A DNA stretch of 64,000 nucleotides from Azonexus sp. (GTDB taxonomy: Bacteria > Pseudomonadota > Gammaproteobacteria > Burkholderiales > Rhodocyclaceae), in the NCBI RefSeq assembly GCF_023150235.1, contig NZ_JAKLLH010000017.1:1-64000 (forward strand). Reading direction: 5' to 3'. The notes under the pieces were generated by a model. That model did not search any database, was not told the DNA's origin, and was given only the letters and a program-made list of their open reading frames with translations. Positions within the stretch are counted from its first letter, which is position 1, and the number at the start of each line of letters is the position of its first letter. The translations under genes were made by a program, and so were the position numbers. Shown here piece after piece: positions 1 through 64,000 of the stretch.

Positions 1-171
1 TCGGATAGCATTCATGGGGCGGGCGTTATGATGTTGGCTTCGAGAACCGCATCATGCCAGAAATGGCCGCCCGCACCTTCCGTTTTTCCACTCCAGAGCG
101 GAAAATCCCGCTCGCAAGCAGCCTTTTGCAAGAGGCTCAAGTGACCAGACCGACCACCTGATAATCGCTGA
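1..171 (+). promoter_or_regulatory. CRISPR leader region
   Basis: Non-repetitive DNA directly before the first repeat of the array. The only degenerate repeat lies at the far (right) end, so this side is the leader and the array should be transcribed rightward. I see no cas6f (csy4) tail in the three forward frames here; all hit stops early. In type I-F loci the cas operon usually ends shortly before the leader, so it may lie just left of the window. No clear -35/-10 pair was found. Confidence 0.55.
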
Positions 172-981
172 CCTCACTGCCGGATAGGCAGCTCAGAAAA
201 CCCGGCGCCGGCACTGCGCCGACCACTCAAGCCTCACTGCCGGATAGGCAGCTCAGAAAGCAGAGCAAGCGACACGCCAGTTAATCCGCGTCCTCACTGC
301 CGGATAGGCAGCTCAGAAACAACTGGGAGCTTGGAAACAAGCTGATCAGATCCTCACTGCCGGATAGGCAGCTCAGAAATATCACCTTCGTCAGATACCA
401 AAAACGCATTGCCTCACTGCCGGATAGGCAGCTCAGAAAACGACGACGATGCCCTTTCGATGCACCGCAAGCCTCACTGCCGGATAGGCAGCTCAGAAAT
501 TATCCGGGATTTCGGCTTGAGGAAATGACAACCTCACTGCCGGATAGGCAGCTCAGAAAAGATGCAAAAGCCGCGATGATGTTCAGCGCGGCCTCACTGC
601 CGGATAGGCAGCTCAGAAACGGCACGGAAGCCAACGTTGTTGTTGTCATTCGACCTCACTGCCGGATAGGCAGCTCAGAAATTGAGCCGGGTGATTGTGA
701 TGTCGAGCGCCTGCCTCACTGCCGGATAGGCAGCTCAGAAATGCCGGGGATGGAAAAACAACTGGAGGAAAAGCCTCACTGCCGGATAGGCAGCTCAGAA
801 AATGACTTCGGATTCCAGCAGCTTAATATCGTTCCTCACTGCCGGATAGGCAGCTCAGAAATGTTCGTTGCGCCCACTTTTACCCACCAAAGCCCTCACT
901 GCCGGATAGGCAGCTCAGAAAGGCAGGCCCGGATACATTCGTCACCTCGCAAACCTCACTGCCGGATAGGCAGCTCAAAAA
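172..981 (+). CRISPR. Type I-F CRISPR array, 14 repeats and 13 spacers
   Basis: Fourteen 28-bp repeats start at 172, 232, 292, 352, 412, 472, 532, 592, 654, 714, 774, 834, 894 and 954. Spacers are 32 bp except the eighth (620-653), which is 34 bp. The repeat contains CTGCC-GGATA-GGCAG, a 5-bp stem with a 5-nt loop, and ends in CTCAGAAA, the expected 8-nt 5-prime handle of a Cas6f-processed crRNA. These are type I-F features. Thirteen repeats look identical; the last has a G-to-A change at repeat position 25, marking the trailer end. Spacer origins cannot be judged without a phage/plasmid search. Confidence 0.97.
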
Positions 982-1073
982 AACAACTGCACATAAAAAC
1001 AGATGATCACGGTTTGAATCAGCAATTGTGATTTTCCAGGCCAAGCCACAGCCTTTGCGTCACTCCCGGCGGC

Positions 1074-1135
1074 CCCGTTGCCGAACGAGATTTACCCGCT
1101 CGGTGCTGCTCGGCAGGTGGAGCAACGGGCATTTT
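1074..1135 (+). terminator. Possible terminator after the CRISPR array
   Basis: CCCGTTGC (1074-1081) can pair with GCAACGGG (1122-1129), enclosing smaller CCGA/TCGG pairings, followed by a short T run (CATTTTT). It lies between the array and the next gene and could end array transcription. The long loop makes the call weak. Confidence 0.3.
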
Positions 1136-1212
1136 TGGGGATTCGCACGCTGTGCACAGCTTTACCCCGATAATGGCGGCCATTTTGTTTTGCACGCTTT
1201 TGCGGAATTCCC

Positions 1213-3420
1213 ATGGAAATCAAGGTCAATTTTCTCGACAAGCTTCGTCAGGAAGCCAAATTCGACGACTTCACGGTCATCGCCGATCAGCCCATCCGCT
1301 ACAAGGGCGACGGTTCGGCGCCGGGGCCGTTCGATTACTTCCTCGCTTCGTCGGCCTTGTGCGCGGCCTACTTCGTCAAACTCTACTGCGACACGCGCAA
1401 TATCCCGACCGAACATATCCGCCTGGCGCACAACAACATCGTCGATCCGGAAAACCGCTACAAGCAAACCTTCAAGATCCAGGTCGAGCTGCCGCCGGAT
1501 ATTTCCGAGAAGGACCGGCTCGGCATTTTGCGTTCGATTGACCGGTGCACCGTGAAAAAGGTGGTGCAGACCGGCCCCGAGTTCGTCATCGAGGAAGTCG
1601 AGAATCTGGATGCCGACGCGCAGGCGCTGCTGAGCATCAGCGCGGATGCCGACCAGCAGACCTACATCGCCGGCAAGGACCTGCCGCTGGAAGAGACCAT
1701 CGCCAACATGTCCGGCCTGCTCGCCGGGCTGGGCATCAAGATCGAGATCGCCTCCTGGCGCAATCTGGTGCCCAACGTCTGGTCGCTGCACATCCGCGAC
1801 GCGCATTCGCCGATGTGCTTCACCAACGGCAAGGGCGCGACCAAGGAAAGCGCACTCGCTTCGGCGCTCGGCGAGTACATCGAGCGCCTGAGCTGCAACC
1901 ATTTCTATAACGACAATTACTGGGGGCCGGAGATCGCCAACGCGCCCTTCGTGCATTACCCGGAGGAACGCTGGTTCAAGCCGGGCCGCAGTAAGCACAC
2001 CTCGGATGCGCTGCCCAAGGGCCTGCTCGACGAGTACTGCCTGGAAATTTACAACCCGGACGGCGAACTGCGCGCCTCGCACCTGTTCGACACCAACTCC
2101 GGCAACACCGAGCGCGGTATCTGCGCGCTGCCCTATGTGCGCCAGTCCGACGGCGAGACGGTCTATTTCCCGACCAACCTGATCGACAACCTGTTCCTCA
2201 GCAACGGCATGAGCGCCGGCAACACGCTGGCCGAGGCGCAGGTGCAGTGCCTGTCGGAAATCTTCGAGCGCGCCGTCAAGCGCGAAATCCTCGAAGGCGA
2301 AATCGCGCTGCCCGACGTGCCGGCCGAAGTGCTGGCCAAATATCCGGGCATCGTCGCCGGCATTGCCGAACTGGAAACTCAGGGCTTCCCGGTGCTGGTC
2401 AAGGATGCCTCGCTGGGCGGCGAGTTCCCGGTGATGTGCGTGACCCTGATGAACCCGCGCACCGGCGGCGTCTTCGCCTCCTTCGGCGCGCATCCGAGCC
2501 TGGAAGTGGCGCTCGAACGCAGCCTCACCGAACTGCTGCAGGGGCGCAGCTTCGAGGGCCTCAACGACCTGCCGCGCCCGACCTTCGAGAGCAACGCCGT
2601 CACCGAGCCAAACAATTTCGTCGAGCATTTCATCGACTCCAGCGGCGTCGTGTCGTGGCGCTTCTTCAGCGCCAAGGCCGATTACGAATTCGTCGAATGG
2701 GATTTCTCCGGCCAGGGTGAAGAATCCAACGCCGACGAGGCGGCGATGCTGTTCGGCATCCTCGAAGCCATGGGCAAGGAAGTGTACATGGCGGTCTACG
2801 ATCAGTTGGGCGCCACGGCCTGCCGCATTCTGGTGCCCGGCTATTCGGAAATCTATCCGGTCGACGACCTGATCTGGGACAACACCAACAAGGCGCTCGC
2901 CTTCCGCGAAGACATCCTCAATCTGCACCGCCTCGACGACGACGCGCTGGCCGCCCTGCTCGAACGCCTGGAAGAGAGCGAACTCGACGACTACACCGAC
3001 ATCATCACGCTGATCGGCGTCGAGTTCGACGAGAACACCGAATGGGGCCAGCTGACCATCCTCGAACTCAAGCTCCTGATCAAGCTCGCGCTGCAGGACA
3101 TCGAAGCGGCCAAGGAACAGGTCGAAGCCTACCTGCAGTACAACGAGAACACCGCCGAGCGCGGCCTCTTCTACCAGGCGGTCAATGTGGTGCTGGAAGT
3201 GCTGCTCGACGACGAATTGGAACTGGTGGATTACGAGCCCAACTTCCGCCGCATGTTCGGCAACGCACGCATGGACAGGGTGCTCGGCGCGGTCGACGGC
3301 AGCCTGCGCTTCCCCGGCCTGACCCCGACCAGCCTGGCGCTCGAAGGCCTCGACCGCCACCAGCGGCTGCTCGACAGCTACCGCAAAATCCACGCCGCCC
3401 GCGCCAAAGCAGCCGGGTAA
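1213..3420 (+). CDS. ycaO: OsmC domain / YcaO domain fusion protein
   Basis: A 735-residue protein. Residues 1 to about 135 form an OsmC-like domain with both typical cysteines: C50 in SSALCAAYF and C112 in DRCTVKKVV. OsmC proteins are thiol peroxidases for organic hydroperoxides. The rest is a YcaO domain with the glutamate-rich ATP-binding motifs (KESALASALGEYIER, then SEIFERAVKREI) and a helical, TPR-like C-terminus, as in E. coli YcaO (about 590 residues), a factor linked to beta-methylthiolation of ribosomal protein S12. The extra length is the OsmC part. No precursor peptide or RiPP maturation gene is nearby, so a housekeeping YcaO is more likely than a peptide cyclodehydratase. The ribosome site is weak. 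Confidence 0.9.
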   Translation: MEIKVNFLDKLRQEAKFDDFTVIADQPIRYKGDGSAPGPFDYFLASSALCAAYFVKLYCDTRNIPTEHIRLAHNNIVDPENRYKQTFKIQVELPPDISEKDRLGILRSIDRCTVKKVVQTGPEFVIEEVENLDADAQALLSISADADQQTYIAGKDLPLEETIANMSGLLAGLGIKIEIASWRNLVPNVWSLHIRDAHSPMCFTNGKGATKESALASALGEYIERLSCNHFYNDNYWGPEIANAPFVHYPEERWFKPGRSKHTSDALPKGLLDEYCLEIYNPDGELRASHLFDTNSGNTERGICALPYVRQSDGETVYFPTNLIDNLFLSNGMSAGNTLAEAQVQCLSEIFERAVKREILEGEIALPDVPAEVLAKYPGIVAGIAELETQGFPVLVKDASLGGEFPVMCVTLMNPRTGGVFASFGAHPSLEVALERSLTELLQGRSFEGLNDLPRPTFESNAVTEPNNFVEHFIDSSGVVSWRFFSAKADYEFVEWDFSGQGEESNADEAAMLFGILEAMGKEVYMAVYDQLGATACRILVPGYSEIYPVDDLIWDNTNKALAFREDILNLHRLDDDALAALLERLEESELDDYTDIITLIGVEFDENTEWGQLTILELKLLIKLALQDIEAAKEQVEAYLQYNENTAERGLFYQAVNVVLEVLLDDELELVDYEPNFRRMFGNARMDRVLGAVDGSLRFPGLTPTSLALEGLDRHQRLLDSYRKIHAARAKAAG

Positions 3421-3458
3421 ACCAGCGCGGCCAGCCCGCCCCGCAGCGCTGCGGGCCT

Positions 3459-3517
3459 CGGCTGCGCCAGCCGCTCACGGTCGACCGGAAAAAAGACCGT
3501 TTTTCCCGGTCGACCGT
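3459..3517 (+). repeat. 59-bp repeat copy 1, left of the fic gene
   Basis: Matches 5189-5247 in the same orientation at 57 of 59 positions. The right half is a long hairpin: CACGGTCGACCGG-AAAAA, a short loop, then TTTTTCCCGGTCGACCGTG. It holds two copies of the palindrome CGGTCGACCG (3478-3487 and 3507-3516). It lies between two convergent genes, so it may also act as a terminator in both directions. It is a member of the dispersed GGTCGACC family seen across the window. Confidence 0.85.
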
Positions 3518-3544
3518 GGCAGGCCGCCACGGCATGCCGAACAC

Positions 3545-5098
3545 TCACGCCTCATCTTCAAACGCCGCCCGCACGGCACTCATGATTTGCTGATGCCGAT
3601 CATAAAAAACGCCCCCCTCGGCGAAAATCTGAGGCAGGGTTTTGCGCAGGCTGTTGCTGACCTGCCAGCCGTTTTCCTTGAGCGAGCGAATCATCCTGTC
3701 CGCATCGGGGTCGGGCATTTCCAGCAAGTTTTTGATCGCATCCCGGGCATGGTCGTGCCGACGTAAAGCCAAGGCCTCTTGTGCCATATCCTGCTCGACC
3801 GTCTGCCGCAGCACCTCGCTCAAGTAGTGCGCTTGCTCGGTCAAATCGGGATAGCGCCAGGCATGCGCGGCATCTTCAGTGCACAAAAACTCGAAATTGG
3901 TTTCAACCGAGTCGGCGCATGTCCGCTTTGGCCCAAAACGATAGGCTGTCGCGTAGGTTTGCATGAAACGCCGAGAAAACAGCTCCAGCGCCCGATCATA
4001 ATCGGCACGCCCCTTGGCCGATCCGGCGATCGTTCCCGATACCGGAACAATGATATTGGGCGGCACCACGCCGTCGGCGGCAAGCAGGTGGTTGATCAAA
4101 AACCGGTGAATTCGACCATTGCCATCGGCGAGCGGGTGCAGATAAACAAAGGCGAACGAGACCGCAGCCGCACGAGCCAAAGGAGAGGCACCCCGCGTTC
4201 GGGTTTCAAAGCGGCGCAGGGCATCAAGCATTTCGCCCACCAACACCTCGGAGGGTGCGATGTAGTGAACGATTTCATTGCCGAAGCTGCTCTCCCCGAC
4301 AAACACGGGCGATTGCCGGAGACCGACCCTGAGTGCGGCCTCGCCAAGGACGGCTTGCTGTAGTTTGAGCAATTGCTCGGGTGCCATCGGGTCGTTCATG
4401 CGCCCGCTGTACGTACCGATAGCCGCTGCAAAGCGTTTCACACGGTCCTGTTTGTCTGCCTCGTGCTCAATGGCGAAACTGGCCCGCGATTCCTTGAAAG
4501 TCAGCCAGGCCGCGCTACGCAACAGCAGTTCCGGTCCGTAGGTGTCATCCAGCGATTGCACACCAGCCGCCACATCGTAGAGCCATTGGCGTTGTGCCAG
4601 GGGGCCAAGAAAGAGCATCGGGCAAAATTCGCGTCGTCCGGGCAGGTTGTTATTGACCCGCCACCGCCGGATTTTGTCTGCCACCGGAGCGGCCAAGTAC
4701 TGGCTTGCGTCGATGGCGTCGACATAGGCAACGTTGGGTGCGGTATCTGGCAAAGCCAGTTGCCGGCCGGTAAACCATTCGTAAAAGAATGCGGTTCGCC
4801 GTGCATACCTGCCGGTTGGCTCATCCCTTACCCAGGCAACGACAATTTCTGGATCAAGGCACTCGAACAGGCGCGAGAAAAACTCGAAGCTCAGACGCTC
4901 ATATTTCAAACCGAATTCGAAGTGGCCTCGAAAATCATCAGAAGGTCGATACTGTGCCGGCCAAGTGAGCACTTCCTGCCCATGTGCAATCTCGCGTTGG
5001 CGCATCGCCCCCTGTCGGCTACGGGTATAAAGCGGCTGCACCAGTTGGATGCCATGCATCTCCAGTAGCCGATGGAAGCCAAACAAGATTTCAGACAT
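3545..5098 (-). CDS. Fic-domain protein (AMPylase-like), class II
   Basis: A 517-residue protein with an intact Fic core motif HPLADGNGRIHR (H321 to R332). Fic enzymes usually transfer AMP, or another nucleotide part, to hydroxyl side chains of target proteins. SFAIEH at 207-212 fits the inhibitory helix motif (S/T)xxxE(G/N) placed N-terminal to the core (class II), with His in the last position; such proteins carry their own inhibition. The first 200 residues are not recognised. No antitoxin-like partner is adjacent. The gene and its low-GC upstream DNA lie exactly between two direct 59-bp repeats, and base composition looks lower in GC than the neighbours, suggesting acquisition as a cassette. 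Confidence 0.88.
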   Translation of the reverse strand: MSEILFGFHRLLEMHGIQLVQPLYTRSRQGAMRQREIAHGQEVLTWPAQYRPSDDFRGHFEFGLKYERLSFEFFSRLFECLDPEIVVAWVRDEPTGRYARRTAFFYEWFTGRQLALPDTAPNVAYVDAIDASQYLAAPVADKIRRWRVNNNLPGRREFCPMLFLGPLAQRQWLYDVAAGVQSLDDTYGPELLLRSAAWLTFKESRASFAIEHEADKQDRVKRFAAAIGTYSGRMNDPMAPEQLLKLQQAVLGEAALRVGLRQSPVFVGESSFGNEIVHYIAPSEVLVGEMLDALRRFETRTRGASPLARAAAVSFAFVYLHPLADGNGRIHRFLINHLLAADGVVPPNIIVPVSGTIAGSAKGRADYDRALELFSRRFMQTYATAYRFGPKRTCADSVETNFEFLCTEDAAHAWRYPDLTEQAHYLSEVLRQTVEQDMAQEALALRRHDHARDAIKNLLEMPDPDADRMIRSLKENGWQVSNSLRKTLPQIFAEGGVFYDRHQQIMSAVRAAFEDEA

Positions 5099-5188
5099 CG
5101 TCAGTTATTTCGCTATCAGTTGATTTATTTTAATAAATAACAGGGAAATCACCACTAAAACGATATAGAAAATACCCGCGCAATGTCC
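5099..5188 (-). promoter_or_regulatory. AT-rich upstream region of the fic gene
   Basis: About 90 bp, strikingly AT-rich compared with both sides, between the fic start and the second 59-bp repeat. It probably carries the fic promoter (for example CTATAT around 5162-5168), but no clear hexamer pair was resolved. One minus-strand frame reads as a short hydrophobic stretch ending in a stop, possibly a leftover of a membrane protein gene. Confidence 0.35.
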
Positions 5189-5247
5189 CGGCTGCGCCAG
5201 CCGCTCACGGTCGACCGGAAAAAAAGCCGTTTTTCCCGGTCGACCGT
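5189..5247 (+). repeat. 59-bp repeat copy 2, right of the fic gene
   Basis: Second copy of the element at 3459-3517, same orientation, two differences within the loop of the hairpin. It starts with the same CGGCTGCGCCAGCCGC lead and contains CGGTCGACCG at 5208-5217 and 5237-5246. It ends six bases after the stop codon of the metal permease gene. Recombination between the two copies would remove 1730 bp containing the fic gene cleanly. Confidence 0.85.
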
Positions 5248-5252
5248 AAATC

Positions 5253-6029
5253 TCAACCCAAGACCACCGCCAGCAGCAGCAACAAGGCCAGCACCGGCCC
5301 GAAGGGCTGGTCGAAGCCGAGCGCCAGGGCAAAGGCAGCGAGGTAGGCCAGCAGCCCGCAAGCCACCGCCAGCAGCAAGCCGCGCCGCCAGCTGGGCGCA
5401 CGGCGGAAGGCAAGCCAGGCCGGGATGAAGACCAGCGCGAAGGCGCCCATCACGCCCAGGGTCATGGTCGCCAGCGCCAGACACAGCGCGGCGAGCAGGT
5501 CGAAGCCGGCGAGCACCGGCCAGGCCGGGCGGCCGCGCAGGCGTAAAAAATCCGGGTAGAGACGGGCAAGCAGCAAGTCGCCCGACCAACGGCGCAGGCC
5601 GAGCAGGGTCAGCCCCAGGGCGCCGGCAGCGAGCACCAGTTGCTGCCCGCCGGCAAAGTAAAGCTGGCCGTCGAACAGCGCGTGGCCCAGGCTTTCGGCG
5701 AGCGGGTTGTTGGCGACCAACAGCACCGCCAGCGCCCAGCTGGCGAGGAGCAGGAAGACCTGCGCGGCGGCGCCGTGCAGGCGGCGCTGCAGGGCCTGTT
5801 TGCCGGCCCCGGCGACGCCGCTGGCGAGCAGGCCGCCGGCCAGCGGCGGCAGGCTGGCGGTGGCCGCGAGCAAGGCACCGGCAGCGGCAACGTGGGCGTA
5901 GGCGAGCGCCGCCAGCCATTCGTCGCGCAGGCGCAGGTAGGCACCGAGCAGCGGCAGCAGCAGGGCCAGCAGCAGGCCGTTGGCGAAGGGCAGCGCAAAG
6001 AGCGCGAAATCAGGCGCGGTCCATTGCAT
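5253..6029 (-). CDS. znuB: Metal ABC transporter permease (ZnuB-like)
   Basis: A 258-residue, strongly hydrophobic protein with about seven or eight membrane segments, typical of the ABC-3 family of zinc/manganese permeases. The start [13 protein letters not shown] is chosen because it overlaps the end of the ATPase gene by 20 bases, giving a compact operon. It is the last gene of the substrate-binding protein, ATPase, permease set. Family assignment is firm; zinc rather than manganese is inferred from the neighbours. Confidence 0.85.
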
Positions 6030-6615
6030 GCGCGGCCTCCAGATGCAGAATGCGGTCGCAACTTGCGGCGAGGAAGTCGGCATCGTGGCTGACCACCAAG
6101 AGCCCGGCGCCCGCCGCCGCACGGTCGCGCAGATGCGCGGCAAGCCAGGCGGTGCCGGCGGCGTCGAGGTTGTTGGTCGGTTCGTCGAGCAGGACCAGGT
6201 CGCCCGGCGCCTGCAGCACCGCCCACAGCGCGAGAAAATGTCGCTGGCCGCCGGAAAGGCGGTCGATCCGCCAATCCAGCTTGTCGGCCAGCCAGGGCGG
6301 CAGGCCGGCGGCGCCGGCACCGGTCAAGGCCAGCAGTTCATGGCCGTTGAGCGGCAGACCGGCGAAGGGCGGCACCTCCTGGCGCTGCCAGTTGATGCGC
6401 AGCTCCGGCGCCCGCTGCAACTCACCCGCGACGCAGTGGGCGCCGCCGCCGGCGATCAGCGCCAGCAGGCTGCTTTTGCCGACGCCGTTGGGCCCGGCCA
6501 GGCCGACGATCTCGCCAGCGGCAAGCGCCAGGCTGACCGCCTTGCCCGCCGGCTTGTCCGCCGCCCCCGGCCAGCCGGCAACAACGCCGGCGAGTTGCAG
6601 CAGCGGCGCCATCAC
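6010..6615 (-). CDS. znuC: Metal ABC transporter ATPase (ZnuC-like)
   Basis: A 201-residue ATPase with Walker A (GPNGVGKSS), the ABC signature LSGGQ and Walker B ([12 protein letters not shown]). It would power uptake of the metal delivered by the periplasmic protein encoded just upstream. Its start overlaps that gene's stop by four bases (ATGA), and its end overlaps the permease start. It is somewhat short for ZnuC, which often has a C-terminal extension. Confidence 0.87.
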
Positions 6616-7508
6616 AGCGCCTTCAACAAGCGCTGCACGGTGTCGTCGAAAAGTCCGAACAGGTCGCCGGCCTCAGCCGTGCCACCCACGGTGTAGGGCA
6701 ATTGCAGCGCCGGTATCCCGGCCTTGGCCGCCAGCCACTGGCTGGGGCCTTCGGCCTGGTAGGCGGTACGCAGGATCAGCTTGGCCGCCTGCGCCCCCTG
6801 CTGTCGTTGCAGCAGGCCGCTGAGGTGGCTGCTGGTCGGTTCAACACCGGGTTTGGGCTCAAGTGCGCCGACGATGCGCAGGCCGAGCCAGTGCGCGAGG
6901 TAGGCGTAAGAAGTGTGATGTTCGAGCACCGGCACCCCCTTGAGCGGCGCGGCCTGCGCCTCCCAGCGACTGATCGCGGCCTGCCAGCGTTCGCGGAATT
7001 TTTGCCAGTTTTGCCGGTAGACCGTGGCATTGGCCGGGTCCAGCTCGGCCATCCGCCCACTCAAGGCCTCGCCGACCGCGAGCAGGTTGCGCGGGTCGAG
7101 ATGGAGGTGCGGGTTGCCGGCGGCGTGTACGTCGCCGTGGGCGCGGTCGAGCACCTTGGGCACGTCGAGCAGTTGCACTTGCGCGGCGGCTTCGAAATAG
7201 CCGGGCAGCCCCGGCTGGATCGCGGCGTTGCCGGCATCGCGCAGGACCAGCGGCAGCCAGCCGATTTCGAGGTCGGCGCCGGTGGCGACCACCAGCTGCG
7301 CCCGCCGCGCCTGCGCCAGCAACGACGGCCGCGCCTCGATCCGGTGCGGATCCTGGCGGGCCGTGGTCGCGGTATACACCTTGGCCTTGCCGCCACCGAT
7401 TTCGCCGGCCAGCGCGCCCCATTCGGGGACCGTGGAAAAGACCGCGAGATCGGCGCGGGCCAAGGTCGCCAGCAGGCTGCCGGCGATCAAGAAGAGCCAT
7501 TTTTTCAT
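6612..7508 (-). CDS. znuA: Periplasmic metal-binding protein (ZnuA-like)
   Basis: A 298-residue protein starting [19 protein letters not shown], a clear signal peptide, preceded by AAGGGA at good spacing. Family histidines are visible in [10 protein letters not shown], in the [10 protein letters not shown] block and in [10 protein letters not shown], the positions that bind Zn or Mn in cluster A-I binding proteins. The long His-rich loop of E. coli ZnuA is reduced to a short [13 protein letters not shown] stretch. It is 11 bases after the outer-membrane protein gene and in the same operon. Confidence 0.87.
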
Positions 7509-7519
7509 CGCTTGTTCCC

Positions 7520-8956
7520 TTAGAACTTGTGCGCGCCGTGGGCGCCCAGGCTCATGATGTACTGCAGGGTCCATTGGTGGTCGGTCAGGCCCTGCATCGA
7601 CTTGTCCTGAGCGTATTGCAGACGGACGCGCGAGAACTCGCTCCAGCTGTAGTCGATCATCGCCGACGAGCGCTTGGGCGTGAAGTCCTTGAACAAGGCA
7701 TTTTCGTTGCCCAGCTCGGCCGCTGCCTGCGAGCCGATGCGTGCGCTGTTGGCGGCCAGCTGCTCATGGCGCAGACCGGCACGCCAGTTGGGCGTGAATT
7801 GGTACACCGCCTGCAGGTACCAGCCCTCTTGCCGGCGCCGGTAGCTGTCACGCAGCCCGGTGCAGGCCTCGCCGCTGCCGGCGGTCTCCGGCGTGCAACC
7901 GATGTCGCCGTTTTCGCTGCGACTGAAATATTCGCCCTGCAGCTTGAAGTTGCGGTATTTGGGGTTGCCATTGGGCGCCCATTTCCAGACAAAATCGGCG
8001 ATCCAGGTCTTGCTGCCAGCGTTGAGCCCGGCTTCGCCGTGCACGTCGTTGGCATCATGGACCTCGGCCAACCGCTGCCGGGTCGCACTCTTCAGGTAAG
8101 AAAGGCCAGCCCGCCAGCTGTGCGAATCACCGAGGTCGTTGCCGAGATGGGCAAAGACCGCGCCGCTGCCAGCACCGTTACGGTTACGCTCGCTGCCGGG
8201 GAAGCTGGCGCCGCGCCCGGTTTCGGCACCGAATTCGAGGAAGAACGGAGTCGGTGCCAGCCACTTGGCCTGCACGCCGTCCTGTACATAGCTGCCATGT
8301 TCGCCGAACAGTGCCGAATACATCAGCGGCGCGCCGGCAAAGTCCCACTGGTGCGGGTGCTGCTCGTTGAGGTAGCCGATCCCGGAACGGAAACGCCCGC
8401 CCTTGACGCCAAAGCCGTTGCCCAGACCGAGCGACTGGAACCAGGCCTCTTCGACCTCGACTTCGCTGTCGCGCATCGCCAGGATCGCCTGGCCGCGCCA
8501 GTTCGGGTCGATATTGGCGGAGAGCACCAATTCGCTGTGATCGACGTTGAAGCCACGGCGGTTGGCCGCTTCAACCTCGTTACCACCATGGCTATGCCCG
8601 GCAGCCGGCCAGAAGCCGGTGATGCCGCGACCGGCGACATTTTTCATCTGCGTGTATTGGCCTTGCAGGATCAGCGAAACCTCCGGGTTGAAGGCGCTGG
8701 CGGCGCTGCTGCCGCGCTCGCTGCGGCGTACTGCCGGTTCGCTGGCGGCACTGGCCGCCGCAGGTGCCGTCGCTGGCGCGGCCTGACGCTCGGCGGCAGC
8801 CAGCTTGCCTTCGAGCGCGGCGATCCGCTGTTCGTAGGCTTGCTTCATTTCGGCGATCTGGGCCCGAATCGCCGCCAGATCGGCAGACTCGGCGGCAAGG
8901 ACGGGGAAAGGCAGAAAGATGCCGGCGACCAGGGCCGACAGGATGGTTTGACGCAT
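7520..8956 (-). CDS. Outer-membrane beta-barrel protein linked to metal uptake
   Basis: 478 residues: signal peptide (cut near VLAAES), a coiled-coil stretch of about residues 25-60 (IRAQIAEMKQAYEQRIAALEGKL), a low-complexity Ala/Pro linker, then alternating polar/aromatic strands ending in F (AHGAHKF), typical of an outer-membrane barrel. The coiled coil plus barrel resembles trimeric porins with a periplasmic stalk. It lies 11 bases upstream of znuA, so it probably lets the metal through the outer membrane. CAGGAG precedes the start at good spacing. Exact family not identified. Confidence 0.7.
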   Translation of the reverse strand: MRQTILSALVAGIFLPFPVLAAESADLAAIRAQIAEMKQAYEQRIAALEGKLAAAERQAAPATAPAAASAASEPAVRRSERGSSAASAFNPEVSLILQGQYTQMKNVAGRGITGFWPAAGHSHGGNEVEAANRRGFNVDHSELVLSANIDPNWRGQAILAMRDSEVEVEEAWFQSLGLGNGFGVKGGRFRSGIGYLNEQHPHQWDFAGAPLMYSALFGEHGSYVQDGVQAKWLAPTPFFLEFGAETGRGASFPGSERNRNGAGSGAVFAHLGNDLGDSHSWRAGLSYLKSATRQRLAEVHDANDVHGEAGLNAGSKTWIADFVWKWAPNGNPKYRNFKLQGEYFSRSENGDIGCTPETAGSGEACTGLRDSYRRRQEGWYLQAVYQFTPNWRAGLRHEQLAANSARIGSQAAAELGNENALFKDFTPKRSSAMIDYSWSEFSRVRLQYAQDKSMQGLTDHQWTLQYIMSLGAHGAHKF

Positions 8957-9002
8957 GGAAAACTCCTGAAAAAACGCGAACGAGCGCGACCGGGCACCTC
9001 GC

Positions 9003-9040
9003 CACGGTCGACGTTGAAAAAGGCGGCTTTTTCAGGAAAG
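9003..9040 (+). repeat. Degenerate GGTCGAC hairpin element
   Basis: CACGGTCGACGTTGAAAAA followed by GGCGGC and TTTTTCA. It forms a TGAAAAA/TTTTTCA hairpin next to a one-sided GGTCGAC, as in the other dispersed elements. It covers the 3-prime end of the small His/Cys gene and the space before the barrel gene. Confidence 0.5.
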
Positions 9041-9313
9041 CGGCGGGCCGCGTTGGCAAGCCGGCGGCGGCGGCAAGGCCAGGCGGCCTTGCGGAATCGG
9101 GCATGCCGCCGTCTCGGCGAGCAAGACTGGCAGCGGCAACAGCGCCAGCGCGGGTAGCGCAGCGCCGAGGTCGTGCGCCTGCAGGCATAGTTCGCAGGCG
9201 TGCGTCGGCACCGCCTCGTCGTCGCCGGCGGCATGGCCGACTGCATGCACCCCGACCGCCAGCTGGGCGAAGACGAGGGCGAGAACGAGGAGGAGATGAC
9301 GCAAGGAATTCAC
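9032..9313 (-). CDS. Small secreted His/Cys protein, possible metal binder
   Basis: 93 residues with a signal peptide (LLLVLALVFAQLAVGVHA) followed by HAVGHAAGDDEAV and HACELCLQAHDLG. The clustered His and Cys residues suggest periplasmic metal binding or trafficking, and the gene is first in the metal-uptake operon. It resembles short DUF2946-type proteins but I cannot confirm this. The start is GTG with no evident Shine-Dalgarno sequence, so the N-terminus is uncertain. Confidence 0.55.
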   Translation of the reverse strand: MNSLRHLLLVLALVFAQLAVGVHAVGHAAGDDEAVPTHACELCLQAHDLGAALPALALLPLPVLLAETAACPIPQGRLALPPPPACQRGPPLS

Positions 9314-9361
9314 GTTGGGGAATAGACTGAGCGACCGGGGGCGCGCCCCCGGTCAGCCGGT

Positions 9362-10561
9362 TCAGTCGACCTGAACGAGCAGCCCTTTGAGGTATTCGCC
9401 TTCGGGAAAGTTCAAGGCAACCGGGTGATCGGCCGTCCCCGAGAGGCGACGAACGATGCGCGCCGAGCGCCCGGCATCGAGCGCGGCGCCGGCGACGATC
9501 TTCTGGAACAGTTCGAGGCCGATGCCGCCGGAGCAGGAATAGGTCATCAACAGTCCGCCCGGCCGCAGCAGACGGAAACCGAGCAGGTTGATGTCCTTGT
9601 AGGCGCGCGCCGCACGGTCGGCATGCGCCGCCGACGGGGCGAACTTGGGCGGATCGAGGACGATCAGGTCGAAGCTGCGACCGGCCTTGCGGAAATCGCG
9701 CAGCGCCTGGAAGACGTCGGCTTCCTGCCACTCGGCGCGTTCGGCCGGCAGTTGCGGATTGAGCGCCAGGTTGGCTTGCGCCTGCGCCAGCGCCGGCCCG
9801 GAGGAATCAATCGACAGCACCGAGCGGGCGCCGCCAGCCAGCGCCTGCAGCGAGAAGCCGGCGGTGTAGCAGAAGCAGTTGAGGATGTCCTTGTCGGCGG
9901 CAACGCTGCGCAACCAGGCGCGGTTGTCGCGCTGGTCGAGGTAGAAGCCGGTTTTATGGCCGCCGACGACGTCGACCGCGAGTTTGACGCCGTATTCGTC
10001 GATCACCAGCCCCGGCCGTTCGCCTTCGGCCGGCGCGCCGTGCAGCCAGCCGACGGTCGGTTCCAGGCCTTCAAGGCCGCGCACGTCGGAATCCGAACGT
10101 TCATAGATGCGGGCGCAACCGGTGGCTTTGAGCAAGCCCTGAACAATCGCATTGCGCCATTTGTCGGCACCGGCCGAAGTCAGCTGCACGACCACGGTGT
10201 CGCCGTACTGGTCGGCAACCACACCGGGCAGGCCATCGGATTCGGCGTGGATCAGGCGCAGCCCCTGCTGGCCGCGCAACTCGGGCAAGGCCTGACGACG
10301 GGCAACGGCCTGCGCGATGCGGCGCTTGAAGAAGGCATCGTCGACCGACTCGTCGGCATCGAAGGTCCAGAAGCGGGCGCGGATCTGGGAACTCGGGCTG
10401 TAAGCAGCACGCCCCAGCGGCTTCAGATTGTCAGACAGGACTTCGACGGTATCGCCCGGACGCGCCCGCCCTTCGAGACGACCGACCGAACCGGCAAACA
10501 ACCAGGGATGCCGCTTCATTGCCGAGCGTTCCTTGCCCGGCATCAGGATCAATTGGGCCAT
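9362..10561 (-). CDS. rlmI: 23S rRNA (cytosine-C5) methyltransferase RlmI-like
   Basis: 399 residues. An N-terminal PUA-like part (KRHPWLFAGSVGRLEG) is followed by a class I SAM methyltransferase fold: LNCFCYTAGFSLQAL, SIDSSGPALAQAQANL, and the catalytic DPPKFAPS and YSCSGGIG motifs. RlmI methylates C1962 of 23S rRNA. The ATG at MAQLILMPGKERS was preferred to an upstream GTG. A monocistronic gene is likely. Confidence 0.9.
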   Translation of the reverse strand: MAQLILMPGKERSAMKRHPWLFAGSVGRLEGRARPGDTVEVLSDNLKPLGRAAYSPSSQIRARFWTFDADESVDDAFFKRRIAQAVARRQALPELRGQQGLRLIHAESDGLPGVVADQYGDTVVVQLTSAGADKWRNAIVQGLLKATGCARIYERSDSDVRGLEGLEPTVGWLHGAPAEGERPGLVIDEYGVKLAVDVVGGHKTGFYLDQRDNRAWLRSVAADKDILNCFCYTAGFSLQALAGGARSVLSIDSSGPALAQAQANLALNPQLPAERAEWQEADVFQALRDFRKAGRSFDLIVLDPPKFAPSAAHADRAARAYKDINLLGFRLLRPGGLLMTYSCSGGIGLELFQKIVAGAALDAGRSARIVRRLSGTADHPVALNFPEGEYLKGLLVQVD

Positions 10562-10641
10562 GATGACTTTCGATAGCACAAGACAGCGCAGAAAACGGAG
10601 GCGGGGTCACCAGTCAGGCGAAATTCCCCAGCCAGAATGCA

Positions 10642-10676
10642 ACAAGCCCCGGCGCCTTGCGGCCACCGGGGCTTGT
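10642..10676 (-). terminator. Hairpin after the small basic protein gene
   Basis: A perfect 11-bp stem ACAAGCCCCGG/CCGGGGCTTGT with a 13-nt loop, 15 bases after the stop codon at 10691. There is no T-run on either side, so it may be a Rho-assisted terminator or an RNA-stabilising hairpin. Confidence 0.5.
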
Positions 10677-10690
10677 CAAGGTGTCGGTGC

Positions 10691-10843
10691 TTACTGACCC
10701 AGGCCCTTGCGGTTACGCTGGTGGCATTCGGCGGCGTAGACAGCCTTGAACATTGCTTTGCCATTGCCCTTGAACAGGCGCTTGGCGGACTTGGAAATGC
10801 AGCGGCGTTCCAGCGTGGAACGGCGGGTACGGTTGATGGCCAT
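10691..10843 (-). CDS. Small conserved-looking basic protein
   Basis: 50 residues starting MAINRTRRSTLERRCISKSA and ending RNRKGLGQ; about a third Arg/Lys with two Cys. CAGGAG lies at ideal spacing before this ATG, and a good promoter lies upstream, so it is probably expressed well. The composition suggests RNA, DNA or ribosome binding. I do not recognise the family. Confidence 0.65.
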   Translation of the reverse strand: MAINRTRRSTLERRCISKSAKRLFKGNGKAMFKAVYAAECHQRNRKGLGQ

Positions 10844-10881
10844 GAGGAACTCCTGAGAATCCGGTTTTTTGCAAAAGCGGG

Positions 10882-10910
10882 ATGATAAAACCACCTCGGG
10901 CAAAGGTCAA
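10882..10910 (-). promoter_or_regulatory. Sigma-70 promoter of the small basic protein gene
   Basis: Minus strand: TTGACC, 17-bp spacer, TATCAT, placing the start site about 30 bases before the SD-ATG of the gene at 10843. Good match to the consensus on both hexamers with ideal spacing. Confidence 0.6.
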
Positions 10911-11027
10911 TCGGCGCCCGGCCGAAACACCTCCGATTGAGCACTGATTCTTCAGTCTTTTTTGTACCGGGGGGAGTGCTTTTCTTCCACCGGCTACCGG
11001 TGCTGCCGATTTCCTTGTCCTACAGTC

Positions 11028-11987
11028 CTATCCCTTGCGCCGCGCACGCGGATGCGCCCGGTCGTAAACCTTGGACAGATGCTGGAAATCGAGATGGGTG
11101 TACACCTGGGTCGAAGCGATGCTGGCGTGCCCGAGCATTTCCTGAACCGCCCGCAGGTCGCCCGAGGATTGCAGCAGGTGCGAAGCGACGGAATGACGCA
11201 GCATGTGCGGATGGACGTGCTGCGGAAAGGCTTGCATCTGCGTCCAGAGTGTCAGGCGCAGTTGTATTGCGCGCGGGCTCAGGCGTCGGCCCCGTCGACC
11301 GACAAACAAGGCATTTTCGTCATCGGCAGCCAGGGTGTCGCGCAGGGGCAACCAGGTGGAAACTGCTTCGCGTGCAACCCGGCCAACCGGGATCAGGCGG
11401 GGCTTGGCGCGTTTTCCCACGACCCGCAACTCGGCTTCGTGCAGCATGCGGTCGACTTCGCCGCGATCGAGCTGGACGAGTTCGACAAGGCGCAGCCCCG
11501 AGGAATAGAAGAGCTCGAACATCGCCCGGTCGCGAGCGAGCAGGACTTCGTCGCCTTCCTCCGCACCCTCCTGGTCGCCCACGGAATGGCCATCGAGCAG
11601 ACGGCAAGCCTCGTCCACCGCCAGCGCCTTCGGCAAGCGTTTTGGCGACTTGGGTGGCCGTATCCCTTCACAGGGATTGGCATCCAGCCGCTCCCGGCGA
11701 CCCAACCAAGTAAAAAAGCCACGCCAGGCCGAGAGCATGCGCCCCAGGCTACGCCCACCCAGGCCGCCGCCGTGTAGTTGCGCCAGCCAGCGCCGGATCA
11801 GAAAGGTGTCGATGCGCGCGAGTGGCGTCGTCGCCGCCAGTTGCAGCAAGCGCGCCAGATCGCGGCGGTAGTTGCTGAGCGTATGCGGCGAATAACGACG
11901 CTGCCAGGTCAGTTCCGCCAGCCACGCATCGACCAGTGCTTGATCGGGATGCCCCCCTGGAGTTACGGCTGCCGGCATCGCCGTCAT
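11028..11987 (-). CDS. xerC: Tyrosine recombinase XerC
   Basis: 319 residues: an N-terminal SAM-like core-binding domain (WLAELTWQRRYSPHTLSNYR) and a catalytic domain with SSGLRLVEL (Arg), HMLRHSVASHLL (HxLR), LGHASIASTQVYTHL (His and the nucleophile Tyr). XerC acts with XerD at the dif site to resolve chromosome dimers. The ATG lies two bases after the stop of the DUF484 gene. The dapF-DUF484-xerC order is the classical one, which excludes a phage integrase. Confidence 0.95.
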   Translation of the reverse strand: MTAMPAAVTPGGHPDQALVDAWLAELTWQRRYSPHTLSNYRRDLARLLQLAATTPLARIDTFLIRRWLAQLHGGGLGGRSLGRMLSAWRGFFTWLGRRERLDANPCEGIRPPKSPKRLPKALAVDEACRLLDGHSVGDQEGAEEGDEVLLARDRAMFELFYSSGLRLVELVQLDRGEVDRMLHEAELRVVGKRAKPRLIPVGRVAREAVSTWLPLRDTLAADDENALFVGRRGRRLSPRAIQLRLTLWTQMQAFPQHVHPHMLRHSVASHLLQSSGDLRAVQEMLGHASIASTQVYTHLDFQHLSKVYDRAHPRARRKG

Positions 11988-11989
11988 GC

Positions 11990-12661
11990 TCAGAGGACGC
12001 TGCGGGTAACGCGGGCCAGCGCCGCCGAAACCATCTCGCCCAGGCGCTCCAGATACAAGGTGCCCATGTCGGCGTAAAAGCGCTGCGCCTCTTCGCTGCC
12101 CAGCGCGACCAAGCCAATCGTGCCGCCACCGTTGCGCAAGGCGATCAGCGCCTGCGAACGGATATGCGGCGCATGCTCGCCGAACCAAGATTGGGTCCCG
12201 AAGCCGGCGGTCGAGCCGCAATACGGTCGACTCAGGGTTTCGGCAAAAACCTGCAGTTCTTCGCTGACCGCCGCGAACTCCGGCAGGTCTTCGATCCCCT
12301 CGGGCTTGTGCCACAAGCGCAGCGCCACGTGCGGCACCGCAAAATCGTCGCGCAAGTGGAAATTCAGCAAGTGGATCACCGCCTGGAAGGTTTCGGCCGC
12401 GATCAGGCCGACCGACAGACGGTGCACCTTTTCGCTGATGGCGTCGTTTTCCTCGCCGTAGTTGATCAATTCGGCGAGTTTGTGCTCCAGCTGCCGGTTC
12501 TTCTCGCGCAGCGTCAGCATCTGTCGCTCGACCAGCGAGACCGCGCGCCCGCCATGCGGGTGCGGGACGAAAATCTGCGCCATCAGGTCGGCATATTGCT
12601 CGAAGAAGCTGGGATTGCGCTGCAGGTAATCGGCAATTTCGTCAGGAAAGAGGGCGCTCAT
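11990..12661 (-). CDS. DUF484 family protein (GAF-like)
   Basis: 223 residues with an N-terminal helix-rich start ([23 protein letters not shown]), a coiled-coil ([22 protein letters not shown]) and a GAF-like C-terminal domain ending in [12 protein letters not shown]. This is the DUF484 family, regularly encoded between dapF and xerC; its role is unknown. The start overlaps the dapF stop by four bases (translational coupling). Confidence 0.9.
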
Positions 12662-13488
12662 AATTCGATTTCTCCAGTAAACACCGTAACTGCCGGCCCG
12701 GTCATCAGGACCGGCCGACCGGGACCACCCCAGGCGATGGTCAGATCGCCGCCGCGCGTCGTCACCCGCACCGGCGAATCGAGCAGGCCGCGCCGGATCC
12801 CGGCAACCGCGGCCGCACAGGCACCGGTACCGCAGGCCAGCGTCTCGCCGGAACCGCGCTCGTACACGCGCAGGCGGATCTGGTGCCGGTCGACGATCTG
12901 CATGAAACCGGCATTAACCCGTTTGGGGAAGCGCTGATGGCGTTCGATCAGCGGCCCGTGCCGCTCGACCGGATGCTGCTCGACATCGTCGACCACTTGC
13001 ACCGCGTGCGGGTTACCCATCGACACCACCGTGGTTTCGAGGGTTTCGTCGGCTACGTCGAGCAAATGAATGATCACATCCTCGTCCGCCAGAAAGGGAA
13101 TTTCGGCCGGCAAAAAGCGGGGTTCGCCCATGTCGACCGTGACCTTGCCGTCGGCTTCGAGGCGCGGGGCGATGATCCCTTTCTGCGTCTCGACGCGGAT
13201 CTCGCGTTTATCGGTCAGGCCCTGCTCATGGACGAAACGGACGAAGCAGCGGGCACCGTTACCGCATTGCTCGACCTCGCCGCCGTCGGCATTGAAGATC
13301 CGGTAGCGGAAATCGATACCCGGCTGGCTGGCCGGCTCGACCAGCAGGATCTGGTCGCAACCGACCCCGAAATTGCGGTCGGCGAGGAAGCAAAGCTGTT
13401 CCGGGGAAAGCGAAACCGTCTGGCGAACGCCGTCGAGAACAACGAAATCATTGCCCAGACCATGCATCTTGGAGAATTTGAGCTTCAC
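12658..13488 (-). CDS. dapF: Diaminopimelate epimerase
   Basis: 276 residues. The two catalytic cysteines are visible in [11 protein letters not shown] and [12 protein letters not shown]. DapF converts LL- to meso-diaminopimelate for lysine and peptidoglycan synthesis. GTG start with GGAGGG at good spacing. First gene of dapF-DUF484-xerC. Confidence 0.96.
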
Positions 13489-13514
13489 TTTGCCCTCCGA
13501 TTTGAATAAGAAAA

Positions 13515-13543
13515 AGAATAACAGAGACAGTCACTTGTCTCAA
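13515..13543 (-). promoter_or_regulatory. Sigma-70 promoter of the dapF operon
   Basis: Minus strand TTGAGA, 17-bp spacer, TATTCT, about 30 bases before the dapF start. The spacer also holds a small hairpin GAGACA/TGTCTC that could end transcription from the GNAT gene. Confidence 0.55.
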
Positions 13544-13547
13544 ATTG

Positions 13548-14054
13548 TTAAAGCTTTTTCTCCATCACGAAATCGTCCATCACGTAGCGCCCCAGATCTT
13601 CGACCGTGGTTTCGCGGACGGCGAAACCGTACTTCTGGTACGAAGCGATAGCCTTGGTATTACGCTTGTTGACCTGCAGCACCAGCGTTGGGTAGCCCAG
13701 CTTGCGCGCCCGGGCCGCGACGTGCTCGATCATCTGCCCGCCAACACCGCGCCGCTGCACATCGGGATGGATGTAGAGCTTGTCGAGCTTGAACTCGCCC
13801 TTGCGCAATTCGCTGAAGGCAAAGCCGACCCGGCGCTCGCCGACCAGCGCCTGATCCAGCCATTTGTCGGCGTCTTCGAGATCGTCGTAGAGCCGCTCGT
13901 GGCCGTAACGTTGCTCAAGCATGAAGTCGATCTGCTCCTGGGTGATGATCCCCGGGTAGCTGGCCTGCCAGATTTCGCGGGCCAGCGCGGCAATCGCCGG
14001 AACCTCGGGCGGGGTGATCGGACGGATGGTGATATCGATGGGTGTTGCGCTCAT
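13548..14054 (-). CDS. GNAT-family N-acetyltransferase
   Basis: 168 residues with the GNAT fold: motif A near LDKLYIHPDVQRRGVGGQMIEH, where RRGVGG binds the acetyl-CoA pyrophosphate, and a C-terminal NTKAIASYQKYGF motif. Substrate unknown. The start overlaps the stop of the upstream acyltransferase gene by four bases, so it is translated with the lipid A acyltransferases. Confidence 0.88.
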   Translation of the reverse strand: MSATPIDITIRPITPPEVPAIAALAREIWQASYPGIITQEQIDFMLEQRYGHERLYDDLEDADKWLDQALVGERRVGFAFSELRKGEFKLDKLYIHPDVQRRGVGGQMIEHVAARARKLGYPTLVLQVNKRNTKAIASYQKYGFAVRETTVEDLGRYVMDDFVMEKKL

Positions 14055-14926
14055 TTGTAAAACCTCTGTTCTCCGGCTGGCCGGGTTTTGAAACGTTTGT
14101 GCAACCAGAAGTACTGTTCCGGCATTTTCAGGACTTCAGACTCGATGAAGCGGTTCATGAATTCAGTATCGGCTTCGACGCTGGCACCGGGAAAATTCTC
14201 CCAGGCCGGCTGCAACTCGACCTCGTAACCGTCGGCGACCTGGCGTGTAATGCAGGGTACGACGCGGGCACCGGTCAGGCGAACCAGTCGCGACAAGGCC
14301 GGAATGGTTGCCGCCTGGACACCGAAAAAAGGTGAAAAAATCGATTCCTTCGGGCCAAAATCCATGTCCGGCAAATAGTAGAACGGGTAGCCCTCCTTCA
14401 GGTATTTGACCACCTTGCGCAAACCCTCCTGACGCGACGCCAGTTGCGAGGGGTTGAAACGCATCCGTCCCGCGTACAGCAAGCGATTCAGGACCGGGTT
14501 TTTCTGATTCGAGTAGACGCTGCACACCGGCGCCTCCATCGTCATCCGCGTACCGCCAGCATCGAGGCCGACGAAATGCGGCGCCAGCAGGATCGTCGGC
14601 CGCCCGTCGGCGGAACGCAAATGTTCGCCACCGCGCAGGCGGATCAGGCGCTCCAACCGGCCGCGCGGCGCCCACCAGCCGAGAGTACGGTCGAGTACCG
14701 CCTGGGCGAAAGCGACAAAATGGCGGCGGGCCAGCTGTTCACGGTCGACCGCGCTCAAGGCCGGAAAACACAGGCGCAAGTTGGTCAAGGCCACCTCGCG
14801 CCGCTCGCGGCCGAAGCGATACAACAGGCGCCCGAGCAGCGCCCCCAGCGCCCGCAACCAGGGCAGCGGCAGCCAGTGCAGCCACCACAACAAACCCAAT
14901 CCGCAATACGTTGCGAGCTTCTTCAT
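14051..14926 (-). CDS. LpxL/HtrB-family lauroyl acyltransferase (second copy)
   Basis: 291 residues, N-terminal hydrophobic anchor (LGLLWWLHWLPLPWLRALG), and the HX4D/E active-site motif as HFVGLD in LAPHFVGLDAGG. This family adds secondary acyl chains to lipid A. It overlaps the neighbouring homologue by four bases; two tandem late acyltransferases suggest a hexa-acylated lipid A made by a coupled pair. Confidence 0.88.
   Translation of the reverse strand: MKKLATYCGLGLLWWLHWLPLPWLRALGALLGRLLYRFGRERREVALTNLRLCFPALSAVDREQLARRHFVAFAQAVLDRTLGWWAPRGRLERLIRLRGGEHLRSADGRPTILLAPHFVGLDAGGTRMTMEAPVCSVYSNQKNPVLNRLLYAGRMRFNPSQLASRQEGLRKVVKYLKEGYPFYYLPDMDFGPKESIFSPFFGVQAATIPALSRLVRLTGARVVPCITRQVADGYEVELQPAWENFPGASVEADTEFMNRFIESEVLKMPEQYFWLHKRFKTRPAGEQRFYK
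14742..14751. repeat. CGGTCGACCG palindrome inside an acyltransferase gene
   Basis: In-gene copy of the dispersed 10-bp palindrome, preceded by TTCA as in the intergenic copies. It lies within the first 65 codons of the acyltransferase. Confidence 0.6.
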
Positions 14927-15774
14927 GCCCCGGCTCCCGGCGGCGGCTCGGCTCCGGCGGGCTGCTTGTAGCGGTTATAGCCCCACAGGTACTGCTCGGG
15001 GCAGACGCAGATCAGCTTTTCCACCTCGCGATTGATCTGTGCCGCCCGCGCCACCGTATCGCCATGCAACGGCTCGCTCGGCTCGGAAAAATGCAGCCGG
15101 AAGCCACGGCCGCCGGGCAGGCGCTCGCCCCAGACCAACAGGCTGACCGCATCGGTTTCGGTCAGCCTGGCAGCCAGGGTCATGGTGTAGGCAGGACGGC
15201 CGAAGAAATCGAGCCACACCCCCTCGCCGGTTTTCGGCGCCTGATCGGGCAGCATCCCGACCATTTGGCCCTTCTTCAGCGCCTTGATCAGCGCCCGGAC
15301 TCCCGACAGGTCGGCCGGCGCCAGATGCAGCTGCGGCCGCTGCCGCCCCTGCAGGATCAGGGTTTGCAAAGTCGCCGACTTGGGTGCCCGATAGAGGACG
15401 GTAATGTCGGCCAAGGCCGACAAATACTGTGCGGTAATTTCGAAACAGCCCAGGTGTGGGGTCAGGAACACGATGCCCTTGCCCGAGGCGCGCGCCGCTT
15501 CGACCAGCGCCAGTCCTTCAACCTCGGCGACCAGCGGCAGCGCCTCCTCCAGGGAACGGCCCCAGATCCGTGCCAGTTCGAGCATCTGCTTGCCGGTTTC
15601 GCGGGCCACCCGAAAACGGCTCACGGTTTGCGCCAGCCCGGCCTGCGCCAAGTTCTCGCTCAGGTGGCGACGATAGGTGGGAGACAGCAGATAGGCCAGC
15701 AGGCCCAATGCGGCCCCCAGCCCGTGCAAAGCGCGCAAAGGCAGGCGACCGAGAAGACGAAACAGTAAGACCAT
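14923..15774 (-). CDS. LpxL/HtrB-family lipid A acyltransferase (first copy)
   Basis: 283 residues with the HX4E motif HLGCFE in LTPHLGCFEITAQ and a hydrophobic N-terminus. AGGGG sits five bases before the chosen ATG (MVLLFRLLGRLP); a longer TTG-initiated form is less likely. First gene of the acyltransferase, acyltransferase, GNAT run, divergent from metK. Confidence 0.88.
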   Translation of the reverse strand: MVLLFRLLGRLPLRALHGLGAALGLLAYLLSPTYRRHLSENLAQAGLAQTVSRFRVARETGKQMLELARIWGRSLEEALPLVAEVEGLALVEAARASGKGIVFLTPHLGCFEITAQYLSALADITVLYRAPKSATLQTLILQGRQRPQLHLAPADLSGVRALIKALKKGQMVGMLPDQAPKTGEGVWLDFFGRPAYTMTLAARLTETDAVSLLVWGERLPGGRGFRLHFSEPSEPLHGDTVARAAQINREVEKLICVCPEQYLWGYNRYKQPAGAEPPPGAGA

Positions 15775-15788
15775 GAAGCCCCTGGGGG

Positions 15789-15816
15789 TTGAATGCTGCA
15801 AGGAAAAGTTTATTAT
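15789..15816 (+). promoter_or_regulatory. Possible metK promoter
   Basis: TTGAAT, 16-bp spacer, TATTAT in the divergent region, about 120 bases before the metK ATG, leaving room for the structured leader at 15883-15929. Confidence 0.4.
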
Positions 15817-15882
15817 TATCGGATCGCCGAGTTAAACAGACAACTTGCGGGGCGATTCAGAAAATCCGCTAAAGCGTCACCC

Positions 15883-15929
15883 GCTCCTGGTCCGAAGCCG
15901 GTAACGCAGTACCGAAGGACCGCAGGAGC
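15883..15929 (+). promoter_or_regulatory. metK leader hairpin that hides the ribosome site
   Basis: GCTCCTG (15883-15889) pairs with CAGGAGC (15923-15929), which contains the metK Shine-Dalgarno sequence. The stem continues with GTCC/GGAC and, after an asymmetric internal loop (GAAGC opposite AA), CGGTA/TACCG with a six-base loop. In the folded form metK translation should be blocked. It does not match a SAM riboswitch class I can recognise, but its place before SAM synthetase suggests feedback by SAM or temperature. Confidence 0.5.
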
Positions 15930-15934
15930 ACGCC

Positions 15935-17098
15935 ATGAGCGAATACTTCTTCACCTCGGAATCCGTTTCCGAAGGCCATCCCGACAAGGTCGCCGACCAG
16001 ATCTCCGATGCCATCCTCGACGCCATCCTGGCACAGGATCCGCATGCCCGCGTTGCCGCCGAAACCCTGTGCAACACCGGCCTGGTCGTTCTCGCCGGTG
16101 AAATCACCACGCACGCCAACGTCGATTACATCCAGGTCGCGCGCGACACGATCAAGCGCATCGGCTACGACAACACCGATTACGGCATCGACTACAAGGG
16201 TTGTGCCGTCCTCGTCGCCTACGACAAGCAGAGCCCCGACATCGCCCAGGGCGTGAACAAGGCCTACGACGACAACCTCGATCAGGGTGCCGGCGACCAG
16301 GGCCTGATGTTCGGTTATGCCTGCGATGAAACCCCATCGCTGATGCCGCTGCCGATCTACCTCTCGCACCGCCTGGTCGAGCGCCAGGCGCTGCTGCGCA
16401 AGGACGGCCGCCTGGCCTGGGCGCGCCCGGATGCCAAGTCGCAAGTCACCATCAAGTACGTCGACGGCAAGCCCTACTGCATCGATACCGTGGTGCTGTC
16501 GACCCAGCATTCGCCGGAGATCAGCCTGGAAGACCTGCGCGAGCAGACGATCGAGGAAATCATCAAGCCGGTGCTGCCGAAGGAACTGGTCAAGGGCGAC
16601 ATCAAGTATCTGGTCAACCCGACCGGCCGCTTCGTCGTCGGCGGTCCGCAGGGCGACTGCGGCCTGACCGGCCGCAAGATCATCGTCGACACCTACGGCG
16701 GGGCTGCCCCGCATGGTGGCGGCGCCTTCTCCGGCAAGGACCCGTCCAAGGTCGACCGCTCCGCCGCCTACGCCGGCCGCTATGTGGCCAAGAACATCGT
16801 CGCCGCCGGTCTGGCCTCCAAGTGCCTGGTGCAGGTGTCCTACGCCATCGGCGTCTCGCACCCGACCTCGATCATGGTCGACACCTTCGGCACCGGCAAG
16901 GTCAGTAACGAAACCCTGACCGCACTGGTCAAGAAGCATTTCGACCTGCGCCCGAAGGGCATCGTCAACATGCTCAACCTGTTGCGCCCGATCTACGAAA
17001 AAACTGCCGCTTATGGCCATTTCGGCCGCGAAGAACCGGAATTCAGCTGGGAAGCAACCGACCGCGCCAGCTTGCTGCGCAACGACGCAGGGCTGTAA
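15935..17098 (+). CDS. metK: S-adenosylmethionine synthetase
   Basis: 387 residues, full length. Family motifs visible: [32 protein letters not shown] and [16 protein letters not shown] (P-loop-like). Makes SAM from methionine and ATP. It heads a methyl-cycle neighbourhood with ahcY and metF downstream. Translation is probably set by the hairpin that contains its AGGAG. Confidence 0.97.
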
Positions 17099-17130
17099 AG
17101 ACCGTTTTCCGGCAATCACCGGATCTGTGC

Positions 17131-17158
17131 GGCGACTCTCGGGAGTCGCCGTTTTTTT
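17131..17158 (+). terminator. Rho-independent terminator of metK
   Basis: GGCGACTC-TCGG-GAGTCGCC followed by G and seven T. Perfect 8-bp stem, four-base loop, strong U-tract, 32 bases after the metK stop. Confidence 0.92.
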
Positions 17159-17263
17159 GCATCAGCGTCAAGCAGCACTGGTACGGTGCGCATATTGGTG
17201 GAGAAAATCCGGCAGCAACATTGGATAATGCACACCAGTCGGACCCCCCCAAGAGTTTGCCAA

Positions 17264-18460
17264 GTGCTGAAAAAAATCAAAACCGAAGACCTGACGCTCG
17301 GCATGCATCTGCATGCCTTCTGCGGCTCCTATCTCGATCATCCGTTCTGGCGTACCCGCTTCGTGCTGGAAGACCCCAAGGACCTTGCCCTGATCAAGGA
17401 ATGCCCAGTCAGCGAAGTATGGATCGATGCAGCAAAAGGGCTGGATGTTGCTGCCGAATTATCCAGCGATGAGTTGGAAGAGCTACCGCCACCTCCCCCC
17501 GCGCCAGCAGTGATCGACAAGACCTCGATGGGCGAGGAAATCAAGCGCGCCACGAAAATCGTCGCCAAGGGCCGCGAAGCGGTCGTCTCGATGTTCCAGG
17601 AAGCGCGCATGGGCAAGGCCATCGAGGCCGAGGCCGCCGCGCCGCTGGTCGAGGAAATCTCCAACTCGGTGCTGCGCAATCCGGGCGCGCTGATCAGCCT
17701 GGCCCGTCTGAAGACCGCCGACGATTACACCTACATGCATTCGGTCGCGGTCTGCGCACTGATGATCGCGCTCGCCCGCCAGCTCGGACTGGACGAACAG
17801 CAGACCCGCGAAGCGGGAATGGCCGGCCTGCTCCACGACCTGGGTAAAGCGATGATTTCGAACGAAATTCTCAACAAGCCGGGCAAGCTGACCGACGAGG
17901 AGTTCGCCATCATCAAGACCCACCCCGCCGAGGGCCACAAGCTGCTGCTCGAAGGCAAGGGGATCAGCGAAATGACCAAGGACGTCTGCCTGCACCATCA
18001 CGAAAAAGTCGATGGCAGCGGCTACCCCAAGGGTCAGAACAGCGAAACAATGAGCCTGTTTGCCAAGATGGGCGCGGTCTGCGACGTCTATGACGCGATC
18101 ACCTCGAACCGTCCCTACAAGGCGGGCTGGGATCCGGCCGAGTCGATCAAGCGGATGGCCGAGTGGAAGGGACATTTCGACCCGGCGGTGTTCCAGGCTT
18201 TCGTCAAGAGCCTCGGCATCTACCCGACCGGCTCGCTGGTCCGGCTGGCTTCGGGCAAACTCGGCGTGGTCATCGAGCAGGGCGAGAAATCCTTGCTGAC
18301 GCCCAAGGTCAAGGTGTTCTACTCGACCAAGGCGCAGGCCTACATCCCCCCCGAAGTGGTTGACCTGGCGCGCAGCCCGGAGAAGATCGCCGGCCGCGAA
18401 GAAGCGAGCAAGTGGGGGATCAAGGACATCGACCGCTACTGGGTAGGCGAGGCCGGTTGA
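17264..18460 (+). CDS. HD-GYP domain protein (cyclic-di-GMP phosphodiesterase)
   Basis: 398 residues from the GTG of VLKKIKTEDLTLGMHLH. The N-terminal DUF3391-like region is followed by an HD-GYP domain with LLHDLGKAMI, the HHHEKVDGSGYP motif and DVYDAITSNRPYK. The GYP signature is intact, so c-di-GMP hydrolysis is expected. An earlier in-frame ATG exists, but the family normally begins at this LKKI. It is one of two c-di-GMP-type proteins in the window, with the GGDEF-EAL protein at 41662. Confidence 0.9.
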   Translation: MLKKIKTEDLTLGMHLHAFCGSYLDHPFWRTRFVLEDPKDLALIKECPVSEVWIDAAKGLDVAAELSSDELEELPPPPPAPAVIDKTSMGEEIKRATKIVAKGREAVVSMFQEARMGKAIEAEAAAPLVEEISNSVLRNPGALISLARLKTADDYTYMHSVAVCALMIALARQLGLDEQQTREAGMAGLLHDLGKAMISNEILNKPGKLTDEEFAIIKTHPAEGHKLLLEGKGISEMTKDVCLHHHEKVDGSGYPKGQNSETMSLFAKMGAVCDVYDAITSNRPYKAGWDPAESIKRMAEWKGHFDPAVFQAFVKSLGIYPTGSLVRLASGKLGVVIEQGEKSLLTPKVKVFYSTKAQAYIPPEVVDLARSPEKIAGREEASKWGIKDIDRYWVGEAG

Positions 18461-18493
18461 CCATGCTTGCTGCCGGCCAGTAAAAAACCGGTT

Positions 18494-18499
18494 TATAAT
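18494..18499 (+). promoter_or_regulatory. -10 box upstream of the SAH riboswitch
   Basis: A perfect TATAAT nine bases before the riboswitch starts. The -35 region is poor (TTGCTG is 21 bases away), so this may be an activator-helped promoter. Confidence 0.45.
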
Positions 18500-18507
18500 C
18501 CGGATCT

Positions 18508-18574
18508 TCCGAGGGGCGCTGCAGGGCGAACAAAAACGTTCGCCCCAGGCTCGGTGCAAAAACGGCGCTCACCC
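18508..18574 (+). promoter_or_regulatory. SAH riboswitch before ahcY
   Basis: Contains the conserved blocks of the S-adenosylhomocysteine riboswitch: CCGAGGGGCGCTGC (18509-18522), a variable hairpin GGGCGAAC/GTTCGCCC, CCAGGCTCGG, then ACGGCGCTCACCC. CCGAG pairs with CTCGG, and GCGC with the distal GGCGCTC as in the known pseudoknot. It switches on ahcY when SAH accumulates. This class is typical of beta- and gammaproteobacteria. Confidence 0.95.
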
Positions 18575-18690
18575 GATCATTGTTCAAATCCGTGCCGGGC
18601 ACGGGGCGACAAGCGGGTGGGTGCGGAATTCTCCGGCACCGGCACCGTTTTTGCCCTCCCGGCCACACAGTTCAATCGAAGGAGCTTGCT

Positions 18691-20103
18691 GTGGCTGAAT
18701 TCAAAGACTACGTCATCGCCGACATCAACCTTGCCGACTGGGGTCGCAAGGAAATCAAGATCGCCGAAGGTGAAATGCCCGGCCTGATGGCCATTCGCGA
18801 GGAATTCGCGAAGACCCAGCCCCTGAAGGGCGCGCGCATCACCGGCTCGCTGCACATGACGATCCAGACCGCCGTGCTGATCGAAACGCTGACCGCGCTC
18901 GGCGCCGAAGTCCGCTGGGCCTCGTGCAATATTTTCTCGACCCAGGATCACGCCGCTGCCGCCATCGCCGCCGCCAACATCCCGGTCTTCGCGGTCAAGG
19001 GCGAAACCCTGGTCGACTACTGGGATTACACCCACCGCATCTTCGAGTGGCCAAATGAAAGTGGCGCGGCGGTCTACTCCAACATGATCCTCGACGACGG
19101 CGGCGATGCCACTCTGCTGCTGCACCTCGGCGCCAAGGCTGAAAAAGACATTTCCGTGCTGGCCAAGCCGGGGTCTGAAGAAGAAACCATCCTCTTCGCC
19201 GCGATCAAGGCCAAGCTAGCCGTCGATCCGACCTGGTACTCGGTGCGCCTGGCCCAAATCAAGGGCGTGACCGAAGAAACCACCACCGGTGTCCATCGCC
19301 TGTACCAGATGCACCAGCGCGGCGACCTCAAGTTCCCGGCGATCAACGTCAATGACTCGGTCACCAAGTCCAAGTTCGACAATCTCTACGGCTGCCGCGA
19401 ATCGCTGGTCGATGGCATCAAGCGCGCCACCGACGTGATGGTCGCCGGCAAGATCGCCGTCGTCTGCGGCTACGGCGATGTCGGCAAGGGTTCCGCTCAA
19501 GCCCTGCGCGCCCTGTCTGCCCAAGTCTGGGTCACCGAAATCGACCCGATCTGCGCCCTGCAGGCCGCGATGGAAGGCTACCGCGTCGTGACCATGGAAT
19601 ACGCCGCCGACCAGGCCGACATCTTCGTCACCACCACCGGCAACTTCCACGTCATTCAGCACGACCACATGGTCAAGATGAAGAACAACGCCATCGTCTG
19701 CAACATCGGCCACTTCGACAACGAAATCGACGTCGCCTCGCTGGAACAGTACCAGTGGGAAGAAATCAAGCCGCAGGTCGATCACGTCATCTTCCCCGAC
19801 GGCAAGCGCATCATCCTGCTCGCCAAGGGCCGCCTGGTGAACCTCGGCTGCGCCACCGGCCACCCGTCCTACGTGATGTCCTCGTCCTTCGCCAACCAGA
19901 CCATCGCCCAGATCGAGCTGTTCACCAAGACCGGCGAATACCCGGTCGGCGTGTACACGCTGCCCAAGCACCTCGACGAAAAGGTCGCCCGTCTGCAGCT
20001 GAAGACGCTCAACGTGCAACTGACGACGCTGACGCAGCAGCAAGCCGATTACATCGGCGTCCCGGTCGAAGGTCCGTACAAGGCCGATCACTATCGTTAT
20101 TGA
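18691..20103 (+). CDS. ahcY: Adenosylhomocysteinase
   Basis: 470 residues from a GTG ([14 protein letters not shown]) with AAGGAG six bases before it. NAD-binding [11 protein letters not shown], substrate-site [14 protein letters not shown] and the C-terminal KADHYRY are typical. Hydrolyses SAH to adenosine and homocysteine, keeping methylation running; controlled by the SAH riboswitch. Confidence 0.97.
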
Positions 20104-20116
20104 TTAGCTGCCAGGC

Positions 20117-20167
20117 GTTAGCTATTAGGGGGAGAGTAAAACCCTTCCGGTTTCGCTAATAGCTAAC
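20117..20167. repeat. Intergenic inverted repeat between ahcY and the next gene
   Basis: GTTAGCTATTAG (20117-20128) and its exact reverse complement CTAATAGCTAAC (20156-20167) enclose 27 bases. No U-tract follows. It may be a RNA-processing hairpin or a small repeat element in the ahcY-metF transcript. Confidence 0.6.
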
Positions 20168-20188
20168 CGCTCACAACTACCCGCCAAC

Positions 20189-21013
20189 ATGAGCATGAAC
20201 TCCTTCCACGCCCGGCAAGGCAAGCCGCGCGACGAAAAACCGGCGAAAAAGCCGGTCGACCGTGGCGGCATGCTGCGCGCCGATGCCCTGCTCGTCCAGC
20301 AGGGTCTGGCCACGTCGCGAACCGCTGCCCAGCGCCTGATCGAAGCGGGTCGGGTGCTGCTCGACGGCACCCCGCTGAGCAAGGCCGCGCTGTCCTTACC
20401 GCCGGATGCCGCGCTCAGCGTGGTCGCCGACGAGGACGACCGCTACGTCTCGCGCGGCGGCCTCAAGCTGGCTGGCGCGCTGGCCGCAAGCGGGATGCGC
20501 GTGGCGGGGCTCCGCTGCCTCGATGTCGGTCAATCCACTGGCGGCTTTTCCGACTGTCTGCTGCAGGCAGGCGCGGCACAGGTGGTCGGGGTCGATGTTG
20601 GCCACGGTCAACTGCATCCACGGCTGAAAACCGAGCCGCGCCTGAGCGCGATCGAAGGCGTCAATTGCCGCCACCTGAGCCCGGCCGACCTCGGCCCGGC
20701 GCTGCCCCCCGGCGGCTTCGACCGGATCGTCGGCGACGTCTCCTTCATCTCGCTGACGCTGATCCTGCCGCAACTGCCGCCGCTGCTGGCGGCCGACGGC
20801 GAAATGCTGCTGCTGGTCAAACCGCAGTTCGAAGTTGGCCCCGGCAATCTCGGCAAGGGCGGCATCGTCCGCGACCCGGCGCTCTACGCCGAAGTCGAGC
20901 AGAAATTCCGCGATTTGGCGCAAAATCTCGGGTTGACCGTAAAAGCCTGGCTGAACAGCCCGATTGCGGGCGGCGACGGCAACCGTGAATTCTTCATCTG
21001 GCTGAACCCATGA
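20189..21013 (+). CDS. TlyA-family rRNA 2'-O-methyltransferase
   Basis: 274 residues. An S4 RNA-binding domain (RADALLVQQGLATSRTAAQRLIEAGRVLLDG) is followed by an FtsJ/RrmJ-like methyltransferase with the SAM motif CLDVGQSTGGFSDCLLQAGA and KPQFEVG. TlyA methylates 16S and/or 23S rRNA; its haemolysin name is historical. The first 27 residues before MLRADALL are unusual and are encoded partly by a CGGTCGACCG copy (20253-20262), so the true start may be at 20270. Confidence 0.88.
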   Translation: MSMNSFHARQGKPRDEKPAKKPVDRGGMLRADALLVQQGLATSRTAAQRLIEAGRVLLDGTPLSKAALSLPPDAALSVVADEDDRYVSRGGLKLAGALAASGMRVAGLRCLDVGQSTGGFSDCLLQAGAAQVVGVDVGHGQLHPRLKTEPRLSAIEGVNCRHLSPADLGPALPPGGFDRIVGDVSFISLTLILPQLPPLLAADGEMLLLVKPQFEVGPGNLGKGGIVRDPALYAEVEQKFRDLAQNLGLTVKAWLNSPIAGGDGNREFFIWLNP

Positions 21014-21840
21014 AAACCGAAATCTCCATCGAATTCTTCCCGCCGCAGACGCCCGAAGGCGTCGAGAAACTGCGCGTGACGCGCCAGAAGCTGGCCGAAC
21101 TCAAGCCCGAGTTCTTCTCGGTCACCTATGGCGCCGGCGGCTCGACCCGCGAGCGCACCTTCGCCGTGGTCAAGGAAATCGCCGCCGAAGGCTTCGACGC
21201 CGCGCCGCACCTGTCGTGCATCGGCTCCAGCCGCGAGTCGATCCGCGAAATCCTCGCCGAATACAAGGAAGCCGGCATCAAGCGCATCGTCGCCCTGCGC
21301 GGCGACCTGCCCTCGGGCATGGCCGAAACCGGCGAATTCCGCTACGCCAACGAGCTGGTCGAATTCATCCGTGCCGAGACCGGCGACCACTTCAGCCTTG
21401 AGGTTGCTGCCTACCCCGAATGGCACCCCCAGGCCAAGAGCCCGAAGGATGACCTCGATGCCTTCGTGCGCAAGGTCAAGGCCGGCGCCAACTCGGCGAT
21501 CACGCAATACTTCTACAACGCCGACGCCTACTTCCACTTTGTCGACGAAGCCCGCGCACTGGGCGTCGAAGTACCGATCATCCCCGGCATCATGCCCATC
21601 GTCGGCTTCACCAAGCTGGCCCGCTTCTCGGACGCCTGCGGCGCCGACATCCCGCGCTGGATGCGCAAGAAGTTCGAAAGCTTCGGCGACGACAGCGACT
21701 CGATCCGCGCCTTCGGCCTCGACGTCGTCACCGAGCTCTGCGAACGCCTGCTCCAGGGCGGCGCCCCCGGCCTGCACTTCTATTGCATGAACCAGGCCGG
21801 ACTCACCACTGAGATCTGCAAACGACTCGGGAGCAAGTAG
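21010..21840 (+). CDS. metF: Methylenetetrahydrofolate reductase
   Basis: 276 residues with SIEFFPPQTPEGVEKL, FFSVTYGAGGSTRERT and the FAD-site motif ALRGDLP. Makes 5-methyl-THF for methionine synthesis. Its ATG overlaps the preceding stop by four bases; ahcY, the rRNA methyltransferase and metF form one unit of the methyl cycle. Confidence 0.96.
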   Translation: MKTEISIEFFPPQTPEGVEKLRVTRQKLAELKPEFFSVTYGAGGSTRERTFAVVKEIAAEGFDAAPHLSCIGSSRESIREILAEYKEAGIKRIVALRGDLPSGMAETGEFRYANELVEFIRAETGDHFSLEVAAYPEWHPQAKSPKDDLDAFVRKVKAGANSAITQYFYNADAYFHFVDEARALGVEVPIIPGIMPIVGFTKLARFSDACGADIPRWMRKKFESFGDDSDSIRAFGLDVVTELCERLLQGGAPGLHFYCMNQAGLTTEICKRLGSK

Positions 21841-21863
21841 TTTTTTACTTACTCAGGAGGCTT

Positions 21864-21898
21864 GAAGAGGAAGTCCTCAGCCGGGACTTCTCCTCTTC
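21864..21898 (+). terminator. Probable terminator of metF
   Basis: GAAGAGGAAGTCC pairs with GGACTTCTCCTCTTC (two-base bulge), 24 bases after the stop, followed by a pyrimidine-rich TTCCTTCTCC tract rather than a pure T-run. Confidence 0.55.
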
Positions 21899-21970
21899 TT
21901 CCTTCTCCTTGCCTGCCTCCCCTTTTCAAGGCTGATCTTTTCGGCAATATCGTCGTGCGTCACGCCGAGT

Positions 21971-22003
21971 CACGGTCAACCGGGAAAAATGGCATTTTTG
22001 AGG
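21971..22003 (+). repeat. GGTCAACC hairpin element after metF
   Basis: CACGGTCAACCGGGAAAAA-TGGCA-TTTTTG. Same design as the repeat beside fic, with one half of the palindrome changed (GGTCAACC). Intergenic between convergent metF and the HerA-like gene. Confidence 0.6.
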
Positions 22004-22031
22004 CGCCAGGAAGGATGAGGGAGGAGAGGCT

Positions 22032-23645
22032 TCAGCGTCGCCCGCCCAGAATCGACCCCAGGACACCACGCAAAATCTGCTTCCCCAACTCGCGCCCTAC
22101 CGTGCCGGCAATGCCGCGCACCGCACTTTTGGCGGCGGCCTCCAGCACGCCTTCCCTTCGTCCGCCACGCGGTCCGCTGCTGCCGCCGAGCAATTCACCC
22201 AGGCCCCCGAGCAAGCCAGTATCTTTTTCTTCCCCATTCTGGCGTCCACTCGCCCCCCCTTTCCTCTCTACCGCACTGGCGCTGGCATTACGGCTGGATG
22301 CGCCGGTAGCCGTTGGAGATGCCGGTGCTGGAATCGCTCCCGGGCGTGCAGGCACCACAGCATCGCCGGGGCGCACTCCCTTGAGTATCTCGTAGGCAGA
22401 TTCACGATCAATGGTTTCACCATAACGGGTCAAGGTGGGCTGAAACAGTATCTGGCTCCGTCGCTCATCGACACTTAACGGTCCCAGGCGGGATGCCGGC
22501 GGAAAGATCATCGCCCGCTCGACCACATTGGGGCGCCCCAGCTCGTCAAGGAAGGAAATCAAGGCCTCGCCAACGGCCAGTTCGGTGATGATGCTCGCGG
22601 CATCGAAAGCGGGATTGGCTCGCATGGTTTGCGCCGCTGCTTGAACCGCTTTCTGATCGCGCGGGGTAAAAGCCCGCAGAGCGTGCTGGACCCGGTTACC
22701 CAGTTGCCCAAGAATTTTCTCCGGAACATCCAGCGGGTTCTGGGTCACGAAAAAGACCCCGACACCTTTCGAGCGAATCAGGCGTACGACCTGCTCGACC
22801 TTGTCGATCAGCGCCTGCGGCGCATCGGCAAATAGCAAATGCGCTTCGTCGAAGAAGAACACCAGCTTCGGTTTGTCGAGATCGCCCGTTTCCGGTAGAT
22901 GCTCGAACAATTCGGCAAGCAACCAGAGCAGGAACGTGGAATACAGCGCGGGGGTATGGATCAGTTTTTCAGCAGCCAGGATATTGATTACCCCCCGTCC
23001 GTTGGCATCGCACTGCATCAGGTCGTGGATGTCGAGCATGGGTTCGCCGAAGAAATAATCGCCACTCTGCTCTTCCAGCGTCAGCAGACCACGCTGTATG
23101 GCTCCAATCGATGCCGACGAGACATTACCGTATTCACTCTTGTAATCCTTGGCATTCTCGCCAACGTATTGAACCATCGCCCGCAAGTCCTTGAGATCAA
23201 GCAGCAGCAGCCCTTCATCGTCGGCGATACGAAACACCATTTGCAACACGCCGGTCTGGGTTTCGTTGAGTGCGAGCAGGCGTGCCAGCAACAAGGGGCC
23301 CAGGTCGGAAATGGTTGCCCGAACCGGCACGCCTTGTTCTCCGAAAACATCCCAGAAGGCAACCGGATTGGCAAATGGCTGAAAACCCTCCAGCCCCAGG
23401 TCATCGATCCGTTTCTGCAAGCGCGGCGTTATCTGGCCGGCTGCTCCGATACCCGAGAGATCGCCCTTGACATCAGCCATGAAAACCGGGATTCCAGCGT
23501 ACGACAAGCGTTCAGCCAAGGATTGCAAGGTAACGGTTTTCCCCGTTCCGGTGGCGCCGGTCACCAGGCCATGACGATTGGCCATGCGTGGCAACAAGGC
23601 AGGAAAGCCCACATCGGACTTGGCTAGATACATGGGTTCGCTCAT
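22032..23645 (-). CDS. HerA-like helicase/ATPase, DUF853 (YjgR) family
   Basis: 537 residues. Walker [13 protein letters not shown], Walker [13 protein letters not shown], and [25 protein letters not shown] typical of DUF853/YjgR ATPases, which resemble HerA and FtsK/VirB4 pumps. The Ala/Gly/Arg-rich C-terminal tail ends in [11 protein letters not shown]. Cellular role unknown; it is transcribed in the same direction as the upstream secretion locus but separated from it by a terminator. Confidence 0.88.
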
Positions 23646-23667
23646 GGCGCGGTCTCACAAAATGAAA

Positions 23668-23700
23668 GGGCTGCCGGGAGGGTTCCCGGCAGCCCCGATT
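23668..23700. terminator. Strong hairpin terminator after the repeat-protein gene
   Basis: A perfect 12-bp stem GGGCTGCCGGGA/TCCCGGCAGCCC with loop GGGT. On the minus strand it is followed by TTTCATTTT, and on the plus strand by CGATTTTT, so it can act both ways. It ends the 23742-29185 locus. Confidence 0.85.
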
Positions 23701-23741
23701 TTTACCTGCTTTGACCTTGATCGCCAAGCAGGCAAAAAGAC

Positions 23742-24056
23742 TTACTTGCCGCCAATCACGCCGGCTTCGTTGGCTGCGGTGTTGTTCTTGCCAACTGCAA
23801 CAGCCGTGGCGTTCTTCTGCGAAGCCTTGATGTTGGTATTGCCTTGGATCTGGGTACCGCCCTTGATTGCACCCGTGGTGTTCTTGGCCGTATTGCCTTC
23901 ACCAACGGCGACAGCGGTGACGTTCTTGTTTTCAGCCGCAATGTTGGTATTACCCTGGATCTGAACGCCTTGCGGGTTGGAGGAACGCTGAGCCTGCTGG
24001 GCAAAAACCGGGGAAGCAACAACGGCGGCGGCAATCATCATAGAAATCAGACGCAT
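23742..24056 (-). CDS. Secreted two-repeat protein, candidate fibre (amyloid-like) subunit
   Basis: 104 residues. Signal peptide MRLISMMIAAAVVASPVFA, then two 37-residue repeats: the first holds QIQGNTNIAAENKN-TAVAVGEGNTAKN, the second QIQGNTNIKASQKN-TAVAVGKNNTAAN. About two thirds of positions are the same, with evenly spaced Gly, Asn and Gln. This spacing resembles curlin repeats of CsgA/CsgB. It has its own strong promoter and terminator, as expected for a major subunit, and is the last gene of the CsgG-like locus. AGGAGA precedes the ATG. The fibre role is inferred; the repeats are seen. Confidence 0.75.
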   Translation of the reverse strand: MRLISMMIAAAVVASPVFAQQAQRSSNPQGVQIQGNTNIAAENKNVTAVAVGEGNTAKNTTGAIKGGTQIQGNTNIKASQKNATAVAVGKNNTAANEAGVIGGK

Positions 24057-24078
24057 GATATCAATCTCCTGTTACGGT

Positions 24079-24108
24079 TATATAGGTACTGCTGCTGAAA
24101 ATAGTCAA
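24079..24108 (-). promoter_or_regulatory. Sigma-70 promoter of the two-repeat protein gene
   Basis: Minus strand TTGACT, 18-bp spacer, TATATA, about 25 bases before the ATG at 24056. The best-looking promoter in the locus; it would give the last gene extra transcription. Confidence 0.7.
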
Positions 24109-24120
24109 GGGCTGCTTCAT

Positions 24121-24738
24121 TCAGCCGGTAACTACCTTGAAGACCACGCGACGGTTTCTGGGGTCGCGTGCATCGAGGTTTCTTAAGGTATCGCTCGAGC
24201 CCTTGCCGATCGGAACCAGGCGCCTGCGATCGATACCACTCCTGGAAGTAAGGAAATTGATCACCGACTCCGCTCGCTCACGAGAAAGCTGCAGGTTCCG
24301 GTCATAATTTCCCGAAGAATCGGTATGTCCCTCAACGATGATGCAACGCTCATTGAGCGAAAGAGATTTTGCGATCAGGTTGAGCGTACTTTCAGAGGCT
24401 GGCGAAATGGTTGCACTGCCAACATTGAACTGAATCGGGAAGTCGACCCCCGTCGAACGCACCTCCGGCGGCAACTGGAAGCAATCGCGGGCAACCGGCG
24501 GTGCGCTGGACGACGGCGCCGGAGCAGCCGACTCCATTCCAGCCGGCTGGCTGTCAAAAACAATCGCCCGTGTCCGCGCCTTCGGTTTGACGACACCCGC
24601 CTCCGACGGGGCATTCATTGCCCGTTCGAGCTCCTTGAGTTTTTCTTCTTCGGTCGATGCATTTGCCGAACCCAGAACGCCGCACAGCACGGCGGTAATG
24701 CAAGTTCTGGCTATCATCCCTTTTCTGGTGTTGAACAT
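24121..24738 (-). CDS. OmpA-family envelope protein, peptidoglycan anchor
   Basis: 205 residues from ATG MFNTRKGMIARTC. Signal peptide (cut near ANA-STEEE), a linker of about residues 30-95 rich in Ala/Pro/Ser, then an OmpA C-terminal domain: PIQFNVGSATISPASESTL, the peptidoglycan-binding EGHTDSSGNYDRNLQLSRER, and RRVVFKVVTG at the end. Probably ties the secretion locus to the cell wall. It begins five bases after the preceding gene. Confidence 0.85.
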   Translation of the reverse strand: MFNTRKGMIARTCITAVLCGVLGSANASTEEEKLKELERAMNAPSEAGVVKPKARTRAIVFDSQPAGMESAAPAPSSSAPPVARDCFQLPPEVRSTGVDFPIQFNVGSATISPASESTLNLIAKSLSLNERCIIVEGHTDSSGNYDRNLQLSRERAESVINFLTSRSGIDRRRLVPIGKGSSDTLRNLDARDPRNRRVVFKVVTG

Positions 24739-24743
24739 GTTTT

Positions 24744-25049
24744 TTACCTGCAAACGTTGATCACTTCTTTCGTCGTTACGACGATATCCTTGGGCTGACG
24801 CCCTCCCTGGCCGGCCTGTGCCGTACCGACATTGACACTGCAATCTCCGCCGCGCCGACTGCCGACATTGACTACGCGCTTCTCCTGCGTTGGGGTGTTC
24901 TGCCCCTTTTGCTGCTCGGACCAGCGCTTGGCCATTGCGTTGTTGACCTTGGTCTGTCCGGAAGCCCCCAGATTCTGCACAGCCTCCGCGCCGAAGGGCA
25001 AAATCGCCAAGGCGAAGACCAGCCCGAAAACATGCTTATTTGCATTCAT
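24744..25049 (-). CDS. Small secreted protein with C-terminal Cys motif
   Basis: 101 residues from MNANKHVFGLVFALAIL (signal peptide, cut near AEA-VQN). AGGAGG lies 11 bases before this ATG. The C-terminus has RVVNVGSRRGGDCSVNVGT and ends VINVCR. The NVG...C.VNVG and final C-[RK] pattern recurs in the proteins at 25036 and 26998. Two Cys probably form one disulfide. No known family recognised; likely minor fibre or chaperone component. Confidence 0.65.
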   Translation of the reverse strand: MNANKHVFGLVFALAILPFGAEAVQNLGASGQTKVNNAMAKRWSEQQKGQNTPTQEKRVVNVGSRRGGDCSVNVGTAQAGQGGRQPKDIVVTTKEVINVCR

Positions 25050-25338
25050 TGCTGACAATCCCTCCTATGTTGGTGCACGCCTTCTTGTTTCGACCGCCAA
25101 CGATCGTGGTGACATTCGTTGCCGATACGCTGATGCGGGTATTGTTCTTCACGTCGCCCTGAACAACACCGACGCGATTCTTGGCCACCGTATTCTCACC
25201 GGTGGCAATTGCAGTCATGTTATTGGTGGAAGCCGTAATCTCGGTATTTCCTTGCACCCTGGTCCGCTGGCTGGTCTGAGCCCACAGCGAAACGGTGGAA
25301 AGGCCAAGGACGATCATGACCAGTGTTTTCGCTTTCAT
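25036..25338 (-). CDS. Secreted repeat protein, candidate fibre subunit or nucleator
   Basis: 100 residues. Signal peptide (cut near LWA-QTS), then TRVQGNTEITASTNNMTAIA and, later, VKNNTRISVSATNVTTIVGG: the same NT-I-(S/A)-N-T-(A/T)I-G pattern as in the protein at 23742. The end KACTNIGGIVSNECK carries two Cys and the final C-[RK]. By analogy with CsgB it could be a minor subunit that nucleates the major one. Its ATG overlaps the stop of the metallopeptidase gene by four bases. Confidence 0.72.
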   Translation of the reverse strand: MKAKTLVMIVLGLSTVSLWAQTSQRTRVQGNTEITASTNNMTAIATGENTVAKNRVGVVQGDVKNNTRISVSATNVTTIVGGRNKKACTNIGGIVSNECK

Positions 25339-26243
25339 TGGATGTACCCCGAAAAAGTCAGCGGCAGACGTGTCGGCGGGCGGCCTTTCCTGAATGCTTC
25401 GCGCATTGCCTGCAACTCATCGTCACCCACGCCCAGTTTGCGGGCACTGAACGACTTGGGGTCTGGCGTGAACATCAGGTAAGCCTGCATCTCATTGATG
25501 ACCAACTCCTCGTTCTGCACTGCGTAATTGAAAGCTGCCAGGAAACGCTTGAAGTGCCCCCGTTGCTCCTCGCTCAGGGTTTCATACCAGAAACGCTGGC
25601 AGTATTTGGCATAATGGCCGTTGGAGTAGTACTCGCCATGCGACATTTCATGCAGCAGGATGGCAAGGCGGGCATCGCCGGAAACCATGGGTTCATTGCT
25701 TTTCCGGCCTTGCTCCTGCGGTACCGACAGGATGACCACATCCGGCCGCAGCCCCTGGTAGAAACCTCGCCACATCCGCATCATCCCGTGTTCGAGCAGA
25801 AAATTACGCACGAGCACCTCGTCGGAATTCAACTCGACCTTGTCGCGCAGGGCATAGTTGTAGAACTGCACCAGTTCCGAAACCAGAATATCGTGACCGA
25901 AGGCAAAATCCGCTTGCGTACGACGAGCAGCTTCAAAATAGCGGCTCAACTCGGCATCCGTCAGCACCTTGGGATAAGGCTCCATGAACTGCTGCTCGGT
26001 AAACTGGGTCACACGATTGAAACTACGCCCCTGGTGGCTCAAACCCGGGAAATCAAATACGTAAATATTCGGATTATCCGCATACTGCCAGACCGTCAGA
26101 CTATCGCTGCGCGACCGCAAGATCTGCTGGAAATCACCGGAGTAGAAATCCAGAGACCAAGCGAGATTCGACAACGCAAGCAGACACGCCAACAGCCAGC
26201 CATGCCGAAAAACCGAACCACTCCGCCGCACCCCCATGTTCAT
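25335..26243 (-). CDS. Secreted zinc metallopeptidase-like protein (HExxH)
   Basis: 302 residues with a signal peptide (LLACLLALSNLAWS). HEMSH at 198-202 gives two zinc ligands and the catalytic Glu; NEMQAY near residue 251 is a good third ligand, giving a gluzincin-type HExxH...E site. FYNYALRD, HGMMRMWRGFYQG and KYCQRFWYE look like conserved structural motifs. No named family recognised. Within the locus it could process or clear the secreted subunits; it is translationally coupled to the repeat protein at 25036. Confidence 0.7.
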   Translation of the reverse strand: MNMGVRRSGSVFRHGWLLACLLALSNLAWSLDFYSGDFQQILRSRSDSLTVWQYADNPNIYVFDFPGLSHQGRSFNRVTQFTEQQFMEPYPKVLTDAELSRYFEAARRTQADFAFGHDILVSELVQFYNYALRDKVELNSDEVLVRNFLLEHGMMRMWRGFYQGLRPDVVILSVPQEQGRKSNEPMVSGDARLAILLHEMSHGEYYSNGHYAKYCQRFWYETLSEEQRGHFKRFLAAFNYAVQNEELVINEMQAYLMFTPDPKSFSARKLGVGDDELQAMREAFRKGRPPTRLPLTFSGYIQ

Positions 26244-26257
26244 CTCCCGTCAATTGA

Positions 26258-26632
26258 CTAACGCTTGTAATAATCCAGGCGGTAAGCATGCGCCCGTGAC
26301 AGATTGGTCCTTACATCCTGCTGCCGCTGCGTACCCGGGGCCGCCAGCGGTCCGATCACGGGGGGATAAGCCAGCATCACCCCACTGCGCGGATCGCCCT
26401 GACGATTCAGGCGCCAGGCATGACTACGCTGAATCTGGTAGCCAGTGGGAGTCTGTGCATACCCAGGATAGACAACAATCCCCGGCATCCTGCCGGTTAC
26501 GACCCCCGCCGGCGGCGACACGGTCGAGTAATCAATCACGATCTCCCCGTGGGCAAGCCCACCCAGCAAACTCAGCAGCCAGCCGAGCAGCCAGTGAGCA
26601 TGACTGCAACTACTTTTCCTCGACTGCCACAT
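26258..26632 (-). CDS. Small exported protein of the secretion locus
   Basis: 124 residues from MWQSRKSSCSHAHW, with a hydrophobic signal (LLGWLLSLLGGLAHG) and a mature part EIVIDYSTVSPPAGVVTGRM...YKR rich in Gly, Pro and Tyr. GGAGG lies seven bases before the ATG. It overlaps the upstream gene by 23 bases. No family recognised. Confidence 0.6.
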   Translation of the reverse strand: MWQSRKSSCSHAHWLLGWLLSLLGGLAHGEIVIDYSTVSPPAGVVTGRMPGIVVYPGYAQTPTGYQIQRSHAWRLNRQGDPRSGVMLAYPPVIGPLAAPGTQRQQDVRTNLSRAHAYRLDYYKR

Positions 26633-26921
26633 TACCGTCCCTCCCCCACTGGATGCGATAGACCTTGCCCGTCTTTCCCGAGGTGTGCATGGTTTTACCG
26701 CGTGGAATCCTCTGACCGTCGATATAAACATTTCCATTGATCACGGCCACCCCCTCCATGTCGACCTCCTGCCCAAGGTCGCCGGCCACGTTGGAGGCAC
26801 TCGCACCCTTGCCAACCTGAACGCGAACACCCCCCGCCGTCACATCGACCGCCGCCTGAGCCTGTACGCCCGCAGACAGCAGGCTCGCCAGCAGAGCCAG
26901 CATGGAGTTACGTGTTTTCAT
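26610..26921 (-). CDS. Small secreted beta-rich protein of the secretion locus
   Basis: 103 residues with a signal peptide (LALLASLLSAGVQAQA). The mature part alternates short beta-type segments: VDVTAGGVRVQVGKG, GVAVINGNVYIDGQRIPRG, VYRIQWGRDGNVAVEEK. GCAGGAGT precedes the ATG. No Cys. Unknown family; it may be a periplasmic accessory (position comparable to CsgC/CsgE/CsgF in curli loci, which is only an analogy). Confidence 0.62.
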   Translation of the reverse strand: MKTRNSMLALLASLLSAGVQAQAAVDVTAGGVRVQVGKGASASNVAGDLGQEVDMEGVAVINGNVYIDGQRIPRGKTMHTSGKTGKVYRIQWGRDGNVAVEEK

Positions 26922-26942
26922 TGTCTCGGCCCACTCCTGCTA

Positions 26943-26954
26943 TCACTATAGTGA
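26943..26954. promoter_or_regulatory. 12-bp palindrome upstream of the second half of the locus
   Basis: TCACTATAGTGA, a perfect palindrome 22 bases before the start at 26921, in the only sizeable gap (76 bases) inside the operon. TATAGT could be a -10 hexamer for an internal promoter, with the palindrome as an operator. Confidence 0.35.
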
Positions 26955-26997
26955 GAGTAACGATCAGGGAAAACCCCAGGTTGACATCAATGAGTTT

Positions 26998-27582
26998 TTA
27001 TTTGCACCGAACCTTGATCTGTTTTCCTTGGCGTATGAGATGAACAATCGCCCCCGAGGTAGTGTCATCGCCGATCCTGCCCGAAACATTATCGACATCC
27101 AGGCAAGGGACGATGGGTATGCCGTCGCGACCGACATTGCTTAGATCGACGTCACGCAGGTTCCCCGTGCCGGAGTAGGCTTTGGCCCGCCCCCGCAAGT
27201 CCCCGGTGGGCGAGGCCGTATCGCCAGGAAGGATTGTCACCGCGCCCCCTGTAGCCCCGCTTCCATGCTGGTAGCTTCTTGCCTTGGCCCGTTCCTCGTA
27301 AGCTTTTTCCTCGGCTGGGGCGCCACCGCGTGGCGAGAGAAAACCGGACTCTTCGTCTTCGCCGACAACAACCGGCGGCACGACAACGTCGCGCGCATAA
27401 CTCCCGGCTTGCTCGCGTTGGGTACGAGCACCGGCAGGCCTGGCAGCCGCCGGCTTTTCCTGACCAATGACCAACTCAGCCAGAAGCTCCGCTCCCGGGG
27501 CCGACTCCACCGCACAGGCTGGAGCAGACTGAACTGCCAGCACGCAGGCGAACAGACCCGGCCAAACCGTTTTCTTCGACAT
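26998..27582 (-). CDS. Secreted protein with C-terminal Cys motif
   Basis: 194 residues from MSKKTVWPGLFACVLAVQSA (signal peptide, cut near ACA-VES), with GGGGGAGGGGG just before the ATG. The middle is Glu/Arg/Ala-rich and probably disordered (about residues 40-125). The C-terminus DLSNVGRDGIPIVPCLDVDN ... IKVRCK shares the NVG...C and final C-[RK] pattern with the proteins at 24744 and 25036. Unknown family. Second gene of the locus, 25 bases after the CsgG-like gene. Confidence 0.62.
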   Translation of the reverse strand: MSKKTVWPGLFACVLAVQSAPACAVESAPGAELLAELVIGQEKPAAARPAGARTQREQAGSYARDVVVPPVVVGEDEESGFLSPRGGAPAEEKAYEERAKARSYQHGSGATGGAVTILPGDTASPTGDLRGRAKAYSGTGNLRDVDLSNVGRDGIPIVPCLDVDNVSGRIGDDTTSGAIVHLIRQGKQIKVRCK

Positions 27583-27607
27583 GTCCCCCTCCCCCAAGGG
27601 TGATTTG

Positions 27608-29185
27608 TCAGCGACTTACCGTAATATCCAGATAACTCGCGACCAATGACGGATTGCTCTGTCGATAGGCGTTCACCACCTCATCCAGCGAACGCACGGG
27701 CAAAGGACTCAGATCCCGTGTTCCTTTGAACGTTTGTGGGACCACAACCTCGCGATCGGCTCCCAGGCAGGCTACTCGCTCGCGACCGGGTTGATCGAAG
27801 CGGATCTTGAATCCCCCCGAGGGCAGGCGAATCAGACTACCGGCCCGAAGTACCGGGTTACCGAAAAACTGGTTCGGGAAGATACGTGCCACCTGCCGGT
27901 TGATATCTTCGTAATAGCAGTACACAGCGCCATCGCCGTTCAGCGACAGAGACATGCTCAGGAATTCGCCTGGCTTGTAAGTAGGGCGATTTCCCCGGTC
28001 ACTGTCCAGATTGATCCGGAACGCGGCAGTGCCGGAAACTCCTGCCGGTGGCGCTGTAGCCGGTGCCGGTGGTGGAGGAGCGGCGGGCATGCTCGCGGGA
28101 GGATTGACTTGGCGGGCCGGCGGCGTGGTCGGTGCGGCTGCCAAGGAATTCTGCACGTCGTCAAGCAGGCTGGCGTACAACTCGAAATTGACGCGACCAT
28201 CCGCCGTCAGGCCGGTCTGCGCCTGATATTCGAGAATGGACTCCTTCAGGGGTTCGTTCATTTTGCCGTCAATCGGCCCCCTGTAACGGTTCATGCTCCC
28301 GCCCAGCTTGCGCTGAACGAACATGATGCGCTCGCTTTCCTTCATGGTTTCGTAGGTTTCGAGCGCCTGTTCCCGGATGACCGGGTTCGTAACATCCGCA
28401 TCAAGGCAGCGCCAATAGGGTACCTGGGTAAATTTTCCCAGAGTTTCGATCAGGCCCAGTTCAAGCAAGGCTCGCGTCGTTGCACCCAATCCTTCGGAAC
28501 GGCTGAAATCGAGATTGAAGGAAAAACCGATTTTGCCCAGCTTGCCACCAGCTTCCGCCGATTTGCCGCTCTTGATGATCACCATCGTGTTGGCAGTACT
28601 GGTCTGTGCCAGTATCTTGCGCGATGCGGCATCGCCGATACTCATATCCATCGAAATCACATCGTAGGAAACGTCCTTTGATACACCGAAATCGAAGAAT
28701 GCCGCAGCCAGCCCAAAGCCCTGATTTTTGCGTACCGTATTGTCATCCATCTGGGTGATTGAACCGCGGATGTAATAGTCCGGCACCTTCATGGCTGCAT
28801 CGCCCTTGCGCGCAAACAACTGCCCAAGATCGTCGCCAACGCTATGAAAATCGATGAACTCGAAGGCATTGCTCTTCACCGTCATCTTGGCCAGCGCGGT
28901 AATCAGCATTTCCTTGGTTCCCGTCCTCACCTTGCCGGTTTCGTCGGGAATACCGGTGGAAGTCACCACGATCCCATTCTTGCCGTAGGCAAGGAAGAGC
29001 TCGTCCATGCAGCGCAGGGCCTGCGAGAAATTGGTGACGGTTTTGATGGCCGGCGTTTTCGGCCCGGCTTCGGTCTGCACCTTGGCAGCCGGATCGCTCC
29101 AGGTGGAGAAATCCCCCTGCGCTCCGGCATGGCCAGCGCACAGCAAAACGGACACGGTCGCCACGCCGCGGATCAATCTAGACAT
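27608..29185 (-). CDS. CsgG/HfaB-like secretion protein with peptidoglycan-binding and DUF4384 domains
   Basis: 525 residues. Signal peptide (cut near GHAGA-QG); no canonical lipobox (VLLC), unlike CsgG. Residues about 35-275 look like a CsgG-type domain: DYYIRGSITQMDDNT, YDVISMDMSIGDAASRKIL, and ARALLELGL-type helix after a Phe-rich segment. Residues about 288-345 match a peptidoglycan_binding_1 fold (RYRGPIDGKMNEPLKESILE). A Pro/Ala linker leads to a C-terminal DUF4384 domain (FRINLDSDRGNRPTYKPGEF). CsgG forms the outer-membrane pore for curli subunits. First gene of the nine-gene run; GAGGGGGCG precedes the ATG. Confidence 0.75.
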   Translation of the reverse strand: MSRLIRGVATVSVLLCAGHAGAQGDFSTWSDPAAKVQTEAGPKTPAIKTVTNFSQALRCMDELFLAYGKNGIVVTSTGIPDETGKVRTGTKEMLITALAKMTVKSNAFEFIDFHSVGDDLGQLFARKGDAAMKVPDYYIRGSITQMDDNTVRKNQGFGLAAAFFDFGVSKDVSYDVISMDMSIGDAASRKILAQTSTANTMVIIKSGKSAEAGGKLGKIGFSFNLDFSRSEGLGATTRALLELGLIETLGKFTQVPYWRCLDADVTNPVIREQALETYETMKESERIMFVQRKLGGSMNRYRGPIDGKMNEPLKESILEYQAQTGLTADGRVNFELYASLLDDVQNSLAAAPTTPPARQVNPPASMPAAPPPPAPATAPPAGVSGTAAFRINLDSDRGNRPTYKPGEFLSMSLSLNGDGAVYCYYEDINRQVARIFPNQFFGNPVLRAGSLIRLPSGGFKIRFDQPGRERVACLGADREVVVPQTFKGTRDLSPLPVRSLDEVVNAYRQSNPSLVASYLDITVSR

Positions 29186-29443
29186 ATCGCCCCCTCGAAA
29201 TGAATCAATCCCTGGATCGTCCTTATTTTTGTTTTACGATCACTTTGGTCGACAACGTTATTCCTAACACTCGCCTTCTGCAAGCCCGCCAGGCGGCTAC
29301 GCGGTCCAGGAGACGGAGAAAACGGTCCTTGATCCATCCGGGGAAAGGCCAGAAACCAAGAGGAAGTTGCTGGCCGTTTTTTCCCGGTTTGGCAGGTTGA
29401 CCGTGAGCGCCACGGCCAACCCTCATCCTCAAGACGTACCGGG
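29186..29443 (-). other. Intergenic region upstream of the CsgG-like gene
   Basis: 258 bases between thiC and the CsgG-like gene. It contains a member of the dispersed hairpin family (29373-29407) and should contain the locus promoter, but no convincing hexamer pair was found; the 60 bases before the SD are locally AT-rich. Confidence 0.5.
29373..29407 (-). repeat. GGTCAACC element between thiC and the CsgG-like gene
   Basis: Read on the minus strand: GCTCACGGTCAACC, then CCGGGAAAAAACGG. Same GCTCACGGTC entry and GGGAAAAA block as the fic-flanking repeats, but the parts are separated by a few bases. Confidence 0.5.
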
Positions 29444-31506
<2,063 letters not shown>

Positions 31507-31645
31507 GGCTGCAAGTTACTGGAAAGACAGGCAAAATGCAAGGAAGCTGCCGCTCGCGGCGAAAACGGCTCAAGATTCCCAAGGAAACGCCGAAATCAGA
31601 AAGCCCATCGCGGCAAATCCGCACAAAAACAAATAGGTCACGATC

Positions 31646-32980
31646 ATGCGCCCGTCCCTGATTGCCGTTGCCATCGCCGTCTTGCTGGCGAGCACTCCCT
31701 CTACTGCCGCGCCAACTTGGCAAAGCATCACCACCGAACCCGGCAAGCGCATCGAGCTCGACCGTACCAGCATCAAGCGCGAAGGCGCCACGGTCCAGGC
31801 GCAAGGCCGCGTGGTGCTGGAAAAGGAACTGCCGGACCTGAAAAGCGGCGGCAATTACCGCGTTATCGAAGCCCTGACCAAGTACGACTGTGGCACGCGC
31901 AGCGCCGCGACCCTGCGCCGCATTTATAAAAAGAACGAAAGCGAGGTTCTGCGCGACGAAGAGGTTAACGGTGCACCGATGCCGGTACGTAGCGGTACCC
32001 TCGACGACAAAGTGCTACGTGAGGTCTGCCGCCCGCCCAAGGAAGGAGCCGCCGAAGTGGCGCAAAAGGCCAACGAGGCAAGCAGTAAACTGAAGGAAGC
32101 CAACGACGCGGTAATCAAGAAGGAACTGGCCAAGGCAACACCGACCCCGATGATCAAGACGGTCGACACCGCCGAACCCGAGAAAAAAACAGTTCACACC
32201 CCCGAGCCAGTGGTCAAGACCATCGTCAATCCGGCTCCCAGGCCACGCGCCAGGAAAGCCGATCCCGATGCGCACGCTGCCAAGGCCGCACACGACCACG
32301 CACATATCCACTGGTCCTACGAAGGCGAAGGGGCTCCCCAACATTGGGCCAGACTCGACCCCAAGAACAAGCTTTGTGCCAGCGGTCAGCGCCAGTCGCC
32401 AATCGATATCCGCGACGGAATCAAGGTAGACCTCGAAACCATCCAGTTCGATTACCGACCCGGCCGCTTCAAGATCGTCGACAATGGACACACTGTTCAG
32501 GTCGAACCGGGTACGCCGGGAAGGATCGTACTGGGCGGCAAGACCTATTCCCTGCTGCAGTTCCACTTTCACAAGCCGTCGGAAGAACGGGTGAATGGCA
32601 AGAGCTTCGCGATGGTTGCACATCTGGTGCATCGGTCCGACGACGGTCAGCTGGCCGTGGTTGCGGTACTGATGGAGCCAGGCAGCGAAAATCCCTTCAT
32701 CCAGACCCTGTGGAACCACATGCCGCTGGACAAGAACCTGCCGGTCGAACATCCGCAGGCAAGCGTTGACCTCAACAATCTCCTGCCCGCCTCCCGTGCC
32801 TACTATACCTACATGGGATCGCTGACCACGCCGCCATGCAGCGAAGGTGTACTCTGGCTGGTGTTGAAGCAGGCCGTACAGATTTCGCCGGAGCAGATCG
32901 AAATTTTCGGCCGTCTCTACCGCAACAACGCCCGCCCAATACAGCCGAGCGCCGGGCGCCTGATCAAGGACGGCCGCTGA
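31646..32980 (+). CDS. Adhesin-E-like domain fused to alpha-type carbonic anhydrase
   Basis: 444 residues with a signal peptide (cut near TAA-PTW). Residues about 25-105 resemble the surface-adhesin protein E domain (ELDRTSIKREG, YRVIEALTKYDC). A long helical, Lys/Pro/Thr linker (about 135-215) contains repeated KTV-T-EP units. Residues 222-444 are an alpha-carbonic anhydrase: zinc ligands H307, H309 (LLQFHFHKPSEE) and H326 (AHLVH), plus SPIDI and GSLTTPPCSEGVLW. It should hydrate CO2 in the periplasm or at the cell surface. The domain pairing is unusual; single gene. Confidence 0.85.
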   Translation: MRPSLIAVAIAVLLASTPSTAAPTWQSITTEPGKRIELDRTSIKREGATVQAQGRVVLEKELPDLKSGGNYRVIEALTKYDCGTRSAATLRRIYKKNESEVLRDEEVNGAPMPVRSGTLDDKVLREVCRPPKEGAAEVAQKANEASSKLKEANDAVIKKELAKATPTPMIKTVDTAEPEKKTVHTPEPVVKTIVNPAPRPRARKADPDAHAAKAAHDHAHIHWSYEGEGAPQHWARLDPKNKLCASGQRQSPIDIRDGIKVDLETIQFDYRPGRFKIVDNGHTVQVEPGTPGRIVLGGKTYSLLQFHFHKPSEERVNGKSFAMVAHLVHRSDDGQLAVVAVLMEPGSENPFIQTLWNHMPLDKNLPVEHPQASVDLNNLLPASRAYYTYMGSLTTPPCSEGVLWLVLKQAVQISPEQIEIFGRLYRNNARPIQPSAGRLIKDGR

Positions 32981-32999
32981 TCGAAGCCGGGAGGCAGGG

Positions 33000-33665
33000 T
33001 CAGGCTGCCTTGCTGACCTTGGAATCCACTTTCGCCGCCGCTTCGCGGCCGCTGAGCAGATGATCGTGCATCAAGCGTTCGGCGGTGATGCCATCCTTGC
33101 CGGCAATCGCCGCGACAATCGCCCGGTGCTCATCCAGCGACTGCTGCAGCCGGCCTTCCAGCGACAAGGAGTGCAGGCGCGACAGCTTCAGCACCTTGCG
33201 CAGATCCTGGATCACCGTCAGCAGCCAGCGATTGCCGGAGAGTTCCTGAACGCGCTTGTGGAAGGCTTGATTGGCCTCGAAGAAGGCATCGATGCGGCCA
33301 TCGCGGGCGGCGTTTTCCAGCTGTTCATGGATATCCTTGAGCGACGCGATCTCGGCCGGTCTGGCGCGCTGAGCCGCCTCGAAGGCGCAGCGGCCTTCAA
33401 GCAGGGCCATCAGCGGGAAAATGTCGTCGAGATCCTGGCGGGAGATTTCGGTCACGTAACAGCCACGGCGCGGCTTGAGCTCGACCAGCCCTTCCGAAGC
33501 CAGTACCTTGAGCGCTTCGCGCAAGGGGGTCCGTGAGATGCCGTATTGTTCGGCCAGCTTCTGCTCGTCGATCCAGCTACCGGGCGGGATTTCGTGGGCG
33601 AAGATGCGTTGGCGCAGGCGTTCGGCGACTTCCTGGTAAAGCGCGGTGGGAGCGATACGATTCAT
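33000..33665 (-). CDS. GntR-family (FadR/FCD) transcription regulator
   Basis: 221 residues: winged-helix N-terminus (QYGISRTPLREALKVLASEGLVELKPRRG) and an FCD ligand domain with His/Asp residues (FHKRVQELSGNRWL, DEHRAIVAAI, HDHLLSGREA) that bind a metal-bound carboxylate. Divergent from the mcm-pcc operon, so it probably controls it in response to a propionate-pathway acid. Confidence 0.88.
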   Translation of the reverse strand: MNRIAPTALYQEVAERLRQRIFAHEIPPGSWIDEQKLAEQYGISRTPLREALKVLASEGLVELKPRRGCYVTEISRQDLDDIFPLMALLEGRCAFEAAQRARPAEIASLKDIHEQLENAARDGRIDAFFEANQAFHKRVQELSGNRWLLTVIQDLRKVLKLSRLHSLSLEGRLQQSLDEHRAIVAAIAGKDGITAERLMHDHLLSGREAAAKVDSKVSKAA

Positions 33666-33708
33666 TTTTGCGGTGAGAGATGGTTGGGAGCCAGCTTTTA
33701 TATCCGGC

Positions 33709-33737
33709 TTGTTCCATAATTATGGATAACGTATTAT
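33709..33737 (+). promoter_or_regulatory. mcm operon promoter with operator palindrome in its spacer
   Basis: TTGTTC, 17-bp spacer, TATTAT. The perfect 14-bp palindrome TCCATAATTATGGA (33713-33726) overlaps the -35 end and most of the spacer, an ideal place for repression by the divergent GntR protein. Confidence 0.6.
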
Positions 33738-33773
33738 GCACGCTTTGCTATGTCAAGTTGGACCCTTAAGCGT

Positions 33774-33788
33774 AGAATTTTGAATTCT
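33774..33788. promoter_or_regulatory. Second inverted repeat before mcm
   Basis: AGAATT-TTG-AATTCT, 42 bases before the mcm ATG. May be a second operator or a leader hairpin. Confidence 0.35.
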
Positions 33789-33830
33789 GCATCATCGGTC
33801 TGAAAAAATCGAATCGGCGAGGGATGTCAC

Positions 33831-35981
33831 ATGTCAGAAAAGTTCTTTGATTCCAATAACCTGGAAGCTTGGGAAAAAGCCGCTGCCAAGCAGGCGCCGG
33901 GCGGCGACGTCAACAATCTGGTGTGGAACACCCCGGAAGGTTTGGCGGTCAAGGCCCTGTACACCAAAAAAGACGTCGAGAACCTCGAATTTGCTGACAC
34001 CCTGCCCGGCGTCGCGCCTTTCCTGCGCGGCCCGCAGCCGACGATGTACGCGGTCAAACCTTGGACCATCCGCCAGTACGCCGGGTTCTCCACCGCCGAA
34101 GCATCCAATGCCTTCTACCGCAAGGCGCTGGCCGCCGGCGGTCAGGGCGTCTCGGTCGCCTTCGACCTGGCCACCCACCGCGGCTACGACTCCGATAATC
34201 AACGCGTCGTCGGCGATGTCGGCAAGGCCGGCGTGGCGATCGACTCGGTCGAGGACATGAAGATCCTGTTCGACAGCATCCCGCTCGACAAGATTTCCGT
34301 CTCGATGACCATGAACGGTGCCGTGCTGCCCATCCTCGCCGGCTACATCGTTGCTGCCGAAGAGCAGGGCGTTTCCCAAGAAAAGCTCTCGGGCACGATC
34401 CAGAACGACATCCTCAAAGAATTCATGGTGCGGAACACCTACATCTATCCGCCCAAGCCGTCGATGAAGATCATCGCCGACATCTTCGGCTACACCGCAC
34501 AGCACATGCCGAAGTTCAACTCGATCTCGATTTCGGGTTACCACATCCAGGAAGCCGGCGCCAACCAGGCCATCGAACTGGCCTTCACGCTGGCTGACGG
34601 CATGGAGTACGTGCGCACTGGCGTCGCCTCGGGCATGGACGTCGATACCTTTGCCGGTCGCCTGTCCTTCTTCTGGGCAGTCGGCATGAACTTCTACCTC
34701 GAAATCGCCAAGATGCGCGCCGCCCGCCTGCTGTGGCACCGCATCATGTCCGGCTTCAACGCCAAGAGCCCGAAGTCGATGATGCTGCGTACCCACTCGC
34801 AGACCTCCGGCTGGTCGCTCACTGAGCAGGATCCGTACAACAACGTCGTGCGCACCACCATCGAAGCGATGGCCGCCGTTTTCGGCGGCACCCAGTCGCT
34901 GCACACCAATGCGCTCGACGAAGCGATCGCGCTGCCGACCGAATTTTCGGCGCGCATCGCCCGCAACACCCAGCTGATCATCCAGGAAGAAACCCACATC
35001 ACCAACGTCGTCGATCCGTGGGCCGGTTCCTACATGATGGAAAAGCTGACCCAGGATATGGCCGACAAGGCCTGGGCGATCATCGAGGAAATCGAAGCGA
35101 TGGGCGGCATGACCAAGGCCGTCGAATCGGGCTGGGCCAAGATGCAGGTCGAAACCTGCGCCGCCGACAAGCAGGCGCGGATCGACTCGGGCAAGGACGT
35201 CATCGTCGGCGTCAACAAGTACAAGCTGGCCAAGGAAGACGCGATCGAGATCCTCGATATCGACAACCATGCCGTGCGTGAAGCGCAGGTCGCCCGCCTC
35301 AAGCAGATCCGTGCCACCCGCGACAGTGCTGCCGTGACCGCTGCACTGGAAGCGCTGACCAAGGCCGCCGAAACCGGCGAAGGCAACCTGCTCGACCTGA
35401 CCGTCAAGGCGATTCGCCTGCGCGCCACGGTGGGTGAAGTCTCCGATGCGCTGGAAAAGGTCTTTGGTCGCTTCCGCGCCAACAATCAAACCATTTCCGG
35501 CGTTTATGGTGGCGTGGTCGAAGGCATGGAAAGCTGGGAAGAAATCAAGGCAGATGTCGCCAAGTTCGCCGAGGAAGAAGGCCGCCGTCCGCGCATCATG
35601 ATCGCCAAGCTGGGACAGGACGGTCACGACCGCGGCGCCAAGGTGGTCGCGACTGCCTACGCCGACCTCGGTTTCGACATCGACATGGGTCCGCTCTTCC
35701 AGACCCCGGAAGAAGCCGCCCGCCAGGCGATTGAAAACGACGTGCATGCCATCGGCTGCTCGTCGCTGGCTGCCGGTCACAAGACCCTGGTGCCGCAGAT
35801 CATCCAGTGCCTCAAGGATCAGGGCGCCGACGACATCATCGTCTTTGCCGGCGGGGTGATCCCGGCCCAGGATTACGATGCGCTGTTCGCAGCCGGTGCC
35901 AAGGCGGTGTTCGGTCCGGGCACCCGGATCGAAGACTCGGCCAAGAAGGTGCTGGAAGAAATCCGCAAGGCCCGCGCCTGA
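33831..35981 (+). CDS. mcm: Methylmalonyl-CoA mutase, single-chain
   Basis: 716 residues. N-terminal TIM barrel ([21 protein letters not shown], then the [11 protein letters not shown] segment) and C-terminal B12-binding domain with the DxHxxG motif DGHDRG near residue 600. Interconverts (R)-methylmalonyl-CoA and succinyl-CoA with adenosylcobalamin. GAGGG precedes the ATG. First gene of mcm-meaB-pccB-pccA. Confidence 0.96.
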
Positions 35982-35988
35982 TTCACGG

Positions 35989-36999
35989 ATGAACTTGGGC
36001 GATCTTCCCGTGCAAGCCAATCTTCTGTCCGACGCCGACCGCCAATTGGTGGCCGGCGTGCTGGCTGGCCAGCGTCGCTCGCTGGCCAAGGCGATCACGC
36101 TGATCGAGTCGACCCGCGCCGATCACCAGCAGTGTGCGCAGCAGGTGCTGACCAGCCTGCTGCCGCAGACCGGCAACGCGATCCGGATCGGCATCTCGGG
36201 CGTCCCCGGTGCCGGCAAGTCTACCTTCATCGAAGCGCTCGGCGTGTGGCTGATCGAACAGGGCAAGAAGCTCGCGGTTTTGGCCATTGACCCGTCGTCG
36301 ACCGTGACTGGCGGTTCCATCCTCGGCGACAAGACGCGGATGGAGTTGCTCTCGCAGCGCGAGGAGGCCTTCATTCGGCCGAGTCCGTCGGCCGGTTCGC
36401 TGGGCGGCGTCGCCGAGAAAACGCGCGAAGCCATGCTGCTTTGCGAGGCGGCCGGCTACGATGTGATCATCATCGAAACGGTCGGCGTCGGCCAGTCGGA
36501 AACGACGGTCGCCGGCATGGTCGACATGTTCTGCCTGCTGCAATTGCCGAATGCCGGCGACGACCTGCAGGCGATCAAGAAGGGAATCGTCGAGATCGCC
36601 GACCTGGTGGTGATCAACAAGGCCGACATCGACAAGCAAGCCACCGCCGTCGTCCGCGCCCAGTGGCGCAACGCGTTGCACATGCTGCGCCCGGCTTCGC
36701 CCAACTGGTCGCCGCCAGTGATCGCACTGTCGGCCCTGCACAAGCAAGGGATTGCCGACTTCTGGGAAGAAGTCGAAAAGTACCAGGCCGCGCTCAAGCC
36801 AACCGGCGAATTCGCCGCCAAACGCCAGCACCAGTCGTTGGCCTGGATGTGGCAGCTGATCGACGCCGGTCTGCGCCAGCATTTCCGGCATCACCCCCGC
36901 GTGCAGGAAAACCTGCCCGCCCTTACCCGTTCCGTCGAGGCAGGCGGTACGACGCCGGCCGCCGCCGCGTACGCCCTGCTCGACTATCTGAAACATTAA
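35989..36999 (+). CDS. meaB: MeaB/ArgK GTPase, mutase chaperone
   Basis: 336 residues from [16 protein letters not shown], seven bases after the mcm stop. G1 [19 protein letters not shown] (G3), NKAD (G4). MeaB loads and protects the cobalamin cofactor of methylmalonyl-CoA mutase. Confidence 0.94.
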
Positions 37000-37030
37000 T
37001 CAACGACCCGCTTTTTCTTGGGAGTTTTCT

Positions 37031-38562
<1,532 letters not shown>

Positions 38563-38566
<4 letters not shown>

Positions 38567-38642
38567 GATCCAGGATCGAGTTATTAGGATCGAGCAGACC
38601 CAGGCTTACTAACAGCTCAAGCTCCTCGATCCTCGATCCTAA
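38563..38642. repeat. Inverted repeat cluster between pccB and pccA
   Basis: An 18-bp arm at 38563-38580 and its reverse complement at 38625-38642 match at 17 positions; a third GGATCGAG lies at 38587-38594. The left arm overlaps the pccB stop. Built of repeated GGATCGAG/CTCGATCC units. No U-tract, so probably an RNA-stability or processing element or a repeat family rather than a terminator. Confidence 0.7.
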
Positions 38643-38661
38643 AAACACAGGATAAACACTT

Positions 38662-40674
<2,013 letters not shown>

Positions 40675-40685
40675 GCCTTGCCGTC

Positions 40686-40757
40686 GTGAAAAGGGCCGTT
40701 TTTGGCCTTTTTCACGGTCGACCGTGGAAAAGCCCGTTTTTTGACGGGCTTTTCCAC
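40686..40757 (+). terminator. Tandem hairpins around CGGTCGACCG after pccA
   Basis: Two hairpins, GTGAAAA-GGGCC...GGCC-TTTTTCAC (40686-40715) and a perfect 14-bp GTGGAAAAGCCCGT/ACGGGCTTTTCCAC (40724-40757), meet at the palindrome CGGTCGACCG (40715-40724). It lies between convergent genes, so it probably ends transcription from both sides. Best-preserved member of the dispersed element family. Confidence 0.7.
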
Positions 40758-40778
40758 ATCTCCGGATACTCCCGGGTT

Positions 40779-41528
40779 TTACTCCCCCTGGCGCCGGGCC
40801 TGTTGCCAGGCGAGCACGGCCTGGGCCGAGGTAGCGAGAATCAGGCGATAACGCTCGGCTGGCAAGGCATGCCGCAGCGCAGAAAACAACTGCTGCGTCC
40901 CACGCTGCCCGATTTCTCCGACGTCACCCGCCAGCAAGGCCACCTGCAGGCTGGCCAGGGCATCGGCCACCAGGCGCCAGCCCAACTCCGGCATCTGTTT
41001 TTCCAGGGCCAGCAACAGGCTACCCAGCGTCCGCACCAGGGGCTCGGCGGCGGCATCGTCGTCACAGGCGCTCATCGCGTGCCACAGGGCAAGATGAATG
41101 CCACGGCGCAGATCGATCTTGAAGTCGATGGCTGTGGCCTCGTCTTGCTCCAGTTGTGCGTGGTAACGCTGGAAACGGCTGTCTGCCACCGGATCGAGCG
41201 GATTGCGCAGTTTTCCCAGCAAGCCGCTGAGCGCAGGAATTGCGTTGAGACCGAAGGCCTGGCTGTAGGCCAGCCCCCACTGGTCAAGCCCGGCTACCAG
41301 GAGAACCAGGCGCAGCGAGCGAGCACACTCGTCGTCGCCGGCCTGAACCCATTGCTGACAGCGCCGGGCAATGTCGTCGAGCGAACGCTCGTCGTCGGCT
41401 CCCGGACTGACCAGCCGGTGGAGAATGCCGGTGAAGATGTCCTGACTCATCCTGGCGGCGAGACGCTGGGTTTCCGGAGCGACGATACTGGCCAGAGGAT
41501 CGGCGGGCGGTAGGTATTCCTGGTTCAT
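40779..41528 (-). CDS. Hypothetical helical protein
   Basis: 249 residues from MNQEYLPPADPLASIV. Almost entirely alpha-helical, no signal peptide or membrane segment, no motif I recognise. Acidic and Leu/Ala-rich (VRTLGSLLLALEKQMPELGW). Divergent from the GGDEF-EAL gene. No clear SD at the chosen ATG; function unknown. Confidence 0.65.
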   Translation of the reverse strand: MNQEYLPPADPLASIVAPETQRLAARMSQDIFTGILHRLVSPGADDERSLDDIARRCQQWVQAGDDECARSLRLVLLVAGLDQWGLAYSQAFGLNAIPALSGLLGKLRNPLDPVADSRFQRYHAQLEQDEATAIDFKIDLRRGIHLALWHAMSACDDDAAAEPLVRTLGSLLLALEKQMPELGWRLVADALASLQVALLAGDVGEIGQRGTQQLFSALRHALPAERYRLILATSAQAVLAWQQARRQGE

Positions 41529-41585
41529 TGGCGATGCGTAGACGACGAAAGGCGCACATTCTAGCCGCCTTGAGCTGTAAATACC

Positions 41586-41613
41586 TTGCATCCACGGGGG
41601 CTTCTGACATAAT
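41586..41613 (+). promoter_or_regulatory. Possible promoter of the GGDEF-EAL gene
   Basis: TTGCAT, 16-bp spacer, CATAAT; ten bases later the inverted repeat ATGTC-ATA-GACAT (41624-41636) could be an operator. Confidence 0.4.
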
Positions 41614-41661
41614 TGACGACTCAATGTCATAGACATCGAAGATAACAAATCCAACAAGCCG

Positions 41662-43383
41662 ATGTACCGAACCCGTCCCGAACTTCAGACCATGGAAAGC
41701 AGCTTTTTCAAGCTGCCGGATACGCTGTTGCTGGTTTTTGACCGCAACTGGGTACTGAGCCTGGTCAGCGATGCCTGGGCAGCTACCCTGGGCCGTTGCC
41801 GGGAAGACTTGCTGAACAGCTGTTTCCTCGATCTGCTGCACGAGGACGACCGGGAACGATGTGTCGTCCGCTTGGCCACGATGGACGAGCAAACGCCAAC
41901 CTTGCGCTTTGCCTCCCGCTGCCAGCGTCAGGACGGCAGCTATCTCGGTATTGCCTGGAATATCCGCTACGACAGCGAGAACGCGCTCTACTACGCCTCG
42001 GCTCATGAAACGGCAGTCAATCTGCAAGGCGACGACGCCCGTCTGCCGGACATGTTCATCGATAGCCTCACCGGCCTGCCGAACCGCAGCCTTTTCAGCG
42101 AACGCCTGCAACACACCCAACACCGCGCCCGCCGTCGCAGTAGCCTCAACTTCGCTGTGCTCTACTGTGGGATCGACCGCTTCAAGGTGGTCAACCAGAG
42201 CCTGGGGCATCGGCAAGGAGATCTGCTGCTGATGGCTGTGGCCAACATGCTTTACTCCACCATCCGCCCGACCGACATGGTGGCGCGCATGGGAGGAGAC
42301 GAGTTCGCGCTCCTGCTGGAAGATATCCGCGACGTCAGCGCCACCCTGCATGTCGTCAATCGCATTCAGCAAAAGCTGGTGATGCCCTTCATGCTCGACC
42401 GGCACGAGGTTTACTGCACCGTCTCCTTCGGCATTACCGCCGGCAGCAGCAAGAGCCCCGAGGAACTGCTGGGCGATGCCAACACGGCGATGATCGGGGC
42501 CAAGGCGCTGGGAGGTGGAGGCTATGTCGTCTTCGACAAGCAGATGCACGATCAGGCGGTGCACCGCCTCGAGCTGGAAATGGACCTGCGGCGAGCAGTC
42601 GAACGCGGCGAATTCCAAGCCTATTATCAGCCGATCATCTCACTCGCCGACGGTAGCCTGAGCGGCTTCGAGGCCCTGGTTCGCTGGCAGCACCCTGAAA
42701 AAGGCCTGATCTCGCCAGCGGATTTCATTCCCGTTGCCGAAGAAACCGGGATGATCGTTCCCATCGGTCGCAGCATGCTCCACGAAGCCTGCCGCCAGGC
42801 AGCCAGCTGGAACCGTCGCCTCTCGGCGGGGCAGGCAATCAGTGTCAGCGTCAATCTGGCGGCACGCCAGTTGCAATCGCCCGAGTTGCTCGCCGATATC
42901 GCCGCCGCACTCGCCGATTCCGCTTTGCCGCCGGCATTGCTGAAACTCGAAATTACCGAAAGCAACATGATGACCAACCCCGAGCAGGCCATCGACCTGC
43001 TGTGCTCGATGAAAGCGATGGGGATACGTCTGATGCTCGACGATTTTGGAACGGGCTATTCCTCGCTCAGTTACCTGCATCGTCTCCCGATCGACACGCT
43101 CAAGATCGACCGTTCCTTCGTTCGTAACGTACACCGCAACGACAAGGACCGGCATTTCATCGAGACCATCGTCGGGCTGGCCCACAAGCTGGGCCACGAC
43201 TTGGTCTGCGAAGGCATCGAACTGGCGTGTCAGGCTAGCATTCTCACCGGGATGGGGGTCGAGTACGGCCAGGGTTTCCTCTATTCGCGCCCGGTCGCCG
43301 CGCACGAGGCCGAAATGTTCATCCTGACATCGCGCAACGGCGGGGCCATGCCCGCCGCCGCTACGGTGCCGTTTATTTCTTGA
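41662..43383 (+). CDS. PAS-GGDEF-EAL cyclic-di-GMP protein
   Basis: 573 residues. An N-terminal PAS-like domain (LLLVFDRNWVLSLVSDAW) is followed by GGDEF with an intact ARMGGDEFALLLE (about residue 212) and EAL with GFEALVRWQHPEKG (about 336) and DDFGTGYSSLSYL. Both catalytic motifs are intact, so it may make and degrade c-di-GMP. Cytoplasmic. The second Met (MESSFFKL) could be the start. Confidence 0.9.
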   Translation: MYRTRPELQTMESSFFKLPDTLLLVFDRNWVLSLVSDAWAATLGRCREDLLNSCFLDLLHEDDRERCVVRLATMDEQTPTLRFASRCQRQDGSYLGIAWNIRYDSENALYYASAHETAVNLQGDDARLPDMFIDSLTGLPNRSLFSERLQHTQHRARRRSSLNFAVLYCGIDRFKVVNQSLGHRQGDLLLMAVANMLYSTIRPTDMVARMGGDEFALLLEDIRDVSATLHVVNRIQQKLVMPFMLDRHEVYCTVSFGITAGSSKSPEELLGDANTAMIGAKALGGGGYVVFDKQMHDQAVHRLELEMDLRRAVERGEFQAYYQPIISLADGSLSGFEALVRWQHPEKGLISPADFIPVAEETGMIVPIGRSMLHEACRQAASWNRRLSAGQAISVSVNLAARQLQSPELLADIAAALADSALPPALLKLEITESNMMTNPEQAIDLLCSMKAMGIRLMLDDFGTGYSSLSYLHRLPIDTLKIDRSFVRNVHRNDKDRHFIETIVGLAHKLGHDLVCEGIELACQASILTGMGVEYGQGFLYSRPVAAHEAEMFILTSRNGGAMPAAATVPFIS

Positions 43384-43660
43384 GCGTTGCAGCGGCTTTT
43401 TCGCTGCCGCCGGCAACCGTCAGTTCCGGCCGCATTCCATTGATGCTTTTTTCACCAAAGCCCTTGATTTCCTTGAGCTCATCCACCGACTTGAAGGGAC
43501 CGTTCTTGCTGCGGTGATCGATTATGGCCTTGGCCTTGGCGGGGCCGATGCCCTTGACCGTTTCCAGCTCGGCCTGGCTGGCGGTATTAAGATTGACCGC
43601 CGCCCAGGCAAACTGGATGCTGGCAATACCTGCGACAAGCAGGGCAATGAAGCGCTTCAT
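43373..43660 (-). CDS. ComEA-like helix-hairpin-helix protein, secreted
   Basis: 95 residues: signal peptide MKRFIALLVAGIASIQFAWA, then a tandem HhH unit (VNLNTASQAELETVKGIGPAKAKAIIDHR, ELKEIKGFGEKSINGM). Binds DNA in the periplasm; the family takes part in DNA uptake. GGAGG precedes the ATG. Its tail overlaps the convergent GGDEF-EAL gene by 11 bases. Confidence 0.85.
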   Translation of the reverse strand: MKRFIALLVAGIASIQFAWAAVNLNTASQAELETVKGIGPAKAKAIIDHRSKNGPFKSVDELKEIKGFGEKSINGMRPELTVAGGSEKAAATLKK

Positions 43661-43857
43661 GCTGCTACCTCCGAACAGAGAACCTGGACACGGCCTCCCG
43701 CTACGGGCAATGCAAGCAAGATCCGGCACTCGCGACGAAATTCCAATGCGGCCGTACCGGCAAGGAAACCGTCCGCTGCGAGTATCCAGGTTTGCTTTCC
43801 TGCATCCGCGACATCTGCGTCAAACAAGGCTTTCCAGGGTGAATCGATGACGCTCAA
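43657..43857 (-). CDS. Possible small protein coupled to the comEA-like gene
   Basis: 66 codons starting at TTG, ending in TGA that overlaps the comEA-like ATG (ATGA). The protein (VIDSPWKALFDADVADAGKQ ...) has a plausible globular composition, and the coupling supports it, but no Shine-Dalgarno sequence is seen. Otherwise 43661-43988 holds nothing I recognise. Confidence 0.4.
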   Translation of the reverse strand: MSVIDSPWKALFDADVADAGKQTWILAADGFLAGTAALEFRRECRILLALPVAGGRVQVLCSEVAA

Positions 43858-43988
43858 GCGGAGCGGAACGCATCGCCGAGCAGGGGCGATGTCCCGATTC
43901 TAGCCTGAATTAATGACAAATCAATATCGATTCGGAAAAAATTTCACCCAGCCGGAAAAGCACAAGCGGACGGCCAAACCCTCCTGGA

Positions 43989-45233
43989 TCAATAGACGCG
44001 CTTGCCGCCAACCACTGTCGCAAGCACCTTGCCAGCCAGCGGATAGCCTTGCCACGGGGTATTTTTTCCACGACTCTTGAGGGCTTCCGACGTGACGATC
44101 CAGGTCGTTTCCGGGTCGAAAACGCAGACATCGGCGGCGGCGCCCGGCGCCAGATGGCCGGCGTCGAGGCCAAGCACCGCCGCTGGGTCGCAGGTAATGC
44201 GCGCCAGTGCCGTGCTCAGCGGAATGCCGGCAGCCTCGGCCCATTTCAGGGTCAGCGGCAACAGCAGTTCGAGGCCGGTGGCGCCCGGCTTGGCTTCGCC
44301 GAAGGGCAGCAGCTTGTCGTCGGCACCGACCGGGGTGTGGTCGGAGCAGATCGCCGCCAGCCCGGCGGCAGCGGCTTGCGACAAGGCCGTACGGTCGCCC
44401 TGCGTGCGCAGCGGCGGGGTGAAGCGGGCATGCGGATTGAAGTAGCCGATGTCGTTGTCGGTGAGCAACAGGTGGTGGATGCCAACGTCGAAGCTGATCG
44501 GCAGGCCTTCGCCCTGCGCCTGCTTGAGCAGTGCAACGCCGGCGGCGGACGAGAGGCGGGTCAGGTGCAAACGGCAGCCGGTATCGCGCACCAATTGCAC
44601 GAAGGTGGCGATGGCGATGGTTTCGGCGGCGACCGGGATGCCGGCCAGGCCGAGGCGGCTGGCAACTTCGCCTTCGTGGGCGATGCCGTTCTTGGCCAGC
44701 CAGTGGTCCTGCGGCTGCAGCCACACCGCATAGCCAAAGGTGGCGGCGTATTCCATTGCCCGCAGCAGGGCTTCGGTGTCGATCACCGGCTTGCTCGCCT
44801 GCGAGAAAGCAACGCAGCCGGCCTTCTTGAGCCCGGCCAGTTCGGCCAGGCGCTCGCCCTTGAGCCCCAGGGTCAGGGCGCCGAGCGGCAGAACGCGGGC
44901 CTTGCCGATTTCCTCGCCGCGATGCACCAGGCGGTCGGCCAGTTCCGGCTCGTCGAGCGGCGGGTCGGCATCCGGCGGTACCACCACGCTGGTGACGCCG
45001 CCGGCGACGGCGGCCGCCAATTCGGCCTCAATCGAGTTGAGGCGGGCGGCGAGGTCGATCAGGCCGGGGCAGACGATGCAGCCGCTAGCGTCGATCACTT
45101 CGTCGGCGACGAAGCCGGCCGGCGCGCTGCCGACTCCGGCGATCTTGCCGTGGGCGATGAAAAGTGAGGTGTTTTCACGGTCGACCGTGTTTTTCGGGTC
45201 AATCAACCGCCCGTTCTTGATTTCAATCTGCAT
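43989..45233 (-). CDS. pyrC': Non-catalytic dihydroorotase homologue PyrC' (PyrX)
   Basis: 414 residues from MQIEIKNGRLIDPKNTVD, with GGAG before it. Amidohydrolase fold with SDHTPV retained, but the zinc-binding HxH normally after PGxID is replaced (PGLIDLAARLN). Such PyrC' proteins form the structural partner of class A aspartate carbamoyltransferase and are inactive; a second active PyrC is expected elsewhere. Residues 15-19 (NTVDR) come from an in-frame CGGTCGACCG copy. Confidence 0.9.
   Translation of the reverse strand: MQIEIKNGRLIDPKNTVDRENTSLFIAHGKIAGVGSAPAGFVADEVIDASGCIVCPGLIDLAARLNSIEAELAAAVAGGVTSVVVPPDADPPLDEPELADRLVHRGEEIGKARVLPLGALTLGLKGERLAELAGLKKAGCVAFSQASKPVIDTEALLRAMEYAATFGYAVWLQPQDHWLAKNGIAHEGEVASRLGLAGIPVAAETIAIATFVQLVRDTGCRLHLTRLSSAAGVALLKQAQGEGLPISFDVGIHHLLLTDNDIGYFNPHARFTPPLRTQGDRTALSQAAAAGLAAICSDHTPVGADDKLLPFGEAKPGATGLELLLPLTLKWAEAAGIPLSTALARITCDPAAVLGLDAGHLAPGAAADVCVFDPETTWIVTSEALKSRGKNTPWQGYPLAGKVLATVVGGKRVY
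45178..45187. repeat. CGGTCGACCG element inside pyrC'
   Basis: TTTTCACGGTCGACCGTG followed by TTTTTCG, the full 14-bp CACGGTCGACCGTG palindrome with flanking T-runs, in frame at codons 15-19. Flanks match the intergenic copy after pccA. Confidence 0.65.
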
Positions 45234-45291
45234 GTTCAGGACTCCCGCTGGGCCGCCCCGCGCGGGGCAAGGAAGGACGTAGGTGCGAAGC

Positions 45292-46254
45292 TCATGAGTT
45301 CCCCGCGACAATGCTCATCACCGCCATCCGCACCGCGATGCCAAAGGTGACCTGGGGCAGGATCACCGCCTGCGGGCCGTCGGCAACGGCCGAATGGATT
45401 TCGACGCCCCGGTTCATCGGGCCGGGGTGCATCACGACGGCGTCGGGCTTGGCCAGCGCCAGCTTCTGCGGGGTCAAGCCGTAGTGGCGGAAGTATTCGC
45501 CGGCCGACGGCAGCAGCGCGCCGTTCATCCGCTCGTTCTGCAGGCGCAGCATGATCACCACGTCGCAATCCTTGAGCCCTTCCTCCATGTCGTGGAAGAC
45601 CTGCACGCCGAGCTTGTCGAGGTGCTTGGGGAGCAGGGTTTCCGGGCCGATGGCGCGGACTTCGGGAACGCCGAGGGTGGTCAGCGCGTGGATGTCGGAA
45701 CGGGCCACCCGCGAGTGCAGGATGTCGCCGACGATGGCGACGCGCAACTGCGTGAAATCCTGCTTGTAGTGGCGGATGGTGTACATGTCGAGCAGGCCCT
45801 GCGTCGGGTGCGCATGCCGCCCGTCGCCGGCGTTGACCACGTGGATGTCGTTGCGACCGATGCGGCGCAGGTGGTCGGCGATCAGGTAGGGCGCGCCGCT
45901 CGATGCGTGGCGGACGACGAACAGGTTGGCGTCCATCGCGCACAGGTTGTCGATGGTATCGAGCAGGGTTTCGCCCTTGGCCGTTGACGACTTGTTGATG
46001 TCGAGGTTGATCACGTCGGCCGAGAGCCGCTTGGCGGCGATCTCGAAAGTGGTGCGGGTGCGTGTCGAGTTCTCGAAGAACAGGTTGAAGACGCTCTTGC
46101 CGCGCAGCAGCGGCACCTTCTTCACCTCGCGCGACGAGACTTCCATGAACGACGCGGCGGTATCGAGAATCTGGGTGAGGATGGCCTTGGGCAGGCCTTC
46201 GATCGACAGCAGATGGATCAGCTCGCCGTCGCGGTTGAGTTGCGGATTATGCAT
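45292..46254 (-). CDS. pyrB: Aspartate carbamoyltransferase catalytic subunit
   Basis: 320 residues with [12 protein letters not shown] (carbamoyl phosphate site), [12 protein letters not shown] and [12 protein letters not shown]. First committed step of pyrimidine synthesis; paired with PyrC' downstream and PyrR upstream. Confidence 0.96.
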
Positions 46255-46762
46255 TTTCCAGTCTCCAGGCCAGTTGACCGTGGGTTTGTTCGCCTTCGCC
46301 GCGCGCCAGCGTCAGGCTTTGGCCGGCAGCCAGTTCGGCCTGCCAGACACAATGGGTGGCGGCGACCGGCAGCTCGCGACCGCCCCGGTCGGCGAGCACG
46401 GCCAGGCCGACCGAGGCCGGGCGGCCGTAATCGAACAATTCGTTGATCGCGGCCCGCGTCGTGCGGCCGGTGTACAGCACGTCGTCGACCAGCAGGATGT
46501 GGCGGCCCTCGACGTCAAAGGGGATCACCGTCGGTCGGCACTGCGGGTGCAAGCCTTTTTTGGAAAAGTCGTCGCGGTAGAAGGAAACGTCGATCAGGCC
46601 GATGTCCTCGGTCAGGCCCAGCAATTCGCGCAGGCGTTCGGCGACCCAGGCGCCGCCGCTGTAAATGCCGACCAGGGCCGGCCGTTGCTGGAGGTGCGGG
46701 CGGATCAGGTCGGCCAGTTGCCGGCACTGCGCCTCGGCGTCGGGAAGATGCTCAGGAGCCAT
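46247..46762 (-). CDS. pyrR: PyrR regulatory protein / uracil phosphoribosyltransferase
   Basis: 171 residues. PRPP-binding motif [18 protein letters not shown]. In proteobacteria PyrR often sits before pyrB-pyrC'. It overlaps ruvX and pyrB by a few bases. The RNA-binding attenuation role of Bacillus PyrR is not certain here. Confidence 0.9.
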
Positions 46763-47195
46763 GAGAAGAACTTTCAAACCAGGTTTGCAGAATCAGTTGG
46801 GCGGCCACTGCGTCGAGCAGCGGCTTGGCGGTCTTGCTGTTGCGACCGGTCTCGCGCAGCCGGGCTTCGGCGTCGAGCGAGGTCAGGCGTTCGTCGGCAT
46901 AGAACACCGGCAGGGCAAAGCGGCGCTGCAGGCGCTCGCCGAATTTCTGCGCCAGCCGGGTCATCTCGTGCGGGGTGCCGTCGGCGTGGGTCGGCAGGCC
47001 GACGACCAGACCCACCGGCTGCCATTCGGCGATCAGCTTGCCGATGGCGGCAAAGCGGTCATCGTTGGACTCGGCGTGGAGGGTGGTCAGCGGATGGGCA
47101 CTGCCGAGCAAGGTTTCGCCGGTGGCGACACCGATGCGCTTTTCGCCGAAATCGAAGGCGAGGAGCGTGCCGCAAGGCGCCGCCGGCTCAGGCAT
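46752..47195 (-). CDS. ruvX: RuvX/YqgF Holliday-junction resolvase-like protein
   Basis: 147 residues with [26 protein letters not shown] and [16 protein letters not shown] of the RNase H-like YqgF family, implicated in 16S rRNA processing. Eight-base overlap with the upstream yqgE. Confidence 0.93.
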
Positions 47196-47748
47196 GCCCG
47201 GCCACGTCGGAAAGCTGGGTGAAGGTCACGCCGAGACGACGCATCGCGGCCGGAAGACGTGCGTCCGGCGGCAGGTCGAAGAGGATCTCGGCGCTGGCCG
47301 ACACGGTCAACCAGGCATTCTGTGCCAGTTCCTCCTCCAACTGCCCGGCACCCCAGCCGGCATAACCGAGAGTGACCAGCAGATGGTTCGGCTGGCCCAG
47401 GCTGCCGACCGCGGCGAGCACGTCGCGCGAGCTGGTCAGCGCGACTTCGGCATTGACCTTGAGCGAGGATTGCCAGTCGCCGGCCGGGCGGTGCAGCACG
47501 AAACCCCGGTCGAGCTGCACCGGGCCGCCGAAATACACCGGCAGGTGCGCCAGCGCGGCGGCTTCGAGGGTGATCTCGATTTTCTCGAACAGGCCGGCGA
47601 GATCGAGATCGAGCGGTCGATTGACGATGATGCCGAGCGCGCCGTCTGCATTGTGTTCGCAAATATAGACGAGGGCGTTGGCAAAATACGGGTCCTGCAT
47701 CGCCGGCATCGCGATCAGGAAATTGTCGGTCAGGTTGACGCTATCCAT
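47188..47748 (-). CDS. yqgE: UPF0301 / AlgH family protein YqgE
   Basis: 186 residues starting [20 protein letters not shown]; family pattern [19 protein letters not shown] and [14 protein letters not shown]. Function unclear (AlgH affects alginate in Pseudomonas). The yqgE-ruvX-pyrR-pyrB-pyrC' order is common in proteobacteria. Confidence 0.92.
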
Positions 47749-47821
47749 GGCCCGGATTTTAATCGCCGCCGGGTGACAAACCAACACGCCCGCAGCTGCC
47801 AATCACAAAAAGAACGCAAAA

Positions 47822-49255
47822 ATGCCCGCTCCCGAGAATACCCGTGCCCTGGTCTGGTTCCGCCGTGACCTCCGCGATCACGATCATGCGCCGCTGGCCG
47901 CAGCCTTGGCTGCCGCGCAGGCGGTCTATTGCGTCTTCGTTTTCGATACCGAAATCCTCGATTTGCTGCCCGAGCGCACCGACCGCCGGGTCGAGTTCAT
48001 CCTCGGCAGCCTGCGCGAGCTGGCCGCCGCGCTGCAGGCCCGCGGTGGCGGCCTGATCGTGCGTCACGGCCGGGCCGCTACGGAAATTCCGGCCGTGGCC
48101 GGGCAGCTTGGCGTCGATACGGTCTACGCCGGGCGCGACTACGAGCCGGCCGCCAAGCAGCGCGATGCCGAAGTTGCCGCCGCGCTGTGTGCGCAGGGCC
48201 GGCGGCTGGTGCTGCTGCGCGATCAGACGATCTTTGACGGCGACGCGGTGCTGACCCAGGCCGGCAAGCCCTTCTCGGTATTCACGCCGTACAAAAATGC
48301 CTGGTTGAAGCGGTTGACCGTGGTCGACTACGCCTGCGTCGAGAGCGGTGGGGCGCTCGCCGTGCCGCCGCCGGAACTGGCCGGAGCGTTGCCGGAATTG
48401 GCGGACCTGGGCTTTGCAGCCACCGATCTGGCAGCATTGGGCATCGTGCCCGGGATGCGCGGCGCGCAGGTGCTGTGGCAGGCGTTCCGGACCGGCCGCA
48501 TTGTGCGTTACGGGCAATTGCGGGATTTTCCGGCGGTCAAGGGCGTCAGCTATCTGTCGGTGCATTTGCGCTTCGGCACCATTTCGCTCCGCGAACTGGT
48601 CCGCGAGGCAGTTGCGCAAGGGGCCGACACCTGGCTCAGCGAACTGATCTGGCGTGACTTCTACTTCATGATCCTCGACCGCTTTCCGCAGGTCGCAGAG
48701 CGCGCCTTCAAGCCCGAGTACGACGCGATCACCTGGGACGACTGGCCCGACGGGCTGGCGGCCTGGCAGCAGGGGCGCACCGGCTATCCGCTGGTCGATG
48801 CGGCAATGCGCCAGTTGCTGCACAGCGGCTGGATGCACAACCGGCTGCGCATGGTGGTCGCCAGCTTTCTGTGCAAGGACCTGGGCATCGACTGGCGCCA
48901 CGGCGAAGCCTGGTTTGCCCGCCAGCTCAACGACTTCGACCTGGCCGCGAACAACGGCGGCTGGCAATGGGCCGCGTCGAGCGGCTGCGACGCCCAGCCC
49001 TGGTTCCGTATCTTCAATCCGGTGACCCAGTCCGAGAAATTCGACGCCGAAGGCCGCTTCATCCGCCGCTACGTGCCGGAACTGGCCAGGCTGCCGGACA
49101 AATACCTGCACGCACCGTGGAAGCTGGCCCGCCGCGACCAGGAGGCGCTCGGGGTGATCATCGGCCGCGACTACCCGGCACCGATCGTCGATCACGCCGT
49201 CGCCCGCGAAAAAACCCTGGCCCGCTATGCGATGGTCAAGAACGGAAAAGCATGA
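47822..49255 (+). CDS. phrB: Deoxyribodipyrimidine photolyase (class I CPD)
   Basis: 477 residues. N-terminal antenna domain (LVWFRRDLRDHDHAPL) and FAD-binding C-terminal domain with LIWRDFYFMIL, TGYPLVDAAMRQL, HNRLRMVVASFL and NNGGWQWAASSGCDAQPWFRI (split here into usual sub-motifs). Repairs UV dimers with blue light. Monocistronic. Confidence 0.94.
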   Translation: MPAPENTRALVWFRRDLRDHDHAPLAAALAAAQAVYCVFVFDTEILDLLPERTDRRVEFILGSLRELAAALQARGGGLIVRHGRAATEIPAVAGQLGVDTVYAGRDYEPAAKQRDAEVAAALCAQGRRLVLLRDQTIFDGDAVLTQAGKPFSVFTPYKNAWLKRLTVVDYACVESGGALAVPPPELAGALPELADLGFAATDLAALGIVPGMRGAQVLWQAFRTGRIVRYGQLRDFPAVKGVSYLSVHLRFGTISLRELVREAVAQGADTWLSELIWRDFYFMILDRFPQVAERAFKPEYDAITWDDWPDGLAAWQQGRTGYPLVDAAMRQLLHSGWMHNRLRMVVASFLCKDLGIDWRHGEAWFARQLNDFDLAANNGGWQWAASSGCDAQPWFRIFNPVTQSEKFDAEGRFIRRYVPELARLPDKYLHAPWKLARRDQEALGVIIGRDYPAPIVDHAVAREKTLARYAMVKNGKA

Positions 49256-49476
49256 CTCCAAAGGCGGAGATGATCACAGAACGCCACCGACGACGACTTG
49301 AGTCCATGCAATTCGCTTACGAAAGACAGGCCAAAACCCTCGGGACATCAAACTGATGCCGAATCTGACAAAGTAGAATGAAATCAGGGCTTGTACATCA
49401 GAAAATCCGAAGCCCGAAAAATCCGCGCCATCCGCGACCTGCCTGCGTCATCCGCATTACAGCCACTTTTCCCAAC

Positions 49477-50682
49477 ATGAACGATCACTCCAGTACGGAT
49501 CGCAGCCCGTGGGCCGTTTTCCTGATATTTCTCCGCCTGGGCCTGACCTCTTTCGGCGGCCCGGTAGCCCATCTCGGCTATTTCCGCGACGAGTTCGTCT
49601 TGCGTCGTCACTGGCTGAACGAGCGCAGCTATGCCGATCTGGTTGCGCTGTGCCAGTTCCTGCCGGGACCGGCCAGCAGCCAGGTCGGAATGGCGCTGGG
49701 CCTCTCGCGATCCGGCTACGCCGGCGCACTGGCGGCATGGGCCGGCTTCACCCTGCCCTCGGCCATCGCGCTGATTCTCTTCGCACAGGGAATCGCCGCC
49801 AGCCAGGGCGCGATGCCAGCGGGCGTGCTGCATGGCTTGAAAGTGGTGGCAGTAGCGGTGGTGGCACAAGCGGTATGGGGAATGGCCCGGCAACTCTGCC
49901 CGGATACGCCGCGTGTCACGCTGATGGTCGCTGCCAGCTGCCTTGCGCTGCTGCTCCCCAACGCCTGGGGGCAGGCCGCGATCATCCTCATCGCGGCATT
50001 CATCGGCCTATGGCGCTTCCAGCCTGCGAAAACGACGACACGGGCAACACAAGCACCGACCGGGCGGACATCCGTCGCACTCTTCTGGCTGGCCTTGTTT
50101 TTCCTCCTCCTGCTCGGCCTGCCGCTGCTGGCCGGCGGCATTGACCAGCCCTTGCTCTCGCTGATCGATGCCTTCTACCGTGCGGGATCGCTGGTTTTTG
50201 GTGGCGGGCACGTCGTCCTGCCCTTGCTGCAAGCCGAGCTCGTACCGACGGGCTGGGTCGGCAACGAGTCATTCCTCGCCGGCTACGGCGCGGCGCAGGC
50301 GGTTCCAGGGCCATTGTTCAGCTTTGCGGCCTTTCTCGGCGCGGCGACAATGCAGCCGCCGTCCGGCTGGCTGGGCGGTTTGATTTGCCTGCTGGCAATT
50401 TTTGCTCCTTCTTTCCTGCTGGTGGCCGCTTGCCTGCCGTTCTGGGAGCAATTGCGCGGCAATACCCGGATGCAGGCCGCCTTGACCGGCATTAACGCTG
50501 CCGTTCCCGGACTACTGCTCGCCGCCCTCTATCAGCCGGTATGGACCAGCGCCATCCACTCGCCACGGGATTTCGGACTGGCGCTGCTGGCCCTGCTGGC
50601 CCTGATGTTCTGGAAACTCCCTCCCTGGCTGGTGGTGATCGCCTGCGGCCTTACCGGCGCCTTGCTGGAAATGCTCTCCTGA
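49477..50682 (+). CDS. chrA: Chromate transporter ChrA, two-domain
   Basis: 401 residues from MNDHSSTDRSPWAVFLIF. Two homologous membrane halves, each with a G-rich motif: LTSFGGPVAHLGYFRDEF in the first and LVFGGGHVVLPLLQAE in the second, plus QFLPGPASSQ and AQAVPGPLFSFA. Exports chromate (or a related anion). Confidence 0.92.
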   Translation: MNDHSSTDRSPWAVFLIFLRLGLTSFGGPVAHLGYFRDEFVLRRHWLNERSYADLVALCQFLPGPASSQVGMALGLSRSGYAGALAAWAGFTLPSAIALILFAQGIAASQGAMPAGVLHGLKVVAVAVVAQAVWGMARQLCPDTPRVTLMVAASCLALLLPNAWGQAAIILIAAFIGLWRFQPAKTTTRATQAPTGRTSVALFWLALFFLLLLGLPLLAGGIDQPLLSLIDAFYRAGSLVFGGGHVVLPLLQAELVPTGWVGNESFLAGYGAAQAVPGPLFSFAAFLGAATMQPPSGWLGGLICLLAIFAPSFLLVAACLPFWEQLRGNTRMQAALTGINAAVPGLLLAALYQPVWTSAIHSPRDFGLALLALLALMFWKLPPWLVVIACGLTGALLEMLS

Positions 50683-50775
50683 TTGCCGCCAGCCGGTCGC
50701 CGAAATGAACGACGAGATGAGCTCCCTCCGCGTCGAGACCACTTTTCCAGCTTGATCGTCAATGGCGCATTAAGC

Positions 50776-50801
50776 AAAAAAAGGACGCCCGGAGGCGTCC
50801 T
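50776..50801 (-). terminator. Rho-independent terminator of the glnK-amtB operon
   Basis: Minus strand GGACGCC-TCCG-GGCGTCC followed by seven T, about 40 bases after the amtB stop. Confidence 0.92.
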
Positions 50802-50838
50802 TGAAAGAGAGAGGAAAATACCTCAGTCTGGGGGGAAC

Positions 50839-52326
50839 TCAGTGGTGGTAGGCGCTTTCGCCATGCGAGGTCAGGTCGAGACCTTCGCGCTCCTCGTCCT
50901 CGGCAACGCGCAGGCCGATAACCGCGTCAACCAGCTTGTAGGCGATGAAGGAAACCACGCCGGACCAGATCACGACGGTACCGACGCCCCACAGCTGGGC
51001 AATGACCTGCGCCGTCATGTCGTAGTCGCCGACCTTGTTGGCCACGTAGTCATAGACACCGGTGCCGCCGAGGGCCGGATCGGCGAAGACGCCGGTCAGG
51101 ATCGCGCCGAGGATGCCGCCGACGCCATGCACGCCGAAGACGTCGAGCGAGTCGTCGATGCCGAGCAGGCGCTTGAGACCATGCACACCCCACAGGCAGA
51201 CCACGCCACCGAGCAGGCCGATCACGATCGCCCCCATCACGCCGACGAAGCCGGCAGCCGGGGTAATGGCGACCAAGCCGGCAACGGCACCGGAAGCCAC
51301 GCCCAACATCGAGGGCTTGCCCTTGAGGATCCATTCGGCAAACATCCAGGACAACGCGGCGCAAGCCGTCGCCAGCCAGGTATTGACCATTGCCAGGGCG
51401 GCTGCGCCGGAGGCTTCGAGCGCGGAACCGGCGTTGAAACCGAACCAGCCGAACCAGAGCAGGGAAGCACCGATCATGGTGAAGGTCAGCGAGTGCGGCG
51501 CCATCGAGACGTTGCCCAGACCGGTACGACGACCGACCAGCGCCGCGCCGATCAGACCGGCAATGGCGGCGTTGATGTGGACGACGGTGCCGCCGGCAAA
51601 GTCAAGCGCACCCTTCTGGAACAGGAAACCGGCCGTCTTGCCGGCAGCTTCGGCAGCCGCGGCATCGGTGTAGGCATCGGGGCCGGCCCAGTACCAGACC
51701 ATGTGCGCCATCGGGATGTAGGACAGCGTAAACCAGATCACCATGAAGACCAGGATCGCGGAGAACTTGGCGCGCTCGGCGAAGGCGCCGACGATCAGGC
51801 CGCAGGTAATCGCCGCGAAGGCGCCCTGGAAGATCACGAAGGCCAGCTCGGAGATGACCACGCCCTTGGAGAAGGTCGCGCCCACCGATTCCGGGGTGAT
51901 GCCCTTGAGGAACATCTTGTCGAGCGTGCCGAAGAAGGCACTGCCTTCGGTGAAGGCGGCCGAGTAGCCATAGACGACCCAGAGCACGGTGATCAGCGAG
52001 AACACGGTGAACACCTGCATCAGCACCGACAGCATGTTCTTGGAGCGGACCAGACCGCCGTAGAACAGGGCCAGGCCAGGGATCGACATCAGGATCACCA
52101 GCGCGGCGCTGATCATCACCCAGGCGTTGTCGGCCTTGTTGGCAACCAGCGCCGGCGCCGCTGCATCGGCGGCTGCCGGGGCCACGGCGGGAGCGGCGGC
52201 AGCCGCTGCGGGAGTTGCGACAACGGCCACGGCGGTCGCTACCGGAGCCGCCTTCTCTTCCGCCCAGGCCGGCGCACCGAAGGCCACGGCGCCGAGCAGG
52301 GCAAGCAGGGCAAATGCGCGTTTCAT
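50839..52326 (-). CDS. amtB: Ammonium transporter
   Basis: 495 residues from MKRAFALLALLGAVAFG with GAGGAG before it. Signal peptide, an Ala/Pro-rich linker, then 11 membrane segments with family motifs ALFYGGLVRSKN, DFAGGTVVHINAAIAGL and GVHGVGGILGAILTG. Imports ammonium and is blocked by GlnK, encoded immediately upstream. Confidence 0.95.
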   Translation of the reverse strand: MKRAFALLALLGAVAFGAPAWAEEKAAPVATAVAVVATPAAAAAAPAVAPAAADAAAPALVANKADNAWVMISAALVILMSIPGLALFYGGLVRSKNMLSVLMQVFTVFSLITVLWVVYGYSAAFTEGSAFFGTLDKMFLKGITPESVGATFSKGVVISELAFVIFQGAFAAITCGLIVGAFAERAKFSAILVFMVIWFTLSYIPMAHMVWYWAGPDAYTDAAAAEAAGKTAGFLFQKGALDFAGGTVVHINAAIAGLIGAALVGRRTGLGNVSMAPHSLTFTMIGASLLWFGWFGFNAGSALEASGAAALAMVNTWLATACAALSWMFAEWILKGKPSMLGVASGAVAGLVAITPAAGFVGVMGAIVIGLLGGVVCLWGVHGLKRLLGIDDSLDVFGVHGVGGILGAILTGVFADPALGGTGVYDYVANKVGDYDMTAQVIAQLWGVGTVVIWSGVVSFIAYKLVDAVIGLRVAEDEEREGLDLTSHGESAYHH

Positions 52327-52336
52327 GATCTGCTCC

Positions 52337-53553
<1,217 letters not shown>

Positions 53554-53595
53554 GGACCTCTCCTAACGATTTGAAAGTTTTGTGCAAGGCTGTCT

Positions 53596-53611
53596 AGCAC
53601 AAGGCATGCCA
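53596..53611 (-). promoter_or_regulatory. Sigma-54 promoter of the porin-glnK-amtB operon
   Basis: Minus strand TGGCATGCCTTGTGCT: GG and GC in the -24/-12 positions with exact spacing (consensus TGGCAC-N5-TTGCW). About 43 bases before the porin start. Confidence 0.7.
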
Positions 53612-53674
53612 GGGCTGGGAAGAGAGGGAAAAGGGCTATTTGGCAGGCCGGGCACGCCTTGAGGGCCGGGAGAC

Positions 53675-53689
53675 GCACCGGTTTGGTGC
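53675..53689. promoter_or_regulatory. NtrC-binding site
   Basis: GCACC-N5-GGTGC, a perfect core of the NtrC (GlnG) site, about 70 bases upstream of the sigma-54 promoter. Activates the operon in nitrogen limitation. Confidence 0.65.
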
Positions 53690-53771
53690 CTGGCTTTGCC
53701 TGGTCGCACCAGTGCCGAGCAAGCAGGCGGCATGAATGCCTGTGCTAAACTGCCCGGCCACGGAGGAAATC

Positions 53772-54014
53772 ATGCTCGATCCCAAAATTCTCGAAGACTT
53801 TGGCGCCAAAATGAGCGCCCTGCTTGCCAACAGCCCGGCCGCCGACCTGGAAAAAAATGCCAAGGCCTTGATGAGCGGCCTCCTGGGCAAGCTTGACCTC
53901 GTCACTCGCGAGGAATTCGATGTGCAGGCGCAGGTTCTGGCGCGCACCCGCGAAAAACTGAAGCTGCTGGAAGCCCGGGTCGAGGCGCTGGAAAAGAGCC
54001 GCAACGGCGCCTGA
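53772..54014 (+). CDS. ubiK: Ubiquinone biosynthesis accessory factor UbiK (BMFP family)
   Basis: 80 residues; N-terminal MLDPKILEDFGAKMSALL and a C-terminal coiled coil (ARTREKLKLLEARVEALEKS). GGAGG lies five bases before the ATG. Small trimeric membrane-associated protein that aids ubiquinone synthesis with UbiJ. Confidence 0.9.
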   Translation: MLDPKILEDFGAKMSALLANSPAADLEKNAKALMSGLLGKLDLVTREEFDVQAQVLARTREKLKLLEARVEALEKSRNGA

Positions 54015-54054
54015 TTCTCCTGCCCGACCTTCCTTTTTCCCGATTTCATCGTTC

Positions 54055-55572
54055 ATGGCTCTCGCCATCGCGCACAGCCGCGGGCTCGACGGCCTGAACG
54101 CGCCGCCGGTGCGGGTCGAGGTGCACCTCGCCAGCGGCCTGCCCGCTTTTGCCCTGGTCGGCCTGCCCGATACCGAAGTCAAGGAAGCCCGCGACCGGGT
54201 GCGGGCCGCCATCGTCAATTCCGGCTTCGAATTTCCCCAGAAGCGCATCACCGCCAATCTGGCACCGGCCGACCTGCCCAAGGAGTCCGGTCGCTTCGAT
54301 CTGCCGATTGCACTCGGCATTCTCGCTGCCAGCGGCCAGATCCCGACCAAGGCGCTGGCCGACTACGAGTTTGCCGGTGAACTTTCGCTTTCCGGCGAAT
54401 TGCGCCCGGTACGCGGGGCGCTGGCCATGGCGCTGCAAGCCGGCGACTCGGGCAAGACCTTCGTCCTGCCGGCGGCCAGCGCCGGCGAAGCCATGCTGAC
54501 CCGTACCGCGCAGGTTCTCGCCGCCGACAGCCTGCTGGCGGTCTGCGCCCATCTGTGCGCCCGCGATCCGTTGGCACCGCCGCCGATGCCGGTATTCACG
54601 GTCGACGGCGAAAATGCCGCATTTTCACCGCCCTGGCCCGATCTGGCCGATGTACGCGCACAGTCGCAGGCTCGACGGGCGCTGGAAATCGCCGCCGCCG
54701 GCCAGCATTCGCTGCTACTTGCCGGTCCACCGGGCTCTGGCAAATCGATGCTCGCCGCTCGCCTGCCCGGCCTGCTGCCGCCGCTCGATCTCGCGGCTGC
54801 CCGCGAATCGGCCGCCGTGCTCTCGCTGACCGGACAGTTCCGCCCGGAGCATTTCGGTCTGCGCCCCTACCGTCAGCCACACCATACGGCGTCGGCCGTG
54901 GCGCTGGTCGGTGGCGGCAACCCACCCCGCCCCGGCGAAATCAGCCTCGCGCACCAAGGAATCCTGTTTCTCGACGAATTGCCGGAATTCGACCGCAAAG
55001 TGCTGGAAAGCCTGCGCGAACCGCTGGAAACCGGTCGCGTGCATATCGCCCGGGCTGCCCGTCACGCCGAATACCCCGCCCGCTTCCAACTGGTGGCGGC
55101 GATGAATCCCTGTCCCTGCGGTTACCACGGGGACTCCAGCCGCCACTGCCGCTGCACGCCGGATCAGATTGCCCGTTACCGCGCCCGCCTCTCCGGCCCC
55201 TTTCTCGACCGTATCGACCTCTTGCTCGAGGTACCCGCCCTGAGCGCCGACGAACTGGCCAGCCGTTCTCCGGGCGAGAGTTCGGCAGCGGTACGTCCGC
55301 GCGTGGCTGCCGCCCTGGCGCGGCAGTTCGAGCGCCAGGGCAAGCCGAACGCGCTGCTTGCCGGGCAGGAGGTCGATACCCACTGCGCCCCGGATGCCGC
55401 CGGCCTGGCATTGCTGCAGAAAGCCGCGCTCCGCCTGGGCCTCTCGGCACGCGCCTGGCACCGCCTGTTGCGCGTGGCGCGAACCATCGCCGACCTCACC
55501 GCCAGCACCGGCGTGGCCGCGCCCCATGTTGCCGAAGCCATCCAGCTCCGCCGCCTGCCGCATGCCGGATAG
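54055..55572 (+). CDS. comM: ComM/YifB Mg-chelatase-like helicase
   Basis: 505 residues: N-terminal Lon-protease-like ChlI domain (HLASGLPAFALVGLPDTEVKEA region), AAA+ core with Walker A AGPPGSGKSML (about residue 222), Walker B GILFLDELPEF, and the zinc-like NPCPCGYHGD. A hexameric branch-migration helicase for natural transformation. Residues about 181-193 (FTVDGENAAFS) are encoded by a GGTCGAC hairpin element inserted between the two domains. Confidence 0.94.
   Translation: MALAIAHSRGLDGLNAPPVRVEVHLASGLPAFALVGLPDTEVKEARDRVRAAIVNSGFEFPQKRITANLAPADLPKESGRFDLPIALGILAASGQIPTKALADYEFAGELSLSGELRPVRGALAMALQAGDSGKTFVLPAASAGEAMLTRTAQVLAADSLLAVCAHLCARDPLAPPPMPVFTVDGENAAFSPPWPDLADVRAQSQARRALEIAAAGQHSLLLAGPPGSGKSMLAARLPGLLPPLDLAAARESAAVLSLTGQFRPEHFGLRPYRQPHHTASAVALVGGGNPPRPGEISLAHQGILFLDELPEFDRKVLESLREPLETGRVHIARAARHAEYPARFQLVAAMNPCPCGYHGDSSRHCRCTPDQIARYRARLSGPFLDRIDLLLEVPALSADELASRSPGESSAAVRPRVAAALARQFERQGKPNALLAGQEVDTHCAPDAAGLALLQKAALRLGLSARAWHRLLRVARTIADLTASTGVAAPHVAEAIQLRRLPHAG
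54597..54630 (+). repeat. GGTCGAC hairpin element inside comM
   Basis: CACGGTCGAC-GGC then GAAAATG-CCG-CATTTTC: half of the palindrome plus a perfect 7-bp A/T hairpin, in frame. Very similar to the intergenic copy after metF. It lies at the domain boundary, where an insertion would be tolerated. Confidence 0.6.
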
Positions 55573-56761
55573 CCCGAGCCCTCGTCCTCCGCGAGGCATT
55601 GCGGCGCTGCTGGCGGCCCTGGCCGCGCTCGGGCCGTTTTCCATTGACGCCTATCTACCCTCGTTCGCCGATATCGGCCACAGCCTCGGGGCCAGCCGCC
55701 TGCAGGTACAGCAAACCCTCTCCGCCTATCTCTTCGCCTTTGCCGCGATGACGCTATGGCACGGCGCCCTGGCCGACCGCTTCGGCCGGCGGCGGGTGAT
55801 TCTCGCCGCCCTCCTGCTGTTCGCGCTTGCTTCGCTGGGTTGCCTGCTGGCCACCGATATCGCCCAGCTCTGGTTCTGGCGTGCCCTGCAGGGCGTTACC
55901 GCCGGTGCCGGCATCGTCGTCAGCCGGGCCATCGTTCGCGATCTGTTCGCCGGGGTCGAGGCACAGAAACTCATGTCGCGCATCACCATGATCTTTGCCC
56001 TCGCCCCGGTGCTTGCCCCGCTGATCGGCGGCTGGTTGCAGGTCAGCCTGGGCTGGCGCGCGGTTTTTGCCTTTCTCGTACTGTCGACCGTGATTCTCTG
56101 GCTGGCCTGCCTGCGCCTCCTGCCGGAAACCCTGGCACCGGAAAACCGTCAGCCTCTCGATCCCGGCTACCTGCTCGCCACCTATCGCAAGGTGCTGACT
56201 TCTCCCGCCTTCCTGGCCGCCTGCGCCGCCCTGTCGCTCAACTTCGCCGGTTTTTTCATCTACGTGCTATCGGCGCCGATGTTCGTGATGCAGCATCTCG
56301 GATTACCGGAAACCGCCTTTTTCTGGCTCTTCGTCCCGGCCATGAGCGGCCTGGTCTGCGGTTCGGCCCTCTCCGGGAAAATGGCCGGCCGCCACGGTAC
56401 GGAGCGCATCCTGTGGCTCGGTTATGCCCTGATGGGCATCGCTGCCACGGTCAACCTGCTCTACAGCCATTTTTTGCCGCCGGCACTGCCGTGGAGCGTC
56501 GCACCGCTGTTCATCTACACCACCGGCATGTCGCTCGCCATGCCCAGCCTGACGCTCATGGCGCTCGATCTCTTTCCCGCCCAGCGCGGACTGGCGGCAT
56601 CCTGCCAGACCTTCGTCCAATCGCTCACCAACGGCATCAGCGCCGCCCTGGTCGCGCCCGCGCTCTGGTCTTCCACGCCGCTCCTGAGCCGGGGCATGGC
56701 CGGCCTGCTGCTTCTCGGCATGCTCGCCACCGCCTTTCTCCTCCGCCGCCGGCCGGGATGA
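55562..56761 (+). CDS. Bcr/CflA-family MFS drug exporter
   Basis: 399 residues, about 12 membrane segments, with GPFSIDAYLPSF, the MFS motif A (GALADRFGRRRVIL) and VSRAIVRDLF of the DHA1/Bcr-CflA family. Its ATG overlaps the comM stop by 11 bases. Substrate unknown. Confidence 0.9.
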   Translation: MPDSPSPRPPRGIAALLAALAALGPFSIDAYLPSFADIGHSLGASRLQVQQTLSAYLFAFAAMTLWHGALADRFGRRRVILAALLLFALASLGCLLATDIAQLWFWRALQGVTAGAGIVVSRAIVRDLFAGVEAQKLMSRITMIFALAPVLAPLIGGWLQVSLGWRAVFAFLVLSTVILWLACLRLLPETLAPENRQPLDPGYLLATYRKVLTSPAFLAACAALSLNFAGFFIYVLSAPMFVMQHLGLPETAFFWLFVPAMSGLVCGSALSGKMAGRHGTERILWLGYALMGIAATVNLLYSHFLPPALPWSVAPLFIYTTGMSLAMPSLTLMALDLFPAQRGLAASCQTFVQSLTNGISAALVAPALWSSTPLLSRGMAGLLLLGMLATAFLLRRRPG

Positions 56762-56779
56762 ACGGCAAGCCCGTTCCGG

Positions 56780-56851
56780 CCACCCTCGCCACCCTCGCCA
56801 CCCTCGCCACCCTCGCCACCCTCGCCACCCTCGCCACCTCCGCCACCTCCG
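56780..56851 (+). repeat. 9-bp minisatellite
   Basis: Six exact tandem CCACCCTCG units (56780-56833) and two variant CCACCTCCG units (56834-56851), between the MFS gene and the lipoprotein gene. In one frame it encodes repeated Ala-Thr-Leu; that frame starts in an ATG overlapping the MFS stop but runs into the next gene out of frame. Confidence 0.9.
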
Positions 56852-56881
56852 CCATCGCCTCCCCGCCTCCCCGCCTCGATC

Positions 56882-57376
56882 ATGAAACTGCCCGCCTGGA
56901 TCAACACCGCCGTCGCCGCGCTGGCCGGCGCGGTCCTCCCCGCCTGCGACGGCCTCAATCTGCAGGAAATCCGCCCCGGCATCACCACCCAGGCCGAAGT
57001 TCGCGCCCGCATGGGCGAACCCGGGCGCATCCACTGGAACGACGACGGTAGTGCGGTCTGGGAATACAACCGCCAGCCCAACGGCGTGCATTGCCACATG
57101 ATCACCTTCAATCATGACCGCATCGTCGCCGGCGTCGAACAGGTGCTCAACGAAAGAAACTACGCCCGCATCCGCGAGGGCATGAGCAAGGACGACGTCG
57201 CCCGCCTGCTCGGCGCCCCCGGCAGCCAGCGTGTTTTTGCCAACCTGGGAGAAGAAATCTGGGAGTGGCACGTCGAAGGTATCCCGCCCATCGACGAAAC
57301 TTATTTCGTGGTGCACTTCTCGCTCGACGAGGCCAGCGTCAAGAAGGCTGCAAAACGGATCGAACGCCGGGGCTGA
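56882..57376 (+). CDS. BamE/SmpA-like lipoprotein
   Basis: 164 residues. A lipobox-like AVLPACDG ends the signal (Cys22). Two tandem SmpA/BamE-type units: IRPGITTQAEVRARMGEPGR and IREGMSKDDVARLLGAPGSQ, each followed by a WE-Y/W strand. Related to BamE of the outer-membrane assembly machinery but probably a paralogue. The minisatellite lies 30 bases upstream. Confidence 0.78.
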   Translation: MKLPAWINTAVAALAGAVLPACDGLNLQEIRPGITTQAEVRARMGEPGRIHWNDDGSAVWEYNRQPNGVHCHMITFNHDRIVAGVEQVLNERNYARIREGMSKDDVARLLGAPGSQRVFANLGEEIWEWHVEGIPPIDETYFVVHFSLDEASVKKAAKRIERRG

Positions 57377-57465
57377 TCCCGTCTTCCGCCAGCGGCAAAG
57401 CCTCTACAATGGCGGGCTTGCAGGCCGGACTGGCGGGACCTGCCCGGTAAAAGGAGCGTCGATCG

Positions 57466-58341
57466 ATGAATCGCACCCAGGGAGAAAAAACAAGGATGCA
57501 CGTCTGCCGCTGGCTGGGTGCCGCGCTCGGCCTGTTCGCATGCAACCCGGCCACCGCTTCCGGCAATCCGGCCTATTCCTTTGGCGTCCTCTCGCAACGA
57601 AGCGCGATTCTCAGCGCCCAGTACTGGAATCCCATCCTGCAATACGTCAAGGCCAGGACCGGTATCGAACTGGTGCTCAAGCTGGCGCGTACCGCCCCCG
57701 AATCCAACGAAGCCATCGAACGGGGCGAGTACGACTTTGTTTACTCCAACACCATTTTCCAGCCTCGATTCGCCACCGCCGGCTACCAGGTCATCCTTCG
57801 CCCTCGTAGCGAGGCCATCGCCGGGCAGATCGTCACCGTCGAGAATTCCCCCATCAAGACCCTGAAGGATCTGGCCGGACAGGAAGTCGGCTTTCCGTCG
57901 CTGGCGGCATTCGTCGGCTATGCCGTACCCATGGATGCCCTGCTCCGCGCCGGCATCCAGGTGATGCCGGTATTCGGCGGCAACCAGGAGGGCATCATGT
58001 CCCAGCTCAAGGCCGGCAAGGTGCTCGCGGCGGGCGTCAATAGCCAGGTCATGAAGGCCTTTGCCGGCCGCGAGCACCTGAAATACCGGGTGCTGTGGGA
58101 ATCGCCGCCTTATCACAACCTGCCGGTTGCCGTGCATCCACGGGTGCCGAAGCCGCTGGCGGAAGAGGTCAAAAAGGCCATCGACGGGATGGAACACGAC
58201 CCCGAGGGCCTGCGGGTGCTCGAAGCCACCGCCCAGGTCATCGGCCAAAAGCCGCCGCTCGGCTTCCAGTCTTCCCGGCCGGAGGATTACCGTGCCTATG
58301 TCGATTTCTACAAGAACACGCTGGTTACCGATTTCAAGTAG
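57466..58341 (+). CDS. PhnD-type periplasmic binding protein
   Basis: 291 residues with a signal peptide (HVCRWLGAALGLFACNPATA). PhnD/phosphate-phosphonate family features: FGVLSQRSA at the mature start, DLAGQEVGFPS and a C-terminal DYRAYVDFY. No ABC permease is adjacent; 12 bases after its stop comes a hybrid histidine kinase, so it is probably a sensory binding protein rather than a transporter part. Confidence 0.85.
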   Translation: MNRTQGEKTRMHVCRWLGAALGLFACNPATASGNPAYSFGVLSQRSAILSAQYWNPILQYVKARTGIELVLKLARTAPESNEAIERGEYDFVYSNTIFQPRFATAGYQVILRPRSEAIAGQIVTVENSPIKTLKDLAGQEVGFPSLAAFVGYAVPMDALLRAGIQVMPVFGGNQEGIMSQLKAGKVLAAGVNSQVMKAFAGREHLKYRVLWESPPYHNLPVAVHPRVPKPLAEEVKKAIDGMEHDPEGLRVLEATAQVIGQKPPLGFQSSRPEDYRAYVDFYKNTLVTDFK

Positions 58342-58353
58342 GAGCCATCGGCC

Positions 58354-61020
58354 ATGACTGTTGCGAAGGGTGTCTGGAGCCGGCTTTCCCTGGTGGCCCG
58401 GCTGTTGATCGTCAGCAGCCTGGCCCTGCTGGTGGCCGGTGGAGTGATTGCTTACGTGGCGGCGGTGCGCGAGGCGGAAGAGATTCGCGAGGATCTGCGC
58501 AGCGAACTGAAGAATGAGCTGGAAATCCTCCCCGGGACCGTGGCGGAGCCGCTTGCCGTCGGAGACTTTGCCACCCTGCAGCAGATTCTCGACCACCTCG
58601 TTTCACGCCCCCTGATCGCCGCCATCCGCTTTGAAGACAGCTCCGGCATCCGCCTCGAAAGTCGCGATACGATTCCTCTCTCCGGTGCTCCGGCATGGTT
58701 CGTTAGCGCCTGCGGTTTCGCCGATCTGGTCGGCAGCACTGAGGTGGCGCTTGGCGGCAAGACTTACGGGCGCCTGCAAGTCAGCGTTTCGTCGTCGCCG
58801 CTGGCCACCCGGGCCTGGACGCAGCTGCGGGCGCATCTATCGATCCTTTTCCTCGCCATCCTGGTTGATTTCATCGGCATCTGGCTGGTTCTGCGCTCGG
58901 GCCTGCAGCCCTTGCAGCTCCTGCGCCAGGGGGTGCGGCGCCTGAGCTCGGGACAACTCGATGCCAGGCTAGCGACCGACGGCAGCCCGGAATTCATCGA
59001 AGTACTCGGTGCCTTCAACCAAATGGCCGAGGCGCTGGCCAAGGCCGAGCGGGAACGCAAGGCGCAGGCCCTGGCCCTGCAGGAACAACACGAACGCCTG
59101 CAGTTCATTCTTGAGGGAACCAATGTCGGAACCTGGGAATGGAATGTGCAGACCGGCGAAGTCAAGTTCAATGAACGCTGGGCCGAAATCATCGGCTACA
59201 CCCTGGCGGAACTCGCCCCACTGACGATCGATACCTGGCTGGCACAGGCGCACCCGGACGATCTGGCACTTTCAAACGATTTGCTGACCCGGCATTTTTC
59301 CGGCGAACTGTCTTATTACAAGTGCGAGGCGCGGATGCGCCACAAGGACGGGCGCTGGATCTGGGTGCTCGACCGGGGCAAGGTGGCGCGCTGGACCGAA
59401 GACGGCAAGCCGCTGCTGATCTCGGGGACGCACCAGGACATCACGCGCCGCAAGGAAGCCGAGGAGCGTTATCGCAACAGCGAACAACTCCTGCGCTCGG
59501 CCATCGACACCATCGGCGAGGCTTTCGTCATCTTCGACGAAAACGACCGGCTACTTGCCTGCAACGAGCAATACAGGGCTTTTTATCAGGCCTCGCGACC
59601 GATCATCGAGATTGGCCGGAGTTTCGAGGAAATCATCCGCTACGGCGTGGCGCGCGGGCAATATCTGGATGCCGTCGGCCGGGAAGAAGCCTGGATCGCC
59701 GAAAGGCTGCGTCAGCACCGGCAGGGCAATACCGAACTGATACAGCAGCTCGACGGCGGCCGCTGGCTGAAAATCCGCGAGCGCTTGACGCCGTCGGGGC
59801 ATATCGTCGGCTTCCGGGTCGATATCACCTCGCTGGTCAAGGCCAAGGAAACCGCGGAAGCGGCGAATATTGCGAAGAGCCGTTTCCTGGCCACGATGAG
59901 CCATGAAATCAGAACGCCGATGAACGGCATCCTCGGCATGGCGCAGCTGCTGATGAGCGACGAGGTCACGGCCGGGGAACGTTTCGACTATGCGCGGACC
60001 ATCCTCGAGTCCGGCCAGACGCTGCTGACCCTGCTCAACGACATTCTCGATCTGTCCAAGGTCGAGGCCGGGCATCTGGAGCTGGAACGCCGACCATTCC
60101 GGGCGGCCCGCCTGATCGACGACATTCAAGCCCTGTTTCGCGAGAGTGCGCACCAGAAGGGGCTCACCCTGCGCGCCGAATGGCGTTCGCCCCGCACCAG
60201 CAGCTACCTCGGCGACCAGCACCGCCTGCGCCAGATGCTCTCGAACCTGCTCAGCAATGCCCTCAAATTCACCGCCGCCGGCGAGGTGGCGCTCGTGGCG
60301 TGCGAACTGGGGCGAATCGACGGGCAGGCCGAAATCGAATTCAGCGTCAGCGATACCGGGCCGGGAATTGCCGCCGATGCCATACCGCGTTTGTTCCGCC
60401 CCTTCAGCCAGCTCGACAGTTCATCGACGCGCGTCTTTGGCGGTACGGGCCTGGGCCTGTCCATCGTGCACCAGCTGGCCCGACTGATGGGAGGCGATGC
60501 CGGCGTTGAAAGCACACCCGGCGTCGGTTCGCGCTTCTGGATCCGCGTGCGGATAGAGGTGGCCGATGCCGCCGACTGCCCGGAGAGAGATGAGGCCGGG
60601 GAAGGGGAATCGCCGTCCATCACTCAAGCCATGCGTGGCCATGTGCTGGTGGTCGAAGACAACCCGGTCAACCGGAAAGTGATCGCCGCCCTGTTGCACA
60701 AGCTGACGCTGAGGGTCTCGCTGGCCGAGGATGGCGCACAGGCCTTGTCGGTGCTGGCCGGCGACCCATCGATCGATCTGGTCCTGATGGATCTGCACAT
60801 GCCGGTTCTCGACGGCCTTGCCGCAACCCGGCAACTGCGAACGCAGGAGGCGCGGGCCGGCAATGAGCACCGCATGCCGGTCATCGCCCTGACCGCGGCG
60901 GCTTTCGACGAGGATCGCCAGCATGCCGAAAGTGCCGGCATGGACGATTTTCTGACCAAGCCGGTCGCCCTGGCGCAGTTGCGGCAAAAACTGGCGAAAT
61001 GGCTGGCGCTCGGCGAGTAG
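58354..61020 (+). CDS. Hybrid sensor histidine kinase
   Basis: 888 residues: membrane segments near residues 12-32 and 155-175 flanking a periplasmic domain, HAMP (LRQGVRRLSSGQLDARL), two PAS/PAC domains (about 245-370 and 375-490), HisKA with the phospho-His in FLATMSHEIRTPMNG (about 515), HATPase (NALKFT, DTGPGI, GTGLGLS) and a C-terminal receiver with VLMDLHMPVLDG (Asp about 810). Its input is likely the binding protein encoded just upstream. No partner response regulator is in view. Confidence 0.92.
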   Translation: MTVAKGVWSRLSLVARLLIVSSLALLVAGGVIAYVAAVREAEEIREDLRSELKNELEILPGTVAEPLAVGDFATLQQILDHLVSRPLIAAIRFEDSSGIRLESRDTIPLSGAPAWFVSACGFADLVGSTEVALGGKTYGRLQVSVSSSPLATRAWTQLRAHLSILFLAILVDFIGIWLVLRSGLQPLQLLRQGVRRLSSGQLDARLATDGSPEFIEVLGAFNQMAEALAKAERERKAQALALQEQHERLQFILEGTNVGTWEWNVQTGEVKFNERWAEIIGYTLAELAPLTIDTWLAQAHPDDLALSNDLLTRHFSGELSYYKCEARMRHKDGRWIWVLDRGKVARWTEDGKPLLISGTHQDITRRKEAEERYRNSEQLLRSAIDTIGEAFVIFDENDRLLACNEQYRAFYQASRPIIEIGRSFEEIIRYGVARGQYLDAVGREEAWIAERLRQHRQGNTELIQQLDGGRWLKIRERLTPSGHIVGFRVDITSLVKAKETAEAANIAKSRFLATMSHEIRTPMNGILGMAQLLMSDEVTAGERFDYARTILESGQTLLTLLNDILDLSKVEAGHLELERRPFRAARLIDDIQALFRESAHQKGLTLRAEWRSPRTSSYLGDQHRLRQMLSNLLSNALKFTAAGEVALVACELGRIDGQAEIEFSVSDTGPGIAADAIPRLFRPFSQLDSSSTRVFGGTGLGLSIVHQLARLMGGDAGVESTPGVGSRFWIRVRIEVADAADCPERDEAGEGESPSITQAMRGHVLVVEDNPVNRKVIAALLHKLTLRVSLAEDGAQALSVLAGDPSIDLVLMDLHMPVLDGLAATRQLRTQEARAGNEHRMPVIALTAAAFDEDRQHAESAGMDDFLTKPVALAQLRQKLAKWLALGE

Positions 61021-61090
61021 GCCGGGCCTTTCCCACCTCGCCCGTCAGCAACCGATCGGCGTCATCCGCGTTAAAACTGCTTTTCCTGGT

Positions 61091-61273
61091 TCAATCCTCG
61101 ATCATCGAGATTTCGACGGCACTGGCCGGGATCTGGTAATCGGCAGCCAGTTGGGACTTGGCCAGTTCGATCAGCGAACTCATGTCCATCGAAGGAAAGC
61201 GGCGAGCGCCGGAAAAATTCTGCGGCAGGCCGGCGCGGTCGCGGGTGATGCGGTAATGCACTTTGACGTTCAT
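61091..61273 (-). CDS. Small hypothetical protein
   Basis: 60 residues starting MNVKVHYRITRDRAGLPQNF, with GAGG nine bases before the ATG. No motif recognised. Slightly acidic end (VEISMIED). It may be the last gene of the selB unit, but a 146-base gap separates it. Confidence 0.5.
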   Translation of the reverse strand: MNVKVHYRITRDRAGLPQNFSGARRFPSMDMSSLIELAKSQLAADYQIPASAVEISMIED

Positions 61274-61419
61274 CGTGAGAAACCTCGGGTATTGGCGAAT
61301 TCAGGCGCGCAGTCTAGCCTTGCCATGGCGCTTGCCAATACGGGTTTTCCACAATCAAGCCCTTGTTTTATGGTGTTTTTCCAGCCCGGAAAACTGCCAT
61401 TCCGCAGCCGGCGGCAGGC

Positions 61420-61806
61420 TCAATACACCAGGGTTTTCCAGGCGGAATCGAGACTGCGGGCGACAAAGGCCGTCGCACCGGCATGGCGCACGCCGGGAAG
61501 CAGGGTCTCGCCGGCAGCCGTCCATTGCGCTGCCGCCATCGAACAGACATGGAGCCGGGCGCCGGATTGCTGGACTTCGGCGATGAAGTCGGCAATCGAT
61601 TTCCCGCTATCCGGTGCCGCGCAGGCGCCCGCCGCCACACCGACCAGCAGCCAGCGCACCGCCGGCCCCGCAAAGTGCAACTCGACCTCGGCATCGAGCG
61701 CGCGGGCCGCCAGCGCATGCACCAGCGGCGTGGCCACGAGTTCCGGATGTTCCGTCGTCGCGGCCCAGACGAGAAGGGCGAGCTTTTCAGTATTTGCCAC
61801 GGACAA
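61420..61806 (-). CDS. DsrE-like protein
   Basis: 128 residues from a TTG with GGAGG six bases before it. A DsrE/DsrF-type fold is suggested by KLALLVWAATTEHPELVATP, VELHFAGPAVRWL and the central Cys in ARLHVCSMAAAQW. DsrE-like proteins carry or transfer sulfur on such a Cys. It overlaps the GcvH-like gene by 20 bases, so the two are co-translated. Confidence 0.72.
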   Translation of the reverse strand: MSVANTEKLALLVWAATTEHPELVATPLVHALAARALDAEVELHFAGPAVRWLLVGVAAGACAAPDSGKSIADFIAEVQQSGARLHVCSMAAAQWTAAGETLLPGVRHAGATAFVARSLDSAWKTLVY

Positions 61807-62233
61807 AATCAGCCTCCGGTTCGATTTTCAGGATATGGGCTCGATAGTCGGCGGCATCGAGCAAGCAGGCTTTTTCGCTTTCCCAGGCCGTTGACCGTAC
61901 GCGCGCCATCCAGCCCGTGCCGTAAGGGTCGGTATTGATCCGCCGTGGCATTTCCTCGGCCTCCTCGTTACCCGCCAGGAGTACAAAGCTGATGGGCGCA
62001 TGAACGGCGAGTACCGTCTTGCGGCACTCGACCGTCCCCATTCCCCGCCCGCGCGATACCTCGGCCCCCTGCGGTTTGCTGGTGAAGGCGATGATTTCTC
62101 CGGCCAGGAAAAGGCCGAAGGCCGTGGCCCCGAGCAGGCACTCGCCATCGGCCAGGGGCTGTACCCACATATCGCTTTGCGGGCAATAGAGTCGATCGTC
62201 GGGAATCGACCCGGAAAAGGGAATATGGCTCAT
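61787..62233 (-). CDS. GcvH-like lipoyl carrier protein
   Basis: 148 residues from ATG MSHIPFSGSIPDDRLY. H-protein fold: ADGECLLGATAFGLFLAGEI, TVECRKTVLAVHAP (Lys72 sits where GcvH carries lipoate) and INTDPYGTGWMARV. Other glycine-cleavage genes are absent. GcvH-like lipoate carriers paired with DsrE/TusA-type proteins work in sulfur transfer (LbpA of sHdr systems); here the pair is next to selenocysteine genes. Confidence 0.78.
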   Translation of the reverse strand: MSHIPFSGSIPDDRLYCPQSDMWVQPLADGECLLGATAFGLFLAGEIIAFTSKPQGAEVSRGRGMGTVECRKTVLAVHAPISFVLLAGNEEAEEMPRRINTDPYGTGWMARVRSTAWESEKACLLDAADYRAHILKIEPEADFVRGKY

Positions 62234-62274
62234 GCGGGGAGTCTTTCTTGCAGGCCGAGGCGCTTGTGGCACGT

Positions 62275-62370
62275 TGGCGGAAGAGAGCAGGAGTCGAACC
62301 TACCCGAACCTGTCTGACAGGTCCTGCCGGTTTTGAAGACCGGCCGCCCCACCGGGGAACGATCTCTTCC
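62275..62370 (-). tRNA. selC: tRNA-Sec, anticodon UCA
   Basis: 96 nt with encoded CCA (62275-62277). The 8-bp acceptor stem GGAAGAGA/TCTCTTCC, the anticodon TCA in GGTCTTCAAAACC, the long variable arm (CCTGTCAGACAGG) and the T-loop GGTTCGACTCC fit bacterial tRNA-Sec. Five bases after the selB stop, so transcribed with selB. Confidence 0.97.
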
Positions 62371-62375
62371 GTAAT

Positions 62376-64000
62376 TCATGCGCCGAACTGCGCCGGATTG
62401 CCGCGCAACACATGGGTGTCGCGAACCCGGCGAGTGTACCCGATGCGGTCGAAGAATTCGAGGATGTGGATGGCCACCTTGCGGCCGCCACCGATTTCGT
62501 CGCGCAGCGGCGCGGCGCGGGCGCAACCGTCACGGGCGTTGAGCGCGGCAACGCGGCGGGCAAGATCGGCCACCGCCTCGGCGGTGAAGTAATGATCGTG
62601 CGCCACCGGGTAAGCCTCGCCAAACCGCGCCACCCGCTTCAACAAAGCGCGGACGCTGTCCTCGCCGATGCCGGTGGCCTTGGCCACGTCGCGGACGCGC
62701 GGTGGGCCGTAGGGCGTGGCTGCCAGCAAGGGTTTGAGGTTGGCCCACAAGTCGCGGTCGGCCGCCACCAGTTGCACCCGATGCTCCGGCAGATGCAGCC
62801 AGGCATGGGTCTGGGCGATCAAGCCAGCCGCCAGCGGCTCGGCCAGCAAGGCGTCGAAGGCCGGTCGGGCCAGCGTCGGCAAGGTCAGCCGGCGCAAGCG
62901 GTCGCGTTCGACGCCAGGCATGTCGGGCGCCCGCTCGTGCTCGGCGGCCAGCGCCGCCAGCAGTTTGTCGGCCAAACCCTGCCACACCGCCGGCGCAAAG
63001 GCGCTGTCACCGACCACGCGCAGGCCAAGTTGCCGGCACAAGGCCTGCACCGTATCCGGCAGCAGGTTGCGATTCTGTGCATAAGCGCCCAAGGCCAGGC
63101 CGGCCGGCTGCTGCTCGGCGGCCAGTTGCAGCGCCACCTGCGGTTCGGGATCGGCCAGCGCCGCCAGCAGCGCCAGGCGTTCCGGGCTGCGCTTCTTGCG
63201 CGTCGGCGGCGCGCCATCGAGGACCGCGCCGCCGCCCAGCGTATGGCGGGCGCTGGCGTCGCGGAGGATGAAGCGGTCGCCGCAAAGTGCGCCAATTTCA
63301 CGGTCGACCGTGATCTGCACCCAATTTTCCTCGCCCGGTGCGATCTCGTCGCCGGCCAGCAGCGCCACCCGCGCCGGCACGTCCTCGGCGCCGAGGTGGC
63401 AATGCACCTGCGTCCAGTGCTTGAGCGGCGGCTGACCGGCAAGCACCCGCACCCGCGCGTCGAAACGCCGGGTCGGCGCGTGCAAGGCCGGTGCCAAGAG
63501 CCACATCCCGCGCGCCACCTCGGCCTTTTCGACCCCTGCCAACGCCAGCGCGATCCGCTGCCCGGACTGGCCGGCAGTCGCCGCCCGGTCCTGAACGCGC
63601 AGGCTGCGCACCCGTACCGGCTGCCCGGACGGCGAGAGCAGCAATTGGTCGCCGACCTGCACGCTGCCGGCAAAGGCGGTACCGGTGACTACCGTGCCGG
63701 CGCCGCTGAGCGTGAAACAGCGGTCCACCGCCAGCCGGAAGCCGCCAACCGGCGCCTGCTGCCCGAGCGCAGCCGCCGCCGTTTCGAGATGCGCGCGCAA
63801 CTCACGCACGCCCTGCCCGTCCGGGCCGCCGCTGGCCGCCACCGGAAACAGCGGTGCGTCGGCCAGCGCGGTGCCGGCAAGTAGCTGGCGAATTTCGCTT
63901 TTTGCCTGTTCCAGCCGGTCGACCGTGACCAGATCGCATTTGCTCAGCGCCACCGCCCCGCGGCGGATGCCGAGCAGTTCGACGATTTCCAGATGCTCGC
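62376..64000 (-). CDS. selB: Selenocysteine-specific elongation factor SelB (5-prime end outside window)
   Basis: At least 541 codons; the reading frame runs through the right edge, so the N-terminal GTPase motifs G1-G3 are missing. G4 SKCDL is present near the edge (about 63950), followed by the beta-barrel domains (FRLAVDRCFTLSGAGTVVTGTA) and C-terminal winged helices that bind SECIS RNA (IGEDSVRALLKRVA, IGYTRRVRDTHVL). Delivers Sec-tRNA to UGA codons. selA would be expected further right. Two CGGTCGACCG copies are inside (63301 and 63916). Confidence 0.95.
   Translation of the reverse strand, partial: EHLEIVELLGIRRGAVALSKCDLVTVDRLEQAKSEIRQLLAGTALADAPLFPVAASGGPDGQGVRELRAHLETAAAALGQQAPVGGFRLAVDRCFTLSGAGTVVTGTAFAGSVQVGDQLLLSPSGQPVRVRSLRVQDRAATAGQSGQRIALALAGVEKAEVARGMWLLAPALHAPTRRFDARVRVLAGQPPLKHWTQVHCHLGAEDVPARVALLAGDEIAPGEENWVQITVDREIGALCGDRFILRDASARHTLGGGAVLDGAPPTRKKRSPERLALLAALADPEPQVALQLAAEQQPAGLALGAYAQNRNLLPDTVQALCRQLGLRVVGDSAFAPAVWQGLADKLLAALAAEHERAPDMPGVERDRLRRLTLPTLARPAFDALLAEPLAAGLIAQTHAWLHLPEHRVQLVAADRDLWANLKPLLAATPYGPPRVRDVAKATGIGEDSVRALLKRVARFGEAYPVAHDHYFTAEAVADLARRVAALNARDGCARAAPLRDEIGGGRKVAIHILEFFDRIGYTRRVRDTHVLRGNPAQFGA
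63301..63310. repeat. CGGTCGACCG palindrome inside selB
   Basis: TTTCACGGTCGACCGTG in frame, encoding TVDRE of QITVDREIGAL; the same peptide is produced by the in-gene copy in pyrC'. A second copy at 63916-63925 encodes TVDR. Confidence 0.5.

Follow-up and report, generated by a model that had tools for sequence, protein, structure and literature searches.

What could be exported by a locus that encodes a CsgG-like protein beside small repeat proteins, and what could be built from these proteins? The question is raised by nine genes in the window, i.e. the whole stretch of 64,000 nucleotides from an Azonexus sp. contig (NZ_JAKLLH010000017.1) that was analysed. Here a conserved gene set pairs a curli-type outer-membrane pore protein with small repeat proteins of a separate, unrelated family, which probably form a surface fibre distinct from curli, Fap and the holdfast. 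The nine open reading frames follow each other on the minus strand from 29185 to 23742, in agreement with a preliminary description of nine consecutive and partly overlapping genes. The overlaps are an ATGA at g5/g6, 14 bases at g6/g7 and 23 bases at g3/g4. Signal peptides had been assigned to all products, and a signal-peptide-like N-terminal stretch was recognised by eye in 9/9 proteins. The features of the locus are:

27608..29185, minus strand: g1, exported protein of 525 aa with a CsgG-like domain, PG_binding_1 and DUF4384; candidate outer-membrane export channel
28394..29041, minus strand: g1 residues 49-264, CsgG-like domain; long strands are predicted at the positions of the CsgG membrane hairpins
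28166..28315, minus strand: peptidoglycan-binding domain of g1 (PF01471), residues 291-340
27761..27982, minus strand: g1 residues 402-475, DUF4384, at an end of the predicted model that is Ig/FnIII-like
26998..27582, minus strand: g2, exported protein without family
26610..26921, minus strand: g3, exported protein with a g9-related N-terminal part; candidate minor subunit or nucleator
26258..26632, minus strand: g4, exported protein without family, present in 16/29 loci
25335..26243, minus strand: g5, exported HExxHxE metallopeptidase-like protein of 302 aa, without family
25638..25652, minus strand: HExxH motif of g5, invariant in the alignment
25036..25338, minus strand: g6, exported repeat protein of period 35; candidate fibre subunit
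24744..25049, minus strand: g7, exported protein with a conserved C-terminal KEVINVCK; candidate channel partner
24121..24738, minus strand: g8, OmpA-type peptidoglycan anchor
23742..24056, minus strand: g9, candidate main fibre subunit, an exported protein that consists of two repeats of 37 residues
23856..23966, minus strand: g9 repeat 1, residues 31-67
23745..23855, minus strand: g9 repeat 2, residues 68-104, with GVIGGK at its end
23667..23696, minus strand: terminator-like hairpin of 13 pairs, 3' of g9

Pfam families exceeded the cut-off in g1 and g8 only; the remaining seven proteins had none. The match of g8 to PF00691 (E 1.3e-18) bears out the OmpA-type anchor named earlier. In g1 DUF4384 (E 2.2e-11) and PG_binding_1 (E 5.6e-5) were above the cut-off, and PG_binding_1 was found in 35/35 members of the g1 alignment, which consists of this locus and 34 of the 35 loci found (L024, cut by a contig end, was left out). 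The Pfam CsgG model stayed below its cut-off (12.5 vs 20.8 bits, E 0.093). By prediction g1 folds like CsgG: fold comparison of the predicted model revealed a CsgG fold, and g1 is homologous to HfaB by profile (hhalign 96.8%). The claim of a CsgG-like protein with added peptidoglycan-binding and DUF4384 domains is upheld, and structure prediction of the 27608-29185 product was favourable to it. A PDB search with the single g1 sequence returned nothing relevant, and the g1 profile reached CsgG chains only at E ~1.2. The host genome gave 0 matches at E 0.001 with the CsgG Pfam model and likewise 0 with HfaB.

The candidate fibre subunits are built of internal repeats, with a period of 37 residues in g9 (0/300 shuffles as good) and of 35 residues in g6 (5/300 shuffles as good); the same test found no periodicity in g3 and g7. 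The alignments comprised this locus with 38 of the 53 g9-like ORFs, with 29 of the 31 g6 pieces (both pieces of the broken g6 of L014 were left out) and with 27 of the 30 g3 sequences, respectively. AxGxxN occurs in 38/39 g9 and 22/30 g6 sequences, the strict curlin motif QxGxxN in 0/39 and 0/30. PF07012 was absent among the matches of the g9 and g6 alignments and had 0 matches in the host genome at E 0.001. Of the curlin-like repeats described earlier the repeats are real and the likeness to curlin is a loose one, but they are not curlins; with neither a PF07012 match nor QxGxxN, curlin ancestry of the subunits is not supported. The repeat proteins are a family of their own, with units of 35-37 residues vs ~22 in curlins. 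The g3 and g9 alignments match over 65 columns, signal peptide included (hhalign 93.1%), and nearly all relatives of g6 have a C-terminal cysteine pair.

Curli and the locus have in common a CsgG-fold secretion protein (here in the predicted model), small exported G/N-rich repeat proteins and an xxGxxN about once per repeat unit. Apart from unit length, they differ in that the repeat proteins here have neither QxGxxN nor a PF07012 match and in that none of the nine proteins matched CsgE, CsgF or curlin. No Pfam match to CsgE or CsgF was found in the nine proteins or in 22 g7 sequences (this locus and 21 of the 29 g7). According to an excerpt of PMC3521004, roughly one in two curli-bearing genera of Alphaproteobacteria likewise lacks CsgE and CsgF. 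Here the channel protein has an added peptidoglycan-binding domain and DUF4384, and the locus an OmpA anchor and a peptidase. Moreover, CsgG is an outer-membrane lipoprotein, whereas g1 of this locus lacks a lipobox pattern, which is present in 5/35 members of the g1 alignment.

The likeness to HfaABD lies in the relation of g1 to HfaB, in the small exported proteins encoded beside the channel gene and in the gene order of the L046 and L079 versions, approximately small repeat protein, CsgG-like protein and long repeat protein, with other genes between. The locus might, like HfaABD, provide an anchor and not a fibre: through the g1 channel, short repeat proteins would reach the surface and there retain polysaccharide or some other polymer of the matrix. 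We regard this as unlikely. It agrees with the HfaB relationship of g1, with the shortness of two-repeat subunits, with the two peptidoglycan-binding proteins, which point to anchoring, and with the holdfast itself, whose polysaccharide is held by Hfa proteins (excerpt of PMC6707917). However, g6 and g9 show no relation to HfaD (hhalign 0.2-0.3%) and their match to HfaA covers the signal peptide only (~25 columns), both with shallow alignments of 3 and 4 distinct HfaA and HfaD sequences; within these, HfaA/HfaD ancestry of the subunits is not supported. The HfaA and HfaD family models, present in the library, had no match among the nine proteins, and on g1 the HfaB model NF037935 missed its cut-off by far (17.1 vs 300 bits). 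A 461-residue relative with 11 repeats, two of them with inserts, and the up to four tandem copies of g9 fit a polymer better.

Somewhat less likely still, g1 would not be a channel but would, like PelC, FlgT and LptE, serve in the periplasm as a ring or tether with the wider CsgG-like fold; the repeat proteins would then remain periplasmic or get to the surface by a different route. PelC, FlgT, LptE and HpaA rank next in the fold lists for g1, and the lack of a lipobox in g1 of this locus is consistent with such a role. So is the beta-moment test: of four candidate membrane strands, 213-227 was strong (99th percentile), and the other three (81st, 88th and 30th) were not clearly amphipathic.

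The period of g9 is shared with Fap: FapC has three 37-residue repeats, and its secretion needs the catalytic cysteine of the peptidase FapD (excerpt of PMC6173800). In contrast to the locus, Fap export uses FapF and not a CsgG-type channel, and FapD is a C39-family peptidase whereas g5 is of the HExxH type, with no C39 match in family searches. Among the family-search matches of the nine proteins, in libraries that may or may not include a FapF model, there was no Fap family. AF2 gives g9 as a confident, beta-rich monomer with no significant fold match. FapC was the top row in Foldseek, non-significantly (E 1.0), and the g9 profile found no FapC chain in the PDB at E 10. The confident monomer would also suit a secreted, soluble beta-solenoid-like adhesin or surface coat that does not polymerise, and ice-binding and adhesin proteins do appear in the fold list of g9, low and non-significant. 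We consider such a coat improbable: the g9 repeat extends to the last residue, so that g9, like a stacking protein, would have an open end, and the number of units varies among related proteins (2, 3 or 11) while their length stays similar.

The HExxH peptidase of the preliminary description was corroborated by the g5 alignment (this locus and 29 of the 30 g5; L035, which is cut, was left out), in which H198, E199, H202, E204, N250 and E251 are invariant in 30 sequences.

Gene order is kept in 29/32 loci, whose flanks are mostly different. Among 149 related genomes 10 matched, 7 of them counted as full length, and the locus genes co-occur in these same 7; the matches in G082, G105 and G126 are partial or distant, with no g5, g6 or g9 match there. 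Because of this order and co-occurrence, a chance neighbourhood of nine unrelated exported proteins is refuted, even though no named family exceeds its cut-off in the seven proteins other than g1 and g8. The expected co-occurrence in relatives extends in part beyond them: in a wider set 59/398 genomes matched, many via the peptidoglycan-binding part only. In 14 places, a non-random choice from the better matches, forms outside the betaproteobacterial one share a core of repeat protein, g7, g1 and OmpA; the search there for the peptidase (found in 1/14), g2, g3 and g4 was mostly negative. The cultivated Azospirillum lipoferum 4B (L139) has part of the gene set, on plasmid AZO_p4 from AZOLI_RS26745 to AZOLI_RS30575, and Giesbergeria anulus ATCC 35958 (L017) the whole set except g4.

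As far as tested, the locus matches no described system, as had been proposed: relatives of curlin, CsgE, CsgF, HfaA and HfaD were not found among the nine proteins. In open-licence PubMed Central no paper combined CsgG with DUF4384 or Accumulibacter with CsgG, which is weak evidence of absence. Judged by titles and the beginnings of abstracts in the same collection, the DUF4384 literature concerns other subjects and the gene set is undescribed among the matches listed, again weak evidence.

We consider it fairly likely that a CsgG-family secretion system, distinct from both curli and the holdfast anchor, is encoded here, by which Gly/Asn/Ala-rich repeat proteins of its own family are exported and assembled into a wall-tied fibre or mesh. 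All nine proteins would cross the inner membrane by Sec, as their signal-like N-termini suggest. g1, with its predicted fold, would assemble into a ring like that of CsgG and form a pore across the outer membrane with its long hairpins, and its peptidoglycan-binding domain and the OmpA-type g8 would fix the channel to the wall. g9, g6 and repeat proteins from additional genes outside the locus may pass the channel unfolded, leave the cell and fold by end-to-end stacking of their 35-37-residue units into a fibre. With its partial copy of one repeat, g3 could start or cap the stack. g7, whose gene adjoins that of g1 in most versions found, may dock on the channel, and the g5 peptidase would trim a component or clear failed subunits.

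More tentatively, and with slightly less than even likelihood, the locus would represent another CsgG-dependent class of functional-amyloid systems, additional to curli and Hfa, ranging from Rhodocyclaceae and Accumulibacter to Azospirillum. Its marks would be the wall-binding channel fusion, the g7 partner with a C-terminal ...INVC tail, and the new 35-37-residue repeat family, whose subunits of up to 11 repeats are scattered in the genome and served by one channel. If true, the known systems would gain one whose subunit family is its own and whose channel brings its own anchors to the wall. It could then be tested which protein provides the fibre of granules and by what means a CsgG-type channel selects non-curlin substrates; A. 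lipoferum 4B and G. anulus ATCC 35958 make gene removals thinkable.

A defence-system reading was rejected, PADLOC having no match for g1, g2 and g5. The promoter candidate 5' of g9 (TTGACT-18-TATATA) was also rejected (14/100 shuffles as good); promoter-like pairs were not in excess upstream of 53 g9-like ORFs, nor were sites in a consensus promoter scan (2 vs 2.1 expected). Terminator-like sites near g9 were only slightly in excess (9 found vs 6.5 expected). Comparison of the nine genes with three relatives, one of which (L014) has a broken g6 frame in its assembly, revealed fewer non-synonymous than synonymous differences per site in 27/27 comparisons, dS being often saturated. In all three relatives g9 had the lowest dN of the nine genes.

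The preliminary description had reported nine consecutive genes with signal peptides, several of them overlapping, and inspection of the window confirmed this arrangement:

29185-23742, minus strand: nine ORFs, numbered g1-g9 in the direction of transcription

Judged by eye, each product has a signal-peptide-like start. Spacing is tight, with overlaps at g3/g4, g5/g6 (ATGA) and g6/g7, and a terminator-like hairpin of 13 pairs lies 3′ of g9. In codon comparisons with three relatives pN was lower than pS in 27 of 27 cases, covering all nine genes; against genome G064 the values were 0.06 and 0.72 for g1 (CsgG-like domain, PG_binding_1, DUF4384) and 0.03 and 0.50 for the exported repeat protein g9, ratios that are rough because dS is saturated in many comparisons. 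The lowest dN among the nine belonged to g9 in all three relatives. Since pN is below pS throughout, even the small ORFs very probably represent true genes.

The nine genes form a conserved unit. A scan of genome contigs yielded 35 loci; in three of them (L024, L035, L042) the contig stops shortly after g1. In 29 of the 32 others the peptidase-like g5, the repeat protein g6, the candidate channel partner g7 and the OmpA-type g8 follow g1 in the same order; where more than 5.5 kb follows g1, the order is kept in 26 of 29 loci, and g2, g3 and g4 were found in 23, 25 and 16 of these 29, respectively. The exceptions are two lone g1 genes (L030, L036) and a divergent alphaproteobacterial version (L046), which has g7 before g1 and a g6-like gene still farther upstream. 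Copies of g9 in the 26 order-keeping loci range from 0 to 4 (two in 18, one in five, none in one). The flanks mostly vary: thiC and the ATPase gene behind g9, window neighbours named by eye, each occur in three of 35 loci (thiC ~10 kb from g1), some of which hold little flank. The predicted co-occurrence in related genomes was borne out: full-length g1, g5, g6 and g9 are found in the same seven of 149 relatives (one family, three genera), and g5, g6 and g9 had no match in the remaining 142. Some carriers are also sources of counted loci, so these counts are not independent.

Several loci show peculiarities. The lone g1 of L036 lies ~23 kb from a complete set (L043) on contig JAUSCI010000019.1; that of L030 (JAPLQZ010000217.1) likewise has no adjoining repeat gene. 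In two metagenome bins the g6 frame is broken (L014:13881-14186) or the g9 copies run on beyond their usual end (L016:15156-16533), reflecting decay or assembly error. In four Accumulibacter loci (L028, L031, L033, L038) the set's final gene is followed, ~0.7-0.8 kb further on, by a second OmpA-type gene. Two bins titled Desulfobulbaceae and Deltaproteobacteria (L037, L039) carry the full set, with g1 57-60% identical to that of the window, through either transfer between phyla or misbinned contigs.

Searching 398 genomes of the phylum with a g1 profile gave matches in 59, many to the peptidoglycan-binding part only, and 14 places were inspected from the better matches. Profiles detected repeat protein, g7, g1 and OmpA in L125, L127, L128, L136 and L137, and all but g7 in L126, where a g7-like gene was recognized by eye. 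In L124, the only one of the 14 in which the g5 peptidase was found, the set is divided into two divergent halves. L129-L132 all have g1; g7 was found by profile in L130 and L131 and by eye also in L129, and reading by eye, which covered L129 and L131, revealed repeat proteins in both. L135 has repeat, g1 and OmpA genes, the nearest OmpA gene being on the opposite strand. No repeat gene was seen in L133 and L134. Among 72,556 plasmid records g1 occurred in two, both from Azospirillum. On A. lipoferum 4B plasmid AZO_p4, profiles detected g1, OmpA and a gene for a two-repeat exported protein, and a g7-like gene was recognized by eye; downstream come FHA, PP2C phosphatase and trypsin-like genes. 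The A. ramasamyi plasmid has g1 and OmpA, and no repeat gene was seen. From the inspected places and plasmids, the core thus consists of repeat protein, g7, g1 and OmpA; the peptidase and g2-g4 were apparently added in the betaproteobacterial form and its close relatives.

The repeat-protein family is tied to g1, which prediction and family match show to be a candidate CsgG-fold channel with a wall-binding domain. We consider it moderately probable that the locus exports a fibre. The nine proteins would pass through Sec, g1 would form a ring in the outer membrane, and the repeat proteins would be exported unfolded and then stack end to end on the surface; g3 may nucleate, g7 dock and g5 trim, with anchoring through the PG-binding domain and g8. 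Counting against fibre export are the middling quality of the g1 model, an unclear signal in its membrane-strand test, the absence of a lipobox from the window's g1, the lack of a significant fold match for g9, and g1 genes without an adjoining repeat gene. The nearest working models are curli for the channel, Hfa for channel plus surface proteins, and Fap for 37-residue repeats plus peptidase. As had been proposed, the locus matches no described system as far as tested: in each of these three at least one defining feature, when tested, did not fit.

Related genes also lie away from the locus:

L076:2960-4345 (own genome, contig C11), minus strand: 461-residue exported protein, 11 repeats, g6/g9 family
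L079:3012-8054 (genome G078, contig C16): second, Hfa-like arrangement

The 461-residue protein has a repeat period of 36 (none of 300 shuffles was as good) and ends in AVIGGN; no other locus genes were found within the 8 kb read around it. The g9 search also gave off-locus relatives in G078 and G083, and all such genes are in genomes carrying the locus. IGGx forms the C-terminus of 47 of 53 g9-like ORFs, as of the 11-repeat protein; of the other six, two are frames that run on, one meets a contig end and three are variants. One reading is that a single channel serves several subunits, encoded at the locus and elsewhere. L079, in a genome that has the full locus too, encodes a small repeat protein, then a CsgG-like protein (424 aa) whose match to g1 ends before the DUF4384 region, and then a protein of 1010 residues that also contains repeats.
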